Below are positions 1 to 64,000 of a DNA stretch of 64,000 bases, one piece after another; the stretch's first letter is position 1; every line of letters starts with the position of its first letter. The DNA is taken from contig CATOTF010000002.1 in the NCBI GenBank assembly GCA_951813045.1, forward strand, positions 2,790,001-2,854,000, in the 5' to 3' direction. The notes beneath the pieces are model-generated. The model saw nothing but the letters and a program-made list of their open reading frames with translations. It ran no database searches and was not told where the DNA came from. The stretch is from an uncultured Rhizobiaceae bacterium (GTDB lineage: Bacteria; Pseudomonadota; Alphaproteobacteria; Rhizobiales; Rhizobiaceae). Both the position numbers and the translations under genes were made by a program.

Positions 1-1
1 C

Positions 2-760
2 GACAGCAGAGACGACCCTGAACGGCAGCGCAAAAACCTCGAAGCGTTTATTCAAAGTTCGCGGGGCGGTTTAATTTGGGTTCCGGCGCAAAATACCAGT
101 GATGAGACATTTGACCTGTTGGCCGCTAACGGCATGCCAACTGTCACCTTTCTGCGCCGGTCGGGCAAAGGCCGGTTTGACCATGTTGGCATCCAAAATG
201 CCGAGGCCTGCGGGATAGCCACCCGATATCTGGCATCCCTTGGCCACAGGCGCATTGCCTACCTGGGCGGCGAAGCAAATTATGGGGTCAGGACGGAACG
301 GATTGCGGGCTACAAGGACGCATTGAAACAATTAGGCCTGAACGGCCCATTGGTATGTGAATCCCCTGACGATAAAATTTCCGGCATGCGGGCCATGGTC
401 GAATTGCACAAAACATCACCGGACGTCACGGCGGTGGTTTGCAATGGTGATATGGTCGCAATTGGTGCCTGTTCGGCAATCAATCAAATGGACATGACGC
501 CGGGCTGCGAAATCTCTGTGACCGGATTTGACGACATTCAGGATGCCGCTATCGCCTCGCCGCCCCTGTCAACCATGGCCGTCTCTCCCTATCAGCTTGG
601 CCGAAAACTGGCGCGCGTTGTCCTGGATCGAATTCAGGAGCCACAAATGCCAACTGCCGTCTCTCTGGTTCCAGCAGAATTGGTCGTGCGGGATACAACA
701 GGTGCGCCGCAAATTCATGAATGGATCGGGGATAGTGATAGCGGCATTTGTAATATCTGA
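2..760 (+). CDS. LacI-family transcriptional regulator, 5'-truncated by window edge
   Basis: The open frame is already running at base 2, so the N-terminal helix-turn-helix lies outside the window and only the sugar-binding-protein-like effector domain is visible. Typical LacI/PurR features are seen: RKNLEAFIQSSRGGLIWVPA, then ATRYLASLGHRRIAYLGG, the VVCNGDMVAIGA segment where the family usually reads 'aND..A.G', and SVTGFDDIQDA followed by LSTMAVSPYQLGR, the usual hinge to the C-terminal subdomain. The family represses sugar or nucleoside catabolic genes and is released by a small ligand. The ligand cannot be told, because no catabolic genes of its own unit are inside the window. Confidence 0.9.
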   Translation, partial: DSRDDPERQRKNLEAFIQSSRGGLIWVPAQNTSDETFDLLAANGMPTVTFLRRSGKGRFDHVGIQNAEACGIATRYLASLGHRRIAYLGGEANYGVRTERIAGYKDALKQLGLNGPLVCESPDDKISGMRAMVELHKTSPDVTAVVCNGDMVAIGACSAINQMDMTPGCEISVTGFDDIQDAAIASPPLSTMAVSPYQLGRKLARVVLDRIQEPQMPTAVSLVPAELVVRDTTGAPQIHEWIGDSDSGICNI

Positions 761-905
761 CCCACGAATGTGCTTTGAGGTGAGTTCTTTTATGGTCACA
801 ATTGGCACATTTTACCGATCCTTGCGCTGTCGCATACTGAACACAGGGTCTTGATATACCAAGTCGGTTTGTCCCCTCACCTGACATACACCAAAGGAGC
901 CACCA

Positions 906-1019
906 ATGGCTGCAACGATGCAGGTTTCTCGGACGCCACGCTCGAATTTTGAGTCGCGGGTAGTGATTGTCTGGCGTCGGAGAAGCGCTCAAGCACGGAA
1001 TCGCATGAGGTTTAGCTGA
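906..1019 (+). CDS. possible small ORF, 37 codons, unknown
   Basis: A short frame starts with ATG preceded at good distance by AAAGGAG and reads MAATMQVSRTP..., rich in Arg and Ser. It ends a few bases before the probable end of the IS91-like element. I do not recognise it. It may be a real small protein, the head of a gene disrupted by past insertions, or chance. The ribosome-binding site is the only positive evidence. Confidence 0.22.
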   Translation: MAATMQVSRTPRSNFESRVVIVWRRRSAQARNRMRFS

Positions 1020-1288
1020 GATGGTTCAGCGGGTTCTATGGGGATTTGGGCGGCATTGTGGGGTTTGGATTGTCTGACAGGGTAGAGTTACCACCGAACT
1101 GATGCCGGTTTTGGAGGCCATTTGGGCACGATTTCGCCTCGGTTTCTTCCGTTTAGGCAGATCGGGGCATAGCGTTTTGGTTCTGCCGTTTGTTTTGCAC
1201 ATATCGGCAGTGTCGTCTGCCATTCGGCGGACGGTTAGGCAGGTCTGCTGATATGTGCGCGCCGTGTTCTGGGCCATGATTTGGATTG

Positions 1289-2563
1289 TCATGCGGCGGT
1301 CTTCTTTGATTTTGGTGGTGCTCTTGGTTGCTGTTTAGGCGCGAAAGCCTTGCCGATGATCAATCGTCCGCCGCAGCATGGGCAGGGCAATGCAAGAACA
1401 CGGGGTTGTTCATCGGCACCTTCGACGGGATCGCCATTATCATGATCCGTGTCTGGCGCTTTGGCTTTGAGCAGGTTCCTGATCAGGGTGATATTGTTGG
1501 CTCGATTGCCGTTTCCCAAGAAGCCGTAATGGCGGATGCGATGCTGGCCTTTTGGCAGGACATGGATCAGGAACCGCCGAATGAACTCATCGGTCTTGAG
1601 GGTCATGGTTTTGTGTCTGCACCTTGCGTTCGGGGGACCATCGACGCGGTAATCCTTGACGCGGAAAGTGACATGATTTGCGTCGAAACGGATCAGGCGA
1701 CTATTTGAGATCGCAACCCGGTGGGTATAGCGCGACAGATATGCCAGCACCGCTTTAGGTCCGGCAAATGGCTCCTTGGCATAAACGACCCATTCGATTT
1801 TGCGCAAAGGTTTGAGGAAAGCATCAAAGGCGGGCTTATTGACAAGGTGGGCGTGATCGCCAAAGAAACGCATCTTCCCGGCGTTGTGCAACCTGACCAG
1901 TTCTTCCAAAATGAGACGCCGGTACAAGCGAGACAGAACACGCACGGACAGGAAGAAGTTCTTCCGGCTCGCTATCCATGCGCTCCGATCCGGTGATAGT
2001 CCGCCGCCCGGTACGATCATGTGGACGTGCGGGTGGTGCGTCATCGCCGATCCCCATGTGTGCAGTACCGAGGTGATGCCAACTTGCGCACCGAGATGTT
2101 TTGGATCGGAGGCGATTTTGATCACCGTGTCTGCACTGATCCGCATCAGCAGATTGTAGATCTCCGGTTTGTTTTGGCGCGCGATGTCAGCGATTGGCTT
2201 TGGCAACGTGAAGACGAGATGGAAATACCTCACAGGCAACAGTTCGGCCTCTCGTGCGACCAGCCATGCCTTTGCAGCACTCGCCTGGCATTTTGGACAG
2301 TGTCTGTTCCGGCATGAGTTGTAGGCGATGTGCTCGTGGGTGCAGTCTTCGCAACGCGTAACATGACCGCCGAGCGCGGCCGTGCGGCAGCGTTCAATCG
2401 CTGACATCACTTTCAATTGGTTCAGGCTGATGCGCCCGGCATTAGCCGCGCGCCACGCAGCACCATGGTCGCGGAAGATATCCGCAACCTCCAGACAAGA
2501 GGCGTTGGACGAGCCCCGGCGATGATGAATGCGAGGACCGCGACCAAAAGATGGACGGGGCAA
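1289..2563 (-). CDS. IS91-family rolling-circle transposase (HUH, Y2 type)
   Basis: The protein has 424 aa, a usual length for the family. An N-terminal zinc-finger region has Cys71 and Cys74 (CEDC), then Cys84, Cys89 and Cys92 (CRNRHCPKC). The HUH metal motif HHPHVH is at about residues 176-181. The catalytic tyrosine segment YLSRYTHRVAISNSRL, with tyrosines at about 275 and 279, fits the two-tyrosine chemistry of IS91 transposases. A second CPCCGG cluster lies near residue 394. The enzyme nicks one strand and drives single-strand transfer of the element. The gene begins 6 nt after the recombinase stop, so both are probably translated from one mRNA. It appears intact. Confidence 0.95.
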   Translation of the reverse strand: MPRPSFGRGPRIHHRRGSSNASCLEVADIFRDHGAAWRAANAGRISLNQLKVMSAIERCRTAALGGHVTRCEDCTHEHIAYNSCRNRHCPKCQASAAKAWLVAREAELLPVRYFHLVFTLPKPIADIARQNKPEIYNLLMRISADTVIKIASDPKHLGAQVGITSVLHTWGSAMTHHPHVHMIVPGGGLSPDRSAWIASRKNFFLSVRVLSRLYRRLILEELVRLHNAGKMRFFGDHAHLVNKPAFDAFLKPLRKIEWVVYAKEPFAGPKAVLAYLSRYTHRVAISNSRLIRFDANHVTFRVKDYRVDGPPNARCRHKTMTLKTDEFIRRFLIHVLPKGQHRIRHYGFLGNGNRANNITLIRNLLKAKAPDTDHDNGDPVEGADEQPRVLALPCPCCGGRLIIGKAFAPKQQPRAPPKSKKTAA

Positions 2564-2569
2564 GGCAGA

Positions 2570-3496
2570 TTATGAGGACTTGCGTTTGGTCCTTTTGCGT
2601 TTGACCCCATTCAGATTATCCAATGGGCTTTCCACAGCTGCAATCATTCCAGTGGCAACGCTTGCATAACGCGCCGTTGTTGTGAGCTTGGTATGACCCA
2701 GCAGTGCCTGAATGACCCGGATGTCCACACCACTCTCCAGCAAATGCGTTGCAAACGAATGCCGCAACGTGTGCAATGTAACGGGCTTGGTGATCCCGGC
2801 GGCCCGCGCTGCTTGCTTGAACAATCGCGAGATCTGGCGGGAAGAAAGGTGCTTTCCGTTATATCCTGGAAATATCAAACGGTCTTCACGTGCGATACTC
2901 TTATCCTGACCGGTTGGGCGTTCTTTCCACCAGTCGCGCAGCAGGCCCAGAATATCGGAAGGCAACATAACGTTGCGATCCTTGCGCCCCTTAGCCTGCA
3001 CAATGCGGATGATGTTTTGGGCGCTGTCTATATCGCCGACTTTAAGTCGAACAACTTCGCCTGCACGTAGCCCGCAACCGTAAGCCAGTGATAACATCAC
3101 CTTCGCCTTCAGGCTCGGTGCCATGGCCAGAATACGCTTCACTTCCTCCTTACTGAGAACCAGCGGCACCTTTACTGGCTCCTTGAGGCTGAATATCTCC
3201 GCCACCAAATCGTGTCGCCGCAGCGTCACCCGGAACAGAAACTTTACGCCGGTCATGGTCTGGTTGCGCGTGCAAATGCTCGCGCCACTCTCGATCAGAT
3301 ATTCCTGAAAGTGCTTCACATCATCGGGTGTTGCCGTGTCGGGAGAACGATTGAGCCAGGCTGCAAAACGCTTGCAGGCGCGCAGGTGACTGGTCTGCGA
3401 TGCCTTACCCAGATTGCGCCCTTTCATATCCGAAATCATGCGGGCACGAAGCGGCGTTGTGGAAGTCGGCGTCCGGGGCAATGTCTGAATGGTCAT
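2570..3496 (-). CDS. tyrosine recombinase (phage-integrase family) of the IS91-like element
   Basis: The protein has 308 aa, with an N-terminal SAM-like core-binding region (about residues 15-105) and a C-terminal catalytic domain. All usual catalytic residues are visible: Arg144 in CGLRAGE, Lys169 in AKGRKDR, His242 and Arg245 in HTLRHSFATHLLE, His268 in LLGHTKLTTT and nucleophile Tyr277 in ARYASV. It resembles XerC/XerD-like integrases. Some alphaproteobacterial IS91-like elements carry such a gene upstream of the transposase; its role in transposition is not established. The tight spacing to the transposase supports a two-gene element. A basic tail (KRKRTKRK) ends the protein. Confidence 0.92.
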   Translation of the reverse strand: MTIQTLPRTPTSTTPLRARMISDMKGRNLGKASQTSHLRACKRFAAWLNRSPDTATPDDVKHFQEYLIESGASICTRNQTMTGVKFLFRVTLRRHDLVAEIFSLKEPVKVPLVLSKEEVKRILAMAPSLKAKVMLSLAYGCGLRAGEVVRLKVGDIDSAQNIIRIVQAKGRKDRNVMLPSDILGLLRDWWKERPTGQDKSIAREDRLIFPGYNGKHLSSRQISRLFKQAARAAGITKPVTLHTLRHSFATHLLESGVDIRVIQALLGHTKLTTTARYASVATGMIAAVESPLDNLNGVKRKRTKRKSS

Positions 3497-3798
3497 GGGA
3501 AAAATCCTCCGTCAATCGAGGCAAAAGCACCTCGAGACAAAGGAACCGCGATCAACTCCCCAACAGCAAATCTGACATAGTCAATACAAAACCAAACAAC
3601 GCGCCCCAACTATCGCGAAGCGATTTAGTGCACGAGCCCATTGCAGACTCGAAGAATGCGTCGCAAATTGTATTGTCCAAGAACAAGATGATCGTCATAT
3701 TCCGATATTCACCTGTGACAAAGGTGTCCGGGCCCCACGCGTCAAAGCAGACATTTCCAAGTTCAATCTCGTCTTGGTCACAGCACGATCAAACGAGA
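3497..3798. other. non-coding stretch between recombinase and LysR gene
   Basis: About 300 bases without a convincing gene. It should hold the promoter for the element genes (minus strand) and the terminus end of the IS. The only clear structure is the short hairpin ATCGC-GAA-GCGAT at 3612-3624. No ribosome-binding site with a plausible start was seen. Confidence 0.6.
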
Positions 3799-4716
3799 TC
3801 AACTTGGAATAAGTTTAGTTAATGCGTTCTCCGTTTCGCGAGCTTTTTGAATTATTTCATGCATCAATTCTGTTGCGAGCCGGGACAACGGCCAATGCTC
3901 CGGGGTCATGATGCATATTTCCATGTTCGTGCGTGGGAGAAAGGGCCTGAAGACCAATGTATCGCCCAAACTGTCTCGTGCCGTTAATAGATCCACCAGG
4001 GCAATACCTGCGCCTTGTTGAACCAACTCGCATGCAACGTTTGCTGCAAATGTTTCGATGGTTCGTCTTTCTCCAGATTTGAAGTCTCTTGCCAGTGTTT
4101 CGAAGATCAGCGGTTGACCTTCAAAACTGTGCAACGAAATCAGACCATGGCCCCGTATTGAGTGGAGTTGAACAGCTTTGTGTTCAGCCAACGGATGGGT
4201 TTTTGGCATTACGCAAACAAAGGGAAGTTTCATCAGAGAAGTAATTTTGACCCCGAAACTGGTCTCACTGGGTTTTAGCCCTATTCCGAAATGAACTCTA
4301 CGAGCAGCAACAGCTGGTGCAATCCAATCGGTACTGCGGACCGGGAGTGAAAACGAAACTTTGCGTTGCATCGCAATGAATTCGGCAATGCAGCGAGGAA
4401 GCCATTTTTGTGCAATGAGAGGCATGGCAGCAATCGAAAGCTCGCCATGCTGATTATTTCGCAGGTCATCTGCAAAGCTATTCAGGAAACTGAGTCCTGT
4501 ATAAACCCGTCCTACCTGGTCGAACAGGGCATGCCCTTCAAGCGTTGCGATCAGCTTGTTGCCGCTGCGTTCAAACAAGGCAAAGCCAAGGGTGTGCTCC
4601 AACAGCTTTAGATGTTTGGAAACCGACGGTTGCGAGATGTTCAGGTTGCTCGCGGCCTGGGTTACGGTGCCGTTTTCCATAACAGCTTTAAAAATTTCGA
4701 TCTGACGAATGTTCAT
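3799..4716 (-). CDS. LysR-family transcriptional regulator
   Basis: The protein has 305 aa when started at MNIRQIEIF; a longer frame exists upstream but would run into the M24 gene. The winged helix-turn-helix is classical: FKAVMENGTVTQAASNLNI, then SQPSVSKHLKLLEHTLGF and LFERSGNKL (residues 1-60). A LysR substrate-binding domain follows (GELSIAAMPLIAQKWLP, SLISLHSF-like region, LVQQGAGIALVD). It is divergent from the M24/TRAP/dehydrogenase genes with 105 bp between, the usual layout for a LysR activator of the neighbouring operon. The inducer is probably the transported solute or a breakdown product (inference). Confidence 0.92.
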   Translation of the reverse strand: MNIRQIEIFKAVMENGTVTQAASNLNISQPSVSKHLKLLEHTLGFALFERSGNKLIATLEGHALFDQVGRVYTGLSFLNSFADDLRNNQHGELSIAAMPLIAQKWLPRCIAEFIAMQRKVSFSLPVRSTDWIAPAVAARRVHFGIGLKPSETSFGVKITSLMKLPFVCVMPKTHPLAEHKAVQLHSIRGHGLISLHSFEGQPLIFETLARDFKSGERRTIETFAANVACELVQQGAGIALVDLLTARDSLGDTLVFRPFLPRTNMEICIMTPEHWPLSRLATELMHEIIQKARETENALTKLIPS

Positions 4717-4764
4717 GCGTATTCCTTTTTTTGCCTCTAGGCGAAAGAATATGTATTTTTTTCT

Positions 4765-4775
4765 ATACCATGTAT
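4765..4775. promoter_or_regulatory. candidate LysR-binding dyad
   Basis: ATAC-CAT-GTAT is a dyad of the ATAC/GTAT type common in LysR-regulator sites. It lies between the divergent LysR gene and the M24 gene, about 50 bases before the M24 start. A second partial copy (GAATATGTAT) lies just upstream near 4748. Position and shape are the only evidence. Confidence 0.35.
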
Positions 4776-4821
4776 CGATGCATAGTCGCGGGAAGACCGC
4801 ACTTTCAGGCAGTGGCTGCGC

Positions 4822-6024
4822 ATGTTGGAACTGACAGACAGTCAATTGAAAATTCTAAGCACCAGCCGAGAAATCTGGTCGGGCGAACTGGCGTTTTCTG
4901 AAGCCGCCTACTCGCGGCGACTTGAATTCATCCAAACCGAAATACAGGCGCGCGGACTGACCGGGGCGGTATTGTTCGATCCTGAAAATTTGTTCTGGCT
5001 AACTGGTTATCAAACGATTGGGTATTTTACGTTTCAGGCAATGTATGTGCCAGCATCTGGCAAGCCAATCATTGTGACGCGGGTCGTTAACAGAGACATG
5101 GCGTTGGCCTTGCCGACAATTGCCGACGTGATTTCTGTCTTTGACACACAAGACCACATCGACGTCTTGGAGCACTTTCTTCTGGGTCAGTCATCTCAGA
5201 GGCAATTTGGCATTGAAACAACCAGCCGATACCTAAACGTGCGTGACTACACCAGGCTCGCGGAACGGACGGGCAGCAGTTTCACTCCGTTTGTTGGGGT
5301 GATTGAAGCCAGTCGAATGGTGAAATCAACTGAAGAACTCGACAGGATGCGTGCCGCCGCGCTCGCCGTGGAAGCCGGCATTGATGCTGCATTGAACACC
5401 ATCGCTCCGGGCAAAACAGACAACGATCTCGCGGCGGCACTATATCAGGGATCGATTGCTGCCGGGAGTGAATACATTGGTCATCCACCAATGGTCGTCG
5501 CCGGTCCGCGCAGTGAGCTTTGTTTCGCATTGTGGAAACGCAACACCATCAAAAAGGGCGATGTTGTTCTATTGGAAGGTGCAGGTTGTGTTGATCGATA
5601 TCACGCTATGATGTCGAGATCAGCAGTGGTTGGAAAAGCAACGGATGAACATAAAGCCACAGCAGACGCCTTGATTGAAATTCTGGAAACGGCGGTAGAA
5701 ACCATCCGTCCTGGGGTGACGTCAGGCGAAGTGGATTTCGCCTGCCGTAGCAAGGTGGAGAAGCGTGGCCTTGGGCACTATTTCAAGAGTAGAACAGCCT
5801 ATGGCATTGGCATTGGCTTTCCGCCCAATTGGGCAGAAGGGCATATATATTCGTTGCGTGCCGACGATCCGATGGTACTGCAGCCGAATATGACCTTCCA
5901 CGTCATCCCGACCATGTTCCGAAAGGGGTATGGGATGGCCATTAGCGACAGTGTTCGTGTCACCGAAGATGGTTGTGAAGTGCTGACCAATTATCCTCGC
6001 CAACTCGTAGAAGCCGACGTCTGA
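4822..6024 (+). CDS. M24-family hydrolase, ectoine-hydrolase/creatinase-like
   Basis: The protein has 400 aa, with an N-terminal creatinase-type domain (about residues 30-165) and a C-terminal pita-bread domain (about 175-395). It most resembles ectoine hydrolase (DoeA/EutD) and other metal-free M24 proteins: GIGIGFPPNWAEGHIYSLR and LQPNMTFHVIP are typical. The metal ligands of true aminopeptidases are replaced: LLEGAG stands where the first Asp motif is expected, and the usual HGIG..H segment reads GIGIGFPPNW. It therefore probably hydrolyses a cyclic or amide C-N bond of a small solute rather than a peptide. It is first in an operon with a TRAP importer and a dehydrogenase. No DoeB-like deacylase is nearby, so ectoine as substrate is only a possibility. 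Confidence 0.8.
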   Translation: MLELTDSQLKILSTSREIWSGELAFSEAAYSRRLEFIQTEIQARGLTGAVLFDPENLFWLTGYQTIGYFTFQAMYVPASGKPIIVTRVVNRDMALALPTIADVISVFDTQDHIDVLEHFLLGQSSQRQFGIETTSRYLNVRDYTRLAERTGSSFTPFVGVIEASRMVKSTEELDRMRAAALAVEAGIDAALNTIAPGKTDNDLAAALYQGSIAAGSEYIGHPPMVVAGPRSELCFALWKRNTIKKGDVVLLEGAGCVDRYHAMMSRSAVVGKATDEHKATADALIEILETAVETIRPGVTSGEVDFACRSKVEKRGLGHYFKSRTAYGIGIGFPPNWAEGHIYSLRADDPMVLQPNMTFHVIPTMFRKGYGMAISDSVRVTEDGCEVLTNYPRQLVEADV

Positions 6025-6062
6025 GTCACATCTTTTAACAAAGTTTGAAAAGGGAGAATATC

Positions 6063-7061
6063 ATGAAGAAAATAACCGCCACGAGACGCCAGGTGCTGGC
6101 CACCGGAATTCTGGGAGCAACATCTGCAATGCTCCCGAACGTTTCTTTCGCTGCAACCTCTTGGGATATGCCGAGCGCATACGGCGCGGGAAACTTCATT
6201 TCAAAGGCTTACGCTACCTTCGCCGAAGATGTGAAAAACAGGACAAATGGACAGATTGCGATTACTCTTCATCCTGGTGGTTCGCTCTATAAAGGTTCAG
6301 ACATTCTTCGCGCGGTGCGTGAAGGGCAAGTGCCATTGGGTGGCAGATTTCTCGGGGCTCATTCCAAGCAGGTTCCAATGCTTGGCCTTGATACAATTCC
6401 GTTCCTTGCGACCAATCGAGAGCAATCCAGAAAACTGTACGATGTTTCCAAGGCAGCAGTTGATGCCGCGCTGTCAGAGATTGATCTCAAACTATTGTTT
6501 GCACCTGTTTGGCCACCACAGGGTTTGTTTTCGAAGAAGCCGGTCAACACAGTTGAGGACATGAAGGGCGTAAAATTTCGCGCCTACGATTCATCAACCA
6601 CAAGGCTTGCAAATCTCATGGGGGCGATTCCAACCAAAACAGAAGCCAGCGAAATTGCACAAGCATTTTCAACGGGTGTGGCTGAATCGATGATAGCATC
6701 CGGTGCGATTGGTCTTTGGCAGAAGATCTGGGACTATGCCGATCACTATTATGAGGTGAACGCATGGTTGCCAAAATCGGGTGTGGTCGTGAATGCCGAT
6801 GCCTGGAAAGATCTCGATGTCGCTATCCAAAAAGCTATGACGGAAGCGGCGGCTGCGGCCGAAGCCTCGGTTTGGGATGAAATGGAAAACCAGAATGCTG
6901 GTTATATCAAAACAATGAAAGAAAACGGTATGAAAGTTGAGGCACCGTCTGCCGAACTGCTGGCGGAGCTGACTAAAATTGGCGAACAAATGACTGGCGA
7001 ATGGGTCGAGGCAGCCGGCGCCGCTGGCGCCAAAGTCATAGCCGCTTATCGCGGCGCATAG
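6063..7061 (+). CDS. dctP: TRAP transporter substrate-binding protein (DctP family)
   Basis: The protein has 332 aa; the start is chosen at the ATG after AAAGGGAG. The N-terminus ATRRQVLATGILGATSAMLP has two arginines and a hydrophobic stretch ending in SFA, so export through Tat is plausible. The mature part shows DctP landmarks: AYATFAEDVKNRTNGQI, LHPGGSLYKGSDILRAVREGQ, and the VKFRAYDSSTTRLANLMGAIPT region, where the family's conserved arginine contacts the substrate carboxylate. It captures an organic solute, probably an acid or zwitterion, in the periplasm and delivers it to the DctQ/DctM permease encoded directly downstream. Confidence 0.92.
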   Translation: MKKITATRRQVLATGILGATSAMLPNVSFAATSWDMPSAYGAGNFISKAYATFAEDVKNRTNGQIAITLHPGGSLYKGSDILRAVREGQVPLGGRFLGAHSKQVPMLGLDTIPFLATNREQSRKLYDVSKAAVDAALSEIDLKLLFAPVWPPQGLFSKKPVNTVEDMKGVKFRAYDSSTTRLANLMGAIPTKTEASEIAQAFSTGVAESMIASGAIGLWQKIWDYADHYYEVNAWLPKSGVVVNADAWKDLDVAIQKAMTEAAAAAEASVWDEMENQNAGYIKTMKENGMKVEAPSAELLAELTKIGEQMTGEWVEAAGAAGAKVIAAYRGA

Positions 7062-7072
7062 GTCAAACTCAG

Positions 7073-7618
7073 TTGAAACAGACCGCAATCGCAATCGATG
7101 GCGCATTGAACCGGCTGTATGCTGTGTGTGGTGCAATCGCTGCGATTGCGATCCTTCTCATTACTGTATGTGTTGCTACGAGCATCATCTCCCGTCTCAT
7201 CAGCGTCTATATTGGTGGCCTTACAGAAGGTGCGGGTTACGCCATGGCGGCGGCAGGCAGCTTTGGATTGGCCTACACTTTTCAGGCCGGAGGTCACATT
7301 CGGGTCGATCTGGCTTTGCAGGCTATGACTGAAAAAGTCCGTGGTGTTTCTGAGTTCATTGCCTTGTTTCTGACAACGGCAGCGATGCTGTATCTCGCGT
7401 GGTTCATGCTTCGCATGGTCCAAATATCGTGGAAATTTGGAGATTTAAGCGACGGGTCGGACGGCCTTCCCATCTGGCTGCCGCAATTTCCTGCCGCTTT
7501 GGGTTTTAGCATATTTGCTGTGGCCCTCGTTCATAACTTGATCAAATATTGTCTGCCTGGCGAAACGCCATGGGCAACTTCTGATACCGCTCTGCTTTCT
7601 GACGAAGAGGATCTGTAG
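7073..7618 (+). CDS. dctQ: TRAP transporter small permease subunit (DctQ)
   Basis: The protein has 181 aa if started at TTG 7073, which puts the start 11 nt after dctP. An in-frame upstream start inside dctP would add an unlikely Arg-rich head. Four hydrophobic segments (about residues 15-38, 50-70, 90-110, 132-150 of the short form) and the segment GHIRVDLALQAM fit DctQ. It forms the membrane complex with DctM. It ends 2 nt before the dctM start, so translation is probably coupled. Confidence 0.85.
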   Translation: MKQTAIAIDGALNRLYAVCGAIAAIAILLITVCVATSIISRLISVYIGGLTEGAGYAMAAAGSFGLAYTFQAGGHIRVDLALQAMTEKVRGVSEFIALFLTTAAMLYLAWFMLRMVQISWKFGDLSDGSDGLPIWLPQFPAALGFSIFAVALVHNLIKYCLPGETPWATSDTALLSDEEDL

Positions 7619-7620
7619 CG

Positions 7621-8928
7621 ATGGATCCCGCAAGTATGGCAATCCTCTTTGTCGTCATTCTTTTGATTTGCCTTGGATGCGGCGTTTACATCGGTGCGGC
7701 CTTGTTGATTGCCGGTGTGTTTGCGATGGAATTCTTTACATCGCGCCCCGTCGGACCAGCGATGGCAACGACGGTTTGGTCACACATCTCCCTATGGGGT
7801 CTCGCATCATTGCCTCTGTTCATCTGGATGGGGGAAATCTTGTGCAGAACACGACTGTCTGAGAACCTGTTCAACGGTCTTTCACCACTGCTACGACGCC
7901 TTCCCGGCGGTCTCCTACACGTCAATGTTGTTGGCTGTACTGCCTTTTCAGCGATCTCCGGTTCTTCTGCCGCGACGCTTTTGACAGTGGGAAAAATGAC
8001 GATGCCAGAACTCAAGCGACGTGGATATCCAGACGGCATGGTTGCAGGCACGCTCGCTGGAGCGGGAACGCTGGGATTGCTTATTCCACCGTCGATTACG
8101 ATGATCGTCTACGGCATCATGGTGGAAGAATCGATTGCCCGCCTATTCATGGCAGGGCTGTTGCCAGGTCTGATGCTGGCTGGACTTTTCATACTATACA
8201 ACATTGGCTGGGGCGTCGTAACACAGGATGGCCGGGCGATACGTGAAGAGGCGTCCAGTATCTCAGAAAAGCTCAAAGGCCTTTTGGAACTGTTTCCCAT
8301 TTCTGCGCTTATCCTAGGCGTTATCGGATCAATCTACACTGGCATCGCAGCACCTACTGAAGCGGCAGTTATGGGAGTAGCGGGAGCATTGACCCTCGCA
8401 GCGTTTCAGGGGTCGCTAACGTTCGTCACGATCTCAGAGACATTGATGGGCACTGTGAAAACGACGTCAATGATCATCCTGCTTTTGGCTGGCTCGGCAT
8501 TCCTGACCCTCGCCATGGGCTTTACCGGATTACCCCGGGCGCTTGCCGAATGGATTGGTCAAATGAACCTTTCCGCAACAACGCTCATCGTCGCGCTGAT
8601 GATTATGTATATGATCCTTGGTTGTTTCCTGGATGGAATCTCAATGATCGTTCTGACAATTGCTGTCGTTGAACCACTTATTCGAGCAGCGGGTATTGAC
8701 CTGATCTGGTTCGGTGTTTTCGTGGTTCTGGTTGGTGAAATGGCTTTGATAACACCGCCCATCGGCTTCAACTTATTTCTGGTACAGGGACTTACCGGGC
8801 GAGATATCGGGTTCATTGCCCGGGCCGCGGCACCAATGTTCGCAATTATGTTGATGGCCGTCCTTTTACTGATCATTTTTCCAGAGATTGCGCTATGGCT
8901 TCCTGAAATTATGACCCGCAAGAACTGA
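7621..8928 (+). CDS. dctM: TRAP transporter large permease subunit (DctM)
   Basis: The protein has 435 aa and about twelve membrane segments. DctM landmarks are clear: LPLFIWMGEIL, FSAISGSSAATLLTVGKMTMPEL, AGTLAGAGTLGLLIPPSITMIVYG, YTGIAAPTEAAVMGVAGAL, and the C-terminal GEMALITPPIGFNLFLVQG. This is the Na+-coupled translocation subunit in this transporter class. The gene sits between dctQ and the dehydrogenase in one tight plus-strand operon. Confidence 0.95.
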   Translation: MDPASMAILFVVILLICLGCGVYIGAALLIAGVFAMEFFTSRPVGPAMATTVWSHISLWGLASLPLFIWMGEILCRTRLSENLFNGLSPLLRRLPGGLLHVNVVGCTAFSAISGSSAATLLTVGKMTMPELKRRGYPDGMVAGTLAGAGTLGLLIPPSITMIVYGIMVEESIARLFMAGLLPGLMLAGLFILYNIGWGVVTQDGRAIREEASSISEKLKGLLELFPISALILGVIGSIYTGIAAPTEAAVMGVAGALTLAAFQGSLTFVTISETLMGTVKTTSMIILLLAGSAFLTLAMGFTGLPRALAEWIGQMNLSATTLIVALMIMYMILGCFLDGISMIVLTIAVVEPLIRAAGIDLIWFGVFVVLVGEMALITPPIGFNLFLVQGLTGRDIGFIARAAAPMFAIMLMAVLLLIIFPEIALWLPEIMTRKN

Positions 8929-8938
8929 GAAAACCGGC

Positions 8939-9997
8939 ATGAACAAAATCGCTGTTTTGGGTCTCGGTAAGGTCGGCAGCTTGGCAGCAATATTGCTCAA
9001 TCAAGCAGGGTTTACCGTGACCGGTTTTGATCAGAAAACCGACCCGGACAAATTTCCGTTCGATGTGAAATCGTTGGATTTGAGCTCTGAAGTCGGATTA
9101 GAGGCCGCCATTGGTGAGTTCGATGCGGTATTGTCATGCCTGCCATACAGTTTGAATATTCCAATCGCTCGAGCGGCCCATGCCGTTGGAATACACTATT
9201 TCGATCTCACGGAAGATGTTTCGACAACCAAGGCGATCATCGAACTGGCCAACACTTCCAGGGGAGTTATGGCTCCCCAATGCGGGCTCGCGCCTGGATT
9301 TGTTGGAATTGTTGGCGCGAACCTGATCTCGCAATTTGATGAATGTCGGTCCTGCCGAATGCGTGTTGGTGCACTGCCACAAAACCCGACTGGCTTAATG
9401 GGTTATTCCTTCAACTGGTCGCCTGAAGGAGTAGTGAACGAATATCTCAACGATTGTGAAGTTCTGGAGAATGGTGAAATCAAATGGGTATCACCGATGG
9501 AATGGAAGGAACGCCTATACATTGATGGGGTGGAACTGGAAGCTTTCACGACCTCTGGCGGTTTGGGGACGATGTGTGAAACATATTTGGAAACAGTGCC
9601 AAATATAGATTATAAAACAATGCGTTACCCCGGCCATATGGATCAGATGAACTTCTTCTTTCATGAGTTGCTGATGCGAGATCGGCGCAAAGCTGCGGGA
9701 GAAATACTGGTGAATGCAAAACCACCCGTCGATGATGACATCGTCTATGTTCACGTATCTGCGGAGGGCGTAATTGACACCCAGCTACGACGCAAGGAGT
9801 TTGTTAAAGGTTACAAGCCCATCATGCTCGCCAATAAAATGCGGACAGCAATTGCCTGGACAACATCTTCGTCGGTGGTAGCCGTTATAGAAATGGTGCG
9901 CGACGGATCGCTTTCCTCGTCAGGTTTCCTCAAGCAGGAAGATATACCACTGACGGCATTCCTGAAGACCAAAACAGGTCAGAACTACACGATATAA
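8939..9997 (+). CDS. saccharopine/lysine dehydrogenase-like oxidoreductase
   Basis: The protein has 352 aa. The N-terminal Rossmann fold begins MNKIAVLGLGKVGSLAA (GxGxxG). FDAVLSCLPYSLNIPIARAA and the MAPQCGLAPGFVGIVG segment are typical of saccharopine dehydrogenase and L-lysine 6-dehydrogenase relatives. A substrate-binding/dimer domain follows. The family oxidises or forms secondary amines or amino acids with NAD(P). As last gene of the M24-TRAP operon (10 nt after dctM) it probably oxidises the amine or amino acid released by the M24 enzyme. The exact substrate is not readable. Confidence 0.82.
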   Translation: MNKIAVLGLGKVGSLAAILLNQAGFTVTGFDQKTDPDKFPFDVKSLDLSSEVGLEAAIGEFDAVLSCLPYSLNIPIARAAHAVGIHYFDLTEDVSTTKAIIELANTSRGVMAPQCGLAPGFVGIVGANLISQFDECRSCRMRVGALPQNPTGLMGYSFNWSPEGVVNEYLNDCEVLENGEIKWVSPMEWKERLYIDGVELEAFTTSGGLGTMCETYLETVPNIDYKTMRYPGHMDQMNFFFHELLMRDRRKAAGEILVNAKPPVDDDIVYVHVSAEGVIDTQLRRKEFVKGYKPIMLANKMRTAIAWTTSSSVVAVIEMVRDGSLSSSGFLKQEDIPLTAFLKTKTGQNYTI

Positions 9998-10461
9998 GAC
10001 ATCGGGCCTGTCTCATCGGATCCGCAGGTTGTGGGATAATGTCGATCGCCGACTGCGCTATTGTGTTCGCGAATGCCCGATTCAGGGAGAATGGCAGAGA
10101 ACGAGCTAAGTTGTCGTGTGGCCAATCTCCAGTTATTTTTTTCAATCCGAACCACGTCGCGTTATGAACATCGCTCCTTGGTTGTCTAATTCTGCATCCT
10201 CGGTCAAGGTCCTTCGGCCATTTTCCTTTCGGGTGGCACGGTTGTCTTCGAACTCTTTGGGGCGTGTGCCCCTCGCTTCATCATAGTGCCCCTCTGCTTT
10301 CAGCGTCTCACTGTATACCGCGCAGTTGCAGGTATCTTTGAACCTGCTCTGCAACCAAGGGCGCGAGATCGCTTTGGCGTCGTCTCCCGATCGGAAACTT
10401 TGTTGCCTCTTCCCGTTTTTCTAGCCAGTTTTGCTGGCTGGGGTATTTCCTGTTTCCTTTC
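9998..10461. other. non-coding stretch downstream of the IS110 transposase, with hairpins
   Basis: 464 bases hold no convincing gene; the short frames here lack start signals and resemble nothing I know. Structures seen are the nested stem GCAGGT (10328-10333)/ACCTGC (10342-10347), the competing stem GTTGCAG (10325-10331)/CTGCAAC (10349-10355), and the hairpin AGCCAG-TTTTG-CTGGCT (10423-10439). IS110-group elements encode a structured guide ('bridge') RNA in a non-coding end, so this long 3' flank is the better candidate place. That is inference. The right IS end cannot be fixed. Confidence 0.4.
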
Positions 10462-11504
10462 TTAAGCCTCCGCAGCGACCACTTGTGGCGGTTTTGGGTT
10501 GTGCTCTTGTGGCCAACGGAAGGCCTCACCTGTCACAAGCATACGGTGCAAAATGACCGCCATACGTCGGGCCAAAGCCACACAGGCTTTCTTATGGCAC
10601 GAGCGTTTCTTGATGCCGCGTGCCCAATCTTTCACAGGATGAGCCTTGCGCACCACACACAGCATCGAGTTGGCAACCTCATAGAGCAGACCCCGCAACA
10701 TTGCATTGCCGAACTTCGAGATCCGGCCCGACCGGTCTACCTCGCCAGACTGATGACGCCGAACCGTCAGACCCAGATATGCTCCTACATTAGATGAATG
10801 TTTGAAGCGTTTGGGGTCACCAATCGTCGAGACAAAGGCCAGCGCCGTGACTGGCCCAACGCCCGGTGCACTCATCAGCAGACGGCACAAGCTATCTTGC
10901 CGCACGGCCTTCTTTACAGCCTTGTCCAGCTTGGCAACCGCATTCTCCAAAGCCTCAATCACCTCAAGCAAGGGTACGATGATCAACATCAGACCTTCAT
11001 CGCCAGCATTCGCTTGACGAGACGCCCCTTGCCTTTTTCAAAGCGCAATCCCACCGCATTCAGCAACCCGCGCACCGTGTTATGGAGCGCCACACGCTGC
11101 AGCACCAGATGCACTCGTGCCTGTAACAACATACGTTGCCGGGAGGCCGTCTCGCAGCCCACATCGACTGTACGGCCAAGATTGCAGCGGCTGACATCGG
11201 CCAACAAATCAGCGTCACTGGCATCACTTTTGTTGCGTTGCAGTTTCAACAAACCATGAGCCTCGCGCGCATCAATAACCTCAATAGGCAGGCCCAATGA
11301 CGACAGACCTCGCGCCAGCCAGGCTGATAAACTCCCTGTCTCCATCCCAATACGCTGCGGGCAAAGCGTGTGCTCCTTTAACGCATCAAAAAGAGTTTGA
11401 GGGTCCGTGGCGGCATACCCTTGCGCCAAAACTTCTCCACCAACATCCTTCACACAAAAATGCGTCTCTTGTTTCGACACGTCCAATCCAACATACTCGA
11501 CCAT
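10462..11504 (-). pseudogene. IS110-family transposase, broken by one-base frameshift
   Basis: Two frames together make one IS110 transposase. The upstream part (11504 to 10989, 171 aa) has the DEDD RuvC-like domain: YVGLDVSKQETHFCV, the Glu in GMETGSLSAWL, and NKSDASDADLLA. The downstream part (reading through 10989 to 10462) has the C-terminal domain LLMSAPGVGPVTALAF and GAYLGLTVRRHQSGEVDRSG. Adding one base near 11000-11002 joins KRMLA to DEGLMLIIVPLLEV, which restores a normal protein of about 348 aa. The stop and a possible restart ATG overlap as TGATG, so separate translation of the halves cannot be excluded. Sequencing error is also possible. Confidence 0.9.
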
Positions 11505-11647
11505 GGTCGTTCTCCTTCAAAATGGCCCTCTGGGGCACCAATAAGTGACCCCGTATTGTAGGCCGAAGGAGGATGACCAACAGAATTACGCTATGTATAC
11601 CACAACACTTTGTCCCCATACCCGACTTCCCCACAAAGCTCGTCCCC

Positions 11648-12097
11648 CTAAACCGGCAGCGCCGTCGTGTCCTTAATATCTTCCATCACAAAACTGGCGG
11701 AGATATCGGAAAGTTTTAACCTGTGGGTGAGCGATTGGTAGAAGGCGTCGTAGGCTTTTACGTCCCGCACCCGCACGTGCAACAGATAATCCAGATCGCC
11801 GCTCATGCGGTATGCGCCGGTGATTTCCGGCGTGCCGTGAATGACCTTGCGAAATTTCTCGGCCCATTCCTGCGAATGTTCGCTGGTTCTGAGCAAAACC
11901 ATGACGGTTAGCCCCAGATCGACGGCATCCGGGTCCACGAGAACCACCCGCGATCGGATGACGCCTGCATCCTCCAGATTCTTCACCCGCCGCCAGCAAG
12001 CATTACGCGACAGGGCAACCTTATCCGCAAGCACTTCTATGGAAACAGAGGCGTCGATTTGCAGATGCCTCAGGATCGATCTATCAAATTCATCCAT
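11648..12097 (-). CDS. Lrp/AsnC-family transcriptional regulator
   Basis: The protein has 149 aa, the standard length. The N-terminal helix-turn-helix MDEFDRSILRHLQIDASVSIEVLADKVALS..ACWRRVKNLEDAGVI matches Lrp/AsnC. A RAM (ligand-binding) domain follows, with VMVLLRT, TGAYRMSGDLDYLLHVRVRD and the C-terminal ISASFVMEDIKDTTALPV. Such proteins sense amino acids and control a neighbouring transport or catabolic gene or global metabolism. It is divergent from the DUF6356 gene with an AT-rich 120-bp gap, in which it may bind. Target unknown. Confidence 0.95.
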   Translation of the reverse strand: MDEFDRSILRHLQIDASVSIEVLADKVALSRNACWRRVKNLEDAGVIRSRVVLVDPDAVDLGLTVMVLLRTSEHSQEWAEKFRKVIHGTPEITGAYRMSGDLDYLLHVRVRDVKAYDAFYQSLTHRLKLSDISASFVMEDIKDTTALPV

Positions 12098-12218
12098 ATT
12101 TTCACCAATTATTGGGATATTTTCCCGTTATTCAGGCGTTATATTTAAATTTTGGGAGAATTTCCAGCCCGTTAGGCCCCATATTGGTAGGTGAGCAACA
12201 GCGAATGGAGACAGACCC

Positions 12219-12431
12219 ATGCGTACCATGATGAACAGAATTTTCCTGCAACACCCGGCAACTGTTGAAGAAACCTATTTTGAACATATGCGATTTGCCG
12301 GATGGTTTTCTTTCACCCTGTTTCGCGCCACGCTTGCCGCGCTCATTCACGCCCTCATCCCCTGCCTTTTCGAAAAAACCGCCGGCAATCTGATCAAGCA
12401 GATGCATTCCCGCATTGAAAACAGACATTGA
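12219..12431 (+). CDS. DUF6356 family small protein
   Basis: The protein has 70 aa (66 if started at the MNRIF methionine). The line NRIFLQHPATVEETYFEHM, then AGWFSFTLFRATLAALIHAL, PCLFEKTAGNLI and KQMHSRI matches the small alphaproteobacterial family DUF6356. The middle is hydrophobic and may associate with the membrane. Function unknown. Its stop lies 2 nt before the start of the glutamine amidotransferase gene, so the two are very likely co-transcribed. Confidence 0.8.
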   Translation: MRTMMNRIFLQHPATVEETYFEHMRFAGWFSFTLFRATLAALIHALIPCLFEKTAGNLIKQMHSRIENRH

Positions 12432-12433
12432 AC

Positions 12434-13249
12434 ATGTGCCGGCTGATTGCCTATTGCGGCCCGTCTATTCCGCTGGAAAACGTGATTGTTCGGCCCCGGC
12501 ACTCGCTTGTCATTCAAAGCCAATTGGCCGAGGAAGCAAAACTCGCTGTTAACGGGGATGGTTTCGGCCTGGCCTGGTACGATACCAAAGCGGAAAACAC
12601 CTCAGCCCAGACGTCCTGCCCCGCCCTTTACAAAGAAGTTATGCCCGCATGGGCCAACCCCAATCTTTTGCACCTGTGCCGGTCGATTCAGGCGGAAAAC
12701 TTTTTGGCACATGTGCGCGCATCAACGTTTGGTGAAGCGTCCTATCAAAACTGCCATCCATTTGCCCATGGCGCATGGTCATTCGCCCATAACGGGCAGA
12801 TCGGCGGTTTTGGCCAATTACGGCGCCCGCTCGAAAACAGATTGCCCGATCATCTGTTTCAACAAAGGTTGGGCATTACCGATTCCGAACTCCTCTTCCT
12901 GCTCATCGTTTCCCACGGGTTAGAACAGTCTCCCCAGCGAGCCTGCCGCGACGCTATTGCCGAGATCACCAGGCTGCACGTTTCACTGGGCATAAAACCA
13001 GCCATTAAACTGACCTTCGTCTTGTCGAACGGCAATTCCCTGATCGGTTGTCGATACTCAAGCAACAGTGCCGCACCAACCCTTTACCTCTCCAAGTCAA
13101 CAGTTCACGGCGGTACAGTATTAGCGTCCGAACCACTGGACGGCGACCGGGACAACTGGACCATGATTGCCCCAAATTCCCTGATCGAAGTTGACCGTGA
13201 CAGGCATCGAAATTTCAAGGTAGATGATACGCAAACCCTGGCGGCATAG
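12434..13249 (+). CDS. class II glutamine amidotransferase domain protein
   Basis: The protein has 271 aa; the start is set at ATG 12434 because this exposes Cys2 (MCRLIAYCG), the N-terminal nucleophile of Ntn glutaminases. A TTG two codons upstream would not. Further matches are VNGDGFGLAWY, FLAHVRASTFGEASYQNCHPF and WSFAHNGQIGGF, as in the YafJ/EgtC-like group. The domain releases ammonia from glutamine or hydrolyses gamma-glutamyl amides. No synthase partner or ergothioneine genes lie nearby, so the real substrate is unknown. Confidence 0.9.
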   Translation: MCRLIAYCGPSIPLENVIVRPRHSLVIQSQLAEEAKLAVNGDGFGLAWYDTKAENTSAQTSCPALYKEVMPAWANPNLLHLCRSIQAENFLAHVRASTFGEASYQNCHPFAHGAWSFAHNGQIGGFGQLRRPLENRLPDHLFQQRLGITDSELLFLLIVSHGLEQSPQRACRDAIAEITRLHVSLGIKPAIKLTFVLSNGNSLIGCRYSSNSAAPTLYLSKSTVHGGTVLASEPLDGDRDNWTMIAPNSLIEVDRDRHRNFKVDDTQTLAA

Positions 13250-13446
13250 CCAGCCGCATATTTTCCACTTGTCAAAACACCATTCTTGATGTTTGGTCTC
13301 ACCACCTAACCGGGCAGCGGGGTGTCTTCCGGACCCGCCCGACGTCTCTTATCGACGCGTGAAATCCCCGCGAAAACCGATGTCTTACGACATTATTTTC
13401 GAATTGCCGGCCAGCCTATTTGAGCCGGAAAAACACGGGAGGTTTC

Positions 13447-14343
13447 ATGGAAACCCTAAGAACAGGCGTCGTCGGCCTCGGCGACATGGGCAGTGGTCTG
13501 GCTAAAAACCTGATCGCTAACGGATTTACGACTTACGGGCTGGATCTGGACCCCGATCGCATGTCCGCATTCAAACAAATGGGTGGCATTGCCGCCGATA
13601 ACCTTAAGGGAATGGCCGCAAACGCCGATGCCATCTTCGTCATGGTGATGAACGGGGATCAGGCAAAATCCGTTATCCTCGGGCCAGATGGTCTAGCGCA
13701 GAACATGAAAAACGGGAGCGCGGTGCTTCTCACCGCCACAATCAAACCCAAAGAGGCAAAAGAAATTGGTGAGGCCATTTCCGGTAGCTGCATACAACTG
13801 ATTGATTCGCCAGTCTCCGGCGGCTTCCCAGGCGCACAAGGCGGGACATTGACGATGATGGCAGCTGCACCAGATGCCGTCATGGCGAAATTCTCACCCG
13901 TTATGGAAGCGGTATCCGGAACAATCCATCATGTGGGCACGAATCCTGGTGACGGGCAGATGATGAAAGCCTGTCTGCAAAGCCTCATCGGCTCCGTCTT
14001 TTCCGCAACGTTTGAAGCCGCCGCCCTGGCGGCCAAGGCGGGCATATCCGGCGAGAACCTCTACAAGGTCTTTTCAACATCCGGTGCCGGTTCCGGCGTG
14101 TCCAATACGGCGCTTGAAAACATCATCGACCGGAAATTTGAAGGCACCGGTAGCCACATCAACACGATGCACAAGGACCTGACAATTTCGCTGGATATGG
14201 CGGAAGAACTCGGCGTTCCCATGCACACCGCATCAACAGCCATGCAGATTTTCCACGCGGGAAAATCGAAATACCCCAATGGCGACAACTGGGTGTGTAC
14301 CCGTGTTATCGAAGAAATCATCGGCGCAGAGCTTCATCGCTAA
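13447..14343 (+). CDS. beta-hydroxyacid dehydrogenase (3-hydroxyisobutyrate dehydrogenase family)
   Basis: The protein has 298 aa; the ATG follows GGGAGG. The N-terminal Rossmann motif is GVVGLGDMGSGLAKNL. The substrate-binding signature DSPVSGGFPGAQGGTLTMM is present, and MMKACLQSLIGSVFSATFEA carries the catalytic lysine. HKDLTISLDMAEELGVPMHTA is also typical. The group includes 3-hydroxyisobutyrate, tartronate semialdehyde and L-threonate dehydrogenases. The next gene is a TIM-barrel sugar isomerase 17 nt downstream, as in threonate or erythronate pathways, so a C4 sugar acid is a reasonable guess, not a proof. Confidence 0.88.
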   Translation: METLRTGVVGLGDMGSGLAKNLIANGFTTYGLDLDPDRMSAFKQMGGIAADNLKGMAANADAIFVMVMNGDQAKSVILGPDGLAQNMKNGSAVLLTATIKPKEAKEIGEAISGSCIQLIDSPVSGGFPGAQGGTLTMMAAAPDAVMAKFSPVMEAVSGTIHHVGTNPGDGQMMKACLQSLIGSVFSATFEAAALAAKAGISGENLYKVFSTSGAGSGVSNTALENIIDRKFEGTGSHINTMHKDLTISLDMAEELGVPMHTASTAMQIFHAGKSKYPNGDNWVCTRVIEEIIGAELHR

Positions 14344-14360
14344 ACATAAGGAATAAGAAC

Positions 14361-15224
14361 ATGAAATTGGGTGTAATTTGCGACGGCATCAGCCGCGATC
14401 TCAAACATGCCGTCGATGTGATGGATGAATACAACCTCGAATATGCCGAGCTGCAATTTGTAGGCGACACGGAGGTTGGTGATCATTCAAAGGCAGAAAT
14501 TGGTGAAATCGACAATCTTTTGCGAGACAGGGGAAAGCCTGTCTCCTGCCTTTCCCGCCACGTCTTTGCCGGGACAACAGCACAAAACCGCCCGGGGGAT
14601 GAGATTCACACCAAACATATGGACGCACTCAAACGGGTCATGGAAATGGCCCATGTGGTCGGCTCACCGCTGGTGCGCATTATGACCCAGAAGAAAGAGC
14701 AAATTCTCTGGGGAAAAAATGGTGCTGAAAAATGGAACGTTGCTCATGGTGCATGGGACACGATGGCCCCAATGATTGCACCCGCCGTGGAACTCGCCAA
14801 ATCAGAAGGTCTGACACTTGTTGTGGAGACCGGCAATGGCACGATGGTCAATTCCAACTACACCGCGCGTAAACTCATCGACGAGCTGGACGCAAAAGAC
14901 ACGTTAAAAGTCTTGTGGGACTCGGCAAACAATTGCTGGTGCCACGAATTGGCCTATCCCGATGGCTATGAAGAAGTGCGCGACGGTTATCTCGGCCATG
15001 TCCACATCAAGGATGTGCTGGTGGATACGCCACGCGCCACCCTTGAGGTGCGCAAAATGGGCGAAGGACAATTGGGGCCCCTCTTCCAACCCATTGCCGA
15101 CGCCCTGCGGGCCGATGACTACGATGGCGTCATATCATTCGAAAGCGTCTACCATCCCGGCAACGGCGATTTCGAAGCTGGGTTCCGCGAATGCATCGGG
15201 ACATTCAAGGAAATATTTAGCTAA
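14361..15224 (+). CDS. sugar phosphate isomerase/epimerase-like TIM-barrel protein
   Basis: The protein has 287 aa; the start is at MKLGVICDGIS after AAGGAATAAG. This is an AP-endonuclease-2/xylose-isomerase-like barrel. Visible metal or substrate positions include LTLVVETGNG (Glu), VLWDSANNCWCHE (Asp and His), LGHVHIKDV (His and Asp) and DGVISFESVYHPG (Glu). It probably isomerises or epimerises a sugar or sugar acid, working with the dehydrogenase just upstream. Its stop overlaps the convergent TetR stop by 3 bases. Confidence 0.85.
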   Translation: MKLGVICDGISRDLKHAVDVMDEYNLEYAELQFVGDTEVGDHSKAEIGEIDNLLRDRGKPVSCLSRHVFAGTTAQNRPGDEIHTKHMDALKRVMEMAHVVGSPLVRIMTQKKEQILWGKNGAEKWNVAHGAWDTMAPMIAPAVELAKSEGLTLVVETGNGTMVNSNYTARKLIDELDAKDTLKVLWDSANNCWCHELAYPDGYEEVRDGYLGHVHIKDVLVDTPRATLEVRKMGEGQLGPLFQPIADALRADDYDGVISFESVYHPGNGDFEAGFRECIGTFKEIFS

Positions 15225-15844
15225 GGTGCTGGTTTTACCAAGCCCGCAACAAATGTGCGGAGCAAAAATTCCAATTGTTCCGGCACAGCATCCATGGAAA
15301 TGCCAGATGCACGGCCTTCCATGGAAAGGCTGACTATACCATGTACTGAAGCAAACAGGCTTCGCGCGACATATTTGACGGGTACATCTTCATTGCCCGT
15401 CAAATAGGTGCCCAGAGGTTTTTCGATGTGTTGAAAAAGCGCGTTTTGCCGGTAAGTGACCTGTTTGCCTATTCCGTCTGACAAGGCTGATTCGTCCGGC
15501 ATTGTGTGATCAAACAGTGCGCGCCACAGATTATAGTTGTCCTGCACAAGCTCGAAATAAGTCCACGCCAGACACACCATACAGGTCACAGGCTCGCCGT
15601 CCCGGTGCTCCGCCCCGGTTTTTTCCATCGCATCATCAATACGCTGTAATGTTCGAAAACTGACGTGAAGGATGATCGCGTCAATATCAGCAAACACATT
15701 ATATATGGCACCAACCGAGCATTTGACATCGGCCGCCAGATCACGCGCCCGCAATTTACCCACCCCATGGGCGGCGATCCGCTCTTCTGCAGCCTGTATC
15801 AGGGCCCCATGGAGCGCTTCCTTACGGTCAGAAGCTTTTGACAT
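15221..15844 (-). CDS. TetR-family regulator, probable repressor of pspA-yiaA
   Basis: The protein has 207 aa; the start is at MSKASDRKEAL with AAAGGA upstream (a longer frame lacks a good start signal). The helix-turn-helix is in residues about 10-55: ALIQAAEERIAAHGVGKLRARDLAADVKCSVGAIYNVFADIDAI. The C-terminal part resembles the WHG/TetR_C group (LAWTYFELVQDNYNLWRALFDH). It is divergent from pspA with 300 bp between, and this gap holds three near-identical 13-bp palindromes, the expected targets of a TetR dimer. Confidence 0.9.
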   Translation of the reverse strand: MSKASDRKEALHGALIQAAEERIAAHGVGKLRARDLAADVKCSVGAIYNVFADIDAIILHVSFRTLQRIDDAMEKTGAEHRDGEPVTCMVCLAWTYFELVQDNYNLWRALFDHTMPDESALSDGIGKQVTYRQNALFQHIEKPLGTYLTGNEDVPVKYVARSLFASVHGIVSLSMEGRASGISMDAVPEQLEFLLRTFVAGLVKPAP

Positions 15845-16055
15845 ATATTTTCCTTTATCAACCGTTGCACGGGTTTCCAATAATACGGGTCTGCAACTCT
15901 CATCTGATGATTGAGCGAGCTGTTCCCGTTCAGGTAGAGTCAGTTGAACGAAAGGAACAGCGACACGCTCTAACGTGGCAGACGGCGGTATAGCGCAATC
16001 CCATACTCCTTCACCCAACCCTTAATTGAAGAATTAACCATTAGCCAGACAAAAA

Positions 16056-16125
16056 TGAACATTGTTCATGAATTTACTTGAACAATGTTCAAGAATGAGT
16101 ATATTAGCTTCATGAACAACGTTCA
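16056..16125. promoter_or_regulatory. three palindromic operators upstream of pspA
   Basis: Three 13-bp palindromes lie at 16056-16068 (TGAACATTGTTCA), 16079-16091 (TGAACAATGTTCA, extended by one T-A pair each side) and 16113-16125 (TGAACAACGTTCA). The half site TGAAC is kept in all. Centres are 23 and 34 bp apart. The array ends 20 bp before the pspA start and faces a divergent TetR gene, so autoregulated repression is likely (inference). Confidence 0.8.
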
Positions 16126-16144
16126 CAACCAAATGGAAACTGAA

Positions 16145-16843
16145 ATGCTCAAGACAATGATGACATTATTTAAAGGTCGCACAGCGGATGCCGTAGAGGA
16201 ATTTACCGATGCAAACGCCTTGCCAATCCTGCGCCAGCAGATCCGCGAAGCCGGGCTTGGAGTAAAAGCCTCCCGCCAGTCGGTCGCCATCGCAATGGCC
16301 GGTCAGGAGCAGGAAGTTTCCCGATATAAACGTATCAAGGCTCAAATTGCTGATCTTGAGAGCCGTGCACTCGCGGCCCTAGAGGTGGGTAAAAACGAAC
16401 TGGCAGCGGAAGCCGCCGATGCAATCGCTGGGTTGGAAAATGAAAAAGCCTCATCTGAAAAAGCGCAGGAACGTTATGCCAATGAAATTGGCCGCCTGAA
16501 ATCAGATATTCGCGCAGCGCAGCTTAAAATGCGCGATCTGGAACGCGGTCAACGGTTGGCCACCGCAACCAGCCACACTCAAAAACTGGCGGTCGACTCC
16601 CCCCGGTCCACCACCAACTCCCTCAGTGATGCAGAAGAAACCCTGCGCAGGCTCGAAAAACGCCAGCAAACCGTAGACCTGACCCGCAAGGCGGAAGCTG
16701 AATTGGAACAATCCACCGCCCCGGCTGATATCTCCAAACGCATGGCGGAACAGGGCCTCGGCAAACCACTGAAAAGCTCCGCTGATCAGGTACTTGAGCG
16801 GTTGAAAGCCAAACAGGCCGGTTCAACCGGAAAATCCAAATAG
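16145..16843 (+). CDS. pspA: PspA/IM30-family phage-shock protein
   Basis: The protein has 232 aa from the ATG at 16145; an ATG at 16133 is an alternative. An amphipathic head (MLKTMMTLFKGR) is followed by long coiled-coil helices: LPILRQQIREAGLGVKASRQ and EQEVSRYKRIKAQIADLESRAL, then repeated Glu/Lys-rich heptads to about residue 140, as in PspA and Vipp1. These proteins form ring or rod scaffolds that protect damaged inner membranes. No PspF, PspB or PspC genes are present. Control appears to be by the divergent TetR protein through the palindromes just upstream. A YiaA-like membrane protein follows 53 nt downstream. Confidence 0.88.
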   Translation: MLKTMMTLFKGRTADAVEEFTDANALPILRQQIREAGLGVKASRQSVAIAMAGQEQEVSRYKRIKAQIADLESRALAALEVGKNELAAEAADAIAGLENEKASSEKAQERYANEIGRLKSDIRAAQLKMRDLERGQRLATATSHTQKLAVDSPRSTTNSLSDAEETLRRLEKRQQTVDLTRKAEAELEQSTAPADISKRMAEQGLGKPLKSSADQVLERLKAKQAGSTGKSK

Positions 16844-16896
16844 GCCAAGCCAACAAAACTAAGTTCGACAACCAATCTCAAGTGAAGGAAAATACC

Positions 16897-17184
16897 ATGA
16901 CAACCGCAGCTCAACCGATCCAATCCACCAATGCCTGGAACATGTTCACCGTGGGATCATTCATTCTCGCTGCTGGCATGATGGCCGGAGGCATTTATTT
17001 TCTAGAAGCCAGTTTCGCCGCCAAGGGCTTTTACGCCATGAGCGCCATCATGTTGGTACACACGTCAATTTCAGTGACCAAAACCCTGCGCGATAATGAA
17101 GAAGCGACCCGTCTCCACAACCGTCTTGAAGAGGCGAAAACCGAAAAACTGTTGCTCGATACAAGTGATAGTGACCTGCTCTAA
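16897..17184 (+). CDS. yiaA: YiaA/YiaB-like two-helix inner membrane protein
   Basis: The protein has 95 aa from ATG 16897 with GAAGGAA upstream. Two hydrophobic segments, MFTVGSFILAAGMMAGGIYFL and FYAMSAIMLVHTSISVT, are followed by KTLRDNEEATRLHNRLEEAKTEKLL, the arrangement of the YiaAB two-helix domain. Function in the cell is poorly known. Pairing with pspA points to envelope stress. A strong intrinsic terminator follows, so pspA-yiaA is a closed two-gene unit. Confidence 0.85.
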   Translation: MTTAAQPIQSTNAWNMFTVGSFILAAGMMAGGIYFLEASFAAKGFYAMSAIMLVHTSISVTKTLRDNEEATRLHNRLEEAKTEKLLLDTSDSDLL

Positions 17185-17217
17185 AACCATCAGACATACC
17201 ACTCGAAACCTCCGCAA

Positions 17218-17248
17218 GGTCGGGGCCATTTGGTCCCGGCCTTTTTTT
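17218..17248 (+). terminator. rho-independent terminator of pspA-yiaA
   Basis: A 10-bp GC-rich stem (17218-17227 with 17232-17241, two G-T pairs, loop ATTT) is followed directly by seven T. It ends the unit 34 bp after the yiaA-like stop. Confidence 0.9.
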
Positions 17249-17347
17249 ACGCTTCCATCATCAATCCCCGTCTAATCCCAAAGCCATAATTGCGCTCCTG
17301 TCTCGCGCCCTTTAAGTTCGTTCAACAACTTACAGGCGGAGGCTCCC

Positions 17348-18880
17348 ATGACTGATATTCTTGAACAACTTGAAACCCGCCGCAATGAGGCCCGCATGGG
17401 CGGTGGCGAGCGGCGCATTGCCGCCCAGCATTCCAAAGGCAAATTGACAGCACGTGAGCGGCTTGATGTTTTGCTGGATGAGGGCAGTTTTGAAGAATAC
17501 GACATGTTCGTCACCCACCGTTGCACCGATTTTGGCATGGAAAAGACCAAAATTCCGGGCGACGGGGTTGTGGCCGGATGGGGCACGATCAACGGTCGCC
17601 TTGTCTATGTCTATGCGCAGGATTTCACTGTTCTGGGTGGATCACTTTCAGAGACCCACGCCGCGAAAATCTGCAAGATCATGGATATGGCGATGAAAAA
17701 CGGCGCGCCCGTTATCGGGCTGAATGATTCCGGCGGCGCACGCATTCAGGAAGGGGTCGCGTCGCTCGGCGGTTATGCCGACGTGTTCCAGAAAAACGTA
17801 TTGGCCTCCGGCGTCGTACCGCAGATTTCCGTCATCATGGGACCGTGCGCCGGCGGTGCCGTTTACTCCCCCGCCATGACCGATTTCATCTTTATGGTGC
17901 GCGATACGTCCTACATGTTCGTCACCGGGCCGGACGTGGTGAAGACCGTCACCAATGAAATCGTCACCGCGGAAGAATTGGGGGGCGCGAAAACCCACAC
18001 GTCAAAATCCTCCGTCGCCGACGGGGCATTTGACAACGATGTGGACACGCTCCGACAAATGCGCCGTTTCTACGATTTCCTGCCGCTCAACAACCGGGAA
18101 AAACCACCCGTGCGCCCTTTCTTTGACGACCCGAACCGAGAGGAAACCAGCCTCAATACTTTGATCCCTGATAATCCCAACCAGCCCTATGACATGCATG
18201 AACTGGTGCACAAACTGGCGGATGAAGGGGATTTCTTTGAAATTCAGGCGGATTACGCCAAGAACATCCTAACCGGCTTTATTCGCATGGAAGGGCAGAC
18301 CGTTGGCGTGGTCGCCAACCAGCCGCTGGTTCTGGCCGGTGTTCTCGACATTAATTCCAGCCGCAAGGCCGCCCGTTTTGTGCGCTTCTGCGATGCGTTT
18401 TCAATTCCCATTTTAACCTTGGTAGACGTGCCCGGTTTCCTTCCCGGCACAAGTCAGGAATATGGCGGCGTTATCAAACACGGGGCAAAGTTGCTTTACG
18501 CCTATGGCGAGGCGACCGTCCCGAAAGTCACCCTGATCACCCGCAAAGCCTATGGCGGGGCTTATGACGTGATGGCCTCAAAACACCTGCGCGGTGACGT
18601 GAACTACGCATGGCCCACCGCGGAAATCGCCGTCATGGGCGCAAAAGGCGCGGTGGAAATCCTTTACCGCTCCGACCTCGGCGACGCGGAAAAAATCGCC
18701 GCCCACACCAAAGAATACGAAACCCGCTTCGCCAACCCCTTCGTCGCCGCCGAAAAAGGCTTCATAGACGACGTAGTCCACCCCAGCCAAACCAGAAAAC
18801 GCCTGTGCCGGGCATTTGCAATGTTGAGAGGAAAAGTGCTGGAGAACCCGTGGAAGAAACACGATAATTTGCCGTTGTGA
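17348..18880 (+). CDS. pccB: propionyl-CoA carboxylase, beta (carboxyltransferase) subunit
   Basis: The protein has 510 aa, full length for PccB. The start has a GGAGG sequence. Landmarks are [98 protein letters not shown], and late [28 protein letters not shown]. It transfers CO2 from carboxybiotin to propionyl-CoA to give (S)-methylmalonyl-CoA. The partner pccA is 3.4 kb downstream on the same strand and the mutase is 9 kb downstream. Short acyl-CoA carboxylases are hard to separate by eye, but context with the mutase supports propionyl-CoA. Confidence 0.95.
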
Positions 18881-18940
18881 GGGAGGGAACATTAGACGAG
18901 ACTGAAATTGACACTCAGATTTGGCGAAACGATTGATTAC

Positions 18941-20280
18941 TTAGCGATAGGGCCAATCGTGGAGTTTCATTCTATTTAAGAATTGCCGAAACGAATGCCC
19001 AAACGCCAAATCAGTTCGATCGTGTGGAAACCAATCTACAAAACCATCTTGATACAATTCCGATTCTAACCGTTTAGCATCTTCCAGCTTCCCGTCTTTT
19101 TTTAGTTGTCGGATATCGCGAATTTTACTTTCAAATTTCCGGCGATCAAACTCCAAACTATGATGCAATATTGTGTCTTTTGAACCGAAGACCAGGTTCA
19201 TTTTGTCAGGCTCACCAAGATAATTTACTGCGCTAATATCAGCTGCAGCTACCGAAATACCTTTTATCTTTGCCATAGTTAGAGAATCGCTCATCGCGCC
19301 TGCATGCAATTTAGGTTTATTAATTATTGCATGGTCAAAAAGCGTGCCTCTCAGCTCAGCGTCGTGAAAATCTGAGTGATTTAGGAGTGCACCAAAAAAC
19401 TGCGTTGCACTTAGATTCGCCCCATCAAACATTGCAGCTTCTAATCGACATCTGTGGAACATCGCAGCACTAAAGTCACCATTTCTGAAATTAGCACCGG
19501 AAAGTTCAGTACCCTTCAAGTCTAATCGAAACTGCCTTGCCCACTCTACCGCCACCTGTTCTTTTGATCTTCTACCCAAAACAGTGACGACGGTTTGAAT
19601 ATCAGTTCGAGGAACTGATCGGGTAGTTAAAGTGACACTAGGAATCAAATCACTGACGGAAGCATTCTCGCGAACATAGGCGCAAAGTATTTCCATTATT
19701 TGGATGTGATCACGCCCGCTATCTTGAGCATCCTTTCCAACGCGTAAATTGCACCAATTCTAACTTCCAAATTTGGTGAAGTTTTTTCAACCACTTCCCT
19801 ATCGATTAATGGCTTGCCATCTGGTCGTAGTGCAGGCACCGGGTCATCATTCTCGTCTCTTTTCCAATTTCCATCGGCTCTTTGGTATCGCGGCGTTTCA
19901 ATTACTTCACGCACCAACTTCACGCTACCCAGCCCTTCAACTACCTTGTTTATTCGATCTGTAATTTGGCTTTGTTCGGCTACATTTACTTGTTTTTGCG
20001 CGACAATTGACCGCCACACTAAAAATGGAGCACCAAACGTCGCGATCAAAACGAGCCCCAAGTTACGAATGGCAGTTGCGCTGACATCGCCGGAATACGG
20101 TCCAACACCGACTACCGCACCGAGAAGAACGAATACCCCGACTATGCTAAATGCTACGATAGCTAAAAGTATCAATAATGCGATTGAACTAACAAAAGCC
20201 CCTAGAGATTGAAATCTCGAGAAATCCAGCTCCTTCTTTATATGGAGCCAGTCCAACAGGTCAGGTTTTTTACTTTTCAA
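18941..20280 (-). pseudogene. membrane-anchored pentapeptide-repeat protein, one-base frameshift
   Basis: The first part (20280 to about 19730) has two membrane helices (LGAFVSSIALLILLAIVAFS and LGLVLIATFGAPFLVW), then SQITDRINKVVEGLG and EVRIGAIYALERM. After a frame change the second part reads AQDSGRDHIQIMEILCAYVREN and continues to 18941, with pentapeptide-like repeats (GANFRNGDFSAAMF, GANLSATQF, HDAELRGTLFD). Adding one base in 19728-19731 gives one protein of about 446 aa with the usual ALERIAQDS..RDHIQIMEILC junction. As written, two proteins (194 and 251 aa) could be made, the second starting at ATG 19696, which overlaps the first stop. Function of the intact family is unknown. Confidence 0.85.
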
Positions 20281-20419
20281 AAAATATTCCTAACGTTCAT
20301 TCGCATTGAGAATTCTAGAAAAGCTCAATAAACATAAATTGTATCATAACTTCGTTCCTTTTATTATTTATACACTGTAACAATATCTCTATTCACGTGC
20401 GGTCAGGAATTACATCAAT

Positions 20420-21058
20420 ATGTCTCACGAGAATTATGCTCCAGAACTCACCGACGCCTACGCCCTTCAAACACCGCAGGATAACGTCGATCTCTATTCC
20501 CGTTGGTCGTCTACTTACGACAGTGGATTTGCGCAGGAGATGGATTATCAATTACCAGCTAATGTGGCGGCGATATTTCTGGAAATGAGCGAAGGTGCAG
20601 CGCCGATTCTGGACGTCGGGGCCGGAACAGGCTTGCTTGTTGAACGCATGGATCGGGCATTTGCGGGTGATATTGATGCGCTCGATATTTCCGCTGAAAT
20701 GCTGGCGGTAGCGGCGGAAAAATCACTTTATCGCAAAACGATTGTGGGTGATCTGACCCGAACCCTGCCGATTGAGAACAACACCTATAAGGCGGCCATC
20801 AGTTCTGGCACATTTACCCACGGCCATGTGGGGCCTGACGGGTTGGACGAATTGATGCGCATTGCCGCCCCCGGTGCTTTGTTCGTGCTGTCCGTCAACG
20901 CCAAGCATTACAAAGAAAGGGGCTTTGAAGAAAAGTTCAGATCACTTGCTCCTCAAATCGAGAATTTCACCATCCGCCCCGTGCGCAATTATGGCGACAG
21001 GGCGGATGGTGAACATCGCCTCGACATGGGCAATGTTGTAACGTTCAAAAAACGTTAG
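20420..21058 (+). CDS. class I SAM-dependent methyltransferase
   Basis: The protein has 212 aa. Motif I is APILDVGAGTGLLVERM and motif II IDALDISAEMLAVA. IVGDLTRTLPIENNTYKAAISSGTFTHGHVG is the acidic-loop/post-I region. It resembles WBSCR27-like methyltransferases. The substrate cannot be deduced. It is divergent from the pentapeptide gene across a 139-bp AT-rich gap and starts a run of small plus-strand genes that lies between pccB and pccA. Confidence 0.88.
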   Translation: MSHENYAPELTDAYALQTPQDNVDLYSRWSSTYDSGFAQEMDYQLPANVAAIFLEMSEGAAPILDVGAGTGLLVERMDRAFAGDIDALDISAEMLAVAAEKSLYRKTIVGDLTRTLPIENNTYKAAISSGTFTHGHVGPDGLDELMRIAAPGALFVLSVNAKHYKERGFEEKFRSLAPQIENFTIRPVRNYGDRADGEHRLDMGNVVTFKKR

Positions 21059-21111
21059 CGCTTTCATCTTTCCGCTGGTTCCGCCAACCACCCCCGTGAT
21101 AGATATCCGCC

Positions 21112-21483
21112 ATGCATAAGCACCGTGGTTTTCCCTCCCGCCTGCCGGGTACAGATTTTCAGTTCACCATTCGTCGTGACAATAAAAAGGGTGCGACGAA
21201 GATTGTGGCGCGAGAGCGTTACGCGGACCGCAACCCGAAGGACAAAACGGCCGACCTTAACTTTATGGCCTGCCTCGTGAAGCACTTTGGCGACGAGCCC
21301 TTTGTGCGGGGCAATCTTGATGCCGGGCGTCTGGGCTGGTTGTTCGGCAAAGAGGTTATTGCGGCGCAAGAGCCTTTTGATCCGGCAGATTATGAAGCCA
21401 TGCTGGTGATCAACCGCCCGGTTGCAGAAAAGAGTTTTCCCGAAGCCTTCGACCCGACAAACTGGATGGATAGCGACTACTAA
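21112..21483 (+). CDS. conserved hypothetical protein, 123 aa
   Basis: A soluble protein beginning MHKHRGFPSRLPGTDFQFTI, with RRDNKKGATKIVARERYADRNPKD and a Phe/Asp-rich acidic C-terminus (FPEAFDPTNWMDSDY). I do not recognise a domain. Base composition and spacing fit its neighbours: its stop is 12 nt before the YbjQ-like gene, with AAAGGA between. It is therefore likely expressed with the downstream genes. Confidence 0.65.
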   Translation: MHKHRGFPSRLPGTDFQFTIRRDNKKGATKIVARERYADRNPKDKTADLNFMACLVKHFGDEPFVRGNLDAGRLGWLFGKEVIAAQEPFDPADYEAMLVINRPVAEKSFPEAFDPTNWMDSDY

Positions 21484-21495
21484 AGGACTGAAGCC

Positions 21496-21810
21496 ATGAT
21501 TGTTACCACGACACAGACCGTTCCTAACCAACCGACCCGGGAGATTCTTGGGGTTGTTGCCGGCGAAGCGGTTTTTGGCGCCAATGTCTTCCGCGACATA
21601 TTCGCCAGCGTTCGTGATATAGTTGGAGGACGCTCCGACGGTTATCAAAAAGTATTCCGTGACGGACGCGAGGCCGCCATCGAAGATATGGTAGAGGAAG
21701 CAAGGGTTTTGGGCGCAGATGCTGTCGTGGCAGTCGACATTGATTATGAAACGGTGGGCAAGTCCATGTTGATGGTTTCCGCCAATGGGACCGCAGTAAA
21801 ACTCGGCTAA
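21496..21810 (+). CDS. YbjQ/UPF0145 (DUF74) family protein
   Basis: The protein has 104 aa, the standard length. [47 protein letters not shown], then [26 protein letters not shown] and [13 protein letters not shown] match YbjQ, a pentamer-forming family once called a putative heavy-metal-binding domain. The true role is unknown. AAAGGA stands 8-13 nt before the start. Confidence 0.93.
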
Positions 21811-21865
21811 CAGGCCTTTAACTCGCCCAGTCTCGATCCCATATTTAGGGGGAAGGAGATGAAAC

Positions 21866-22234
21866 ATGCTGAGTATTTACCTCAAAGAACCAAATATGAT
21901 TGGCATTACGGTTGACGGGAAAATCGACGCTGACGCAATGGAAACGGGGCTCGACGATTATCTGGAATTAACCCGGGACATGGAAGACGGAACCTCTTTT
22001 TACCGCATTTCCAATTTTGAAATGCCGAGCCTTTCAGCCCTTGGTGTCAAGCTCAATAAATTACCCAGGCTTTTCAAATCACTGGGTAAATTGAAAAAAT
22101 GTGCTGTTTTGACAGAGCACGGCTGGATCGCCAAAGCATCCGAAATCGAGGGGGCACTAATGCCGGGGCTTTCAATCAAGGCATTTGCGCCGGATGAAGA
22201 AGATGCCGCCCTTTCCTGGCTCAAATCAGCTTAG
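21866..22234 (+). CDS. SpoIIAA/STAS-like domain protein
   Basis: The protein has 122 aa, with a strong GGAAGGAG before the start. It reads as a single SpoIIAA-like fold of the kind seen in lipid-binding or stress proteins: IGITVDGKIDADAMETGLDDYLEL, then KKCAVLTEHGWIAKASEIEGALMPGLSIKAFAPDEEDAALSWL, the usual C-terminal signature of this group. Function unknown. It lies about 100 bp upstream of pccA. Confidence 0.8.
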   Translation: MLSIYLKEPNMIGITVDGKIDADAMETGLDDYLELTRDMEDGTSFYRISNFEMPSLSALGVKLNKLPRLFKSLGKLKKCAVLTEHGWIAKASEIEGALMPGLSIKAFAPDEEDAALSWLKSA

Positions 22235-22336
22235 AATTTCGGTTTTAAGTGAATATAGAAACTGCAAACTAAAGAGGTACTTGGCGAAACGTATGCGTTT
22301 GCATAATGATGGATATCACACCGGGAGTTGATGTTC

Positions 22337-24349
22337 ATGTTTAAAAAGATTCTGATTGCGAACCGTGGCGAAATCGCCTGCCGGGTGATCAAGACGGCGC
22401 GTAGGATGGGCATTAAAACGGTTGCGGTCTATTCCGACGCGGACCGTAATGCGCTTCATGTGTCGATGGCAGACGAGGCAGTCCATATCGGCCCGCCACC
22501 TGCAGCAGAATCCTACATCGTAATCGACAAAATACTCGACGCCATCAAACAGACAGGCGCAGAGGCCGTGCACCCCGGTTATGGATTCCTGTCGGAAAAC
22601 CCAAAGTTTGCCGAAGCTTTGAAGAATGCCAAAATCGCCTTTATCGGCCCGCCGGTTGGCGCGATTGAAGCCATGGGTGATAAAATCACCTCCAAAAAAC
22701 TGGCGCAGGAAGCCAATGTTTCCACCGTGCCCGGCCATATGGGCCTGATTGAAGACGCGGATGAAGCGGTCAAAATTTCAAACGAAATCGGCTACCCGGT
22801 GATGATCAAGGCATCCGCCGGTGGCGGAGGCAAAGGCATGCGTATCGCTTGGAACGATGACGACGCGCGCGAAGGTTTCCAGTCCTCCAAAAACGAGGCT
22901 GCAAACTCTTTCGGCGACGACCGTATTTTCATTGAGAAATTCGTCACCCAACCGCGCCACATTGAAATTCAGGTACTGGGTGACAGTCACGGCAATTGCA
23001 TCTATCTGGGGGAACGTGAATGTTCTATCCAGCGGCGCAATCAAAAAGTCATCGAAGAAGCCCCCTCCCCGTTTCTCGATGAAGAAACCCGCAAGGCCAT
23101 GGGAGAGCAGTCGGTCGCGCTCGCCAAAGCGGTGGACTATGCTAGCGCCGGAACGGTGGAATTCATCGTTGACGGGGATCGCAATTTCTACTTTCTTGAG
23201 ATGAACACCCGCCTGCAGGTGGAGCATCCGGTAACGGAATTGATCACCGGCATTGATCTCGTCGAACAGATGATCCGCGTGGCCTATGGGGAAAAACTCA
23301 CGATTGCTCAACCCGATATCAAGCTCAACGGCTGGGCGATGGGAAGCCGCCTTTACGCGGAAGACCCTTACCGGAATTTCCTCCCGTCAATTGGCCGCCT
23401 CACCCGTTATCGCCCCCCGGCAGAAGGCCGCAGGGGCAGCACGATCGTGCGTAATGACACCGGTGTTTACGAAGGTGGCGAAATATCCATGTTCTATGAC
23501 CCGATGATCGCAAAGCTTTGCACATGGGGCGAAGACCGAGCTGCGGCCATTGAAGCCATGCGCCATGCGCTTGATAATTTCGAGGTTGACGGTATCGGCC
23601 ACAACCTGCCGTTCCTTTCCGCAGTCATGGACCACGACCGCTTCGTCAGCGGCAATATTACAACTGCCTTTATCGAAGAGGAATATCCCGAAGGTTTCGA
23701 AGGTGTTCAGTCGAGTGTCGACACCAAGCGCAAGCTTGCCGCTTGTGCCGCCGTCATGAATATGATCGCTCAATTGCGCAGGACTCGCATTTCCGGTGCC
23801 ATGACCAACCATAAACGGCGTGTCGGCAAAGATTGGGTTGTCATACTAAAAGACATTGGTGGCTGGACTTCTCACTCTCTCTCTATGAAAGCCAAAGACG
23901 CGGGCGCCAAGATCAAATTTGCCGACGGATCAAAAGTCAAAGTCCTGACGAATTGGCGGCCAGGAAGCCACCTGTTCTGCGGCACAATAGACGGAGAAGC
24001 AGTCGCGATCAAAGTCACGGCAACCGCTGCAGGATATGATCTTCGATATCGGGGCGCTGACCTTTGCGCGCAAATCTTGGCCCCACGTGTTGCTGATCTA
24101 AATGGCCACATGATCGAAAAGGTCGCGCCCGATACATCCAAACAACTACTATGCCCCATGCCGGGCCTTATTGTTTCGATTGCCGTATTGGAGGGAGATG
24201 AGGTTCAGGAAGGTCAGGCCCTCGCCACAGTAGAAGCCATGAAGATGGAAAACATTCTGCGCGCGGAGAAGAAGTCCAAGGTGATAAAAATCAATGCCAC
24301 GGCCGGCGACAGTCTCGCAGTAGACGAGATTATTATGGAGTTTGAATAG
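22337..24349 (+). CDS. pccA: propionyl-CoA carboxylase, alpha (biotin carboxylase + biotin carrier) subunit
   Basis: The protein has 670 aa from ATG 22337, chosen because GGGAG is 9-14 nt upstream; ATG 22331 is possible. The domains are an ATP-grasp biotin carboxylase (FKKILIANRGEIACRVIKTA, GYGFLSENPKFAEAL, KASAGGGGKGMRI, EFIVDGDRNFYFLEMNTRLQVEHPVTE), a linker typical of PccA, and a C-terminal biotinyl domain with VEAMKMENIL, the Lys being the biotin site. It carboxylates its biotin with bicarbonate and ATP for PccB. The 3' end overlaps the convergent DMT exporter gene by 17 bp. Confidence 0.96.
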   Translation: MFKKILIANRGEIACRVIKTARRMGIKTVAVYSDADRNALHVSMADEAVHIGPPPAAESYIVIDKILDAIKQTGAEAVHPGYGFLSENPKFAEALKNAKIAFIGPPVGAIEAMGDKITSKKLAQEANVSTVPGHMGLIEDADEAVKISNEIGYPVMIKASAGGGGKGMRIAWNDDDAREGFQSSKNEAANSFGDDRIFIEKFVTQPRHIEIQVLGDSHGNCIYLGERECSIQRRNQKVIEEAPSPFLDEETRKAMGEQSVALAKAVDYASAGTVEFIVDGDRNFYFLEMNTRLQVEHPVTELITGIDLVEQMIRVAYGEKLTIAQPDIKLNGWAMGSRLYAEDPYRNFLPSIGRLTRYRPPAEGRRGSTIVRNDTGVYEGGEISMFYDPMIAKLCTWGEDRAAAIEAMRHALDNFEVDGIGHNLPFLSAVMDHDRFVSGNITTAFIEEEYPEGFEGVQSSVDTKRKLAACAAVMNMIAQLRRTRISGAMTNHKRRVGKDWVVILKDIGGWTSHSLSMKAKDAGAKIKFADGSKVKVLTNWRPGSHLFCGTIDGEAVAIKVTATAAGYDLRYRGADLCAQILAPRVADLNGHMIEKVAPDTSKQLLCPMPGLIVSIAVLEGDEVQEGQALATVEAMKMENILRAEKKSKVIKINATAGDSLAVDEIIMEFE

Positions 24350-25193
24350 TCAGTTTTGACGCAATAAGCTGGCTCCCAACAACACCGATCATAATGATGG
24401 CACCGCCGATTGCAGTGGTCAGGGCGGGTAGTTCCACAAGGATTATCCACGCCAGAACGATAGCAAATGGTGCTTCCAATGTGCTGAGCAATGCAGCCTC
24501 ACCACCGGGGACACGTTTTACACCTTCCAGCAGAGTCACGGATGCCAGGGCAAAAACCAACCCGAATACCGCCATGAGGACGATGTCGTGCATCTCGTTT
24601 GCGAATGGGTCACCCAGGAAAAACGCTGGTGGTAATAGCAGTACCGATGAAAAAACCGCGGGACCCGCCGCCGGTGTTTTTGGAAAACGCCTGTAGACAA
24701 CCATCATCAGGGACATGGCCACAGTCATCCAAAGCGCCAGCAGGTCACCTTTCAGGTTGATGGTTCCCAGTGAACCACCAACGATAATCAACACGCCACT
24801 AAAGGCCAGAGCGCACCCTATAACGACCATTCGCTGCATCCGTTCACGTAACCACAGCCAGGCCAGCAAGCCCGTCAGGAGCGGGGCAATGGCGTATATA
24901 AGGGAGACATTCGCAACTGTCGAAAGTTTAAAGGCTGGAATAAACGCTGCTGAACCCGATGCACCAAGCGCCGCTGCGAGCCAACCCGACCAACCCATTT
25001 GGGCGAATTCACTATGTATTTTCCCCTGCGCTACGATAAAAGTAGTCGTCAACATTGCTGCAAAAACACCCCGCCAGAAAATGATGTCCCAGGCATCGGC
25101 CTTGATACCTTTGGCAAATAATCCAGCAGAACTGAAAACGAGTGCTGAAAATACCACAAGTGCGACGCCCTGAAATCTGGTCGAATCTGACAT
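24333..25193 (-). CDS. EamA/DMT-family exporter
   Basis: The protein has 286 aa from MSDSTRFQGV; a longer frame lacks a plausible start. Ten hydrophobic helices are arranged as two EamA repeats: LVVFSALVFSSAGLFAKGIKADAWDIIFWRGVFAAM, SLIYAIAPLLTGLLAWLWLRERM, and in the second half LASVTLLEGVKRVPGGEAALLSTLEAPFAIVLAWIIL. The family exports amino acids, nucleobases or other metabolites. Nothing here fixes the substrate. The gene is convergent with pccA. Confidence 0.92.
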   Translation of the reverse strand: MSDSTRFQGVALVVFSALVFSSAGLFAKGIKADAWDIIFWRGVFAAMLTTTFIVAQGKIHSEFAQMGWSGWLAAALGASGSAAFIPAFKLSTVANVSLIYAIAPLLTGLLAWLWLRERMQRMVVIGCALAFSGVLIIVGGSLGTINLKGDLLALWMTVAMSLMMVVYRRFPKTPAAGPAVFSSVLLLPPAFFLGDPFANEMHDIVLMAVFGLVFALASVTLLEGVKRVPGGEAALLSTLEAPFAIVLAWIILVELPALTTAIGGAIIMIGVVGSQLIASKLTIQTP

Positions 25194-25342
25194 GGCCTTG
25201 GCCCAGGTTTTTGATCGAGCCCGAACACTACCACACCCAGCCGTCAATTCGTGTCAGCATCCGTTGGAATCCCACCGCAACACACGATAATTTCACCAAT
25301 TTTTCACTTGGTGAAGCACCGTTCCTCCCGTAATCAGCAGAC

Positions 25343-25948
25343 ATGCTGGGTTTTCTAAAAAACGTCCTGAACTCAATGCCTTTGACCTGGCTCGTGCTGG
25401 CATGGCCATCATGGCCGTTGGTCAAGGAAGTGTTCCTCAACGAGCGGTACTACGCTGAAATCATGTATGATAGCGGGCTGTTGGCAGTTCAGTTTACGGT
25501 GCTGGCACTGGTGATAACGCCATTTATGAATCTTGTGCGCAGTTGGCCAACCGGCGTCCAAATCATGCGATGGATTTTTCGCCGACGCCGGGCCATCGGA
25601 ATTGCCGCTTTTGGATATGGTGCGCTCCACACTTTTTACTATGTCCGTTATACCGGCTCACTTGAGTTAATCATACTCAATCTCGTCGAATGGGACCTGT
25701 TGACCGGATGGATCGCCTTCCTGATCTTTCTTGTTCTTGCGGTCATATCCAACAAAAAAAGCGTCAGGTTTCTCGGCAGAAACTGGAAACCATTACAACG
25801 GGCGGCTTATTTTGCAGCCGGTTTTACAGCGCTCCACTGGTATTTGATCGGGCAGTTCGAGACACTATTGATGCAATGGTTCTTACCGGTGCTTCTACTG
25901 CAATTGTTACGGTTGATACCATCAAAACGAACACAGAATAGCGCCTGA
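25343..25948 (+). CDS. ferric-reductase-like (MsrQ/YedZ-type) heme membrane protein
   Basis: The protein has 201 aa with about six membrane helices. Histidines placed as heme ligands are in AFGYGALHTFYYVRY and FTALHWYLIGQ, as in MsrQ, the heme b subunit that feeds electrons to periplasmic methionine sulfoxide reductase MsrP. No msrP gene is adjacent, so the partner may be elsewhere or different. It is a single gene between two minus-strand genes. Confidence 0.75.
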   Translation: MLGFLKNVLNSMPLTWLVLAWPSWPLVKEVFLNERYYAEIMYDSGLLAVQFTVLALVITPFMNLVRSWPTGVQIMRWIFRRRRAIGIAAFGYGALHTFYYVRYTGSLELIILNLVEWDLLTGWIAFLIFLVLAVISNKKSVRFLGRNWKPLQRAAYFAAGFTALHWYLIGQFETLLMQWFLPVLLLQLLRLIPSKRTQNSA

Positions 25949-25959
25949 CAACAGCGCTT

Positions 25960-27489
25960 TTACCAGCTTTCCTCCACTAACGGGAATTGTCGCAGATAAG
26001 TTGGGTCATCCGAACAGGCGATGTAAAGCATCCCGGGAACGGCGCTCGCGCCACCGCGAGAAATACCCTTGCATTCCCCACTATTCAGCAGACCAAGTGC
26101 ATAATGCCGAAGCGCGATAACAACTTCTTTTTTAACCCTACTTTTGCGACCGGGTAGTTTCTTAAGACGCTTATCAAGAAGAGCTTTTGTCAGTTTCTTG
26201 GGCCTTGTACCAAATACAATTGGATCGGCTTCTGCTGAACTATACGTTGGTTCGGGGCCAGGAGGTTTTTTGGGTTTAACCACCGCCACTTGCTCTTCCT
26301 TGGCCTTAGGCGGCGTGTATTCGACAACCCCTTTCTTTTTGGGTTCTGCAACATCTTTTGCAGCTTGGTTGGCTTTTTCCGCTTTAGCGGCAACCTTCTT
26401 AGCCTTCGCAGCCTCAGCGTCAGCCTTCTTGGCTTTCTCCGCCTTCGCAGCATCAGCAGCAACCTTCTTGGCTTTCTCCGCCTTCGCAGCATCAGCAGCA
26501 ATCTTCTTGGCCTTCTCCGCCTTCGCAGCATCAGCGGCAGCCTTCTTGGCTTTCTCTGCCTTCGCAGCATCAGCGGCAGCCTTCTTGGCTTTCTCCGCCT
26601 TCGCAGCATCAGCGGCAGCCTTCTTGGCTTTCTCAGCCTTCGCAGCATCAGCGGCAGCCTTCTTGGCCTTCTCCGCCTTCGCAGCATCAACGGCAGTCTT
26701 CTTGGTGGCCTTTTCCTGCTGGCGTGCCTTTGCTTCACGTCTGCGTTTTTCCTCAGCAATCCGTGACTTATCTAGCGCTTTTTCATCAACCTGGGTTCTG
26801 CTGGTTGAGTTTTTTTCCTGTTCTGCCAGCTTCGCTTGCAATTCTTCCCAGGTTAAAACACGTCGGGTTCCGTCCTCTTGAGGAGTTTCAGCAGCAGGTT
26901 GAGATTCCACAACTTCAACCTGATTATCGTCGTTTTCAACTATTTGGGTCGCGGATTCCTCTTCACGTAGCGGATCGCTGGTCTCCGTTGCCGTTTCACT
27001 TGTTTGAACAGGGGCTTCCTCTTCCGTCGTAGTCGCTTTAGCCTGTATGATTGTTCCAGGACGAAATGTGGGGAGAGGAACCTTGCTCAATCGCGCACCT
27101 CTGTTGGCAGTCGACGCTTTTTTGCGGGCCGGCTCTTTTGGGGTATTCTCAGTCTTTTTTACACTTCCCTCCAACTGCGCAACCGGGACCCAAAGCGCCG
27201 GTTTTCGAGTGATGGTTTTTCCAAAGCTTTTTATTAGATCCGCACGTTTAAGATAGGCGGAAACCCGAGCCCAGCCATCCTTGGTTTCAAACACAGTAAT
27301 TGCTGCACCAGCTTTGAACCCATGACCATTCACCGCAACACAAGTTGTTGGACAGAGACGGACGATAGGTACCTTATCACCAAATTTTCGCGCTGTTTGT
27401 GCATAAGTCACCCCAGCAATCCAAACGCTCAACAACAACAGCGCAATCGCCGTGTTGAACAATCCTGTTACAAATCGCATCACATTCAT
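25960..27489 (-). CDS. exported SH3-like protein with TolA-like Lys/Ala repeat
   Basis: The protein has 509 aa. A hydrophobic N-terminus (LFNTAIALLLLSVWIAGVTYA) serves as signal or anchor. An SH3b-like module covers about residues 37-105 (LCPTTCVAVNGHGFKAGAAITVFETKDGWARVS..LKRADLI). An acidic linker follows. Residues 265-355 are seven exact-length 13-aa units of the type AADAAKAEKAKKA, predicted to be one long charged helix as in TolA. A basic C-terminal domain comes next, with HYALGLLNSGECKGISRGGAS and Cys residues (CKG, ACSD). It probably spans the periplasm and touches peptidoglycan. A CtrA-type site 65 bp upstream suggests cell-cycle control. Exact role unknown. Confidence 0.7.
   Translation of the reverse strand: MNVMRFVTGLFNTAIALLLLSVWIAGVTYAQTARKFGDKVPIVRLCPTTCVAVNGHGFKAGAAITVFETKDGWARVSAYLKRADLIKSFGKTITRKPALWVPVAQLEGSVKKTENTPKEPARKKASTANRGARLSKVPLPTFRPGTIIQAKATTTEEEAPVQTSETATETSDPLREEESATQIVENDDNQVEVVESQPAAETPQEDGTRRVLTWEELQAKLAEQEKNSTSRTQVDEKALDKSRIAEEKRRREAKARQQEKATKKTAVDAAKAEKAKKAAADAAKAEKAKKAAADAAKAEKAKKAAADAAKAEKAKKAAADAAKAEKAKKIAADAAKAEKAKKVAADAAKAEKAKKADAEAAKAKKVAAKAEKANQAAKDVAEPKKKGVVEYTPPKAKEEQVAVVKPKKPPGPEPTYSSAEADPIVFGTRPKKLTKALLDKRLKKLPGRKSRVKKEVVIALRHYALGLLNSGECKGISRGGASAVPGMLYIACSDDPTYLRQFPLVEESW
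26425..26697 (-). repeat. 39-bp coding tandem repeat, seven copies
   Basis: Seven consecutive 39-bp units encode 13 residues each (AADAAKAEKAKKA with first-position variants T, A, I, V). A degenerate eighth follows toward 26395. DNA differences between units are mostly synonymous (for example GCC/GCT and TTC/TTT on the plus strand), so the array is not a very recent expansion, but copy number may vary between strains. Confidence 0.92.
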
Positions 27490-27553
27490 TTTTCGTCCCC
27501 GACCATCAAGCTTTATTTTTTGATGGGCCCAGTATTGGTTCCCGCAGACTACA

Positions 27554-27569
27554 GTTAATCATTGGTTAA
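27554..27569 (-). promoter_or_regulatory. CtrA-type binding site
   Basis: Read on the minus strand this is TTAA-CCAATGA-TTAAC, an exact fit to the alphaproteobacterial CtrA consensus TTAA-N7-TTAAC. It lies 65 to 80 bp upstream of the SH3/Lys-Ala-repeat gene and about 190 bp from the mutase start. I found no second full match in the non-coding stretches I scanned. Confidence 0.55.
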
Positions 27570-27759
27570 TGAAAATGAAAAGCAATTGCTTAAAACTTCG
27601 TTAACACATCAGTCCATTGCAACGTTACGACCGATTCTACGAGTATTTATCGCAAAGAATTACGACGAAAGTGCGTGAATTGATTCCGTCAGAAAGCTTG
27701 GCGGGATGATCATCAGCCTGTATCCAATATGTACACTATCCATCGCCTCGAGCACAATC

Positions 27760-29937
27760 ATGACCACTAGCGATTCTTCTGCAAATACGGGCCTCCCAAT
27801 TTCAAGGGATTGGCTTGACTTAGCATCCAAAGAGATGAAAGGGGGCGATCCCCATTCGCTGGTTTGGAATACCCCAGAAGGTATTGCAGTAAAACCGGTT
27901 TACGGCCCTGAAGACATCAAGTGCCTAGAGCACCTTGAAGTCAAGAATCTGCCCGGACATGTGCCCTTTACCCGGGGCCCAAAGGCCACAATGTACGCAG
28001 GTCGGCCATGGACTATTCGGCAATATGCGGGGTTTTCTACCGCAGAAGAATCAAACAAATTTTACCGCGCTAACCTGGCGGCGGGGCAAAAAGGCCTGTC
28101 GGTCGCCTTCGATCTGGCAACCCACCGGGGGTATGATTCCGACCATCCGCGCGTCGTTGGCGATGTTGGCAAGGCCGGTGTTGCAATTGATTCCGTTGAA
28201 GATATGAAAATTCTGTTTGATGGCATCCCCCTTGGTCAAATGTCCGTGTCGATGACTATGAACGGCGCAGTCATTCCCGTTTTGGCGTCATTTATTGTTG
28301 CAGGCGAAGAACAGGGTGTCGATCGCAAGCTCCTGTCAGGCACAATCCAGAACGATATCCTCAAGGAATTTATGGTGCGCAACACCTATATATTCCCACC
28401 TGAACCATCGATGCGCATCGTCGCGGACATCATCGAATATACGGCCGCCGAAATGCCAAAATATAATTCAATCTCGATTTCCGGTTACCACATTCAGGAA
28501 GCCGGTTCGACACTGGTTCAGGAACTGGCATTTACCCTGGCAGACGGACGCGAATATGTACGCGCGGCCATCGCCAAAGGCATGGATGTTGATGCATTCG
28601 CCGGTCGCCTGTCTTTCTTCTTCAACATGGGCATGAATTTCTTCATGGAAGCTGCAAAGCTTCGCGCGGCGCGATACCTGTGGTCCAAGATCATGAAGGA
28701 ATTTGGTGCCTCTGAACGCAGCCAGATGTTGCGCACCCATTGTCAGACCTCCGGTGTTTCCCTGCAAGAGCAAGACCCGTACAATAATATTGTCCGCACC
28801 GCTTATGAAGCCATGAGCGCGGCTCTTGGAGGAACCCAAAGCCTACACACAAATTCATTCGATGAAGCGATTGCCCTACCCACTGATTTCTCCGCTCGTA
28901 TCGCGAGGAATACACAACTCATCCTGCAACACGAAACCGGCATCACCAAGGTCGTTGATCCTTTGGCAGGGTCTTACTACGTTGAGAATCTAACCGGGGA
29001 GTTGATCGACGAAGCTTGGAGGTTAATGGAAGAAATCGAGGGTTTGGGAGGTATGACGCAGGCAATCAATGAAGGCATGCCCAAAGCCCGCATCGAGGAG
29101 GCGGCCGCGCAAAAACAGGCACGTATCGACAAGGGTGAAGAGGTCATCGTCGGGGTGAATAAGTTCAAACCCACGCAGGAGACCACTGTTGAAGTCCGTG
29201 ACATCGATAACGCCGCTGTGCGTGATGCTCAAATCTCTCGTCTGATGCGCATTCGCAAGACCCGCGACGCAGACGCGCATACCGCAGCACTCAGCGAGCT
29301 TGAAAATGTTTGTACTTCAGGCGACGGCAATATACTGGCCGCTGCGGTAGAAGCTGCTCGCGCTCGCGCCACGGTGGGCGAAATCTCATGGGCCATGGAA
29401 AACGCTTTTGGCCGCCATTCCGCTGATATTGTTACCATAGAAGGGGTCTACGAAGACGCTTATGGAGACAACCCGGTATTCCACCAAACCAAAGATGCCA
29501 TCACCGGTTTCACTGGAAAACTTGGACGCAAGCCCAGAGTTCTCGTCGTAAAGATGGGACAGGACGGCCATGACCGCGGTGCAAAAGTAATCGCCACCGC
29601 CTTCACAGACCTGGGTTTTGATGTATCTGTCGGTCCCCTGTTCATGACCCCGGCTGAAGCCGCTGACATGGCGGTGAAACAGGACGTCGATATCATCGGC
29701 GTTTCAAGCCACGCCGCCGGTCATAAGACGCTAAGCCCCATGCTCCTGAAAGAGCTGGCCGATCGCGACGCCGCCGATAAAATTGTCATATGCGGTGGTG
29801 TCATCCCCAGTCAGGATTATGATTTTCTAACCAACGCAGGCGTTAAAGCCATCTTCGGTCCCGGAACAAACATACCAGATGCCGCGATGAGCCTAATCGC
29901 CCTGCTGGAGGAACAATTGCGGGGGAGGAACAGATAA
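27760..29937 (+). CDS. scpA: methylmalonyl-CoA mutase, large (B12-binding) subunit
   Basis: The protein has 725 aa from ATG 27760; an ATG at 27706 would add 18 residues that do not look conserved. The TIM-barrel catalytic domain carries [27 protein letters not shown], the substrate loop [20 protein letters not shown], and [25 protein letters not shown]. The C-terminal B12 domain has the cobalamin-ligand motif [13 protein letters not shown] plus [14 protein letters not shown]. It converts methylmalonyl-CoA to succinyl-CoA, completing the propionate route begun by PccAB. No epimerase or MeaB chaperone gene is in the window. Confidence 0.96.
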
Positions 29938-30576
29938 ATGATGCCCAATTCATTCGCTGAAATTGCTTTCACACCATCGGTTCTTGAGGTTCAGAAGAAA
30001 AATGGTTCTGCGGATAATTATGCAGGATTGTTGACCGAGCAAGCGGCTCCCGGCAACCGTATTGGTCCCGCCGAAGAAGCCTTTATCAAAGCGCGAGACG
30101 GGTTTTATCAGGCGACAGTGTCACAGGAAGGCTGGCCATATGTGCAATTTCGTGGGGGCCCGATTGGTTTTTTGCGGGTGCTTGATGATCGCACTATCGC
30201 TTACGCCGACTATCGTGGAAACCAGCAATACATCAGCACTGGCAATTTGAATGATGATGATCGGGTGTCGATGTTACTAATGGACTACCCCAACAGGGCG
30301 CGGCTAAAAATTTGGGGGCGTGCAAAACTCATTGGCGCGAAAGATGATGCCAAACTTGTGAGCAAATTGCGCGACCCGGATTATCGCGGACTACCCGAAA
30401 GAGCTGTCGTGATTTCGATCAACGCACTTGATTGGAATTGCCCGCAACACATTTCTCAACGGTTGACTGTTGAGGAACTTCAACCCCACCTTAAACCAAT
30501 GCAGGACGAAATAATTGCCTTGCGACTTGATAACGAGAGACTCAAAAAAAGCCTCAATCAGACCGGAGACAAATAG
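29938..30576 (+). CDS. pyridoxamine 5'-phosphate oxidase-like flavin protein
   Basis: The protein has 212 aa, directly adjacent to the mutase stop, so the two are translationally linked. The split-barrel FMN-binding fold is seen in FYQATVSQEGWPYVQFRGGPIGFLRVLDDRTIAYADYRGNQQYISTGNL and VSMLLMDYPNRARLKIWGRA. WNCPQHISQRLT near residue 165 is typical of the PPOX group with this length. A coiled C-terminus follows. It probably reduces a small molecule or degrades heme-like compounds. The linkage to mutase has no obvious metabolic meaning. Confidence 0.88.
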   Translation: MMPNSFAEIAFTPSVLEVQKKNGSADNYAGLLTEQAAPGNRIGPAEEAFIKARDGFYQATVSQEGWPYVQFRGGPIGFLRVLDDRTIAYADYRGNQQYISTGNLNDDDRVSMLLMDYPNRARLKIWGRAKLIGAKDDAKLVSKLRDPDYRGLPERAVVISINALDWNCPQHISQRLTVEELQPHLKPMQDEIIALRLDNERLKKSLNQTGDK

Positions 30577-30589
30577 TCTGGTTTAACAA

Positions 30590-31255
30590 TTACCCAACGG
30601 GTTTTCTTTGGCCATAACGAATTGTAGCAGCACCCAATATTCCAAGCAGAATAGCATTAAAAATATGCCAGAAGAAATGGGTTCCAGTTGGAAACACGTT
30701 GCAAACATCGTGATCAATTGCTCGAAAAGTGAGTGATATTAAAAATATAAAGCCCGAAATTATGAGCGATCTACCAACCGGTTTTGCCTGTAGCGACAAC
30801 ACAATACCGAACCCAAATAATATGAAAAACGCGGGAAAATAATATAAGGAACCATTGGTTGCTTCGAACCAAGAGACCGGCAATTTCGTCAGGAAGTAGG
30901 GTAACGACAAAAATATCGCCGCAAACCACACAATTGCTGCTCCAAGAGCCAACTCAGCAAATCGCACGAGCGAGAAAAACGTATACCCGAGAATAAATAA
31001 TTGGATCGGAATGGCGTCAATTTGTTCCGCCCATCTATTAGCAAAAGTGTGAAAAACAAAGGAGCAAAAACCGATTGCAACTGGCCAAAAACATATAATC
31101 TGAATTGCCTTGTCAGAAGTTTCCGCACGACTCCGCCGCCACACCCAAATTCCAACAGCAATGAAAGCCAAATTGGAAAGCGCATTCAACGGTTCAGCCC
31201 AGAACCCCGGGCCCATACGCTCACAATAAAGATCAAGAGAATTGGACCAGCCCAT
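30590..31255 (-). CDS. ceramidase-like integral membrane hydrolase
   Basis: The protein has 221 aa, with seven likely helices. It matches the alkaline-ceramidase (CREST) group: N-terminal DLYCERMGPGFWAEPLNALSNLAF, then SFVFHTFANRWAEQIDAIPI (His and Asp), and C-terminal FRAIDHDVCNVFPTGTHFFWHIFNAILL with two His for zinc. The family cleaves amide lipids or related substrates in the membrane. In bacteria the substrate is unknown, since ceramide is rare, although some alphaproteobacteria make sphingolipids. Its stop is 13 bp from the convergent flavoprotein stop. Confidence 0.85.
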   Translation of the reverse strand: MGWSNSLDLYCERMGPGFWAEPLNALSNLAFIAVGIWVWRRSRAETSDKAIQIICFWPVAIGFCSFVFHTFANRWAEQIDAIPIQLFILGYTFFSLVRFAELALGAAIVWFAAIFLSLPYFLTKLPVSWFEATNGSLYYFPAFFILFGFGIVLSLQAKPVGRSLIISGFIFLISLTFRAIDHDVCNVFPTGTHFFWHIFNAILLGILGAATIRYGQRKPVG

Positions 31256-31425
31256 CTCAAATCCTCAGCCCCAAGAATTCATCCTTACGTAAAGGAAACT
31301 GACAAAAGTCTCAACCGGCATTTCTATCGAATTAGAAAATTCAGAAAATCATGCGCCAAAGTGCTCGTGAAATTGGTCAACAGACCTTATGGTTGCAGAT
31401 AAAATTACTCGAAAGGATATTTATC

Positions 31426-32409
31426 ATGCTCCGCTGGGGAATATTATCTACGGCACGTATCGGGATCGAACACATGATCCCCGCGTTATTACAGGCAGAA
31501 AACGGCGTCATTAGCGCGATCGCGAGCCGGGATATCGACCGCGCGCAAGCGGTCGCAACCAGATTTAACATTCCAAATGCACTTGGCAGTTATGAAGCCT
31601 TGCTGGAAAGTGATCTTGTCGATGCCGTCTATATCCCGCTTCTCACATCTCAACACGTTGAATGGTCCATCAAGGCGGCTGATGCAGGAAAGCATGTGCT
31701 TTGCGAAAAACCCATTGCCCTGCACAGCGATGAGATCGCCGTGGTAATCGAGGCTCGAGACCGCAACAAAGTGCAGGTCGCGGAAGCCTATATGGTTACC
31801 TATCACCCCCAATGGCACAAGGCTCGCGAACTGGTATCACAAGGGGCGATTGGTACGTTACAACATGTGCAGGCCGCATTTACTTATCACAACACCGATA
31901 AAGACAATATGCGCAATATACTCGCCCACGGAGGCGGCGCGCTGCCGGATATCGGCGTTTATCCAACCGTTGCCACACGATTTGTCGCTGGTTCGGAACC
32001 ACAATCGGTATCAGCTCGTGTTGTCAGAGATAAGGTAACTGGGACCGACATTTATGCCAGTTGGCGCGCAGATTTCGGGACGTTTGAAATGACGGCCTAT
32101 GTCGCAACTCAAATGGCGCTTCGACAGGAAATCTCATTTCATGGGGACAAAGGCTGGGTCGAATTATCAGCCCCGTTTAACGCCGGATTATACGACGCTG
32201 ACACAGTGACATTGCACAATCAGGATCACGGAGAGAAGCAGGAATTCAGATTTGCCGGAGTCAATCAATATCAACTGCAGGCAGAAGAATTCGCCCGTGC
32301 GACCAAGGGCACAGGCGAAGTATTCTCACTGGAAGATTCGGTTAAAAATCAGAAACTAATCGACGCGATTTACCGCGCCGGGAAATCAGGTCAGTGGGAG
32401 AACATCTGA
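31426..32409 (+). CDS. Gfo/Idh/MocA-family NAD(P)-dependent oxidoreductase
   Basis: The protein has 327 aa from the ATG preceded by GAAAGGA. The N-terminal Rossmann fold is LRWGILSTARIGIEHMIPALL. YIPLLTSQHVEWSIKAADAGKHVLCEKPIAL carries the conserved EKP lysine. The sugar-binding C-terminal domain includes AEAYMVTYHPQW and GGGALPDIGVYPTVATRFV. It oxidises or reduces a sugar or diol. It stands alone between minus-strand genes, so the substrate is not indicated. Confidence 0.93.
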   Translation: MLRWGILSTARIGIEHMIPALLQAENGVISAIASRDIDRAQAVATRFNIPNALGSYEALLESDLVDAVYIPLLTSQHVEWSIKAADAGKHVLCEKPIALHSDEIAVVIEARDRNKVQVAEAYMVTYHPQWHKARELVSQGAIGTLQHVQAAFTYHNTDKDNMRNILAHGGGALPDIGVYPTVATRFVAGSEPQSVSARVVRDKVTGTDIYASWRADFGTFEMTAYVATQMALRQEISFHGDKGWVELSAPFNAGLYDADTVTLHNQDHGEKQEFRFAGVNQYQLQAEEFARATKGTGEVFSLEDSVKNQKLIDAIYRAGKSGQWENI

Positions 32410-32423
32410 CCCGATTAAGTTGT

Positions 32424-32783
32424 TTATTTAACCTTGGCAGTGCCAAACAACTTGTTATAGCGCTTGCAGTGAACATGCACTGTCGAAATTTTACCTACAA
32501 GGTTCGCGGGGATCGAATATGACTGGGAGCCTTTGGTTTTCTTAAGCTTTGCAACCAGTGTGCTCGGTGATCCGTTACCAACGTAGATGTAAAGGTCGGG
32601 GCCAGGCGTCGTGCTAAAACCGGAAATATTAATCTTGCCACCGCTGGATACTTTTACGGAACCGCTAACTTTGTAGCGCCCCTTAGAGGTAAAGGAGCCT
32701 GATTTATCAGCGGCAAACGAAGATGAGGTAAATACTAGAGCAAGGCCTGCTGCGGCGAGGAGAGAGTTTTTGATGAGTTTCAT
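32424..32783 (-). CDS. exported DM13-domain protein
   Basis: The protein has 119 aa from MKLIKNSLL. The signal peptide is LLAAAGLALVFTSSSFAA. The mature part is one DM13 domain: GRYKVSGSVKVSSGGKINISGFSTTPGPDLYIYVGN and the closing VGKISTVHVHCKRYNKLFGTAKV. It keeps a Cys in the VHCKRYN segment, where the family often has one. DM13 has been proposed to take part in redox or electron transfer; in bacteria the role is untested. Single gene. Confidence 0.85.
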   Translation of the reverse strand: MKLIKNSLLAAAGLALVFTSSSFAADKSGSFTSKGRYKVSGSVKVSSGGKINISGFSTTPGPDLYIYVGNGSPSTLVAKLKKTKGSQSYSIPANLVGKISTVHVHCKRYNKLFGTAKVK

Positions 32784-32937
32784 GGGGCAATATCCTGTAG
32801 ATTTTTGATCGTCCGACAATACGAACAAATTTGCAGGATACAATTCACATGGGTTCACCCTTGTTTGAACACCTATCTCCTTCAATTTGATGTTAGAAAC
32901 TTCTTTCGTTTTTCAATCATACCGCTAAGTTACAAAC

Positions 32938-33975
32938 ATGAGCACTTTGACACCGACTTCGAACACAATTATTCCGTCAACGTCGATGATCGACCCATTT
33001 GGTCGAACCGTCGATTATTTACGGGTGTCTGTCACCGACCGTTGCGATTTCCGTTGCGTCTATTGCATGTCGGAAGACATGACATTTCTGCCCAAGCGCG
33101 ACCTGCTGACACTTGAGGAATTGGACCGTCTTTGCAGCGGTTTCATCGAAAAAGGTGTGAAAAAACTGCGCCTTACCGGCGGTGAGCCCCTCGTGCGCAA
33201 AAATATCATGCAATTATTCCGCGGCCTGTCCCGGCACCTCGCCTCCGGTGCACTCGAAGAACTGACGCTCACGACGAATGGTTCTCAATTGGCAAAATAT
33301 GCCGACGAACTGGTCGATTGCGGTGTGAAACGGGTGAATGTCTCCATCGACACACTGGACCGGGATAAATTTGCCAAAATTACCCGCTGGGGCCAATTGG
33401 GCAAAGTTATGGAAGGTTTGGAGGCCGCGCGAAAAGCCGGACTAGCTATCAAGATCAATGCTGTTGCTCTCAAGGAGGTCAATGAGTTCGAGATCGAGGA
33501 CATGATGTCCTGGGCCCATGGGGAAGGTTTTGATCTGACGCTCATCGAAACCATGCCGCTTGGCGAAATAGAAGAGGACCGCACGGACCAATACCTGCCC
33601 CTTTCGCTGGTGCGCCGCCGCCTTGAAGAAAAATACACGCTCACTGAAATTGCCTATAAAACGGGTGGTCCTGCCCGCTATCTTGAAGTGAAAGAAACCG
33701 GCGGGCGGTTGGGGCTGATCACCCCCCTCACCCATAATTTTTGCGAAAGCTGCAACCGTGTGCGTGTCACCTGCACTGGTACTCTATTTATGTGCCTTGG
33801 ACAGGACGATGCAGCCGACCTGCGGGACCCGCTTCGGGCGTCCGAGGGGAACGAACTCCTATATGCCGCCATCGACGAAGCTATCGGCCGCAAACCCAAG
33901 GGCCATGATTTCGTGATCGAACGGAAAGGGGATGCCCCCGCCGTTAGCCGTCACATGTCGATGACCGGCGGGTGA
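32938..33975 (+). CDS. moaA: GTP 3',8-cyclase, molybdenum cofactor biosynthesis
   Basis: The protein has 345 aa; the conserved part starts at [19 protein letters not shown], so the ATG at 32986 is a possible true start. The radical-SAM cluster motif is CDFRCVYC, with [15 protein letters not shown] next. The C-terminal second cluster is [18 protein letters not shown], and the protein ends in the essential double glycine (MSMTGG). It rearranges GTP to the cyclic pterin precursor with MoaC. The next gene overlaps its stop by 4 bp, which is unusual for moaA. Confidence 0.97.
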
Positions 33976-35426
33976 ACAACACCACTGCTGAAGGCGCAGG
34001 TCGTGGAAGACGCCTCATAGGCTGGCTTCTGTTCATTCTGATTATGAGTGAACTCGCCTCAATATATCTAAACGTAGAACCTGCGCGTTATATCACGATT
34101 GCCTGTGTCTTAATTCTGCCGATACTGGGCTGGCGGCAGCTTAAAATCCGCGAGTTCTACCTCATTTCCATATGTTTTCTGCTGGCTGGCGCGGCGCTCG
34201 TGTGGTTTCCATCAGCAACGGATTGGATGCTGGAAGGGCTTACCCGCTCCGCCTATCTGGCGAGTTTCATCCTGCTCATGGCACTACTGCGCGAAGGGGC
34301 ATTGACGTCCCCTTCTATCGTGGCGCTTGGTGAATATCTGACCCAACAACCGCCGGCCCGGCGTTTTGTGGCCGTCTTTTCCGGCGGGCATTTTCTGTCC
34401 GTCATGATCAATCTGGGCTCACTCTCGCTGTTTGCTCCGATCATTCAGCGCGGTGTACGGGCAAGACTGGCACCCGGAGAAGAAGTTGACGAAATCGGCC
34501 TTATCCGGGAACGCAGGCAAATCTCAGCAGCGATTCGCGGTTTTTCATGGTTTCTCGTTTGGGCACCGACCGCTGTTACGCAGGCTGTCATGCCTACGTT
34601 GATGAGCGGAATTGATGCCCTTTATCTCATCAGCCTGGGGCTTTGCCTCGTACTTGTCATGCTAATTGTCAGTTGGGTGGAAGACACAATTCGCTGGTGG
34701 TCGTTCAGCAGATCGCGACGTGAAAGCGGGATCGCCCTCATGCGTCAAGAGCTTCCCTTTCCGCTGGTAGCTTTTCGAAACTTCGCGACAATTAGCTTCC
34801 TTCTTTTTGGATCATCCGTCCTATCTTCGAAATGGGCCGATGTCACAATCGTTTCCGGCGTCATGCTCGCGTCTCCAATTATTGTCGTTTTGTGGATAGC
34901 GGCACAATATGAAGCTGGTGCGCAGACCAGTTCGCGCAGCAAAGCCAGCGTCAATCGCCTGAATGAGATTACATTCACCGCCATGCCCGGCTATTTTCGC
35001 GAGGCCGTGTTTATTTCCTGCGCCGGATTTATCGGCACGATGGGTGCTCATCTGGTCCCCGTTGAACAACTCGCACAGGTGCTCGACATAGCTGCCGCGC
35101 CGGGATGGCTGGTGTTATGGTGCCTGACGATCTCTGTTTGGTTGTTCGGGCAGTTAGGCCTCAGCCCGATAACCATGGCGGTTTTTCTGGGCAGTATCGT
35201 TGCCAAAATTCCCGTTCTGCCGGTGGACATCACCCATGCGGCTCTAGCGATAGCGGCGGGCACTGCGGTGTGTTCAACCGGCGCTCCATTTTCAGCAGGT
35301 GCCATCATGTTGTCGCGGGCAACAGGATATTCCGCATTCACTCTCACATGGCGATGGAACGGCACCTACACAATCGCGGCGATTGCCGTTCTGGCGCTTG
35401 TGTATCTGGGGTTGGAGGGAGTTTAG
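33972..35426 (+). CDS. large integral membrane protein of unknown function
   Basis: The protein has 484 aa. It starts with GTG overlapping the moaA stop (GTGA), so it is translationally coupled to moaA. About 11 or 12 hydrophobic helices are visible, with a soluble loop near residues 150-185 ([25 protein letters not shown]) and another near 315-330. [29 protein letters not shown] and [25 protein letters not shown] near the C-terminus recall re-entrant loops of ion-transporter-fold permeases such as DctM or ArsB/NhaD types. I do not recognise the family and assign no substrate. Confidence 0.8.
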
Positions 35427-36682
35427 CGCACGAAGAAAGTTGCGGTTTCTGGTACGAATGTGACGATCATCAAGACCCCGAATATCAAGGCAATAAACGG
35501 TAGAACTGCAAGACAAATTTCATAAAAGCTTTCTTTGAATGCTGTCATTGCAACAATGATATTCAGCCCCAGTGGTGGTGTCAGGAAGCCGATTTCAAGA
35601 TTGATCACCATGATAATTCCAAAATGGATTGGATCGACCCCATAGGCCACCGCCGGTACCAGCAGGATTGGTGCCAAGATCAATATGGCTGAGATCACGT
35701 CGAACAGGCAGCCAACAATAAGCAGTAAAATATTGACCGCCAGCAGGAAAGCGAACTTATTATCGGTAAGCGATGTGATCCACAGAGCCAATTGGTCCGG
35801 CACTTCTTCAATGGTCAATATGGTTTTTAAACTGAGCGCCACGGCAACAATGGGAAACAACATGCCCAAAAGTTTTGCCGTATCCACCGCCGTATAATAA
35901 AAATCGATCAGCTTAAGTTCGCGATGGATGACAATCTCAACAAGCAACGCATAAACCAGCGCGACGGCAGCGGCTTCGGTCGGTGAGAAATATCCCGAAT
36001 AGATGCCACCAAGTAGAATGACGGGCAGCAATGCAGACCAACCGCCACGTATCAGGGCGCGGGTAAATTCAGACATGCTGAAAGGTTCTGAGGGAATATC
36101 CCGATTAATCCAGAACGAATAGCCAGCAAGCACAACGGCGATCATGATACCCGGAACAACCCCCGCAACGAAAAGGTCTGCAATCGAATTCTCCGTCACA
36201 ATCCCGTAAAGAATGAGTGGAATGGAAGGTGGTATGATAATGCCCAACGTCCCGCCGGATGTCAGCGCGCCAAGGGCAAAGCGTTTTGGATAGCCATGTT
36301 CGAGAAGCGCCGGATAAAGGATGGTTCCCACCGCAAGCAATGTGACCGGCGAAGAGCCGGAGATCGCCGCAAACACGGCGCAGGACAGGATTGTCGCAAC
36401 GGCCAGACCACCGGGGATTGGTTTGGTAACACTGATCGCAAGATCGATAAGTCGTTGGGCAATCGACCCGCGCGTCATCAGGTTCCCGGCCAGAAGGAAC
36501 ATGGGGATTGCCAGCAACAGCGCATTATCAAGGCTGATCCATATGTCCTCAGCCAAATATTCCAGTTTCCCGTCGCCCCACACCAGATGCACATAGGCGG
36601 CGGAGCCGAGCAAGATGACGATGATATTCTGCCGCAGCGCCAGCGCAGCAAGAACCAGAATGAGCAGTAAAACAGCCATCAT
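35423..36682 (-). CDS. dctM: TRAP transporter large permease subunit (DctM), sulfatase cluster
   Basis: The protein has 419 aa. Landmarks are LAIPMFLLAGNLMTRGSIAQRLIDL, AAISGSSPVTLLAVGTILYPALLEHGYPKRFALGALTSGGTLGIIIPPSIPLILYG, YSGYFSPTEAAAVALVYAL and EIGFLTPPLGLNIIVAMTAF. It is the translocation subunit. Its start abuts the dctQ stop. It is last in a three-gene minus-strand operon divergent from the TetR-sulfatase-FGE genes. Confidence 0.95.
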   Translation of the reverse strand: MMAVLLLILVLAALALRQNIIVILLGSAAYVHLVWGDGKLEYLAEDIWISLDNALLLAIPMFLLAGNLMTRGSIAQRLIDLAISVTKPIPGGLAVATILSCAVFAAISGSSPVTLLAVGTILYPALLEHGYPKRFALGALTSGGTLGIIIPPSIPLILYGIVTENSIADLFVAGVVPGIMIAVVLAGYSFWINRDIPSEPFSMSEFTRALIRGGWSALLPVILLGGIYSGYFSPTEAAAVALVYALLVEIVIHRELKLIDFYYTAVDTAKLLGMLFPIVAVALSLKTILTIEEVPDQLALWITSLTDNKFAFLLAVNILLLIVGCLFDVISAILILAPILLVPAVAYGVDPIHFGIIMVINLEIGFLTPPLGLNIIVAMTAFKESFYEICLAVLPFIALIFGVLMIVTFVPETATFFVR

Positions 36683-37176
36683 CAGCCTGGCCGCTCCGGC
36701 TGTTTATCGATTTTTAACTGCGGTTGAATACCAAAGGCGAGATGTTTCACCCCAGCAGAAATAAAGGCGTAAGGGATCACCAGTTGTAACGGCCACACGA
36801 AGAAATAGAGAACGGGTGCCCGGTCGCCACTCCCCATGGAGATGCCGACAAAGTTCGCAGCAACAAGCGCGCTGGCGAAAAAGAAAACCGCGGAAACGAA
36901 GTCGCCGATCCGTTTCACCAACACTTCATTTTTCGCGAAAACGAAATCCATAAATCCCGGGCGCAGGTGCGCGTTATCCGATGTGGCTAATGTGAGGCCA
37001 AGAAAACCGGCAATAATCGCGCCATAAACGGCTACCTGTTGGGCACCCAAAAAAGATGTGGCGAACAATTCACGCCCGACTACATCGACAATCAAAAGCG
37101 TCGCGACAGCAGCATAGGCTATTGTCGCGACGATTGATTCAACCAGCTTCAACCCTTTGACAATTGCTGAAAGCAT
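36682..37176 (-). CDS. dctQ: TRAP transporter small permease subunit (DctQ), sulfatase cluster
   Basis: The protein has 164 aa and four hydrophobic helices. TLLIVDVVGRELFATSFLGAQQVAVYGAIIAGFLGLTLATSDNAHLRPGFMDF is the usual DctQ core with the His-containing LR.D-like segment, and VIPYAFISAGVKHLAFG ends the last helix region. It starts 9 nt after the dctP stop and ends at the first base of dctM. Confidence 0.9.
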   Translation of the reverse strand: MLSAIVKGLKLVESIVATIAYAAVATLLIVDVVGRELFATSFLGAQQVAVYGAIIAGFLGLTLATSDNAHLRPGFMDFVFAKNEVLVKRIGDFVSAVFFFASALVAANFVGISMGSGDRAPVLYFFVWPLQLVIPYAFISAGVKHLAFGIQPQLKIDKQPERPG

Positions 37177-37185
37177 TGTGCGAAC

Positions 37186-38196
37186 TTATGAACAGGCGGC
37201 TTTCGCCTTTTGAATGGCATCCCATTTGGCTTTTGCAGCACCACCCATATCATCCAATATTGTTTTCTGGGCCTTGGGCACCAAAGCTTTCCATTCGGCC
37301 AGTTCAGCATCCGTTAACTCAATGATCGTGGCCCCTTCCCCTTTTGCCTTTTTAAGCAAGGCACCTTCGGCGCCACGCAATGCACCACGGAGACCAAGGA
37401 AGATGGGAGCCGCTTCATTTATCCACCCCTGCTCTTTTTCAGAAAGTCCTTCCCAGGTCTTTTTTGAGATAACCACACCGCCGACTTGGTGTTGGTGACG
37501 GGTCAACGTGATATGCGGGGCGACTTTTGGATAACCAACAACAATGCCGAATACTGACAATTGCGTACTTGCAGCAACCTGGCCGGTTTTCAACGCAGGA
37601 ATTGTATCTTTCGGGCTCAGCGGAACGGCCGTTCCTCCTGCTGTTTGAATATATTTTGTATCGGTGGCGGAAGGCGCGGTTCTGATTTTCACACCGGCAA
37701 GGTCTTTAGGAACACGGACACCATCCTTACTGAAAATCACCTGATACCCCACTTCCATCCACGAAAGCGTACGAATGCCTGCGTCATCAAACTCTTTTCC
37801 AAATGTGGTCAACAGATGTTTGTCGGCAACACAGTCAAACTGCTCCGCGCTGTCAAAGGCATAAGGCGACGCCAGAAGGCCAAACTCAGGTACAAGCAAT
37901 GATACAGCTGTGTTTGACATGACACCCATATCGACGCGACCCCGCGCAATCTGCTTGATGACATCCTGCTCGCCACCGAGTTTAGAGCCCATGAACGCCT
38001 TAACGGTGAGTTCACCACCCGACAGTTCTGCAACCTTATCGACAAACTTCTGCGCCACCGAACCCCACGGTGAATTGGGTGGTGGGGCCATCGAAAGGCG
38101 CAATTCGCCAGCGCCTGCGGATACCACACCTATAGCAAGTGCCGTTGCCGCTAATGCTGCTTTAGAACCGGATTTCACAAATCTATTGTTGAACAT
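37186..38196 (-). CDS. dctP: TRAP transporter substrate-binding protein (DctP), sulfatase cluster
   Basis: The protein has 336 aa. The Sec signal peptide is FVKSGSKAALAATALAIGVVSAGAGE. The mature part carries APPNSPWGSVAQKFVDKVAELSGGELTVKAF, then GGEQDVIKQIARGRVDMGVM and the DLAGVKIRTAPSATDTKYIQTAGGTAVPL region, holding the Arg that normally salt-bridges an anionic ligand. It is first in the dctPQM operon. Shared control region and neighbourhood with a sulfatase suggest that the ligand is a sulfated small molecule (inference). Confidence 0.93.
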   Translation of the reverse strand: MFNNRFVKSGSKAALAATALAIGVVSAGAGELRLSMAPPPNSPWGSVAQKFVDKVAELSGGELTVKAFMGSKLGGEQDVIKQIARGRVDMGVMSNTAVSLLVPEFGLLASPYAFDSAEQFDCVADKHLLTTFGKEFDDAGIRTLSWMEVGYQVIFSKDGVRVPKDLAGVKIRTAPSATDTKYIQTAGGTAVPLSPKDTIPALKTGQVAASTQLSVFGIVVGYPKVAPHITLTRHQHQVGGVVISKKTWEGLSEKEQGWINEAAPIFLGLRGALRGAEGALLKKAKGEGATIIELTDAELAEWKALVPKAQKTILDDMGGAAKAKWDAIQKAKAACS

Positions 38197-38308
38197 GATC
38201 TTCTCCCTAATGCCCCATCACGACGGGCGCTAATAATTCGAATGTCCCATGCATCCGATCCTCCGACTGAAAGGCTAGGGGCGACATTGGCGTGAGTCAA
38301 CAATAAGA

Positions 38309-38328
38309 ACATGAATTCATATTCATGT
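38309..38328. promoter_or_regulatory. inverted repeat, probable TetR operator
   Basis: A perfect 8-bp inverted repeat with 4-bp spacer, ACATGAAT-TCAT-ATTCATGT, lies mid-way between dctP (minus) and the TetR gene (plus). An outer, wider inverted pair GTCAACA (38296-38302) and TGTTGAC (38346-38352) surrounds it. It fits a site for the adjacent TetR protein to control both directions. Confidence 0.7.
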
Positions 38329-38331
38329 ACT

Positions 38332-38361
38332 TTGACAATACGTGCTGTTGACCGTTAGCCT
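38332..38361 (+). promoter_or_regulatory. candidate sigma-70 promoter for TetR-sulfatase-FGE
   Basis: TTGACA (38332-38337), 18-bp spacer, TAGCCT (38356-38361). A mirror pair exists on the minus strand: TTGACT (38300-38295), 17-bp spacer, then TAGCCT toward dctP. The two -35 boxes flank the inverted repeat, a layout expected for one operator controlling divergent promoters. The -10 boxes are weak. Confidence 0.4.
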
Positions 38362-38400
38362 GAGATAATAAAGATTCATCAGGCCCCGAAACAACCGCCC

Positions 38401-39075
38401 ATGAACGACGTTGCGATTGATAGATCTGCTGACATTTCAGAAAAGACACCGGGCGTATTTCAGGCCCGGCAAAAACGCAGCGTACGCATTCGCGATGAAT
38501 TCATACTGGCCGGTGTTGAAGCCTTAAATGAAATGCGGTTTTCCGAATTAACGGTCTCTCAACTGGCCACATTTAGTGGCAATTCGGTTGGCAGTTTTTA
38601 CACACGATTTAAAGACAAGGATGCCTATTTTGGCGCTTTGCGCGCCCATGCAATCGAAACGCTGGATACTGAAATAGATACGCGATTCACCGCACAAATC
38701 CTGCGGAATATGGAGCCTGACGACGCCTTATCCCTCCTTGTTGACCTTTTGGGCGATATATTCACAAGCCGCTTTCGAGGCGTACTTCGAGAATCCTTGT
38801 TACAGATTTTGGAGCCCGGTGACCCTTGGGGACTTATGCGGCAATCGGCACAGGGCATAATCGTCAGTCTCCATACGGGATTGAGCAACGCCTTTCCGCA
38901 TTACAACCAAAAAGAAACCAGGACCCGGTTGAGTTTTTGCTTTCAGATGATTGTTGGGGTTCTACAAAATGACCTCGTCAACGATTATCATGTATTTTCA
39001 ACGCGCGACCAATCCATCCGCCAAGGTCTAAAAGAGGCGGTATCCAGCTACATGAGATTTGATCCACGAAAGTAA
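38401..39075 (+). CDS. TetR-family regulator of the sulfatase/TRAP cluster
   Basis: The protein has 224 aa. The helix-turn-helix is in about residues 20-70: RQKRSVRIRDEFILAGVEALNEMRFSELTVSQLATFSGNSVGSFYTRFKDKDAYFGAL. A helical ligand-binding domain follows. It is encoded 4 nt before the sulfatase start on the same strand and faces dctPQM. It probably senses the sulfated compound or its product and controls both sides. Confidence 0.92.
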   Translation: MNDVAIDRSADISEKTPGVFQARQKRSVRIRDEFILAGVEALNEMRFSELTVSQLATFSGNSVGSFYTRFKDKDAYFGALRAHAIETLDTEIDTRFTAQILRNMEPDDALSLLVDLLGDIFTSRFRGVLRESLLQILEPGDPWGLMRQSAQGIIVSLHTGLSNAFPHYNQKETRTRLSFCFQMIVGVLQNDLVNDYHVFSTRDQSIRQGLKEAVSSYMRFDPRK

Positions 39076-39079
39076 ATTG

Positions 39080-40570
39080 ATGACTAAAAAACCCAATATT
39101 GTTTTGATTTTTACAGACAATCAACAGGCGTCGACCTTGGGCTGTTATGGGAATTCTGAAATCCATACGCCCAATCTTGATCACCTTTCAGCAAGTGGCC
39201 TGACCTTTGATAATGCCTTTTGTCCCAATGCATTTTGTTCCCCCTGTCGTGCGTCCCTTTTGACTGGGCAACTGCCGTCGCAACACGGGGTTCACAGCTG
39301 GATTGATGACCGCAATATGGCGGAATGGCCCCGCGGCTGGCATGCGTTGAACGGTATGCAGACCCTGCCCGTCCTCATGAAGGAAAACGGATATTCAACC
39401 GCACTGGTGGGCAAATATCATTTGGGTGAGCCGACTTCTGCTGCAGAAGGTTTTGATAATTGGGTAACCCTTGAAGACGGCCATGTGCGCAGTTTTTATA
39501 GAAACAAGATTTTCGATAACGGTAAGATCTACGAACAACCGGGCCATTCAGTAGATTTCTTTACGGACAAAGCCACCGAGTTCATGCACGAGCAGGTGGC
39601 ACAGGAGCAGCCGTTTTTCCTATATCTCCCTTATCCTGCACCCTATGGCCATTGGCCCGCAACAAAAGAAGCGGAGACCTGCCGTCATACGGAGCGCTAT
39701 AAGGATTGTCCGATAAATTCCGTTCCAAGGCAGGCGTTAAGCAAAAAGGCTGTCGATGGTTTTCTGCTTTCTGAATCCGGTTCCACCAAGGACCTTGATT
39801 TCTCAATGCTCATGCGCGCGCCGAATGATCTGGATACTTTGCGGAATTATTACGCTCAAATTTCCATGGTTGATGATGGCGTCGGGCTGGTAATGAAAAC
39901 CCTGGAAGAGCTGGGCATTGACGAAGACACATTGCTCATTTTCACAACTGATCACGGGCTTTCGGTTGGACAGCACGGGTTTTGGGGGCATGGTGGCGCT
40001 TGTTTCCCGTCAAACCTCCACCGTGCCGCCCATTCCATCCCGATGATTGTGCGGCAGGCCGGTACAACACCAGTTGGCGGACGATCAAAACTCATGGTAT
40101 CCAATATGGACCTGTTTGCAACGGTGCTGGAGCATGCGGGAATCGGCGCACCTGAGACGGATGAAGTCGTTCCGAGCCGCTCCTTGCTTCCCATATTCAA
40201 AAATGAAGATCTCGCAGATTGGGGGGCCGATGCAGTGTATTCCGAACAGGAGGAAACCCGCGTCATCCGTACACCCAAATGGGCCTATTTCAAACGTTTC
40301 CAAAAACAAGACGGACCTGTCCTCGAAAACGAACTCTACGATGTGGAACTGGATCCACATGAAACGACCAATCTTTCCGGCGACCCGAAATATGCAACCG
40401 AAGAAAGCAAGCTTGACACCATGTTAGCCGCATTTTTTGCCGAGCACGTAAGCCCGCGCGCTGACCTTTGGTCAGGAGGTGTTCCGGTGCAAAACACATT
40501 ACGGCCCGCCTTCTGGCGCGAAGCCTGGGGGGATGGCTGGGCACCGGTCTACCGATATGAAACGGACTGA
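39080..40570 (+). CDS. type I (formylglycine) sulfatase, cytoplasmic
   Basis: The protein has 496 aa from MTKKPNIVLIFTDNQQ; no signal peptide, so it acts in the cytoplasm. The metal-binding Asp is in FTDN. The sulfatase signature AFCSPCRASLLTGQ carries Cys53, which is oxidised to formylglycine, with Arg57. LVGKYHLGE supplies the Lys and His of the second signature. LLIFTTDHGLSVGQHGFWGHGG supplies Asp, His and the late active-site residues. It hydrolyses a sulfate ester. The absence of export signal together with a dedicated TRAP importer points to a small imported organosulfate. The FGE gene overlaps its 3' end by 14 bp. Confidence 0.95.
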   Translation: MTKKPNIVLIFTDNQQASTLGCYGNSEIHTPNLDHLSASGLTFDNAFCPNAFCSPCRASLLTGQLPSQHGVHSWIDDRNMAEWPRGWHALNGMQTLPVLMKENGYSTALVGKYHLGEPTSAAEGFDNWVTLEDGHVRSFYRNKIFDNGKIYEQPGHSVDFFTDKATEFMHEQVAQEQPFFLYLPYPAPYGHWPATKEAETCRHTERYKDCPINSVPRQALSKKAVDGFLLSESGSTKDLDFSMLMRAPNDLDTLRNYYAQISMVDDGVGLVMKTLEELGIDEDTLLIFTTDHGLSVGQHGFWGHGGACFPSNLHRAAHSIPMIVRQAGTTPVGGRSKLMVSNMDLFATVLEHAGIGAPETDEVVPSRSLLPIFKNEDLADWGADAVYSEQEETRVIRTPKWAYFKRFQKQDGPVLENELYDVELDPHETTNLSGDPKYATEESKLDTMLAAFFAEHVSPRADLWSGGVPVQNTLRPAFWREAWGDGWAPVYRYETD

Positions 40571-41507
40571 AGAAGCAGGAACGGAGGCAGATTGCTGTGT
40601 TCCCAAAATAACAATCAATGAAGCCAGCCCTTCTGCGACCGCTGGAACAAAAAACTTAGCAGAAATCCATCATGATTTTCAGCCGATAACTGGTGGTTGG
40701 TTCTCTATGGGTGCTGATGACGGGCCGTACCCCCAAGATGGTGAGGGACCCATACGGGAGGTTTTTGTCGATCCGTTTTCCATATCAAACACATCGGTTA
40801 CCAATCGGCAGTTCGCTCGCTTTGTCGGTGAAACCAAATACAAAACCGTAGCGGAAGATCTCGGTTGGTCTTTCGTATTTCACATGAATGCGCCCACCGG
40901 CAATGCTTTGCAAAGGGTGCAGCATACCCCATGGTGGTGCCGGGTAGACGGTGCCCGTTGGTCGTCACCTCATGGACCAGACTCAACACATGAAGAACGT
41001 GATGACCACCCCGTGGTTCATATAACATTACAGGATGCTCTGGCCTATTGTGCATGGGCACACTGCCGTCTCCCCACCGAAGCGGAATGGGAATATGCCG
41101 CGCGCGGTGGCCTTGATGGCCAACCGTATCCATGGGGCAGTGAATTAAAACCCAACGATATTGAAATGTCGAACACATGGAACGGCATCTTTCCAAACCA
41201 AAATGATAATGCTGACGGTTTGATCGGCACCAGACCTGTAACGCACTACACGCCTAACAGCTTTGGCCTTTTCAATATGAACGGCAATGTCTGGGAATGG
41301 ACAAATGACCGTTTCACCCATCTTCATTCCCCTCGTCCCACAAAGAACCCGACAGGCCCGTTAAACGGCGCTCAATATGTAGCGAAAGGCGGCTCATACC
41401 TTTGTCATGAATCCTATTGCGTGCGATATCGCACTTCATCACGACAGGCGCTTGAGCCATTGACAGTCGCTGACAACATCGGCTTCCGGGTTGTTCGTGT
41501 TAAGTGA
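40557..41507 (+). CDS. formylglycine-generating enzyme (sulfatase-maturing)
   Basis: The protein has 316 aa from ATG 40557, inside the sulfatase 3' end. The FGE-sulfatase domain is seen in GGWFSMGADDGPYPQDGEGPIREVFVDPFSISNTSVTNRQFARFV, then CRLPTEAEWEYAARGG, NMNGNVWEWTNDRF and AKGGSYLCHESYCVRYRTSSRQ. The cysteine pair with C-x4-C spacing (about Cys283 and Cys288) is the copper-binding active pair of true FGE, as opposed to many FGE-like proteins. It converts the sulfatase Cys53 to formylglycine with O2. Co-translation with its client enzyme is likely. Confidence 0.95.
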   Translation: MKRTEEAGTEADCCVPKITINEASPSATAGTKNLAEIHHDFQPITGGWFSMGADDGPYPQDGEGPIREVFVDPFSISNTSVTNRQFARFVGETKYKTVAEDLGWSFVFHMNAPTGNALQRVQHTPWWCRVDGARWSSPHGPDSTHEERDDHPVVHITLQDALAYCAWAHCRLPTEAEWEYAARGGLDGQPYPWGSELKPNDIEMSNTWNGIFPNQNDNADGLIGTRPVTHYTPNSFGLFNMNGNVWEWTNDRFTHLHSPRPTKNPTGPLNGAQYVAKGGSYLCHESYCVRYRTSSRQALEPLTVADNIGFRVVRVK

Positions 41508-41532
41508 GACGGAACGGCTATCAAAACAACGT

Positions 41533-41561
41533 TTGACAATTCATAATTTCACGCCTATCTC
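41533..41561 (+). promoter_or_regulatory. candidate sigma-70 promoter for the glyoxalase-like gene
   Basis: TTGACA (41533-41538), 17-bp spacer, TATCTC (41556-41561), 25 bp after the FGE stop. It would give a leader of about 140 nt for the gene at 41708. Consensus fit of the -35 box is exact, -10 moderate. Confidence 0.35.
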
Positions 41562-41707
41562 GCCTGTAGGTTATGGCACCTGCCGCTCGCAGACTTCGGT
41601 CACGGTGAAGCCATGAAATATTCTGCCAACATCAGCGTCTAACGGACCGGATGGCAACGCGGGCACCTTCTATATTCCCATAGACGAAACCTGATTGAGG
41701 CTTTGAT

Positions 41708-42148
41708 ATGAACGAATATCTTCCCCTTCCCTCGCTCGACCAGTTGAAACTACAGGCCAAACGCCTGCGGTCACAAATGGTCGGAGACACAACCCCTCTA
41801 ACTCACAGCCAATCACTTGAACTGTTGGCCCATCAATATGGCTATAAAAACTGGAATATTTTACACGCCGCAGTTGGCAATCAACCGCCCCCAGCTCCTG
41901 TATCACTAGGTGCACGTGTATCCGGTTATTATCTCGGCCTACGGTTCGAAGGTGAGATTATCGCTGTTCGAGCGATGGAACACACCAGCCGGTTCGACAT
42001 TACCATCAACTTTGACCAGCCGATGGATGTGGTGAAATTCGACGGAATGACGAATTTTCGTCGACGCGTATCCAGTGCAATTGGCCTTGACGGGAAGTCC
42101 GTTGAAAAGACATCGGACAATATCCCCGTCATGCAGTTGGATATTTAA
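41708..42148 (+). CDS. small protein with glyoxalase-superfamily-associated N-terminal domain
   Basis: The protein has 146 aa. The N-terminus LPSLDQLKLQAKRLRSQMVGDTTPLTHSQSLELLAHQYGYKNWNILHAAVG is the domain usually found at the head of proteins annotated 'glyoxalase superfamily' (THSQ.LEL.A...GY.NWN.L). The C-terminal 85 residues (VSGYYLGLRFEGEIIAVRAM..DITINFDQPMDVVKF) look like a small beta domain, not a complete glyoxalase fold. Function unknown; binding of nucleic acid or a ligand is possible. Convergent with the ABC-F gene. Confidence 0.75.
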   Translation: MNEYLPLPSLDQLKLQAKRLRSQMVGDTTPLTHSQSLELLAHQYGYKNWNILHAAVGNQPPPAPVSLGARVSGYYLGLRFEGEIIAVRAMEHTSRFDITINFDQPMDVVKFDGMTNFRRRVSSAIGLDGKSVEKTSDNIPVMQLDI

Positions 42149-42165
42149 AACCGCGAGAGCTGGGG

Positions 42166-43977
42166 CTACCCCTCCAGCTCTTCGCGCATGAGTTCAAGCT
42201 CCATCCAGCGCTCTTCTTTTGCTGAGAGTTCAGCCTGGGTTTTTTCCAACAACCGCACCAGCTGGTTGAATCGCTTTGCGTCTTTTTCAAAAAGCCCCGG
42301 CTCCGCCAGCGCTTTGTTGACTTTGGCGATATCCGCTTCAAATTTTTCCATTTCACCCGGTAGGGTCGCCAGCGCATGTTTGTCGATGAAACTCATTTTG
42401 TTGGACACAGGCTTTGATTTTACAGGTCGCAGTTCCTCCTTTGGCGAACTCTCCCCGGGCAATTTTGCTGCATTTTTAGTAAAAGCAGCACTGCCACGTT
42501 GTGACACCATATCGCTGTAGCCACCTGCATATTCACGCCAATGACCGTCACCTTCCGGAACAATGACGGACGTACAAACGCGGTCGATAAAATCCCTGTC
42601 ATGGCTCACCACGATGACAGTTCCTTCATAATCCGCAATCATTTCCTGCAACAGGTCGAGTGTCTCGAGATCAAGGTCGTTGGTCGGTTCATCAAGTACC
42701 AACAGGTTGGATGGGTGGCGCAGATTCATCGCCATCATCAGGCGGCCCCGTTCCCCGCCGGACAACCTCGACACTGCCGTCCTTGCCTGTTCGGGGAGAA
42801 AAAGAAAGTCCTTCATATAGGCCATAACGTGCTTACGGCTATCACCCACCGAGACAACGTCAGTTCCACCGCCAGTCAGCGTATCTTTTACGGTGGCAGC
42901 AGGGTCGAGCTTGGTACGCTTCTGGTCAATGACCAGCATTTCAATATTGGCACCAAGTTTTACCGTGCCTGAATCCGGTTCCAGGCTGCCGGTCAACAGG
43001 TTTACCAGCGTGGTTTTTCCAACCCCATTTGGCCCAACCAATCCAAGCCGGTCTCCACGCGCGATGCGATTGGAAAAATCACGAACCAATGTCCGCTCAC
43101 CAAAAGTCTTCGATACTTTCTCGACCTTGGCCACCAGTTTGCCGGAAGTCTCCCCTTCCGCCACAGTAATCGCAACATCACCCGTTGGTTTAAGCCTGTT
43201 AGCGCGCTGTTCACGTAATTTTCCAAGTTCACCAAGCCGCTTCATATTGCGCTTGCGCCGCCCGGAAACACCATGCGTTACCCAATGTTCTTCGCGCACG
43301 ATTTTGCGGTCCAGTTTGTGCGCGTCGAGTTCTTCCTGTTCCAGAACTGTATCGCGCCAGTTTTCAAAATGAGCGAAAGATTTCTCCAACAACCGGGTTT
43401 TTCCACGCTTCACCCACAGTGTTGAACGGGACAGATTTTCAAGAAAGCGCCGGTCGTGGCTGATGAGAACAACCGCAGACCGGAGCGAAGAAATTTCACG
43501 TTCCAGCCATTCAATTGCCGGCAAATCCAGGTGGTTGGTGGGCTCATCCAGCAACAGAATATCCGGCTCCGGGGCCAGAACCCGTGCAAGTGCTGCCCGA
43601 CGGGCTTCACCCCCAGAGAGGTTTTCAGTCTTCTCATCACCGGTCAGTCCCAGCGCTTCCATGCACATTTGCGCGCGATACGGGTCGTCCGCCTCTTCAA
43701 GGCCCGCATGCACATAATCAGCGACATTTTCATAGTTTGAAAAGTCGGGTTCCTGCGGCAGGTATCGAACGGTGGTTCCCGGTTGGAAAAACCGTTTGCC
43801 GGAATCCTGCTCCACCTGCCCTGCAGCAATCTTCAAAAGGGTGGATTTACCAGAGCCGTTTCGCCCAACCAGACACAATCGCTCCCGTGCGTGAACAGCA
43901 ATATCTGCACCCGTCAACAGCGGTGTAGAACCAAAGGTTAGATGAATATCAGTAAGCGCAAGGAGCGGCGGAGCCAT
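42166..43977 (-). CDS. uup: ABC-F family ATPase (Uup-like)
   Basis: The protein has 603 aa with two ATP-binding cassettes and no membrane segment. Walker A motifs are GRNGSGKST and GPNGVGKTT. Signatures are LSGGEARRAALARVLAPEP and LSGGERGRLMMAMNLRHPS. Both Walker B motifs read LDEPTNHLD or LDEPTNDLD. A C-terminal coiled coil of about residues 525-600 (MEKFEADIAKVNKALAEPG..) is typical of Uup. ABC-F proteins act on ribosomes or DNA structures; Uup influences precise transposon excision and ribosome quality in E. coli. Single gene. Confidence 0.92.
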   Translation of the reverse strand: MAPPLLALTDIHLTFGSTPLLTGADIAVHARERLCLVGRNGSGKSTLLKIAAGQVEQDSGKRFFQPGTTVRYLPQEPDFSNYENVADYVHAGLEEADDPYRAQMCMEALGLTGDEKTENLSGGEARRAALARVLAPEPDILLLDEPTNHLDLPAIEWLEREISSLRSAVVLISHDRRFLENLSRSTLWVKRGKTRLLEKSFAHFENWRDTVLEQEELDAHKLDRKIVREEHWVTHGVSGRRKRNMKRLGELGKLREQRANRLKPTGDVAITVAEGETSGKLVAKVEKVSKTFGERTLVRDFSNRIARGDRLGLVGPNGVGKTTLVNLLTGSLEPDSGTVKLGANIEMLVIDQKRTKLDPAATVKDTLTGGGTDVVSVGDSRKHVMAYMKDFLFLPEQARTAVSRLSGGERGRLMMAMNLRHPSNLLVLDEPTNDLDLETLDLLQEMIADYEGTVIVVSHDRDFIDRVCTSVIVPEGDGHWREYAGGYSDMVSQRGSAAFTKNAAKLPGESSPKEELRPVKSKPVSNKMSFIDKHALATLPGEMEKFEADIAKVNKALAEPGLFEKDAKRFNQLVRLLEKTQAELSAKEERWMELELMREELEG

Positions 43978-44474
43978 AAATTTATTTCAACGAAGTAAGA
44001 TGCTCGCCGCATATAGGCAAGGCCGCTTGTTGCGTCCACGGAAAACCTGTTTTCAAAAACACTCCGCTGATCTGCTGCATCTACGAATTCTCAATTAGGG
44101 CCCAAATGCCACTCTTAAATATAACGAAACCATCAGCGTGGGCAACCGACATTCATTGATGATTGCAAGTTGGAAACCTTGAGCGAAACGTAATACCGCG
44201 ACAATCAAATAAATTCTCGGTCGTATTAGGATCAAACAAAAAATATTTCAGTAAAATACTTTGATTTACTGAATGAAATACTCTGAAATACGTATTTACC
44301 AAAAGTACATTCATATCACTATTTGGGCCCATTTTCGGCGGGATCGAGCCTCAATCGATTGGGACAGTGGATGCGCGAAAGGCACAAAGTCTTCGCCTTT
44401 TCGTTCAACGAATTGAAAAGACTAACTGATCTGCAGGGTATCTCCAGCCTGCAAACTGGAAAAGGACAAAGACC
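43978..44474. other. long AT-rich intergenic region with nested repeats
   Basis: 497 bases without a credible gene separate the divergent ABC-F and EF-hand genes. The right half is very AT-rich and carries clustered dyads around 44247-44299 (listed separately). No tRNA-like or rRNA-like sequence was recognised. The left half should carry the ABC-F promoter, and the right half the EF-hand promoter. Confidence 0.6.
44247..44299. repeat. cluster of dyads and direct repeats upstream of the EF-hand gene
   Basis: Inverted repeat TTCAGTAAA (44247-44255) / TTTACTGAA (44265-44273). Direct repeats GAAATAC at 44275-44281 and 44285-44291. A perfect 12-bp palindrome AAATACGTATTT lies at 44286-44297. The GTA/TAC-rich half sites recur through 53 bp, which suggests multiple sites for one regulator. 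The protein is unknown. Confidence 0.6.
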
Positions 44475-44699
44475 ATGAAAAAACTTATAGCAGCACTTTC
44501 ATTTGCAATCGTATCCACATTTGCTTGGGCAGAAGCTCCCGCATTTACACAAGCTGACACGAATGCGGATGGGATCGTCTCCATGGAAGAGGCAAAAACT
44601 GCCCTTCCCGATATGGAGGAGGCCAAAATCGTTGCAGCTGACGCCAACAATGACGGCGGCTTGTCCGAAGATGAATACACAGCACTAACTGCAGCTTAA
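44475..44699 (+). CDS. exported EF-hand calcium-binding protein
   Basis: The protein has 74 aa. The signal peptide is MKKLIAALSFAIVSTFAWAEA. Two EF-hand loops follow: DTNADGIVSMEE and DANNDGGLSEDE, each with Asp at 1, Asn/Asp at 3 and 5, Gly at 6 and Glu at 12. This is the calmodulin-like small periplasmic protein type common in alphaproteobacteria. It probably binds Ca2+ in the periplasm. GGACAAAGACC precedes the start. It is adjacent to, but convergent with, a type I secretion system; having a Sec signal, it is not likely that system's substrate. Confidence 0.88.
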   Translation: MKKLIAALSFAIVSTFAWAEAPAFTQADTNADGIVSMEEAKTALPDMEEAKIVAADANNDGGLSEDEYTALTAA

Positions 44700-44831
44700 T
44701 ACCCAACTCCCTTCGGCAGGCGCGTTTGTCCCCCTCAATACGCATGCCTGTCAGGGGCAGAATCTGCTTTCCGGACGAAGCGGGTTCAGGATCATCCGAT
44801 TGCGAGCCAACAAGCGGTCGGATGATCCATA

Positions 44832-46229
44832 TTATTTTGTTTCACGGAATGCTTTACCAAATGAATCTGTGATTGGTTGCAAGGCGTAGCTCATAAATAC
44901 CCTCGGGTCGGCGAGGGCAAATACCTGTGTCGCCATGCCCGCCTGAATGAGTTTAATCCCGGAGTTTTTATTGGCATCCGGCGTGAGTTGCGCCCGGGCC
45001 GTAAAAAACGTCTCACCCGTTGTCTGGTCAATTTCTGAATCTGCGGAAACATAACTTATCAGCCCATCAATGGGATCATATGTGCGGCTATTCAACGCCG
45101 TCACCATGATACGTGCTTTCTGACCCGCCTTAACACTCCCAATATCCGCTAATGCAACCCGAAATTCGGTTTCCAGGCTTGCGTCTCGTGGAACAATTTC
45201 TGCGATAATTGCACCGCGATCAATAACCCCGCCATTCGTATGGGCATCAAGTTTTACGATCGTACCTGATTGTGGGGCTCGAATTTCTGTTGATTCGACC
45301 GTCGTTCTTGCCGCTTCCAGCTGGTCGCTGATTTCCGCAAGCTCTGAAATCACATTGGTGAGTTCTTTTGCTCGGTTTTCGCGATCCCCCTCACTAAGCC
45401 GCGCAACATTGGCCTCACCTTCTTTGATTTGTTGGGTAAGCGAATCGATCTCCGCCTCAAGGTTTCCACCTGCAGTTATCTGTTCCAGGCGGCGTTTATC
45501 CAGGTCCCAAAGGCGGCTTTTTGCAACAAATCCTTGTTCGGCCAATGGACGGATCTTCCTGATTTCCATCTTTGTATAAGACAGCTGCTGTTTACCACCT
45601 GTAAGTTGGGTTTCAAGCCCTGCCTTTCGGTCTTTCAAGGCTTCAATCTGATATAACGCGGCATCCAGCTCAGCATTTAGGCGTTTACGGCCCGCATCCA
45701 ATTCATTGCGTTGCTCCACCATAACACTGTTATTTTCATCGTCCGCCACGAAGTTGGGCTCCGTTTGAGCGCCACGTAATTGAAATCCAGCGATGGATAT
45801 TGTTTCAGATCGGGTTAAGAGCGACCGCTCAGTTTGGTATCTCTTTTTCAGGGCATTCAGAGTATTCTGCCGCGCCAGCAAACGGGTGAGTTCCGCCTGT
45901 CCGCTGGATGCATCCAGCACAAGAAGCACTTGCCCTTTTTCAACAAAATCACCATCCGCAACCAGAATTTCTTTCACAACTCCACCGGCTCCATGTTGAA
46001 CCAACTTGTTCTTCCCCGACGATATTATTTTTCCTTCCGCAACAACCGCAGAGGAAATTGGAAACAATACTGACCATGCGAAGAATATTCCCAAAAACCC
46101 GAACACAAATACAGCGCCTCGTTTTACGATGCTGCTGCTGTCAGTCGGAACCTTTGATACCCAACCTGCTTGGTTAACAGAGGGCACTGGCTTTACATCC
46201 GTCGGTTGAAAAAATGATTTTAAGTTCAT
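44832..46229 (-). CDS. type I secretion periplasmic adaptor (HlyD/PrtE family)
   Basis: The protein has 465 aa. A short cytoplasmic head precedes one membrane helix (GAVFVFGFLGIFFAWSVLFPISSAVVA). A lipoyl half (AEGKIISSGKNKLVQHGAGGVVKEILVADGDFVEKGQVLLVLDA) and long coiled-coil hairpins (about residues 115-300) follow, then the second lipoyl half (VESTEIRAPQSGTIVKLDAHTNGGVI) and a beta-barrel end. It links the ABC exporter to an outer-membrane TolC. Its start overlaps the ABC stop by 4 bp (ATGA). Confidence 0.92.
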   Translation of the reverse strand: MNLKSFFQPTDVKPVPSVNQAGWVSKVPTDSSSIVKRGAVFVFGFLGIFFAWSVLFPISSAVVAEGKIISSGKNKLVQHGAGGVVKEILVADGDFVEKGQVLLVLDASSGQAELTRLLARQNTLNALKKRYQTERSLLTRSETISIAGFQLRGAQTEPNFVADDENNSVMVEQRNELDAGRKRLNAELDAALYQIEALKDRKAGLETQLTGGKQQLSYTKMEIRKIRPLAEQGFVAKSRLWDLDKRRLEQITAGGNLEAEIDSLTQQIKEGEANVARLSEGDRENRAKELTNVISELAEISDQLEAARTTVESTEIRAPQSGTIVKLDAHTNGGVIDRGAIIAEIVPRDASLETEFRVALADIGSVKAGQKARIMVTALNSRTYDPIDGLISYVSADSEIDQTTGETFFTARAQLTPDANKNSGIKLIQAGMATQVFALADPRVFMSYALQPITDSFGKAFRETK

Positions 46230-47968
46230 GCCACTTCTCCAGCCGGTTGTGCTGATACAGGCTTTGCCACCTGCTTTTCTGAAGGCGCCAATGCGGGCGC
46301 ATCGACTTTCATCCGTTTAGCTGATGTATGTTTGCTTTCCTTCGCATTTACAAAACTCTCAACACGACCGTCGCGGATCGTGAGAACATGATCTGAAATC
46401 TGCAGAACCGAACGGCGCTGGGTGACGATAATGACTGTCCTCCCGGCATCTCGGGCCCGGATCATCGCTTCCATTAGTCGGCTCTCCCCATCTGAATCCA
46501 GATGAGCATTTGGTTCATCAAGAATGAGAACTCGTGGGTTTGAATAGAGCGCACGGGCAAGTGCGACCCTTTGTTTCTGTCCCCCGGATAACATCACCTT
46601 GCCTGGGCCAATCTCAGTCATGTAACCATCGGGCAAAGCTGTAATCATGTCATGAATTCCAGCGGCCTGAGCCGCGGCAATCACTTTGTCTGGATTAGGG
46701 TTGACTTCAAGTCGCGCGATGTTTTCTGACAACGTTCCCGGGAACAGGGTGATTTCCTGACTAACATAACCCACCGCCTCGCCCCATTGATCTTCGGGCC
46801 ATTGCGAACGCGGCGCACCATCAAGTTGCACTGACCCAGCGTCCGGAGTTAACGCTCCCACCAAAGCTTTCGCCAAGGTCGATTTCCCGGCTCCAGATGG
46901 GCCGATAATCGCCATAATGTGGCCTGCCTCTAAAGAAAAGCTTACTTCATCGAGCAATGGTTTTGCGTTGACGCTTTGCGAAGGACTGTAACAAAGCCCC
47001 TCTGCGCTGATATGCCCAACAGGATCAGGTAATCGTACGGGCTCACCAATTTGATTGCTCTCATCGAGAAACGCCGTCAAATCCTCATGTGCTTTCCTGG
47101 CATGGGCAATGCGGTCCCAACCACCAATTACTTGTTCAAATGGCGCTAGTGCACGGCCGGAAATCATTGAGGCTGCAAAAATTACACCGCCCGATATTTC
47201 GCCACCGATGACCAAATATGCACCCCATGCCATAATCAATATTTGCAAAATTTTCCGCACTGATTTGGAAAGCCCATAATACATATTGGATTGACCGGCA
47301 GCATCATCACCCTTTTGCAGGGACGACCCCATGCGGTCTCCCCATCGCTCCATGATGTTGGGCAACAGTCCCATCGCGCGAATGTCCTCGGAGCGGACGA
47401 ATACTGCCTGGGCGAACGAGAATGCTTCCATATCCGCTTTTTTAGCATCTTGCGAGTTTTGAGCGGTTCGAACCTTGTTCAACACCGCAACGAGAACCAA
47501 TACCCCCAAGCCCACCAAAGTGATCAATCCAAGTGTCCAATGAAGAAGAAACATCAGTAGTATAAACACCGGTGCGAACGGCAAGTCGTAGAGACCAACC
47601 AGCGTACGGCTTGATATGAAAGTGCGAATTGTATTGAAATCGCGCAAGGTTTGTGCGGATTTTTGAGATCCACCATTCGCTTTAGAAAGCCGTTCAAACA
47701 ACAGATCTGATGTATCGACTGTAAATTGGGCGGCGGCACGTTGCGCCAACCGGCCGCGAATTGACTCTGCAACTCCGTAAAGAGCAATTCCTGCAGCAGC
47801 TATGAGTGTAATATACAGTAGCGTTTCCAACGAGTTGGATGCCAGGACACGGTCATAGACCTGCAGCATATGCAATGGAGGGATGATCATTAATATGTTG
47901 GTCGCAATCGAAAAAATCGCAATCCACTTAAAAGACAAGTTGCCCACGGCAATGCCCTCACTACGCAA
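46226..47968 (-). CDS. type I secretion ABC permease/ATPase (PrtD family)
   Basis: The protein has 580 aa. The N-terminal membrane domain has helices such as IFSIATNILMIIPPLHMLQVYDRVLAS, with no C39 peptidase or CLD domain before it, as in PrtD/AprD-type exporters. The ATPase half has Walker A GPSGAGKST, signature LSGGQKQRVALARAL and Walker B VLILDEPNAHLD. The extended tail after residue 540 is Ala/Lys/Pro-rich. It exports proteins with C-terminal secretion signals, often RTX. Neither an RTX protein nor TolC is in the window, so the cargo is encoded elsewhere. Confidence 0.93.
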   Translation of the reverse strand: MRSEGIAVGNLSFKWIAIFSIATNILMIIPPLHMLQVYDRVLASNSLETLLYITLIAAAGIALYGVAESIRGRLAQRAAAQFTVDTSDLLFERLSKANGGSQKSAQTLRDFNTIRTFISSRTLVGLYDLPFAPVFILLMFLLHWTLGLITLVGLGVLVLVAVLNKVRTAQNSQDAKKADMEAFSFAQAVFVRSEDIRAMGLLPNIMERWGDRMGSSLQKGDDAAGQSNMYYGLSKSVRKILQILIMAWGAYLVIGGEISGGVIFAASMISGRALAPFEQVIGGWDRIAHARKAHEDLTAFLDESNQIGEPVRLPDPVGHISAEGLCYSPSQSVNAKPLLDEVSFSLEAGHIMAIIGPSGAGKSTLAKALVGALTPDAGSVQLDGAPRSQWPEDQWGEAVGYVSQEITLFPGTLSENIARLEVNPNPDKVIAAAQAAGIHDMITALPDGYMTEIGPGKVMLSGGQKQRVALARALYSNPRVLILDEPNAHLDSDGESRLMEAMIRARDAGRTVIIVTQRRSVLQISDHVLTIRDGRVESFVNAKESKHTSAKRMKVDAPALAPSEKQVAKPVSAQPAGEVA

Positions 47969-48159
47969 TACTGATACAAATACTTGATTAAAATGCCATC
48001 AAATTCCTAACAAATTCTGCAACCAATCGAATAATACGCATTCCCTGCCCGGCTCGCAGATCAGAAAAATTTGCACCTGATCCCTGATCGCCGTAAGATT
48101 TCCGAATGTCATAGCCGGAACCAGGGTAAAGGTCCTGGCTCCTCAAAACGGAGACCGCC

Positions 48160-49923
48160 ATGAATATCCCAAAACACATAGCCACATCCATCCTTTTTCT
48201 ATCTGTAACGGCTTCCCCTGCCGCAATCGCGCAGCAAACCGCAGACAGTATTTCACCGGAGGCTGCAGTTGCTCTTGAAGCAAAAAAGCGAGGAGAAACG
48301 GTCAAATCGAACAAATGGATGGTCGCCGTGGCCAATCCGTTGGCTGCAAAAACCGCTGCTGACGTATTAAGAAACGGCGGTACCGCCGCCGATGCAGCAG
48401 TTGCAGCGCAGGCGATGTTGGGACTTGTGGAGCCACAGAGTTCCGGCCTGGGCGGCGGCGCCTTTCTCGTTTATCGAAATGGGAATACTGGAGAATTGAC
48501 GACCTTGGATGGGCGCGAGACGGCACCCGCCGCCGCCACACCAAAACTGTTTCAGGATGAAAAGGGCGAACCTTTAAAATTCTTCACAGCCGTCATTGGT
48601 GGTCGTTCAGTTGGGGTGCCCGGCACTCCAGCTCTCATGGAAGATATGCACAAGCGGTGGGGTAAAACCCCCTGGAAAAACTTGCTTCAACCGGCAATCG
48701 ATACCGCTACAAACGGATTTAAAGTTTCACCACGGCTTGCTGGACTAATTGCGTCAGGGGCTGAGCGACTTTCACAACATAATCCAACGAAAGACTACTT
48801 CCTCCCTGCTGGAAAACCTCTTCAAGCCGGTACAACCCTGAAAAATGAGCAATATGCACAAACATTGAGCGATATCGCGAAAAACGGAGCCAGCGCATTC
48901 TACACCGGCGCGATTGCCAACGCTGTGGTCAACACCGTTCAGGGGTTCACTGCAAATCCGGGTGTTATGTCGCTGGATGATTTGGCTGGATACAAAGTGA
49001 TCGAGCGCAAAGCGGTGTGCGGAGATTACCGTCAGTATCAGGTTTGCGGCATGGGCCCGCCATCATCCGGAGCATTGACTGTTGGGCAAATTCTTGGACT
49101 TCTGCAACCCTATGACCTGGCTAAACTCGGCCCTAAAAGCCCCGAAGCATGGCGATTAATAGGGGACGCTTCACGTCTCGCCTTCGCAGACAGGGGTCGC
49201 TATATGGCCGATTCCGATTTCGTAAAAATGCCAACGAAAGGACTGTTGAAACCGGGGTATCTAAAATCCCGATCCGCACTCCTCAATTCCAGCGCGGCCT
49301 TGGAAGAAGTATCGGCTGGCGAGCCGGAATGGGATGATGCGGAATTATGGGCGGATGATGAATCCATCGAACTGCCCTCAACTTCTCATTTTTCAATCGT
49401 CGATGGTCAGGGCAATATGGTTTCCATGACCACAACCATTGAGAATGGATTTGGGTCCCGTTTGATGACCAATGGCTTCCTGCTCAACAATGAATTGACC
49501 GACTTTTCCTTCCGGGATCAAAAAGACGGCAATCCGATTGCCAACCGCGTGGAGCCGGGTAAACGTCCACGATCTTCCATGTCTCCAACCATTGTAACGA
49601 AGGATGGAGAACCAGTACTCGTCATCGGGTCACCGGGAGGTAGCCGGATTATTGGTTACGTCGCCAAAACGATCATCGCTCATCTTGATTGGGGAATGGA
49701 TATTCAGCAAGCCATCTCAAGCCCGCATCTCGTCAACCGGTTTGGAAAATATGACCTCGAGGAAAACACATCTGCCGTCGAGCTAAAACCTGCGTTGGAA
49801 GCGTTGGGGTACGAAACTGAGATCCGGGGGTTAACCTCGGGCCTGCACGGAATCGCAATCTCAGCCAGCGGGTTGGAAGGTGGCGCAGATCACCGCCGCG
49901 AAGGAATTGTGTTAGGTGAATAG
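48160..49923 (+). CDS. ggt: gamma-glutamyltransferase, periplasmic
   Basis: The protein has 587 aa. The signal peptide is IATSILFLSVTASPAAIAQQ. N-terminal domain landmarks are AVANPLAAKTAADVLRNGGTAADAAVAAQAMLGLVEPQSSGLGGGAFLVY and LDGRETAP (Arg binding the gamma-glutamyl carboxylate). The autocleavage Thr is in LPSTSHFSIVDGQGNMVSMTTTIENGFGS, then PGKRPRSSMSPTIV. The proenzyme cleaves itself before that Thr, which then acts as nucleophile on glutathione or gamma-glutamyl amides. The gene is divergent from the secretion genes, alone, and followed by a hairpin. Confidence 0.95.
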   Translation: MNIPKHIATSILFLSVTASPAAIAQQTADSISPEAAVALEAKKRGETVKSNKWMVAVANPLAAKTAADVLRNGGTAADAAVAAQAMLGLVEPQSSGLGGGAFLVYRNGNTGELTTLDGRETAPAAATPKLFQDEKGEPLKFFTAVIGGRSVGVPGTPALMEDMHKRWGKTPWKNLLQPAIDTATNGFKVSPRLAGLIASGAERLSQHNPTKDYFLPAGKPLQAGTTLKNEQYAQTLSDIAKNGASAFYTGAIANAVVNTVQGFTANPGVMSLDDLAGYKVIERKAVCGDYRQYQVCGMGPPSSGALTVGQILGLLQPYDLAKLGPKSPEAWRLIGDASRLAFADRGRYMADSDFVKMPTKGLLKPGYLKSRSALLNSSAALEEVSAGEPEWDDAELWADDESIELPSTSHFSIVDGQGNMVSMTTTIENGFGSRLMTNGFLLNNELTDFSFRDQKDGNPIANRVEPGKRPRSSMSPTIVTKDGEPVLVIGSPGGSRIIGYVAKTIIAHLDWGMDIQQAISSPHLVNRFGKYDLEENTSAVELKPALEALGYETEIRGLTSGLHGIAISASGLEGGADHRREGIVLGE

Positions 49924-49940
49924 AGCCTGGAAGTACACTA

Positions 49941-49979
49941 AAGCGCGTTTCGTTTAATAGGAATTATTGAAACGCGTTT
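49941..49979. terminator. hairpin after ggt
   Basis: An 11-bp stem (49941-49951 with 49969-49979, one G-T pair) around CGCGTTTC/GAAACGCG with a 17-nt AT-rich loop, 18 bp after the ggt stop. The run after it is T-rich but broken (TTTGTACTCTTATTTT), so it is a probable but imperfect terminator. It also resembles a small dispersed palindrome; I saw no second copy in the window. Confidence 0.5.
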
Positions 49980-50041
49980 GTACTCTTATTTTATGCGGGT
50001 CTGTACCGCTGATTCGTGAGGACGAATAAGCGCGACACGCA

Positions 50042-50896
50042 TCATGCCGCCGAGAGACCGAGAATTTCCCGTGCCTGCGCTGGCGTTGCAACGGGCCGTT
50101 TATATTTATCACAAATATCGACAGCCCGTTTTACCAGCGCTCCATTGGACGGTGCCAATGCGTCTTTATTCAGTCGAACATTGTCTTCAAGACCGGTTCT
50201 CGCATGACCACCTCTCGAGATGGACCATTCATTGACGACAATCTGATTACGGCCAATACCGGCAGCACACCACTGGGAATCCGGCAAAAGCCGTTTCATG
50301 GTCTTCACATAATAATCAAAAACGTCCTCGTCCGCCGGCATTGCATTTTTCACCCCCATGACAAATTGCACGTAGGGTTCACCTGCCAAACGCCCATCGG
50401 CTTTCATCAATGCCGTTTGATGGATGTGGGATAGATCAAATGCCTCGATTTCCGGTTTGATTAAATTGTCAATCATCTCCGACGCCAACCAATTCACCAG
50501 GTCAGGGGAATTTTCGTAAACACGCGTTGGGAAATTATTCGACCCAACGGTGAGCGACGCCATGTCCGGTTTGAGAGATAACATTCCGCCCCGTTCGCGG
50601 CCGCGGCCTGATCGACCGCCAGTTGAAAACTGCATGATCATACCCGGGCAGTTTTTGGCAATGCCTTCCTGCAAAAGAGCAAATCTCTCCGGGTCACTCG
50701 TTGGAGTTTGATCATCATTGCGCACATGGGCGTGGCAAATGCTTGCACCCGCTTCAAATGCCTCATGACTTGATTCAATCTGCTCACTAATTGAGATTGG
50801 AACCGCCGGATTGTCAGCCTTGGTGGGTACAGAACCCGTAATGGCTACACATATGATACAAGGTTCCCTGGTCTCAATTGGTTCTGTTGTCATCAT
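50042..50896 (-). CDS. beta-keto acid cleavage enzyme (BKACE, 3-keto-5-aminohexanoate cleavage family)
   Basis: The protein has 284 aa. Family features are CVAITGSVPTKADNPAVPISISEQIESSHEAFEAGASICHAHVRND (zinc ligands in HAHVR), MIMQFSTGGRSGRGRERGGML, NNFPTRVYENSP and WCAAGIGRNQIVVNEWSISRGGHARTGLEDNV. BKACE enzymes condense a beta-keto acid with acetyl-CoA to give a CoA ester and acetoacetate. Substrate varies widely within the family; the lysine fermentation reaction is only the founding member. It starts 17 nt after gapR on the same strand. Confidence 0.92.
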   Translation of the reverse strand: MMTTEPIETREPCIICVAITGSVPTKADNPAVPISISEQIESSHEAFEAGASICHAHVRNDDQTPTSDPERFALLQEGIAKNCPGMIMQFSTGGRSGRGRERGGMLSLKPDMASLTVGSNNFPTRVYENSPDLVNWLASEMIDNLIKPEIEAFDLSHIHQTALMKADGRLAGEPYVQFVMGVKNAMPADEDVFDYYVKTMKRLLPDSQWCAAGIGRNQIVVNEWSISRGGHARTGLEDNVRLNKDALAPSNGALVKRAVDICDKYKRPVATPAQAREILGLSAA

Positions 50897-50913
50897 TCTA
50901 CGCCGGGTTTGAA

Positions 50914-51171
50914 TTAAGCCATGCCAAGTGCTGATTTATACAAATCTAACATGGCTTCCTCTTCTTCCCGCTCCGCTTCTTCTTTTTTCCTGAGACGAAT
51001 GATAGCGCGAAGAGCTTTGACATCAAAGCCTCGGGATTTGGCTTCGCCAAATAATTCTCTAATATCATCGGCGATTGCCTTTTTTTCCTCTTCCAGGCGT
51101 TCTGCGCGTTCTACAAACTGGCGCAGTTCATCTGCGGCAACGCTACTGCTTGGTGTTGATTCTTCAGACAT
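50914..51171 (-). CDS. gapR: GapR nucleoid-associated protein (DUF2312)
   Basis: The protein has 85 aa. [75 protein letters not shown] is a near-complete match in layout to GapR: a long N-terminal helix, a basic hinge and a C-terminal dimer helix. In Caulobacter, GapR binds overtwisted AT-rich DNA ahead of replication forks and RNA polymerase. This is a strong alphaproteobacterial marker. Unusual repeats lie just upstream (51195-51245). Confidence 0.95.
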
Positions 51172-51194
51172 TTGTGTCCCTTCAAGAGAATTAG

Positions 51195-51245
51195 TTAGTT
51201 AAATGACCATCAATTAGTTAAATGACCATCAAGGAGTGATGGTCA
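51195..51245. repeat. 19-bp tandem duplication plus inverted copy upstream of gapR
   Basis: TTAGTTAAATGACCATCAA occurs twice without a gap (51195-51213 and 51214-51232). Directly after, TGATGGTCA (51237-51245) is the inverse of the TGACCATCA in each copy, giving a 9-bp stem with AGGAG loop against copy two or, alternatively, a longer loop against copy one. It lies 24-74 bp upstream of gapR. It may be an operator array, a switchable leader hairpin or a weak terminator of DUF1244. Confidence 0.85.
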
Positions 51246-51322
51246 GAATTAAGTTTCAATCGCGGAAATCACCACGACTTGCATTTTCGGGCAAGCTGAT
51301 AATCCATATTCCAACAGGCAAA

Positions 51323-51622
51323 TTATTTATGGCTATCTTCGAAAGCTGCTTTTTGTGCTTCCGTTGCTTCGGTTTGATATTTTTCGCGCCATTCATCAAA
51401 TGGCATTCCATAAATAATTTCGCGCGCATTACTTTTATCCAACTCGTATCCCCTCTCGTTGGCAGCTTCTTGATACCAGCGTGACAGGCAGTTTCGGCAA
51501 AATCCTGAGAGGTTCATCATATCAATATTTTGAACATCTGTACGCTTTCGCAGGTGCTCGACCAGTGTGCGAAATGCCGCCGCCTCAAGTTCGGTCTGTG
51601 TTTGCTTGTCCATATCACTCAT
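51323..51622 (-). CDS. DUF1244 family protein
   Basis: The protein has 99 aa from MSDMDKQTQTELEAAAF, chosen because AAAGGAAAG lies just upstream. VEHLRKRTDVQNIDMMNLSGFCRNCLSRWYQEAANERGYELDKSNAREIIYGMPFDEWREKYQ matches DUF1244, with conserved CRNC. The fold is helical. Function unknown. The start overlaps the N-formylglutamate amidohydrolase end by 8 bp. This pairing next to gapR and DUF1036-pyk is a recurring arrangement in Hyphomicrobiales, from memory. Confidence 0.92.
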   Translation of the reverse strand: MSDMDKQTQTELEAAAFRTLVEHLRKRTDVQNIDMMNLSGFCRNCLSRWYQEAANERGYELDKSNAREIIYGMPFDEWREKYQTEATEAQKAAFEDSHK

Positions 51623-52442
51623 TTCCACTTTCCTTTGTCCACTGTCCATGGCGATAGGTACCATCGGTTCTTGAACCATAATATCGTATTTCGTTCATGT
51701 CAGAACGGTTCATCGCCTTGTCGAGCAGCGGGGCCAAACGATTGACCCAGTCCCGAACCCCGACGTCATCTGCAATCAGGTCCTGTCGTACTTCCAATAA
51801 TGCCTGCGCCAGTCCGCGTTGCGTGGCATGTTTATACATAGTGTCATTCTTCAAAGCTCCGTCATAGGGCTCATTGTCGCCGATGCTCAACGTCCTGTCT
51901 TCACGTAATCGATCAATTAAAAACTGAGGAAGCCGGGGATCTGCATCCCACAGTATTGCTGCTTCCCATTGGCGCGGTATATCTTTCCAAACCGGAGTAA
52001 ACGAATGGACAGAAAAGATAATCGGTGGTCGACCGGCATCAAGGCACTGGTCGATCATATTTACAACTGCATTGTGATACGGCGTGTAAAATAGCTCTAT
52101 TCGGCTAATGATTTCGTCACGTGAGATCGGGTGATTTCCCGGAATAATTGTACCGTCAGAAAGCCTCATCACCAACGTTGGGTCATCCATCCCCCTGTTG
52201 GGGTCAATCAACAGTCTGGAAAAGCACGAGTAAACTGCGGGAATATTCAACTGATTTGCCAATCCCAATGTGAGCGCTTCAGCGCCGATATCATAGGCAA
52301 TGTGGCGTTGGAATTCAGCCCCATTCAGGCCCAATGTCCCATACTGCTCCGGTAATGTAGCGCGCGCGTGATCACAAAGCAGCACCATCCCTCGCGAGAC
52401 ATCGCCGTTTATGATTTCAAAGGGAGAAAATTCCGCAGTCAT
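51615..52442 (-). CDS. N-formylglutamate amidohydrolase family protein
   Basis: The protein has 275 aa. Family features are MVLLCDHARATLPEQYGTLGL, SRLLIDPNRGMDDPTLVMRLSDGTIIPGN, FSVHSFTPVWKDIPRQWEAAIL and LSIGDNEPYDGALKNDTMYKHATQRGLAQALLEVRQDLI. Zinc-dependent hydrolysis of an N-formyl or related amide is expected. No histidine-degradation genes are nearby, so the real substrate may not be formylglutamate. First gene of the minus-strand run DUF1244 - gapR - BKACE. Confidence 0.92.
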   Translation of the reverse strand: MTAEFSPFEIINGDVSRGMVLLCDHARATLPEQYGTLGLNGAEFQRHIAYDIGAEALTLGLANQLNIPAVYSCFSRLLIDPNRGMDDPTLVMRLSDGTIIPGNHPISRDEIISRIELFYTPYHNAVVNMIDQCLDAGRPPIIFSVHSFTPVWKDIPRQWEAAILWDADPRLPQFLIDRLREDRTLSIGDNEPYDGALKNDTMYKHATQRGLAQALLEVRQDLIADDVGVRDWVNRLAPLLDKAMNRSDMNEIRYYGSRTDGTYRHGQWTKESGNE

Positions 52443-52521
52443 ATCGGCTTATTGTCACAAGGGTCGACTTGCTTCAATGGTTTAAGTCCAATTCAAAAGG
52501 AATATGACCGGCTCCCATTAA

Positions 52522-53424
52522 ATGACCAGAACGACACAATCATCATTACCATTTATCTGGGCTTTTTCCGCTTTGATATTGGGGGCTATTGCAATGGCAA
52601 TTTCGACCGTATTCGTACGGTTCGCCGAAGTTGGGCCGCTCGTAAGTGCTTTTTGGCGCGCATTTATTGCGTTACCATTATTATTCCTTTGGGCATGGTA
52701 CGAAAACCGCGGCAACACCTCACCATTGTCTGAAGTGTTAAAATTGGACAGGCCGGTCATCCTCGCCGGTGTATTTTTTGCCGGTGATTTGATTTTTTGG
52801 CACCTGTCAATTGTCAAAACCACAATCGCAAATGCAACTCTTCTGGCTTGTTTGGCTCCCGTATGGGTTCTCTTGCTATCGGGCGTGTTGATTGGAGAAA
52901 AAGTGGGCCGTAATGCCTATGTGGGCTTAACTCTTTGCCTCGTCGGTACGGTTTTCCTGATTGGATCAAGTCTGGCAATCGCGCCCGAAAGATTATTGGG
53001 TGATGTTTTTGGCCTGATAACCTCCCTGTTTTTCGGCCTTTATTTCCTTGCCGTGCGGGTCGCTCGCAGAATCCACGGTGCGGGGGCGTTGATCTTTATG
53101 AGCACACTTGTCACTTCTGCGGTTTTATTGATTGTTGCGCTCGTATCAGGGCAGCCATTCTGGCCCCAAACCATAATTGGTGTTAGCGCATTGTTGGCCC
53201 TGGGGCTATTCAGCCAAAGTGTTGGTCAAGGGCTCCTGGCGGTCGCGCTAGGTTCACTCTCTGCTGCTTTTTCTTCTTTGGTCATCTTCATTGAAGCGGT
53301 CGCCGCCGCCTTCTTTGGTTGGCTTGTCTTTGCCGAAATATTATCCATCCCTCAATTTATGGGTGCGCTTCTCATTTTGTATGGAATTTGGATCGCCAGA
53401 CCTAGGCAGAAAACTAACACATAA
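52522..53424 (+). CDS. EamA/DMT-family transporter
   Basis: The protein has 300 aa and ten helices in two EamA repeats: AFSALILGAIAMAISTVFVRFAEVGPLVSAFWRAFIALP and, in the second half, VGQGLLAVALGSLSAAFSSLVIFIEAVAAAFFGWLVFAEILSIPQFMGALLILYGI. HLSIVKTTIANATLLACLAPVWVLLLSG is also typical. Substrate unknown. It is divergent from the formylglutamate amidohydrolase gene; the ribosome-binding site is weak. Confidence 0.92.
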   Translation: MTRTTQSSLPFIWAFSALILGAIAMAISTVFVRFAEVGPLVSAFWRAFIALPLLFLWAWYENRGNTSPLSEVLKLDRPVILAGVFFAGDLIFWHLSIVKTTIANATLLACLAPVWVLLLSGVLIGEKVGRNAYVGLTLCLVGTVFLIGSSLAIAPERLLGDVFGLITSLFFGLYFLAVRVARRIHGAGALIFMSTLVTSAVLLIVALVSGQPFWPQTIIGVSALLALGLFSQSVGQGLLAVALGSLSAAFSSLVIFIEAVAAAFFGWLVFAEILSIPQFMGALLILYGIWIARPRQKTNT

Positions 53425-53522
53425 TTGACGTCTCTATCAGCGAATAAACGGGCGATTTCGTTGACACTTGTATCGGAACAAGGCAACAAACATTCATCCT
53501 AAAATTCCATCCTGCAAAAAAA

Positions 53523-53978
53523 TTGAAACGATTTAAATTTTACAATTTTGCACTCCTGTTCGCCATTTGCGCCCCCGCATATCTCAGCGGAATTGCGTCC
53601 GCAAAGGCTGATTTGCGCGTTTGTAACAAAACCAAAACATTGGTTGGTGTTTCAGTTGGTTATCGGCTCAACAACAGCTGGATAACAGAAGGCTGGTGGC
53701 GAATTCCTGCGAATATTTGCACATCAGTGATCGAAGGCGATTTGGGATCGCGTTATTTTTATCTAAACGCGGAAGATGCAAATACCGGCGGGCGTTGGCA
53801 AGGTCCGGTGTTCATGTGTACTTCCAATAAGGAGTTCAAAATCACCGGGTTGGAAGATTGTTTCGCCCGTGGGTTTGAACGAACCGGATTTTTCGAGATC
53901 GATACAGGCGACCAAAAAAGCTGGCAGATCCAGCTAACGGAAAACAATCAAACAAAGAAAGACAAAAAGTCTCAATGA
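53523..53978 (+). CDS. DUF1036 exported protein
   Basis: The protein has 151 aa with a TTG start; no in-frame ATG precedes the conserved part. The signal peptide is FALLFAICAPAYLSGIASAKA. ADLRVCNKTKTLVGVSVGYRLNNSWITEGWWRIPANICTSVIEGDLGSRYFYLNAEDANTGGRWQGPVFMCTSNKEF matches DUF1036, an integral small domain of unknown function with conserved Cys. The end overlaps the pyruvate kinase start (ATGA), so they are co-translated, as is usual in related genomes. Confidence 0.9.
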   Translation: MKRFKFYNFALLFAICAPAYLSGIASAKADLRVCNKTKTLVGVSVGYRLNNSWITEGWWRIPANICTSVIEGDLGSRYFYLNAEDANTGGRWQGPVFMCTSNKEFKITGLEDCFARGFERTGFFEIDTGDQKSWQIQLTENNQTKKDKKSQ

Positions 53979-55426
53979 ACAGAACCCGCCGCGTAAAAAT
54001 TGTAGCCACGCTTGGACCAGCTTCAAACACTAAGCAAGTGATCCTTGAACTGACGCGTGCCGGTGCGGACGTGTTCCGTATCAATATGAGTCATGCGAGC
54101 CATGACCTTATGCGGGAAACAGTCAAGCACATTCGCGATGTCGAAAAAGAACTGAATTTTCCCATCGGTATAATGGTTGACCTTCAAGGTCCCAAACATC
54201 GGCTGGGAGTCTTTGAAAAGGGTGAAATTGACGTTAAACCCGGGGATTTCATAACCCTGGATAATGATCCAACTCCGGGTACATCCGAGCGTGTGCAACT
54301 GCCTCACAAGGAAATTCTCGATGCCATGGACCCGGGCCATCGGCTGCTGGTCAACGACGGTAAAGTGAACCTTAAAGTTATTGAAACCGGTTCAGGCTGG
54401 GCCAAAACAGAAGTGATTTCCGGAACTTGGCTTGCCGACAAAAAAGGCGTCAATGTACCCGATTCAGAACTCACATCAGGTGTATTAACCGACAAGGACA
54501 GGAAGGATTTGGCCGCCGCGATTGAAGAAGAAATCGACTGGATCGCCCTATCATTTATTCAAAGGCCGGAAGATCTCGCTGAACCGCGCAAATTATGCCA
54601 GGGACGGGTTGGTCTATTGGCGAAAATCGAAAAACCACAGGCAGTAGAACGCCTTGATGATATTATTGATCTCGCCGATGCCATTATGGTGGCCCGCGGT
54701 GACCTTGGCGTGGAAATGCCATTAGAACTGGTGCCCAGTATCCAGAAAAAGATGATACGGAAATGCCGCAAGGCGGGAACTCCTGTGGTCGTTGCCACTC
54801 AAATGTTGGAATCGATGATTTCATCCCCGGTACCCACAAGGGCAGAAGTCTCCGACGTGGCAAACGCGGTGTATGAAGGTGCGGATGCTATCATGTTGTC
54901 AGCGGAATCCGCGGCCGGTGACTATCCCCACGAAGCCGTCAGTACGATGAATTCGATCGCGAATTCGATCGAAACAGATAAGGGATATCTCAGCACGATT
55001 TTGGGACAGCGTCCGGATCCTGACCCCACAGGGGCGGACGCCATATCCTATGCCGCCGCTGAAATTGCCGACACGCTCGATTTGGCGGCAATTGTCTGTT
55101 TCACAGCGTCCGGCTCCACTGGTCTTCGTGCAGCACGAGCCCGCCCCGCCAAGAAAATTCTGGCTCTCTCACCAGTTCCGAAAACAGCTCGTCGCCTCGC
55201 TCTAACCTGGGGCACACAATGTGTAATCACCCCGGACGCGAAAGATCTGGACGACATGGTCGACAAGGCCTGTCGGATTGCATTTAGAGAAAATATCGCA
55301 AAACCTGGTGAACGCATTATCGTTACTGCGGGCGTGCCATTACGCAAATCCGGATCGACCAATATGTTGCGTATTGCCTACATTGGTAGCGACGGGCAAG
55401 GAAGCGTGTATCAATCAACGTCCTGA
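53975..55426 (+). CDS. pyk: pyruvate kinase
   Basis: The protein has 483 aa. Landmarks are MNRTRRVKIVATLGPASN, DVFRINMSHASHDLM (substrate loop with Arg-Asn), GIMVDLQGPKHRLGVF, IDWIALSFIQRPEDL, LAKIEKPQAVERLDDIIDLADAIMVARGDLGVEMP (catalytic Lys, Glu, Asp) and GTPVVVATQMLESMI. The C-terminal allosteric domain follows. It makes pyruvate and ATP from phosphoenolpyruvate. The gene is coupled to DUF1036 upstream and followed by a large hairpin. Confidence 0.97.
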   Translation: MNRTRRVKIVATLGPASNTKQVILELTRAGADVFRINMSHASHDLMRETVKHIRDVEKELNFPIGIMVDLQGPKHRLGVFEKGEIDVKPGDFITLDNDPTPGTSERVQLPHKEILDAMDPGHRLLVNDGKVNLKVIETGSGWAKTEVISGTWLADKKGVNVPDSELTSGVLTDKDRKDLAAAIEEEIDWIALSFIQRPEDLAEPRKLCQGRVGLLAKIEKPQAVERLDDIIDLADAIMVARGDLGVEMPLELVPSIQKKMIRKCRKAGTPVVVATQMLESMISSPVPTRAEVSDVANAVYEGADAIMLSAESAAGDYPHEAVSTMNSIANSIETDKGYLSTILGQRPDPDPTGADAISYAAAEIADTLDLAAIVCFTASGSTGLRAARARPAKKILALSPVPKTARRLALTWGTQCVITPDAKDLDDMVDKACRIAFRENIAKPGERIIVTAGVPLRKSGSTNMLRIAYIGSDGQGSVYQSTS

Positions 55427-55480
55427 GCATTTACTTCTCAAACGCTGGCAGAATCCGACACAGAACCCGTATATTCCCCT

Positions 55481-55513
55481 CCGGTAAATCCTAATCAGGG
55501 GGTAATTTACCGG
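55481..55513. terminator. possible bidirectional hairpin between convergent pyk and hydrolase genes
   Basis: A 9-bp perfect stem CCGGTAAAT/ATTTACCGG (55481-55489 and 55505-55513) with a 15-nt loop lies between two convergent genes. There is no T run on either side, so classic intrinsic termination is not assured. Confidence 0.4.
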
Positions 55514-55521
55514 CTCCGGAA

Positions 55522-56463
55522 TCAGCTTGAGACTTTCTCAATTGCCACGACAACCTGATCTGTTGCCGTGTAGTCAGGTTTATGTCCCATCCTGGGTATT
55601 ACAATCAGTACCGCGCCTTCAATGTCCCGTTCGAGACCAACGGAATGGATGGAAGGGGAAACGACATCATCAACATCTCCGGTAATCACCACTGCAGGCG
55701 CCGTAATTTCACTGTATCGTAGTGAAAATTTCTCAACAAAGGCGCTTAAACCCGCAACATCTCTCGCATTATTTCGGAATGTGTCAGGTCGCAGCACGAG
55801 CGGTATCGCAGCTCTGGAAACATAATTCTCTGGCACATTCTGCGGTTCAAATACATGTTTCGAGCCTGCGTCCAGCGAAGTCAGCCCGAATGGTAATGTT
55901 AAGGTCTGGGTAAACAGATAATCTATCACCGGCAGCGAAGCGACATCGTAGTACCAGGTCACGCCTGTACTCCAGGGATGTGTTGCCGGAGCCAGAAAAA
56001 CCAAACCCTTGGTAATCTGCGGGTAGAGAACACCAAAAGCTGCAACAGATGCCGCACCTAGGGAATGCCCGACGAAAACTGCCTTTTCAATTCCCAGCCC
56101 GTCCAACAGAAACTTATAGCGTTCAGCCTGTTGAGCAGGTGTTTCCGCCCCCGCCCTGTCGGAATATCCATGGCCGGGTCGATCCAGAAAAATCAGCCGA
56201 CGTTTACCCTTTAGTACCGGTGCAAATGCCGCCATCTGATCATTGAGATTGCCACTTGCACCATGGACAAACACAATTGGTGGCAACTGCGAACCATCAT
56301 CCGCCGGCATATCGACATAATGAAGTTTGCTGCCAAGCTGCCCATAAAACTGACCAACCGGTGGATAATCCAGTTCGATACGGTCAGACTGAACACCGGT
56401 CCACACATATAGCGCGCCGAAGCCCAGCATCAAAAGCGAAAGAAAAATAAGTATAATCTTCAA
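55522..56463 (-). CDS. alpha/beta hydrolase, membrane-anchored
   Basis: The protein has 313 aa. One N-terminal helix (ILIFLSLLMLGFGALYVW) anchors it, with the hydrolase domain outside. PPIVFVHGASGNLNDQ is the oxyanion-hole region, RLIFLDRPGHGYSDR follows, the nucleophile elbow is AVFVGHSLGAASVAAFG (Ser), then VITGDVDDVVSP (Asp) and PRMGHKPDYT (His). A complete catalytic triad is visible. Substrate unknown; an ester or epoxide is likely. Single gene convergent with pyk. Confidence 0.92.
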   Translation of the reverse strand: MKIILIFLSLLMLGFGALYVWTGVQSDRIELDYPPVGQFYGQLGSKLHYVDMPADDGSQLPPIVFVHGASGNLNDQMAAFAPVLKGKRRLIFLDRPGHGYSDRAGAETPAQQAERYKFLLDGLGIEKAVFVGHSLGAASVAAFGVLYPQITKGLVFLAPATHPWSTGVTWYYDVASLPVIDYLFTQTLTLPFGLTSLDAGSKHVFEPQNVPENYVSRAAIPLVLRPDTFRNNARDVAGLSAFVEKFSLRYSEITAPAVVITGDVDDVVSPSIHSVGLERDIEGAVLIVIPRMGHKPDYTATDQVVVAIEKVSS

Positions 56464-56587
56464 AAGTCACCCTTTAACAACGTGGCATGTGTGAATCTAA
56501 TACGTTGCTTGAAAGCAATTGGTTCCACACCGAACGGTAATTTTCATCCATGAAGTTTGTTAAGCAGTCCGGGGCGATACGGATTGC

Positions 56588-57247
56588 TCAAATACCACTG
56601 CCTGCCAGTTCTTCTTCGAGCCGTACTACAGCGTTCTGGGCACTTTTCATAGCCGGATAAACACCTAGAGCCCTGTACCAGGTCTCCAATGCTTTTTCTT
56701 TCTCATCTATTCGTTCAAAAATTGATGCCAGCCCCGCCAGCGCGCCATAGTGGCGCGGTTCCAAAGCCAATGTACGCTCTATATCAACAATCGATTTTCC
56801 ATAGTTTTCCATCATATAATGCAGGGTTGCCCGTTGATTATATCCTTCCGCATAGTCGGGCCGCAACACTACAACCTGATCGAGTAAATCAAGGGCGATA
56901 TGGTATTTTTTTCCACTGCTGGCTTTCCGGGCCCAGGTCGTTAGCAAGTCGACCGATTTACTGTCAGACGCTTGCCAAAGCTCCCAAATACGTCCGGAAA
57001 TCCTGTTGGCGACCTTGGGTTTTCCGGTTTTCTTGAGTTGTGCAAACAGACCATCAAGGTCCTTGGCGAGCTCAAACGGCTTTTTTTTCGGTATCAATGG
57101 TACGGATGGTTCTTTATCCAATTCCCGATCAGAATCAATGCTTGGGGCTTTCGGAAGGGGAACCTGGTTTGATTGCGCGTGCGCACCTGGAAATTGGGCT
57201 AAAAATAGCCCGGTTATGAGAATCGATAAAACTGCACGTGTCATCAT
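56588..57247 (-). CDS. exported TPR-repeat protein
   Basis: The protein has 219 aa. The signal peptide is AVLSILITGLFLAQFPGAHAQ. A Pro/Lys-rich linker follows, then about four TPR helical pairs: FAQLKKTGKPKVANRISGRIWELW, LLTTWARKASSGKKYHIALDLLDQVVVLRPDYAEGYNQRATLHYMMENYGKSIVDIERTLALEPRHYGALAGLASIFERI and onward. The role is likely a periplasmic scaffold. It lies between the hydrolase and rpmJ, all on the minus strand. Confidence 0.88.
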   Translation of the reverse strand: MMTRAVLSILITGLFLAQFPGAHAQSNQVPLPKAPSIDSDRELDKEPSVPLIPKKKPFELAKDLDGLFAQLKKTGKPKVANRISGRIWELWQASDSKSVDLLTTWARKASSGKKYHIALDLLDQVVVLRPDYAEGYNQRATLHYMMENYGKSIVDIERTLALEPRHYGALAGLASIFERIDEKEKALETWYRALGVYPAMKSAQNAVVRLEEELAGSGI

Positions 57248-57365
57248 GACGAGCAGAATACCCGCTCATCCATTGGCGTCAAATGCAAATCAACGTGATG
57301 ATCTTGCGAGGCAGAGTAACGCTTCAGTTGCTCCAATGAGATGCGCAAAGGCGTGGCAGCGGAAA

Positions 57366-57491
57366 TTAGCCCTGACGTGCTTTAAAGCGTGGGTTTACTT
57401 TGTTGATAATGTAAACACGGCCTTTACGGCGTACCAGACGGTTAGCCCGGTGACGGCCTTTCAGAGACTTAAGTGAATTTTTAACTTTCAT
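57366..57491 (-). CDS. rpmJ: 50S ribosomal protein bL36
   Basis: The protein has 41 aa and is too short for most gene finders: [20 protein letters not shown], then [21 protein letters not shown]. This matches the zinc-free (C-minus) bL36 paralogue typical of alphaproteobacteria; the four metal-binding residues of the zinc form (CxxC...C...H) are absent. It joins the large ribosomal subunit. A terminator-like hairpin lies 60 bp upstream, so it is probably transcribed from its own promoter. Confidence 0.96.
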
Positions 57492-57544
57492 CGGATCGAT
57501 CCATCAACCTCGGCTTTGCCTTCATCTAAGCAGGTAAAGCCCAT

Positions 57545-57571
57545 AAAAACAGCGTGTCGCTTACGACACGC
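57545..57571 (-). terminator. rho-independent terminator, minus strand
   Basis: An 8-bp stem GCGTGTCG/CGACACGC (57552-57571, 4-nt loop) is followed on the minus strand by TGTTTTTATG. It lies about 180 bp after the aminotransferase stop and ends the TAXI-TRAP-aminotransferase operon before rpmJ. Confidence 0.75.
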
Positions 57572-57747
57572 CTAAAATCTTAGGCTGGTTTAAGCCCAAT
57601 CGAAAATATGTCAACCCACCAACTCTGTTGTGAATTGAATTGCCTGAGTTATAAAGAAAAACGTCCTGGATACCGCTGACGACGACCTCATTTGTTGTAG
57701 GATTACGAATTGTTCACCCTTGGTCCGTCTTGACAGTGCCAATTCAA

Positions 57748-59076
57748 TTACGAGACATCAACAACTTGATCAACTGCGTGGCTCAACTTGCTGACAAGCT
57801 CTTCAATTTCGGCATCGTCAATAATATACGGCGGTGACAAAAGAACATGATCTCCACAAACCCCGTCGACGGTGCCCCCCATCGGGTAACAAATCAGGCC
57901 AGCTTCAAATGCAGCCTGTTTTATTCGTTTATTCAGATTAAGACTGTGATCAAATGGCGATTTAGTATTTCTGTCTGAAACCAATTCAATCGCGCGAAAC
58001 AATCCTCGTCCTCGAATATCGCCAACAAATGGATGCTGCCCAAACGTCTGCATCAGAGCAGTCTGGAGTTTCTCCCCCTTTTCCTGCACACGTTTCACGA
58101 GATCGCGGTTAAGAATAGACTGAACCACCGCTAATCCCGCGGCGCATGCGGTTGGGTGCGCAAGATAAGTGTGGCCGTGCTGGAAGAAGCCTGACCCCTG
58201 TTCAATTGCATCATAGATTGCACTTGTGCACAGCATCGCGCCAATTGGCTGGTAACCACCACCCAATCCCTTAGCGATACAAATTATATCAGGGCGGACA
58301 TTGTCCTGCTCACACGCAAACAAAGTTCCGGTTCGCCCCATACCGCACATAACTTCATCCAAGATCAACAATATACCAAATTGATCGCAAATCTGGCGGA
58401 TACGTTCAAAATACCCCTCAACGGCGGGTACGGCACCGATGGTTGCACCAACAACTGGCTCCGCAATAAATGCCATCACGGTTTCTGGGCCCAACCTCAG
58501 AATTTCAGTTTCAACTTCATTAGCCACCCGTTGACCATATTCTTGAGCGGTTTCTGAATTGCCTCTTCCCCGGTATTCAAAACACGGCGCGACCTGGCTG
58601 GTTTCGATCATCAAAGGTGAGAACGGTTTGCGCCGCCATTCGTTACCACCGGCTGCGAGTGCCCCAAGGGTATTACCGTGATAACTTTGCCGCCTTGAGA
58701 TTACGCGATGACGACCGGATTCACCCTTCTCAATGAAATATTGGCGTGCCAGTTTAAGTGCTGCTTCTACCGCCTCGGAGCCACCGGAAACAAAATAAAC
58801 CCTGTCGATACCTTCCGGTGCATGAGCCACAAGAACATCCGCCAGTTGCTCTGCCGGTTCTGAAGTAAGAAATCCCGTATGCGCAAAAGCGACTTTGTCC
58901 AATTGTGATTTAATCGCTTGCGTAACAACCGGATCACCATGACCAAGACATGAAACGGCAGCGCCACCTGAACCATCAAGATATCGCTTGCCATCGGTGT
59001 CGAATAAATAACAGCCAACACCACCCGCAACTGTTGGTAGTTTTGTCTTTGTATGCCGGCCGAAGACGTGAGACAT
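57748..59076 (-). CDS. class III (omega-type) aminotransferase
   Basis: The protein has 442 aa. GGVGCYLFDTDGKRYLDGSGGAAVSCLGHGDPVV opens the fold. VYFVSGGSEAVEAALKLARQYF and ISRRQSYHGNTLGALAAGGN hold PLP-phosphate contacts, LLILDEVMCGMGRTG the pyridine-binding Asp, and ICIAKGLGGGYQPIGAML the Schiff-base Lys. The group transfers omega-amino groups (GABA, beta-alanine, taurine, polyamines). It starts 4 nt after the TRAP permease stop, so the imported compound probably carries a terminal amine (inference). Confidence 0.94.
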   Translation of the reverse strand: MSHVFGRHTKTKLPTVAGGVGCYLFDTDGKRYLDGSGGAAVSCLGHGDPVVTQAIKSQLDKVAFAHTGFLTSEPAEQLADVLVAHAPEGIDRVYFVSGGSEAVEAALKLARQYFIEKGESGRHRVISRRQSYHGNTLGALAAGGNEWRRKPFSPLMIETSQVAPCFEYRGRGNSETAQEYGQRVANEVETEILRLGPETVMAFIAEPVVGATIGAVPAVEGYFERIRQICDQFGILLILDEVMCGMGRTGTLFACEQDNVRPDIICIAKGLGGGYQPIGAMLCTSAIYDAIEQGSGFFQHGHTYLAHPTACAAGLAVVQSILNRDLVKRVQEKGEKLQTALMQTFGQHPFVGDIRGRGLFRAIELVSDRNTKSPFDHSLNLNKRIKQAAFEAGLICYPMGGTVDGVCGDHVLLSPPYIIDDAEIEELVSKLSHAVDQVVDVS

Positions 59077-59080
59077 CGAA

Positions 59081-61681
59081 TTAGACAGCTTGGGAAGAAC
59101 GTCGACGCCGCTGCATTACAAAGACGAAGCCTAGAAGAATGAGCGCGGGGATATAAAACACCTCCTTTGGCATGCGCGAGGCTTTTGACTTGATTGTGGA
59201 AACAACAACCGGCTCATCACCGTAGAAATCAAACAGCTTACCGATCTTCTCGAAATACGGGGTTTGTGGTACTGGCTCTTCGATTTTCGCCAGGCCGTCT
59301 TTCAGGTTAACTTCCAACCCCGCGTCAACAAGTCGGGCTATGGCTTCTGCGCGCCGCCCCAGAGGCACAAGAATAGTGGTGGATGTCATCTCTCCGGTGT
59401 CGAAATCGGGGCCGCTGACAACAAATGTCAGTACACCATTGTCGGGTACATTTCCGACAACCTCAAAAACTTTTGCCGGCGGTGCTTCATCATACGGCGG
59501 AGCCACACGGTCGAGCCAATAACCCGGCCTGAACAACGTAAACGCCACCAGCAGCAATACTGCTGATTCCCAAAGTTTGTTGCGAACAAGCCACCAGCCC
59601 TGCGTTGCCGATGCAAATAACAACATGGCAATCACTGCCACCACGAAGACGAATATTGCCTTTACCCAACCAACATCGATCAACAAGAGTTCGGTGTTGA
59701 AGATAAACAGGAATGGCAACAGGGCTGTACGAATATCATAAGCAAAACCCTGAATACCTGTCTTGATGGGGTCGCCACCTGAAATGGCTGCCGCTGCGAA
59801 TGCTGCCAGCCCCACAGGAGGCGTATCATCGGCCAATATCCCGAAATAGAATACGAATAGGTGAACCGCAATGAGGGGGATGATAAGTCCACTTTTGGCA
59901 GCGAGGGCTAGAATGACTGGTGCCATGAGAGAAGAAACCACAATATAATTTGCTGTTGTCGGCAATCCCATTCCCAAGATTAGGCTCATGATCGCTACCA
60001 AAAGCAGCATGATCATGAGGTTGCCGCCGGAAAGGAATTCCACCAACTCCCCAACCACTTGGTGAGCACCTGTGAGGGAGACTGTACCAACAATAATACC
60101 AGCAGCACCGGTTGCCACCGAAATGCCAATCATATTGCGTGATCCGGCGATCATCCCATCCAGCCACTCACCAAACCCTCGCTTAAATGCTGCGGGAAGA
60201 TCTCCTGCCCCCCGCATCATCGCTTTTATTGGATGTTGAGTAAGCGCGACGGTGATCATTGCAATCGTCGCCCAAAAAGCCGCTAGCCCTGGCGACAACC
60301 GCTCGATAATAATACACCAGATCAAAATGACGATCGGTAATATATAGTAGAGACCTGTGATTGCGGTGGCACCTGCTCGAGGAAGCTCAACAATTGGCGC
60401 ATCTGGTGGATCAACCACCAGATCATCGTAACGTGACGCCAGCCAGAGCAGCACAAGATAGGCAGCGATGCAAAGTAAAAGCACGATGGGAAAAGCCAGA
60501 TCCGGAAGCGCGACCTTAATCCAACCCAATCCGTAATAAACGGTAATTCCCAGCAAGGCGATGCCAATAAATCCTCCCAGAAACGACAGGATTTTTGTGG
60601 CAAACGTCATCGTAGATGAAAGTTTGGGCAGGCCTTTCAGGTCCATTTTCATGGCTTCAAGATGCACAATATAGACAAGAGCAATATAGGAAACGAGAGC
60701 AGGAACAAGCGCATGGCGAATGATCTCGGTATAGCTGACCCCGGTGAACTCGGCGATCAAAAATGCGGCAGCGCCCATGACTGGCGGAGTTAACTGACCG
60801 TTGGTTGATGAAGCGACTTCAACCGCACCCGCTTTTTCAGCGGAGAAGCCGGTGCGCTTCATCAGGGGAATCGTAAATGTTCCCGTCGTCACTGTATTTG
60901 CGATGGAAGAGCCAGAATAAAGACCACTCATTGCAGATGCAACAACAGCCGCTTTGGCCGGGCCACCGCGGAAATGTCCGAGAAGCGCAAAGGAGATTTT
61001 AATGAAATAATTTCCCGCGCCAGCTTTTTCGAGCACCGATCCAAATAGGACAAACAGGAAAATCAAGGAGGCAGAGACACCAAGAGCGACACCGAATACA
61101 CCCTCACCCTGCATCCAGAAATGCCACATGGCCTTCCCGTAAGATGCGCCTTTCCACTGTACAACATCCGGCAACCACCGTGCATCGCCGAAGAAGACAT
61201 ACATCACAAAAACGCCAGCAATAATCGCAAGCGGCAAGCCAAGAACGCGGTAGACGGTAATAAACAGGATGACCATGCCAATTGTTGACATAGTCAGATC
61301 GCCAGTGGTCGGCAGCCCAGCCCGCAGCGCAATCTCATTTCTAAAAAAGATGATGTAAATACAACTGGCGATACCCAGCAAGGCAAGGCCCCAGTCATAC
61401 CACGGCACCTTGTCTTTTGAACTATTCTTGAACAATGGAAATGCCAGCGAAGCTAACAATAAACCAAAGGACAAATGAAACAGGCGTGCATTTGAATTTG
61501 TAACGACACCTATGCCAATCCATTCCTGAACCAGGAACGGGAGATTTGAGGCGATATAGAGTTGGAACAGCGCCCATATAAGAGCCACCCAAAAGATCAG
61601 TCGCGCTTCCCATCCTGTCGGATTTCGACCACCCGTATCTGTCGAGGTAAATTCTTCAAGATCAGCTTCTTGTGTGCTCAC
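59081..61681 (-). CDS. TRAP transporter fused permease (DctQM fusion, DUF3394 tail)
   Basis: The protein has 866 aa with a GTG start preceded by GGGGAG. The N-terminal helical part (WVALIWALFQLYIASNLPF and next helices) replaces DctQ. A DctM-like core follows: SIANTVTTGTFTIPLMKRTGFSAEKAGAVEVASSTNGQLTPPVMGAAAFLIAEF, then MSLILGMGLPTTANYIVVSSLMAPVILAL and HLFVFYFGILADDTPPVGLAAFAAAAISGGDPIKTGIQGF. A C-terminal soluble extension (about residues 740-830) fits DUF3394. It works with the TAXI binding protein upstream. Confidence 0.95.
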   Translation of the reverse strand: MSTQEADLEEFTSTDTGGRNPTGWEARLIFWVALIWALFQLYIASNLPFLVQEWIGIGVVTNSNARLFHLSFGLLLASLAFPLFKNSSKDKVPWYDWGLALLGIASCIYIIFFRNEIALRAGLPTTGDLTMSTIGMVILFITVYRVLGLPLAIIAGVFVMYVFFGDARWLPDVVQWKGASYGKAMWHFWMQGEGVFGVALGVSASLIFLFVLFGSVLEKAGAGNYFIKISFALLGHFRGGPAKAAVVASAMSGLYSGSSIANTVTTGTFTIPLMKRTGFSAEKAGAVEVASSTNGQLTPPVMGAAAFLIAEFTGVSYTEIIRHALVPALVSYIALVYIVHLEAMKMDLKGLPKLSSTMTFATKILSFLGGFIGIALLGITVYYGLGWIKVALPDLAFPIVLLLCIAAYLVLLWLASRYDDLVVDPPDAPIVELPRAGATAITGLYYILPIVILIWCIIIERLSPGLAAFWATIAMITVALTQHPIKAMMRGAGDLPAAFKRGFGEWLDGMIAGSRNMIGISVATGAAGIIVGTVSLTGAHQVVGELVEFLSGGNLMIMLLLVAIMSLILGMGLPTTANYIVVSSLMAPVILALAAKSGLIIPLIAVHLFVFYFGILADDTPPVGLAAFAAAAISGGDPIKTGIQGFAYDIRTALLPFLFIFNTELLLIDVGWVKAIFVFVVAVIAMLLFASATQGWWLVRNKLWESAVLLLVAFTLFRPGYWLDRVAPPYDEAPPAKVFEVVGNVPDNGVLTFVVSGPDFDTGEMTSTTILVPLGRRAEAIARLVDAGLEVNLKDGLAKIEEPVPQTPYFEKIGKLFDFYGDEPVVVSTIKSKASRMPKEVFYIPALILLGFVFVMQRRRRSSQAV

Positions 61682-61745
61682 AATCCAAGTCTCCCCACAG
61701 AAACGACCCGGTTAAAATCTGGAGCAAAATCGGGTCAACATAATT

Positions 61746-61771
61746 CCGGGAGCGTCCTTAGGCGCTCCCGG
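61746..61771. other. hairpin between TAXI gene and fused permease gene
   Basis: A 9-bp perfect stem CCGGGAGCG/CGCTCCCGG with an 8-nt loop lies 20 bp after the TAXI stop. On the operon strand it is not followed by a T run, so it probably protects or attenuates the transcript, giving more binding protein than permease. On the opposite strand it is followed by TTTTG. Confidence 0.65.
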
Positions 61772-61790
61772 TTTTGTTTATTCGACGGCC

Positions 61791-62756
61791 TTACATCCAG
61801 CCTTTTTCTTTGTAGTATTTCACTGCACCATCATGAAGCGGCGCGGAAAGAGAATCTTTAATCATCTCTTCCGGTTTCAGGTTTGCAAAAGCGGGGTGCA
61901 GTTTCTTGAACTGATCAAAGTTCTCAAATACCGCTTTCACGACCACATAAACCGTTTCAGCTGGAACATCAGCGCTGGACACAAAAGTCGCACCAACACC
62001 GAAGGTTTTGATGTCTTCCTTGTTGTTGTACATGCCTGCAGGGATGGTCGCTGCGCGGTAGAACGGATTGTCCGCAACAAGCTTATCGATTGCCGGGCCT
62101 TCGACATCCACCAGATGAGCCGCGCAACTGGCCAGGGATTCCTGTGTCAACGCTGATGGGTGACCAACAAGCCAAAAATAGGCATCAATCTTACCGTCGC
62201 AAACTGCGGCACCCGTTTCGGCAGATTTCATTTCAGCTGCAAGTTTCAAATCATTGCGCTTCCAGCCTAATGCTTCTTCGATGACTTCCCAGGTGCCGCG
62301 TGTACCGGAGCCGGGGTTGCCGATGTTCATACGCTTGCCTTTAACGTCGGCCAGCGTATTTACACCTGAGGCATCGCTGGCGATTACTGTTACCGGCTCT
62401 GGGTGGACCGAAAATACAGCCCGTAGTTTTTCAAACTTGCCAGCGTCGGCAAACTTCGAAGTGCCGTTATAGGCGTGATACTGCCAGTCCGATTGTGCAA
62501 CACCGAATTCCAGCTCTCCAGCACGTACAGTATTGATGTTGTAGATCGAGCCGCCTGTCGATTCTGCTGAACAGCGCAAACCATGCTCTTTCCGGTTCTT
62601 GTTCACCAACCGGCAGATGGCACCGCCTGTTGGGTAATAAACACCGGTTACACCGCCTGTACCAATTGAAATGAATTTTTGATCCGCTGCATTAACACCG
62701 CCATAAGCAAGCGATACTACAGCAGTTGCTGCGAGTGTTTTGAGTATTTTTTTCAA
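61791..62756 (-). CDS. TAXI-family TRAP solute-binding protein
   Basis: The protein has 321 aa with a TTG start, but a very strong GGAGGAT. The signal peptide is [25 protein letters not shown] landmarks are [66 protein letters not shown], the [25 protein letters not shown] region, and [13 protein letters not shown]. It binds the solute, in known cases dicarboxylates or amino acids, in the periplasm. First gene of the operon with permease and aminotransferase. Confidence 0.95.
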
Positions 62757-62855
62757 GATATCCTCCTGTCCAAAGATTGAACTGCGAAAGTTCGTTTATG
62801 ATTTTGGGGAGATATGGTGAACGAGCGAAAAAAATTAACTCCAATTCCACCATTC

Positions 62856-62866
62856 CTCCAGTGGAG
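62856..62866. promoter_or_regulatory. candidate LysR-binding palindrome
   Basis: CTCCA-G-TGGAG, a perfect 11-bp palindrome, lies 100 bp upstream of the TAXI gene and 119 bp upstream of the divergent LysR gene. A further ACTCCA half site is at about 62838. Position suits control by that LysR protein. Confidence 0.4.
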
Positions 62867-62984
62867 TATGTGCCTCAATTTCCAGCTTTTCCAATGCAAT
62901 TTATGCATCAAATTTGCCACTGTTATAAAGTAATTGCGAAATATTCGAATTAATACATGATGTGCAATGTGTTTTTTGCATGAA

Positions 62985-63887
62985 ATGGACGGCAGCTTGA
63001 ATATAAATTGGTTGAAAGATTATTTAGCATTGGTTGAAATGCGGCATTTCACCAGAGCGGCGGCAAGACGCAGCATTTCACAAGCCGCTTTTAGCCGACG
63101 CATAAAATCCCTTGAAAATTGGTTGGGGACGCCCTTAATAGTTCGTGGTGGACGCGGGGTGCAGCTAACCCGGGAAGGCCGATTATTCGAACAGGAAGCC
63201 AGACACCTGCTTTCTCTAATTCATACGAGCAGGAACAATCTGCATGATGCATCGATTGCGTTGCGCGGACACCTGACAATATCCATGTCACAAACGATTG
63301 CCACAACCAGCTTTTCCACGTGGTGGGATAATTGGCGCGGCGGACTACCCGTTGATATCACAACCAGAATTGGCAACATCAGTGAAGCTGTATCCGACTT
63401 CATCACGGGCCATTCCGACCTCTTGATTTGTCATAGTTCACAGAAATTACCGGTGATGTTGGATCCTCACAACTTTCATTCCCATATCGTTGAAAAGGAT
63501 GAACTGGTACCAGTCGTAGCCGCCAATACTGCATTGGCAAAAAAAGTAGAATGGGCGCAACGCTGGGAGGATGTACCTCTGGTTCATTACGCTCCAAACA
63601 GATATTTTGCGCGACTGGTTAGCTCGCTCATAGAACAAGCTCCATTTCTCATTTCAGGCCCCGCCGTGGTTCAGACAGAAATGTCCGATGTCGTTTTAAA
63701 CTGTGTTGCGCGGGGAATGGGAATTGGCTGGATGCCCAGATCGGTCATTGCAGGGGCAAGCGAAATAACCATTATTGATGAGCCTTCGCTTACGATGGAT
63801 TTGGAGGCAGTTGCATTTATTGGCAAACACAGCACAAGCCAGTCCGCCCTTGATATATGGCAGGCCATTTGCAGTGACACTCTTTAG
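62985..63887 (+). CDS. LysR-family transcriptional regulator
   Basis: The protein has 300 aa from ATG 62985; ATG 62967 would add six residues. The HTH is WLKDYLALVEMRHFTRAAARRSISQAAFSRRIKSLENWLGTPLIVRGGRGVQLT (residues 8-60). The effector domain has LRGHLTISMSQTIATTSFSTWW and LNCVARGMGIGWMPRSVI. The segment SISQAAFSRRIKSLE with Ala-Phe instead of Pro-Ser is a known variant. It is divergent from the TAXI operon and probably activates it in response to the solute. Confidence 0.93.
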   Translation: MDGSLNINWLKDYLALVEMRHFTRAAARRSISQAAFSRRIKSLENWLGTPLIVRGGRGVQLTREGRLFEQEARHLLSLIHTSRNNLHDASIALRGHLTISMSQTIATTSFSTWWDNWRGGLPVDITTRIGNISEAVSDFITGHSDLLICHSSQKLPVMLDPHNFHSHIVEKDELVPVVAANTALAKKVEWAQRWEDVPLVHYAPNRYFARLVSSLIEQAPFLISGPAVVQTEMSDVVLNCVARGMGIGWMPRSVIAGASEITIIDEPSLTMDLEAVAFIGKHSTSQSALDIWQAICSDTL

Positions 63888-63917
63888 GCGCTGATGTTTA
63901 CTCGATCTTGTCCTCGA

Positions 63918-64000
63918 TTATACAGGTGGCAATATATCTTTGCCGTAGGCAAATATTCCCGGCGTCCCACCAGTGTGTACAAACAGGACTTTTTCACCCT
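63918..64000 (-). CDS. C-terminal end of a D-cysteine desulfhydrase/ACC deaminase-like PLP enzyme, truncated by window edge
   Basis: The visible 26 codons read GEKVLFVHTGGTPGIFAYGKD, then ILPPV and stop. VLF.HTGG.P..FAY is the conserved last motif of the D-cysteine desulfhydrase/1-aminocyclopropane-1-carboxylate deaminase family. The rest lies outside. It is convergent with the LysR gene. With the nearby aminotransferase and TAXI importer it hints at amino-compound metabolism. Confidence 0.75.
   Translation of the reverse strand, partial: GEKVLFVHTGGTPGIFAYGKDILPPV

Follow-up and report, generated by a model that had tools for sequence, protein, structure and literature searches.

The six genes examined here, from a marine bacterium, encode a TRAP importer opposite a TetR-like regulator, a sulfatase and a formylglycine-generating enzyme (FGE), and the question that they raise is whether uptake and desulfation belong to one pathway. 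The initial annotation of the window (the whole stretch of 64,000 nucleotides that was analysed) had described a self-contained unit for an organosulfate in which the FGE is the private activator of the sulfatase. The reading favoured here, with a probability of about 0.6, is that uptake and desulfation form one module under TetR control, in which an exchangeable importer feeds a cytoplasmic sulfatase with a small anionic organosulfate.

Organization of the locus

The gene order is as first annotated, with dctPQM on the minus strand and the genes of the TetR regulator, the sulfatase and the FGE on the plus strand (Table 1), and Pfam confirms all of these except the regulator. The 14-bp overlap of the sulfatase and FGE genes also follows from their coordinates. 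DctP, DctQ and DctM all score above the Pfam cut-offs and are encoded adjacently on one strand, which identifies a DctPQM TRAP transporter; the N-terminus of DctP is, as judged by eye, signal-peptide-like. The regulator has no Pfam match at E 0.001 and only weak NCBIfam matches. Its family profile matches solved TetR proteins, and two of its relatives score 22.1 and 20.1 bits on TetR_N, where 24 is the cut-off. This weak but consistent evidence places it in the TetR family. In the window there is no tRNA and no Rfam match at the gathering score.

Table 1. Features of the importer and sulfatase locus, in window coordinates
Feature	Position	Strand	Evidence
dctM, TRAP large permease, 419 aa	35423..36682	-	PF06808 326.7 bits; TIGR00786 over cut-off
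dctQ, TRAP small permease, 164 aa	36682..37176	-	PF04290 44 bits; 1-bp overlap with dctM
dctP, periplasmic solute-binding protein, 336 aa	37186..38196	-	PF03480 162.2 bits; NF037995 over cut-off
Inverted repeat ACATGAAT-TCAT-ATTCATGT, putative TetR operator	38309..38328		
tetR-family regulator, 224 aa	38401..39075	+	11-row profile matches PDB TetR proteins, E 2.4e-5
Cys-type S1 sulfatase, cytoplasmic, 496 aa	39080..40570	+	PF00884 179.8 bits (cut-off 25); CSPCRASLLTGQ from residue 53
FGE, 316 aa	40557..41507	+	PF03781 261.2 bits; GGSYLCHESYC pair

The sulfatase and its maturation

The N-terminus of the sulfatase, MTKKPNIVLIFTDN, lies directly at the fold's first strand, which, as judged by eye, leaves no space for a signal peptide; the initial annotation had noted none either. 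The annotated CSPCR motif is present and conforms to Cys-x-Pro-x-Arg, and the residues of the Cys motif (C53, P55, R57) and the metal-binding aspartates (D13, D291) are invariant in 36 of 36 sequences, a count that excludes L041. The best Foldseek match of the AlphaFold2 model (mean pLDDT 87.8) is the S1 carbohydrate 6-O-sulfatase BT4656 (PDB entry 5g2v, E 2.3e-34). The two proteins share the fold, the position of the Cys/formylglycine, the N-terminal Asp and the GKxH motifs; the identity is 24% in the Foldseek alignment and, unlike BT4656, the window sulfatase has no signal peptide. Tyr189 and His304, both invariant in the same 36 sequences, stand at the aligned positions of the usual general-acid His and Lys, the assignment of His304 being less sure because the model is weak at residues 300-305. 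This His/Lys pair is not a strict feature of S1 membership. No glycan genes were noticed around the window sulfatase, and a plasmid search gave no match for it.

The enzyme could instead act mainly on phosphonate monoesters or phosphodiesters, as other hydrolases of its superfamily do, in which case the imported compound would be a phospho-ester. In favour of this are the altered general-acid pair and the promiscuity of superfamily members, according to an excerpt of PMC5870055. This possibility is quite improbable, as the PehA score is 122.9 against a cut-off of 900, carbohydrate sulfatases come out best in both the structure and the profile comparison, and some relatives of the sulfatase gene cluster with genes for a sulfotransferase (L011, L019 and L020) and an MBL alkylsulfatase (L019 and L020).

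By sequence the FGE is a full member of the FGE (SUMF1) family, having both the PF03781 match and the CxxxxC pair. It matches the solved FGE 8aru with E 6.6e-86, and its GGSYLCHESYC segment, which carries the cysteine pair reported in the initial annotation, aligns with GGSYMCHRSYC of a solved FGE. The claim that it is private to this sulfatase does not hold. It is the sole recognisable FGE of a genome in which 11 sulfatase genes encode the active-site Cys; a second PF03781 match lacks the Cys pair, and no match to the anaerobic maturase model TIGR03942 is found in the genome. A dedicated FGE is rejected because no other maturase was found for the Cys-type sulfatases of this genome. Among the 23 related loci with more than 1.2 kb of downstream sequence, the FGE gene follows the sulfatase gene in 13 and does not in 10. 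In L026 a true anaerobic maturase is encoded near the sulfatase (TIGR03942 490.1 bits, cut-off 349.45).

Importer exchange, regulator and operator in related loci

The neighbourhoods of 26 loci with at least 55% sulfatase identity (27 including the window) were compared. The near-duplicate L031 is counted among the 26, and the sulfatases of L034 and L047 are partial; the sulfatase comparison set leaves out 6 of 52 rows (three duplicates, L031 as a near-duplicate of L024, and two partial sequences). A binding-protein-dependent secondary importer directly adjoins the sulfatase gene in 10 of the 26 loci (11 of 27 with the window), and it is of three kinds. The window-type TRAP importer is found in L017, where dctM is 86% identical to that of the window. 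A second TRAP importer, whose DctP is about 21% identical to the window-type DctP, occurs in L011, L012, L015, L019, L020 and L034, although in L012 and L015 the contig ends within dctP and shows nothing more of it. TctA is encoded in L025-L027, together with TctC in L025 and L026. The pairing of importer and sulfatase thus recurs with other importers, and the two halves are not always apart. In the other 16 loci, some of them short-flanked, no importer is seen next to the sulfatase gene. Gene calls in these loci are greedy ORFs, poor in the GC-rich L025, L027, L032 and L076-L079, and importers of unlike families may have been missed elsewhere, since those of L025 and L027 were recovered by tblastn.

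The search for the exact six-gene set found it in L017 (the same genome as G277), which is of the same genus as the window, and nowhere else; the set is rejected as a widespread arrangement.

The regulator is 47-60% identical in 10 relatives. Its subfamily is rare, being found in 4 of 297 genomes of the family and 1 of 385 of the class (the own genome is counted in both). It is present in 8 of the 24 genomes that hold the sulfatase and absent at E 1e-30 from the other 16 whole genomes, including those of L027 (TctA) and L034 (TRAP). Among 14 gammaproteobacterial genomes with the sulfatase, six have the second DctP; the regulator is present in five of these six and in none of the other eight (one-sided chance 6/2002, calculated by hand and ignoring kinship). 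In G082 the regulator gene stands by itself, with flagellar genes on one side and, as judged by eye, a large gene for several domains on the other, and with such surroundings this context was rejected as informative.

The 20-bp dyad of the initial annotation has perfect 8-bp arms, and its 4-bp spacer TCAT is itself not palindromic. Read along the strand of dctP, the core GAAT-N4-ATTC (38313-38324) is followed after 12 nt by a TTGACT box. A dyad search allowing up to three mismatches finds a single match in the window, with no mismatches, against 0.47 expected, so that taken alone the dyad would be modest evidence for an operator. It is more than chance because it is conserved across species: the core is found in 9 of the 11 regions tested (chance 0.003-0.02 each), and a TTGAC box follows 7-12 nt further on at 11 of 11 sites, as counted on the transporter strand alone and with the L012 and L105 sites being near-identical.

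It is also possible that the TRAP importer and the regulator serve a non-sulfated or sulfonated small anion, the sulfatase and FGE genes being a neighbour that was recruited to the regulator for a side metabolite. In G021 and G698 (loci L080 and L104) the window-type TRAP and TetR genes, with the operator core kept, lie without an adjoining sulfatase, opposite a cassette for a 443-aa protein (no Pfam family; best PDB match E 0.79), an ALDH and a TauE/SafE protein; a SnoaL-like protein is seen in the cassette of L104 only. The sulfatase of G698 is on a separate contig near another importer. The ligand of the window importer need therefore not be a sulfate ester. On the other hand, the sulfatase locus of seven further genomes encodes the regulator along with a different importer (the second TRAP in five, TctC/TctA in two), which a joining within one genus can hardly explain, and the TauE-family genes of the other cassette hint likewise at organosulfur chemistry. 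Recruitment of a neighbour is considered unlikely. The favoured uptake and desulfation module is in agreement with the comparison of the relatives, which supports a functional link of importer and sulfatase through the regulator and the conserved putative operator. The link through one regulator is a part of the initial proposal that is supported in this form. The description as self-contained is weakened, since no gene of the unit would deal with the alcohol that the sulfatase sets free, the importer and regulator occur elsewhere without the sulfatase, and an adjoining importer is seen in a minority of the relatives.

Known systems, proposed mechanism and biological meaning

The bet system of rhizobia and roseobacters comprises the choline sulfatase BetC, the regulator BetI and choline importers. 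Like the window locus, it combines a cytoplasmic Cys-type S1 sulfatase, a small organosulfate that is imported first and a TetR-family regulator, and the window genes could accordingly be for choline-O-sulfate, with a TRAP importer, a BetC-like enzyme, and GMC and ALDH relatives that would oxidise choline. The matches that suggest this (the sulfatase to TIGR03417, the regulator weakly to BetI, and the GMC protein of L011 to betA) are far below the equivalog cut-offs, at 155.6 against 433.45 bits, 21.7 against 201.3 and 415.3 against 732.1, respectively. The TIGR03417 score rejects the identification as a choline sulfatase, and the importers of the window clade are of the TRAP or TctC/TctA kind. 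The general-acid residues also appear to differ: according to an excerpt of PMC5870055 those of the Sinorhizobium meliloti choline sulfatase are His201 and Lys309, which, through alignment to other S1 enzymes, appear to correspond to Tyr189 and His304. A choline-O-sulfate pathway is highly improbable. R. pomeroyi carries betC, as an excerpt of PMC9038784 states.

DHPS and isethionate are C-S sulfonates. The uptake of a small organosulfur anion by a TRAP importer has a parallel in Ruegeria pomeroyi, which takes up DHPS by hpsKLM and isethionate by iseKLM (excerpt of PMC9038784); unlike in the window, no sulfatase is involved. With E 1.4e-11, the isethionate-binding DctP 8t9t is among the matches of the window DctP and far from the best of them. 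Arg171 of the KIR motif is kept in the window DctP and invariant in seven of seven aligned DctP sequences. The gene context is indirect evidence for a putative sulfate-ester ligand of this protein. Around the more distant DctP relatives of G064 (50%), G066 (42%) and G279 (38%), the stretches compared contain no sulfatase of this clade, the shortest one spanning 6.4 kb.

In the proposed mechanism, the TRAP importer would carry an organosulfur anion of small size to the cytoplasm, a sulfate ester being the likeliest, the FGE would convert Cys53 of the sulfatase into formylglycine, and the matured enzyme would cleave the ester there. TetR would bind the GAAT-N4-ATTC repeat, which adjoins the presumed -35 box for the transporter genes. 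By sensing the substrate or the product it would set importer and enzyme together. The comparison by computation shows the gene identities, the synteny, the exchange of importers, the conservation of the operator, the co-occurrence and that the FGE serves no single sulfatase; we infer here the sulfate ester as ligand, the TetR binding at this site and the direction of control. In the relatives with the module, the sulfatase, TetR and operator are kept while the importer is swapped (two TRAP kinds, TctC/TctA), as is, in one relative, the maturase (FGE or anaerobic maturase). The released alcohol may be oxidised by enzymes encoded elsewhere; a gene for an alcohol-dehydrogenase-like GMC oxidoreductase is found near the sulfatase in four relatives (L011, L020, L024 and L031).

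Judged from titles and abstract openings, no paper among those listed from the open-access literature evidently describes this gene set, and none was found there for the combination of organosulfate, TRAP transporter and sulfatase. For TRAP transporter, sulfatase, formylglycine and operon together, one paper was found there, on Latescibacteria.

For 14 of the 26 loci (L011, L012, L014-L022, L033, L034 and L047) the bin names resemble those of a survey of macroalgae, and from this naming style the records would derive from that survey, in which, according to an excerpt of PMC10233909, the letters B, L, H and R denote Saccharina, Ulva, Grateloupia and Gelidium. More tentatively, the importer and sulfatase loci could represent an undescribed class of modules, in which TRAP or TctC/TctA importers bring intact small algal sulfate esters into macroalgal epiphytes, to be cleaved in the cytoplasm by a clade of sulfatases with an altered general-acid pair, under one TetR and its operator.

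The known work on marine sulfatases mostly concerns enzymes for algal polysaccharides. If importers with binding proteins are tied to a sulfatase of the cytoplasm, this would indicate a separate flux of small organosulfates, and the first TRAP importers for sulfate esters would be among such modules. A direct route to the inducer is provided by the regulator and its conserved putative operator. The swapping of importers in some relatives, with the enzyme and TetR being kept, suggests a real, little-studied use of small sulfated molecules, which are probably algal in origin.

The unit and its regulatory gap

The six genes proposed in the initial annotation, dctM, dctQ and dctP on the reverse strand and tetR, the sulfatase and the FGE on the forward strand, are found in the arrangement and at the places described there, and the unit is real and compact. 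The family assignment is firm for five of its proteins; for TetR the single matches are weak, and an 11-row profile matches solved TetR proteins. The divergent gap of 204 bp between dctP and tetR has a single inverted repeat with arms of at least 6 bp, ACATGAAT-TCAT-ATTCATGT. Its 8-bp arms are perfect, but a 4-bp spacer lies between them, so the earlier wording of a perfect 20-bp dyad is slightly generous.

The core of the putative TetR operator, GAAT-N4-ATTC, is present in nine of 11 transporter promoter regions (chance 0.003-0.02 each). It is off by one base in L025 and in L034, where TetR is absent and the core is changed as if decaying. A TTGAC box, with its spacing read on the transporter strand only, lies 7 nt past the core in nine of the 11 sites, 8 nt past it in L017 and 12 nt past it in the window; base shuffling puts the probability of finding one within 15 nt at about 0.012 per site. 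L104 and L105 are counted in these 11 sites, L105 being near-identical to L012. Because the putative operator is upstream of this -35-like box, repression and activation by TetR are both possible. The unit is probably co-regulated, and its induced control is plausible.

Elsewhere in the window there is another GAAT-N4-ATTC site. There is also a hydrophobic protein of 484 aa that Pfam does not match at E 0.001; its gene and the end of a MoaA-like gene (seen by eye) overlap, such that coupling of these two is possible.

Coordinates of features in the window and in related loci (L numbers)
Feature	Locus	Position	Remark
Inverted repeat	window	38309-38328	8-bp perfect arms, 4-bp spacer
Sulfatase	window	39080-40570
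MoaA-like gene	window	32938-33975	by eye
484-aa hydrophobic protein	window	33972-35426
Other GAAT-N4-ATTC site	window	49694
Anaerobic sulfatase maturase	L026	1558-2766	adjoins TetR; TIGR03942 490.1 bits vs cut-off 349.45
Three tandem sulfatase copies	L035	6447-10980	Anaerolineales bin
443-aa protein	L080	11128-12459	conserved in cassette with ALDH and TauE facing window-type TRAP and TetR
443-aa protein	L104	2911-4242	conserved in cassette with ALDH and TauE facing window-type TRAP and TetR
TetR absent	L034	5537-5854	TRAP and sulfatase remain divergent
Solitary TetR	L088	9933-10673	same subfamily (62%)

The sulfatase family and its activator

One scan of genome contigs, which may omit the closest relatives of the window, gives 45 loci, and in 26 of these (L011-L034, L047 and L050, the matches in L034 and L047 being partial) the sulfatase identity is at least 55%. 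In the 46-row sulfatase tree the window groups with L017 (support 96/85), this pair is neighboured by 12 rows from Granulosicoccaceae or their allies (94/91), and all of these fall in a 24-row clade (100/100) with Rhodobacterales and others. The clade is uncommon: with the own genome counted, the window sulfatase query matches four of 297 family genomes at E 1e-100 and five of 385 class genomes at E 1e-150.

Of the 23 loci whose downstream flank exceeds 1.2 kb, among them the near-duplicates L024 and L031, 13 have the FGE directly after the sulfatase. A PF03781 match of some kind is found in all 25 genomes searched, with at least 200 bits in 22; in two genomes the best scores are 190 and 197, and in G696, the genome of L026, merely 32.9. 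It appears that in L026 the activator has been exchanged, with a complete anaerobic maturase in place of the FGE, and G696 is a metagenome bin, such that the missing FGE may reflect incompleteness. Anaerobic-maturase-like genes adjoin the sulfatase also in L035 and L041; the tandem copies in L035 lie beside such a gene.

The window is part of the second contig (G000:C2:2790001-2854000) of a two-contig genome of 4.84 Mb, in which PF00884 has 12 matches, corresponding to 11 genes, since two matches share one frame; one match (C2:312202) crosses a stop codon. All 11 genes have the active-site motif Cys (ten CxPxR and one CGSSR). PF03781 has two matches. The second (93.2 bits) has no C-x4-C pair, and by eye the region it overlaps resembles a copper nitrite reductase neighbourhood; the search for an anaerobic maturase gave no match in this genome. 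Taken together, these searches make it most likely that the window FGE also activates the other sulfatases of the genome, and the idea of a private activator is not upheld.

Importers and regulators beside the sulfatase

The search for the six-gene synteny finds the exact set in L017 (genome G277), the nearest relative carrying this unit and of the same genus as the window; the exact set is not widespread. L017 has the window-type TRAP at the same position (identity 86% for DctM, 70% for DctQ and 84% for DctP), and in the stretches compared its outer flanks have no gene cluster in common with the window. Another TRAP, whose DctP is about 21% identical to the window-type one, occupies the equivalent divergent position in L011, L019, L020 and L034, and its DctP is seen, cut off by the contig end, in L012 and L015. 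In L025, L026 and L027, TctA is directly upstream of the sulfatase, preceded by TctC in L025 and L026. Of the 26 loci, 10 therefore have an importer adjoining the sulfatase; including the window, the count is 11 of 27. In L028, past the FGE and one further gene, there are an NMT1_3 (Pfam) binding protein and a DctM-like permease, which we take to be a TAXI-type TRAP, accompanied by an MBL alkylsulfatase and a second sulfatase; in L013 a TRAP is about 4 kb downstream. By the methods used, the remaining loci, several with short flanks, have no importer near the sulfatase. Comparison with the relatives supports uptake coupled to desulfation.

In the window, L011, L012, L015, L017, L019 and L020 the TetR gene separates the importer from the sulfatase. 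In L025 and L026 it is oriented divergently to a row of genes that comprises, in this order, a metallophosphoesterase-like gene, TctC, TctA and the sulfatase. Whole-genome searches find this TetR in four of 297 family genomes, one of 385 class genomes (the own genome) and eight of 24 genomes with sulfatase relatives. Among the 14 gammaproteobacterial sulfatase genomes (12 Granulosicoccaceae, one Granulosicoccus and one Chromatiales), most of which are metagenome bins, such that absence may reflect incompleteness, six have the second DctP; TetR is present in five of these six and in none of the other eight. The stretch LQNDL-NDYH in the C-terminal half is invariant among 11 aligned TetRs, which suggests that they share a similar effector. 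The solitary TetR in L088 is in a congener genome, beside flagellar genes.

Active site and possible ligands

The His and Lys of S1 sulfatases are usually taken as the general-acid pair. Alignment to solved S1 enzymes shows Tyr189 for the usual His and His304 for the usual Lys in the window sulfatase, and both are invariant in all 36 aligned family members; L005, the one own-genome paralogue compared, retains His and Lys. The model has a pLDDT of 87.8 overall and low confidence at residues 300-305. In the way it works the window unit is like the choline-O-sulfate system, but it fails the score tests of the choline-O-sulfate family.

Near the sulfatase there are genes for a GMC oxidoreductase (L011, L020, L024, L031), a sulfotransferase (L011, L019, L020), an MBL alkylsulfatase (L019, L020) and an epoxide-hydrolase-like protein (L024, L031), and these neighbours are consistent with a sulfated alcohol as the substrate. 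The KIR arginine is conserved in DctP; in TRAP binding proteins this residue binds an acidic group.

Six of 297 family genomes have a match to the window DctP at E 1e-60. In one of these, G021 (L080), DctP is 76% identical to that of the window, TetR (59%) comes last, encoded downstream of dctM on its strand, and two copies of the operator core precede dctP. Among the genes on the divergent side are those coding for a 443-aa protein outside the known families, an aldehyde dehydrogenase and a TauE/SafE protein. This cassette (identities 84%, 86% and 61%) is also present in L104 of G698, where it and a SnoaL-like protein adjoin the window-type TRAP, TetR and operator core; G698 is also the genome of L028, and its sulfatase is on a different contig. 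The 443-aa protein has no Pfam family and, by sequence, no PDB relative. As G021 and G698 show, the half consisting of TRAP and TetR can exist separately from the sulfatase. The organosulfate ligand of the window unit is putative, and the TRAP would take either a broader range of organosulfur acids or a compound other than a sulfate ester.
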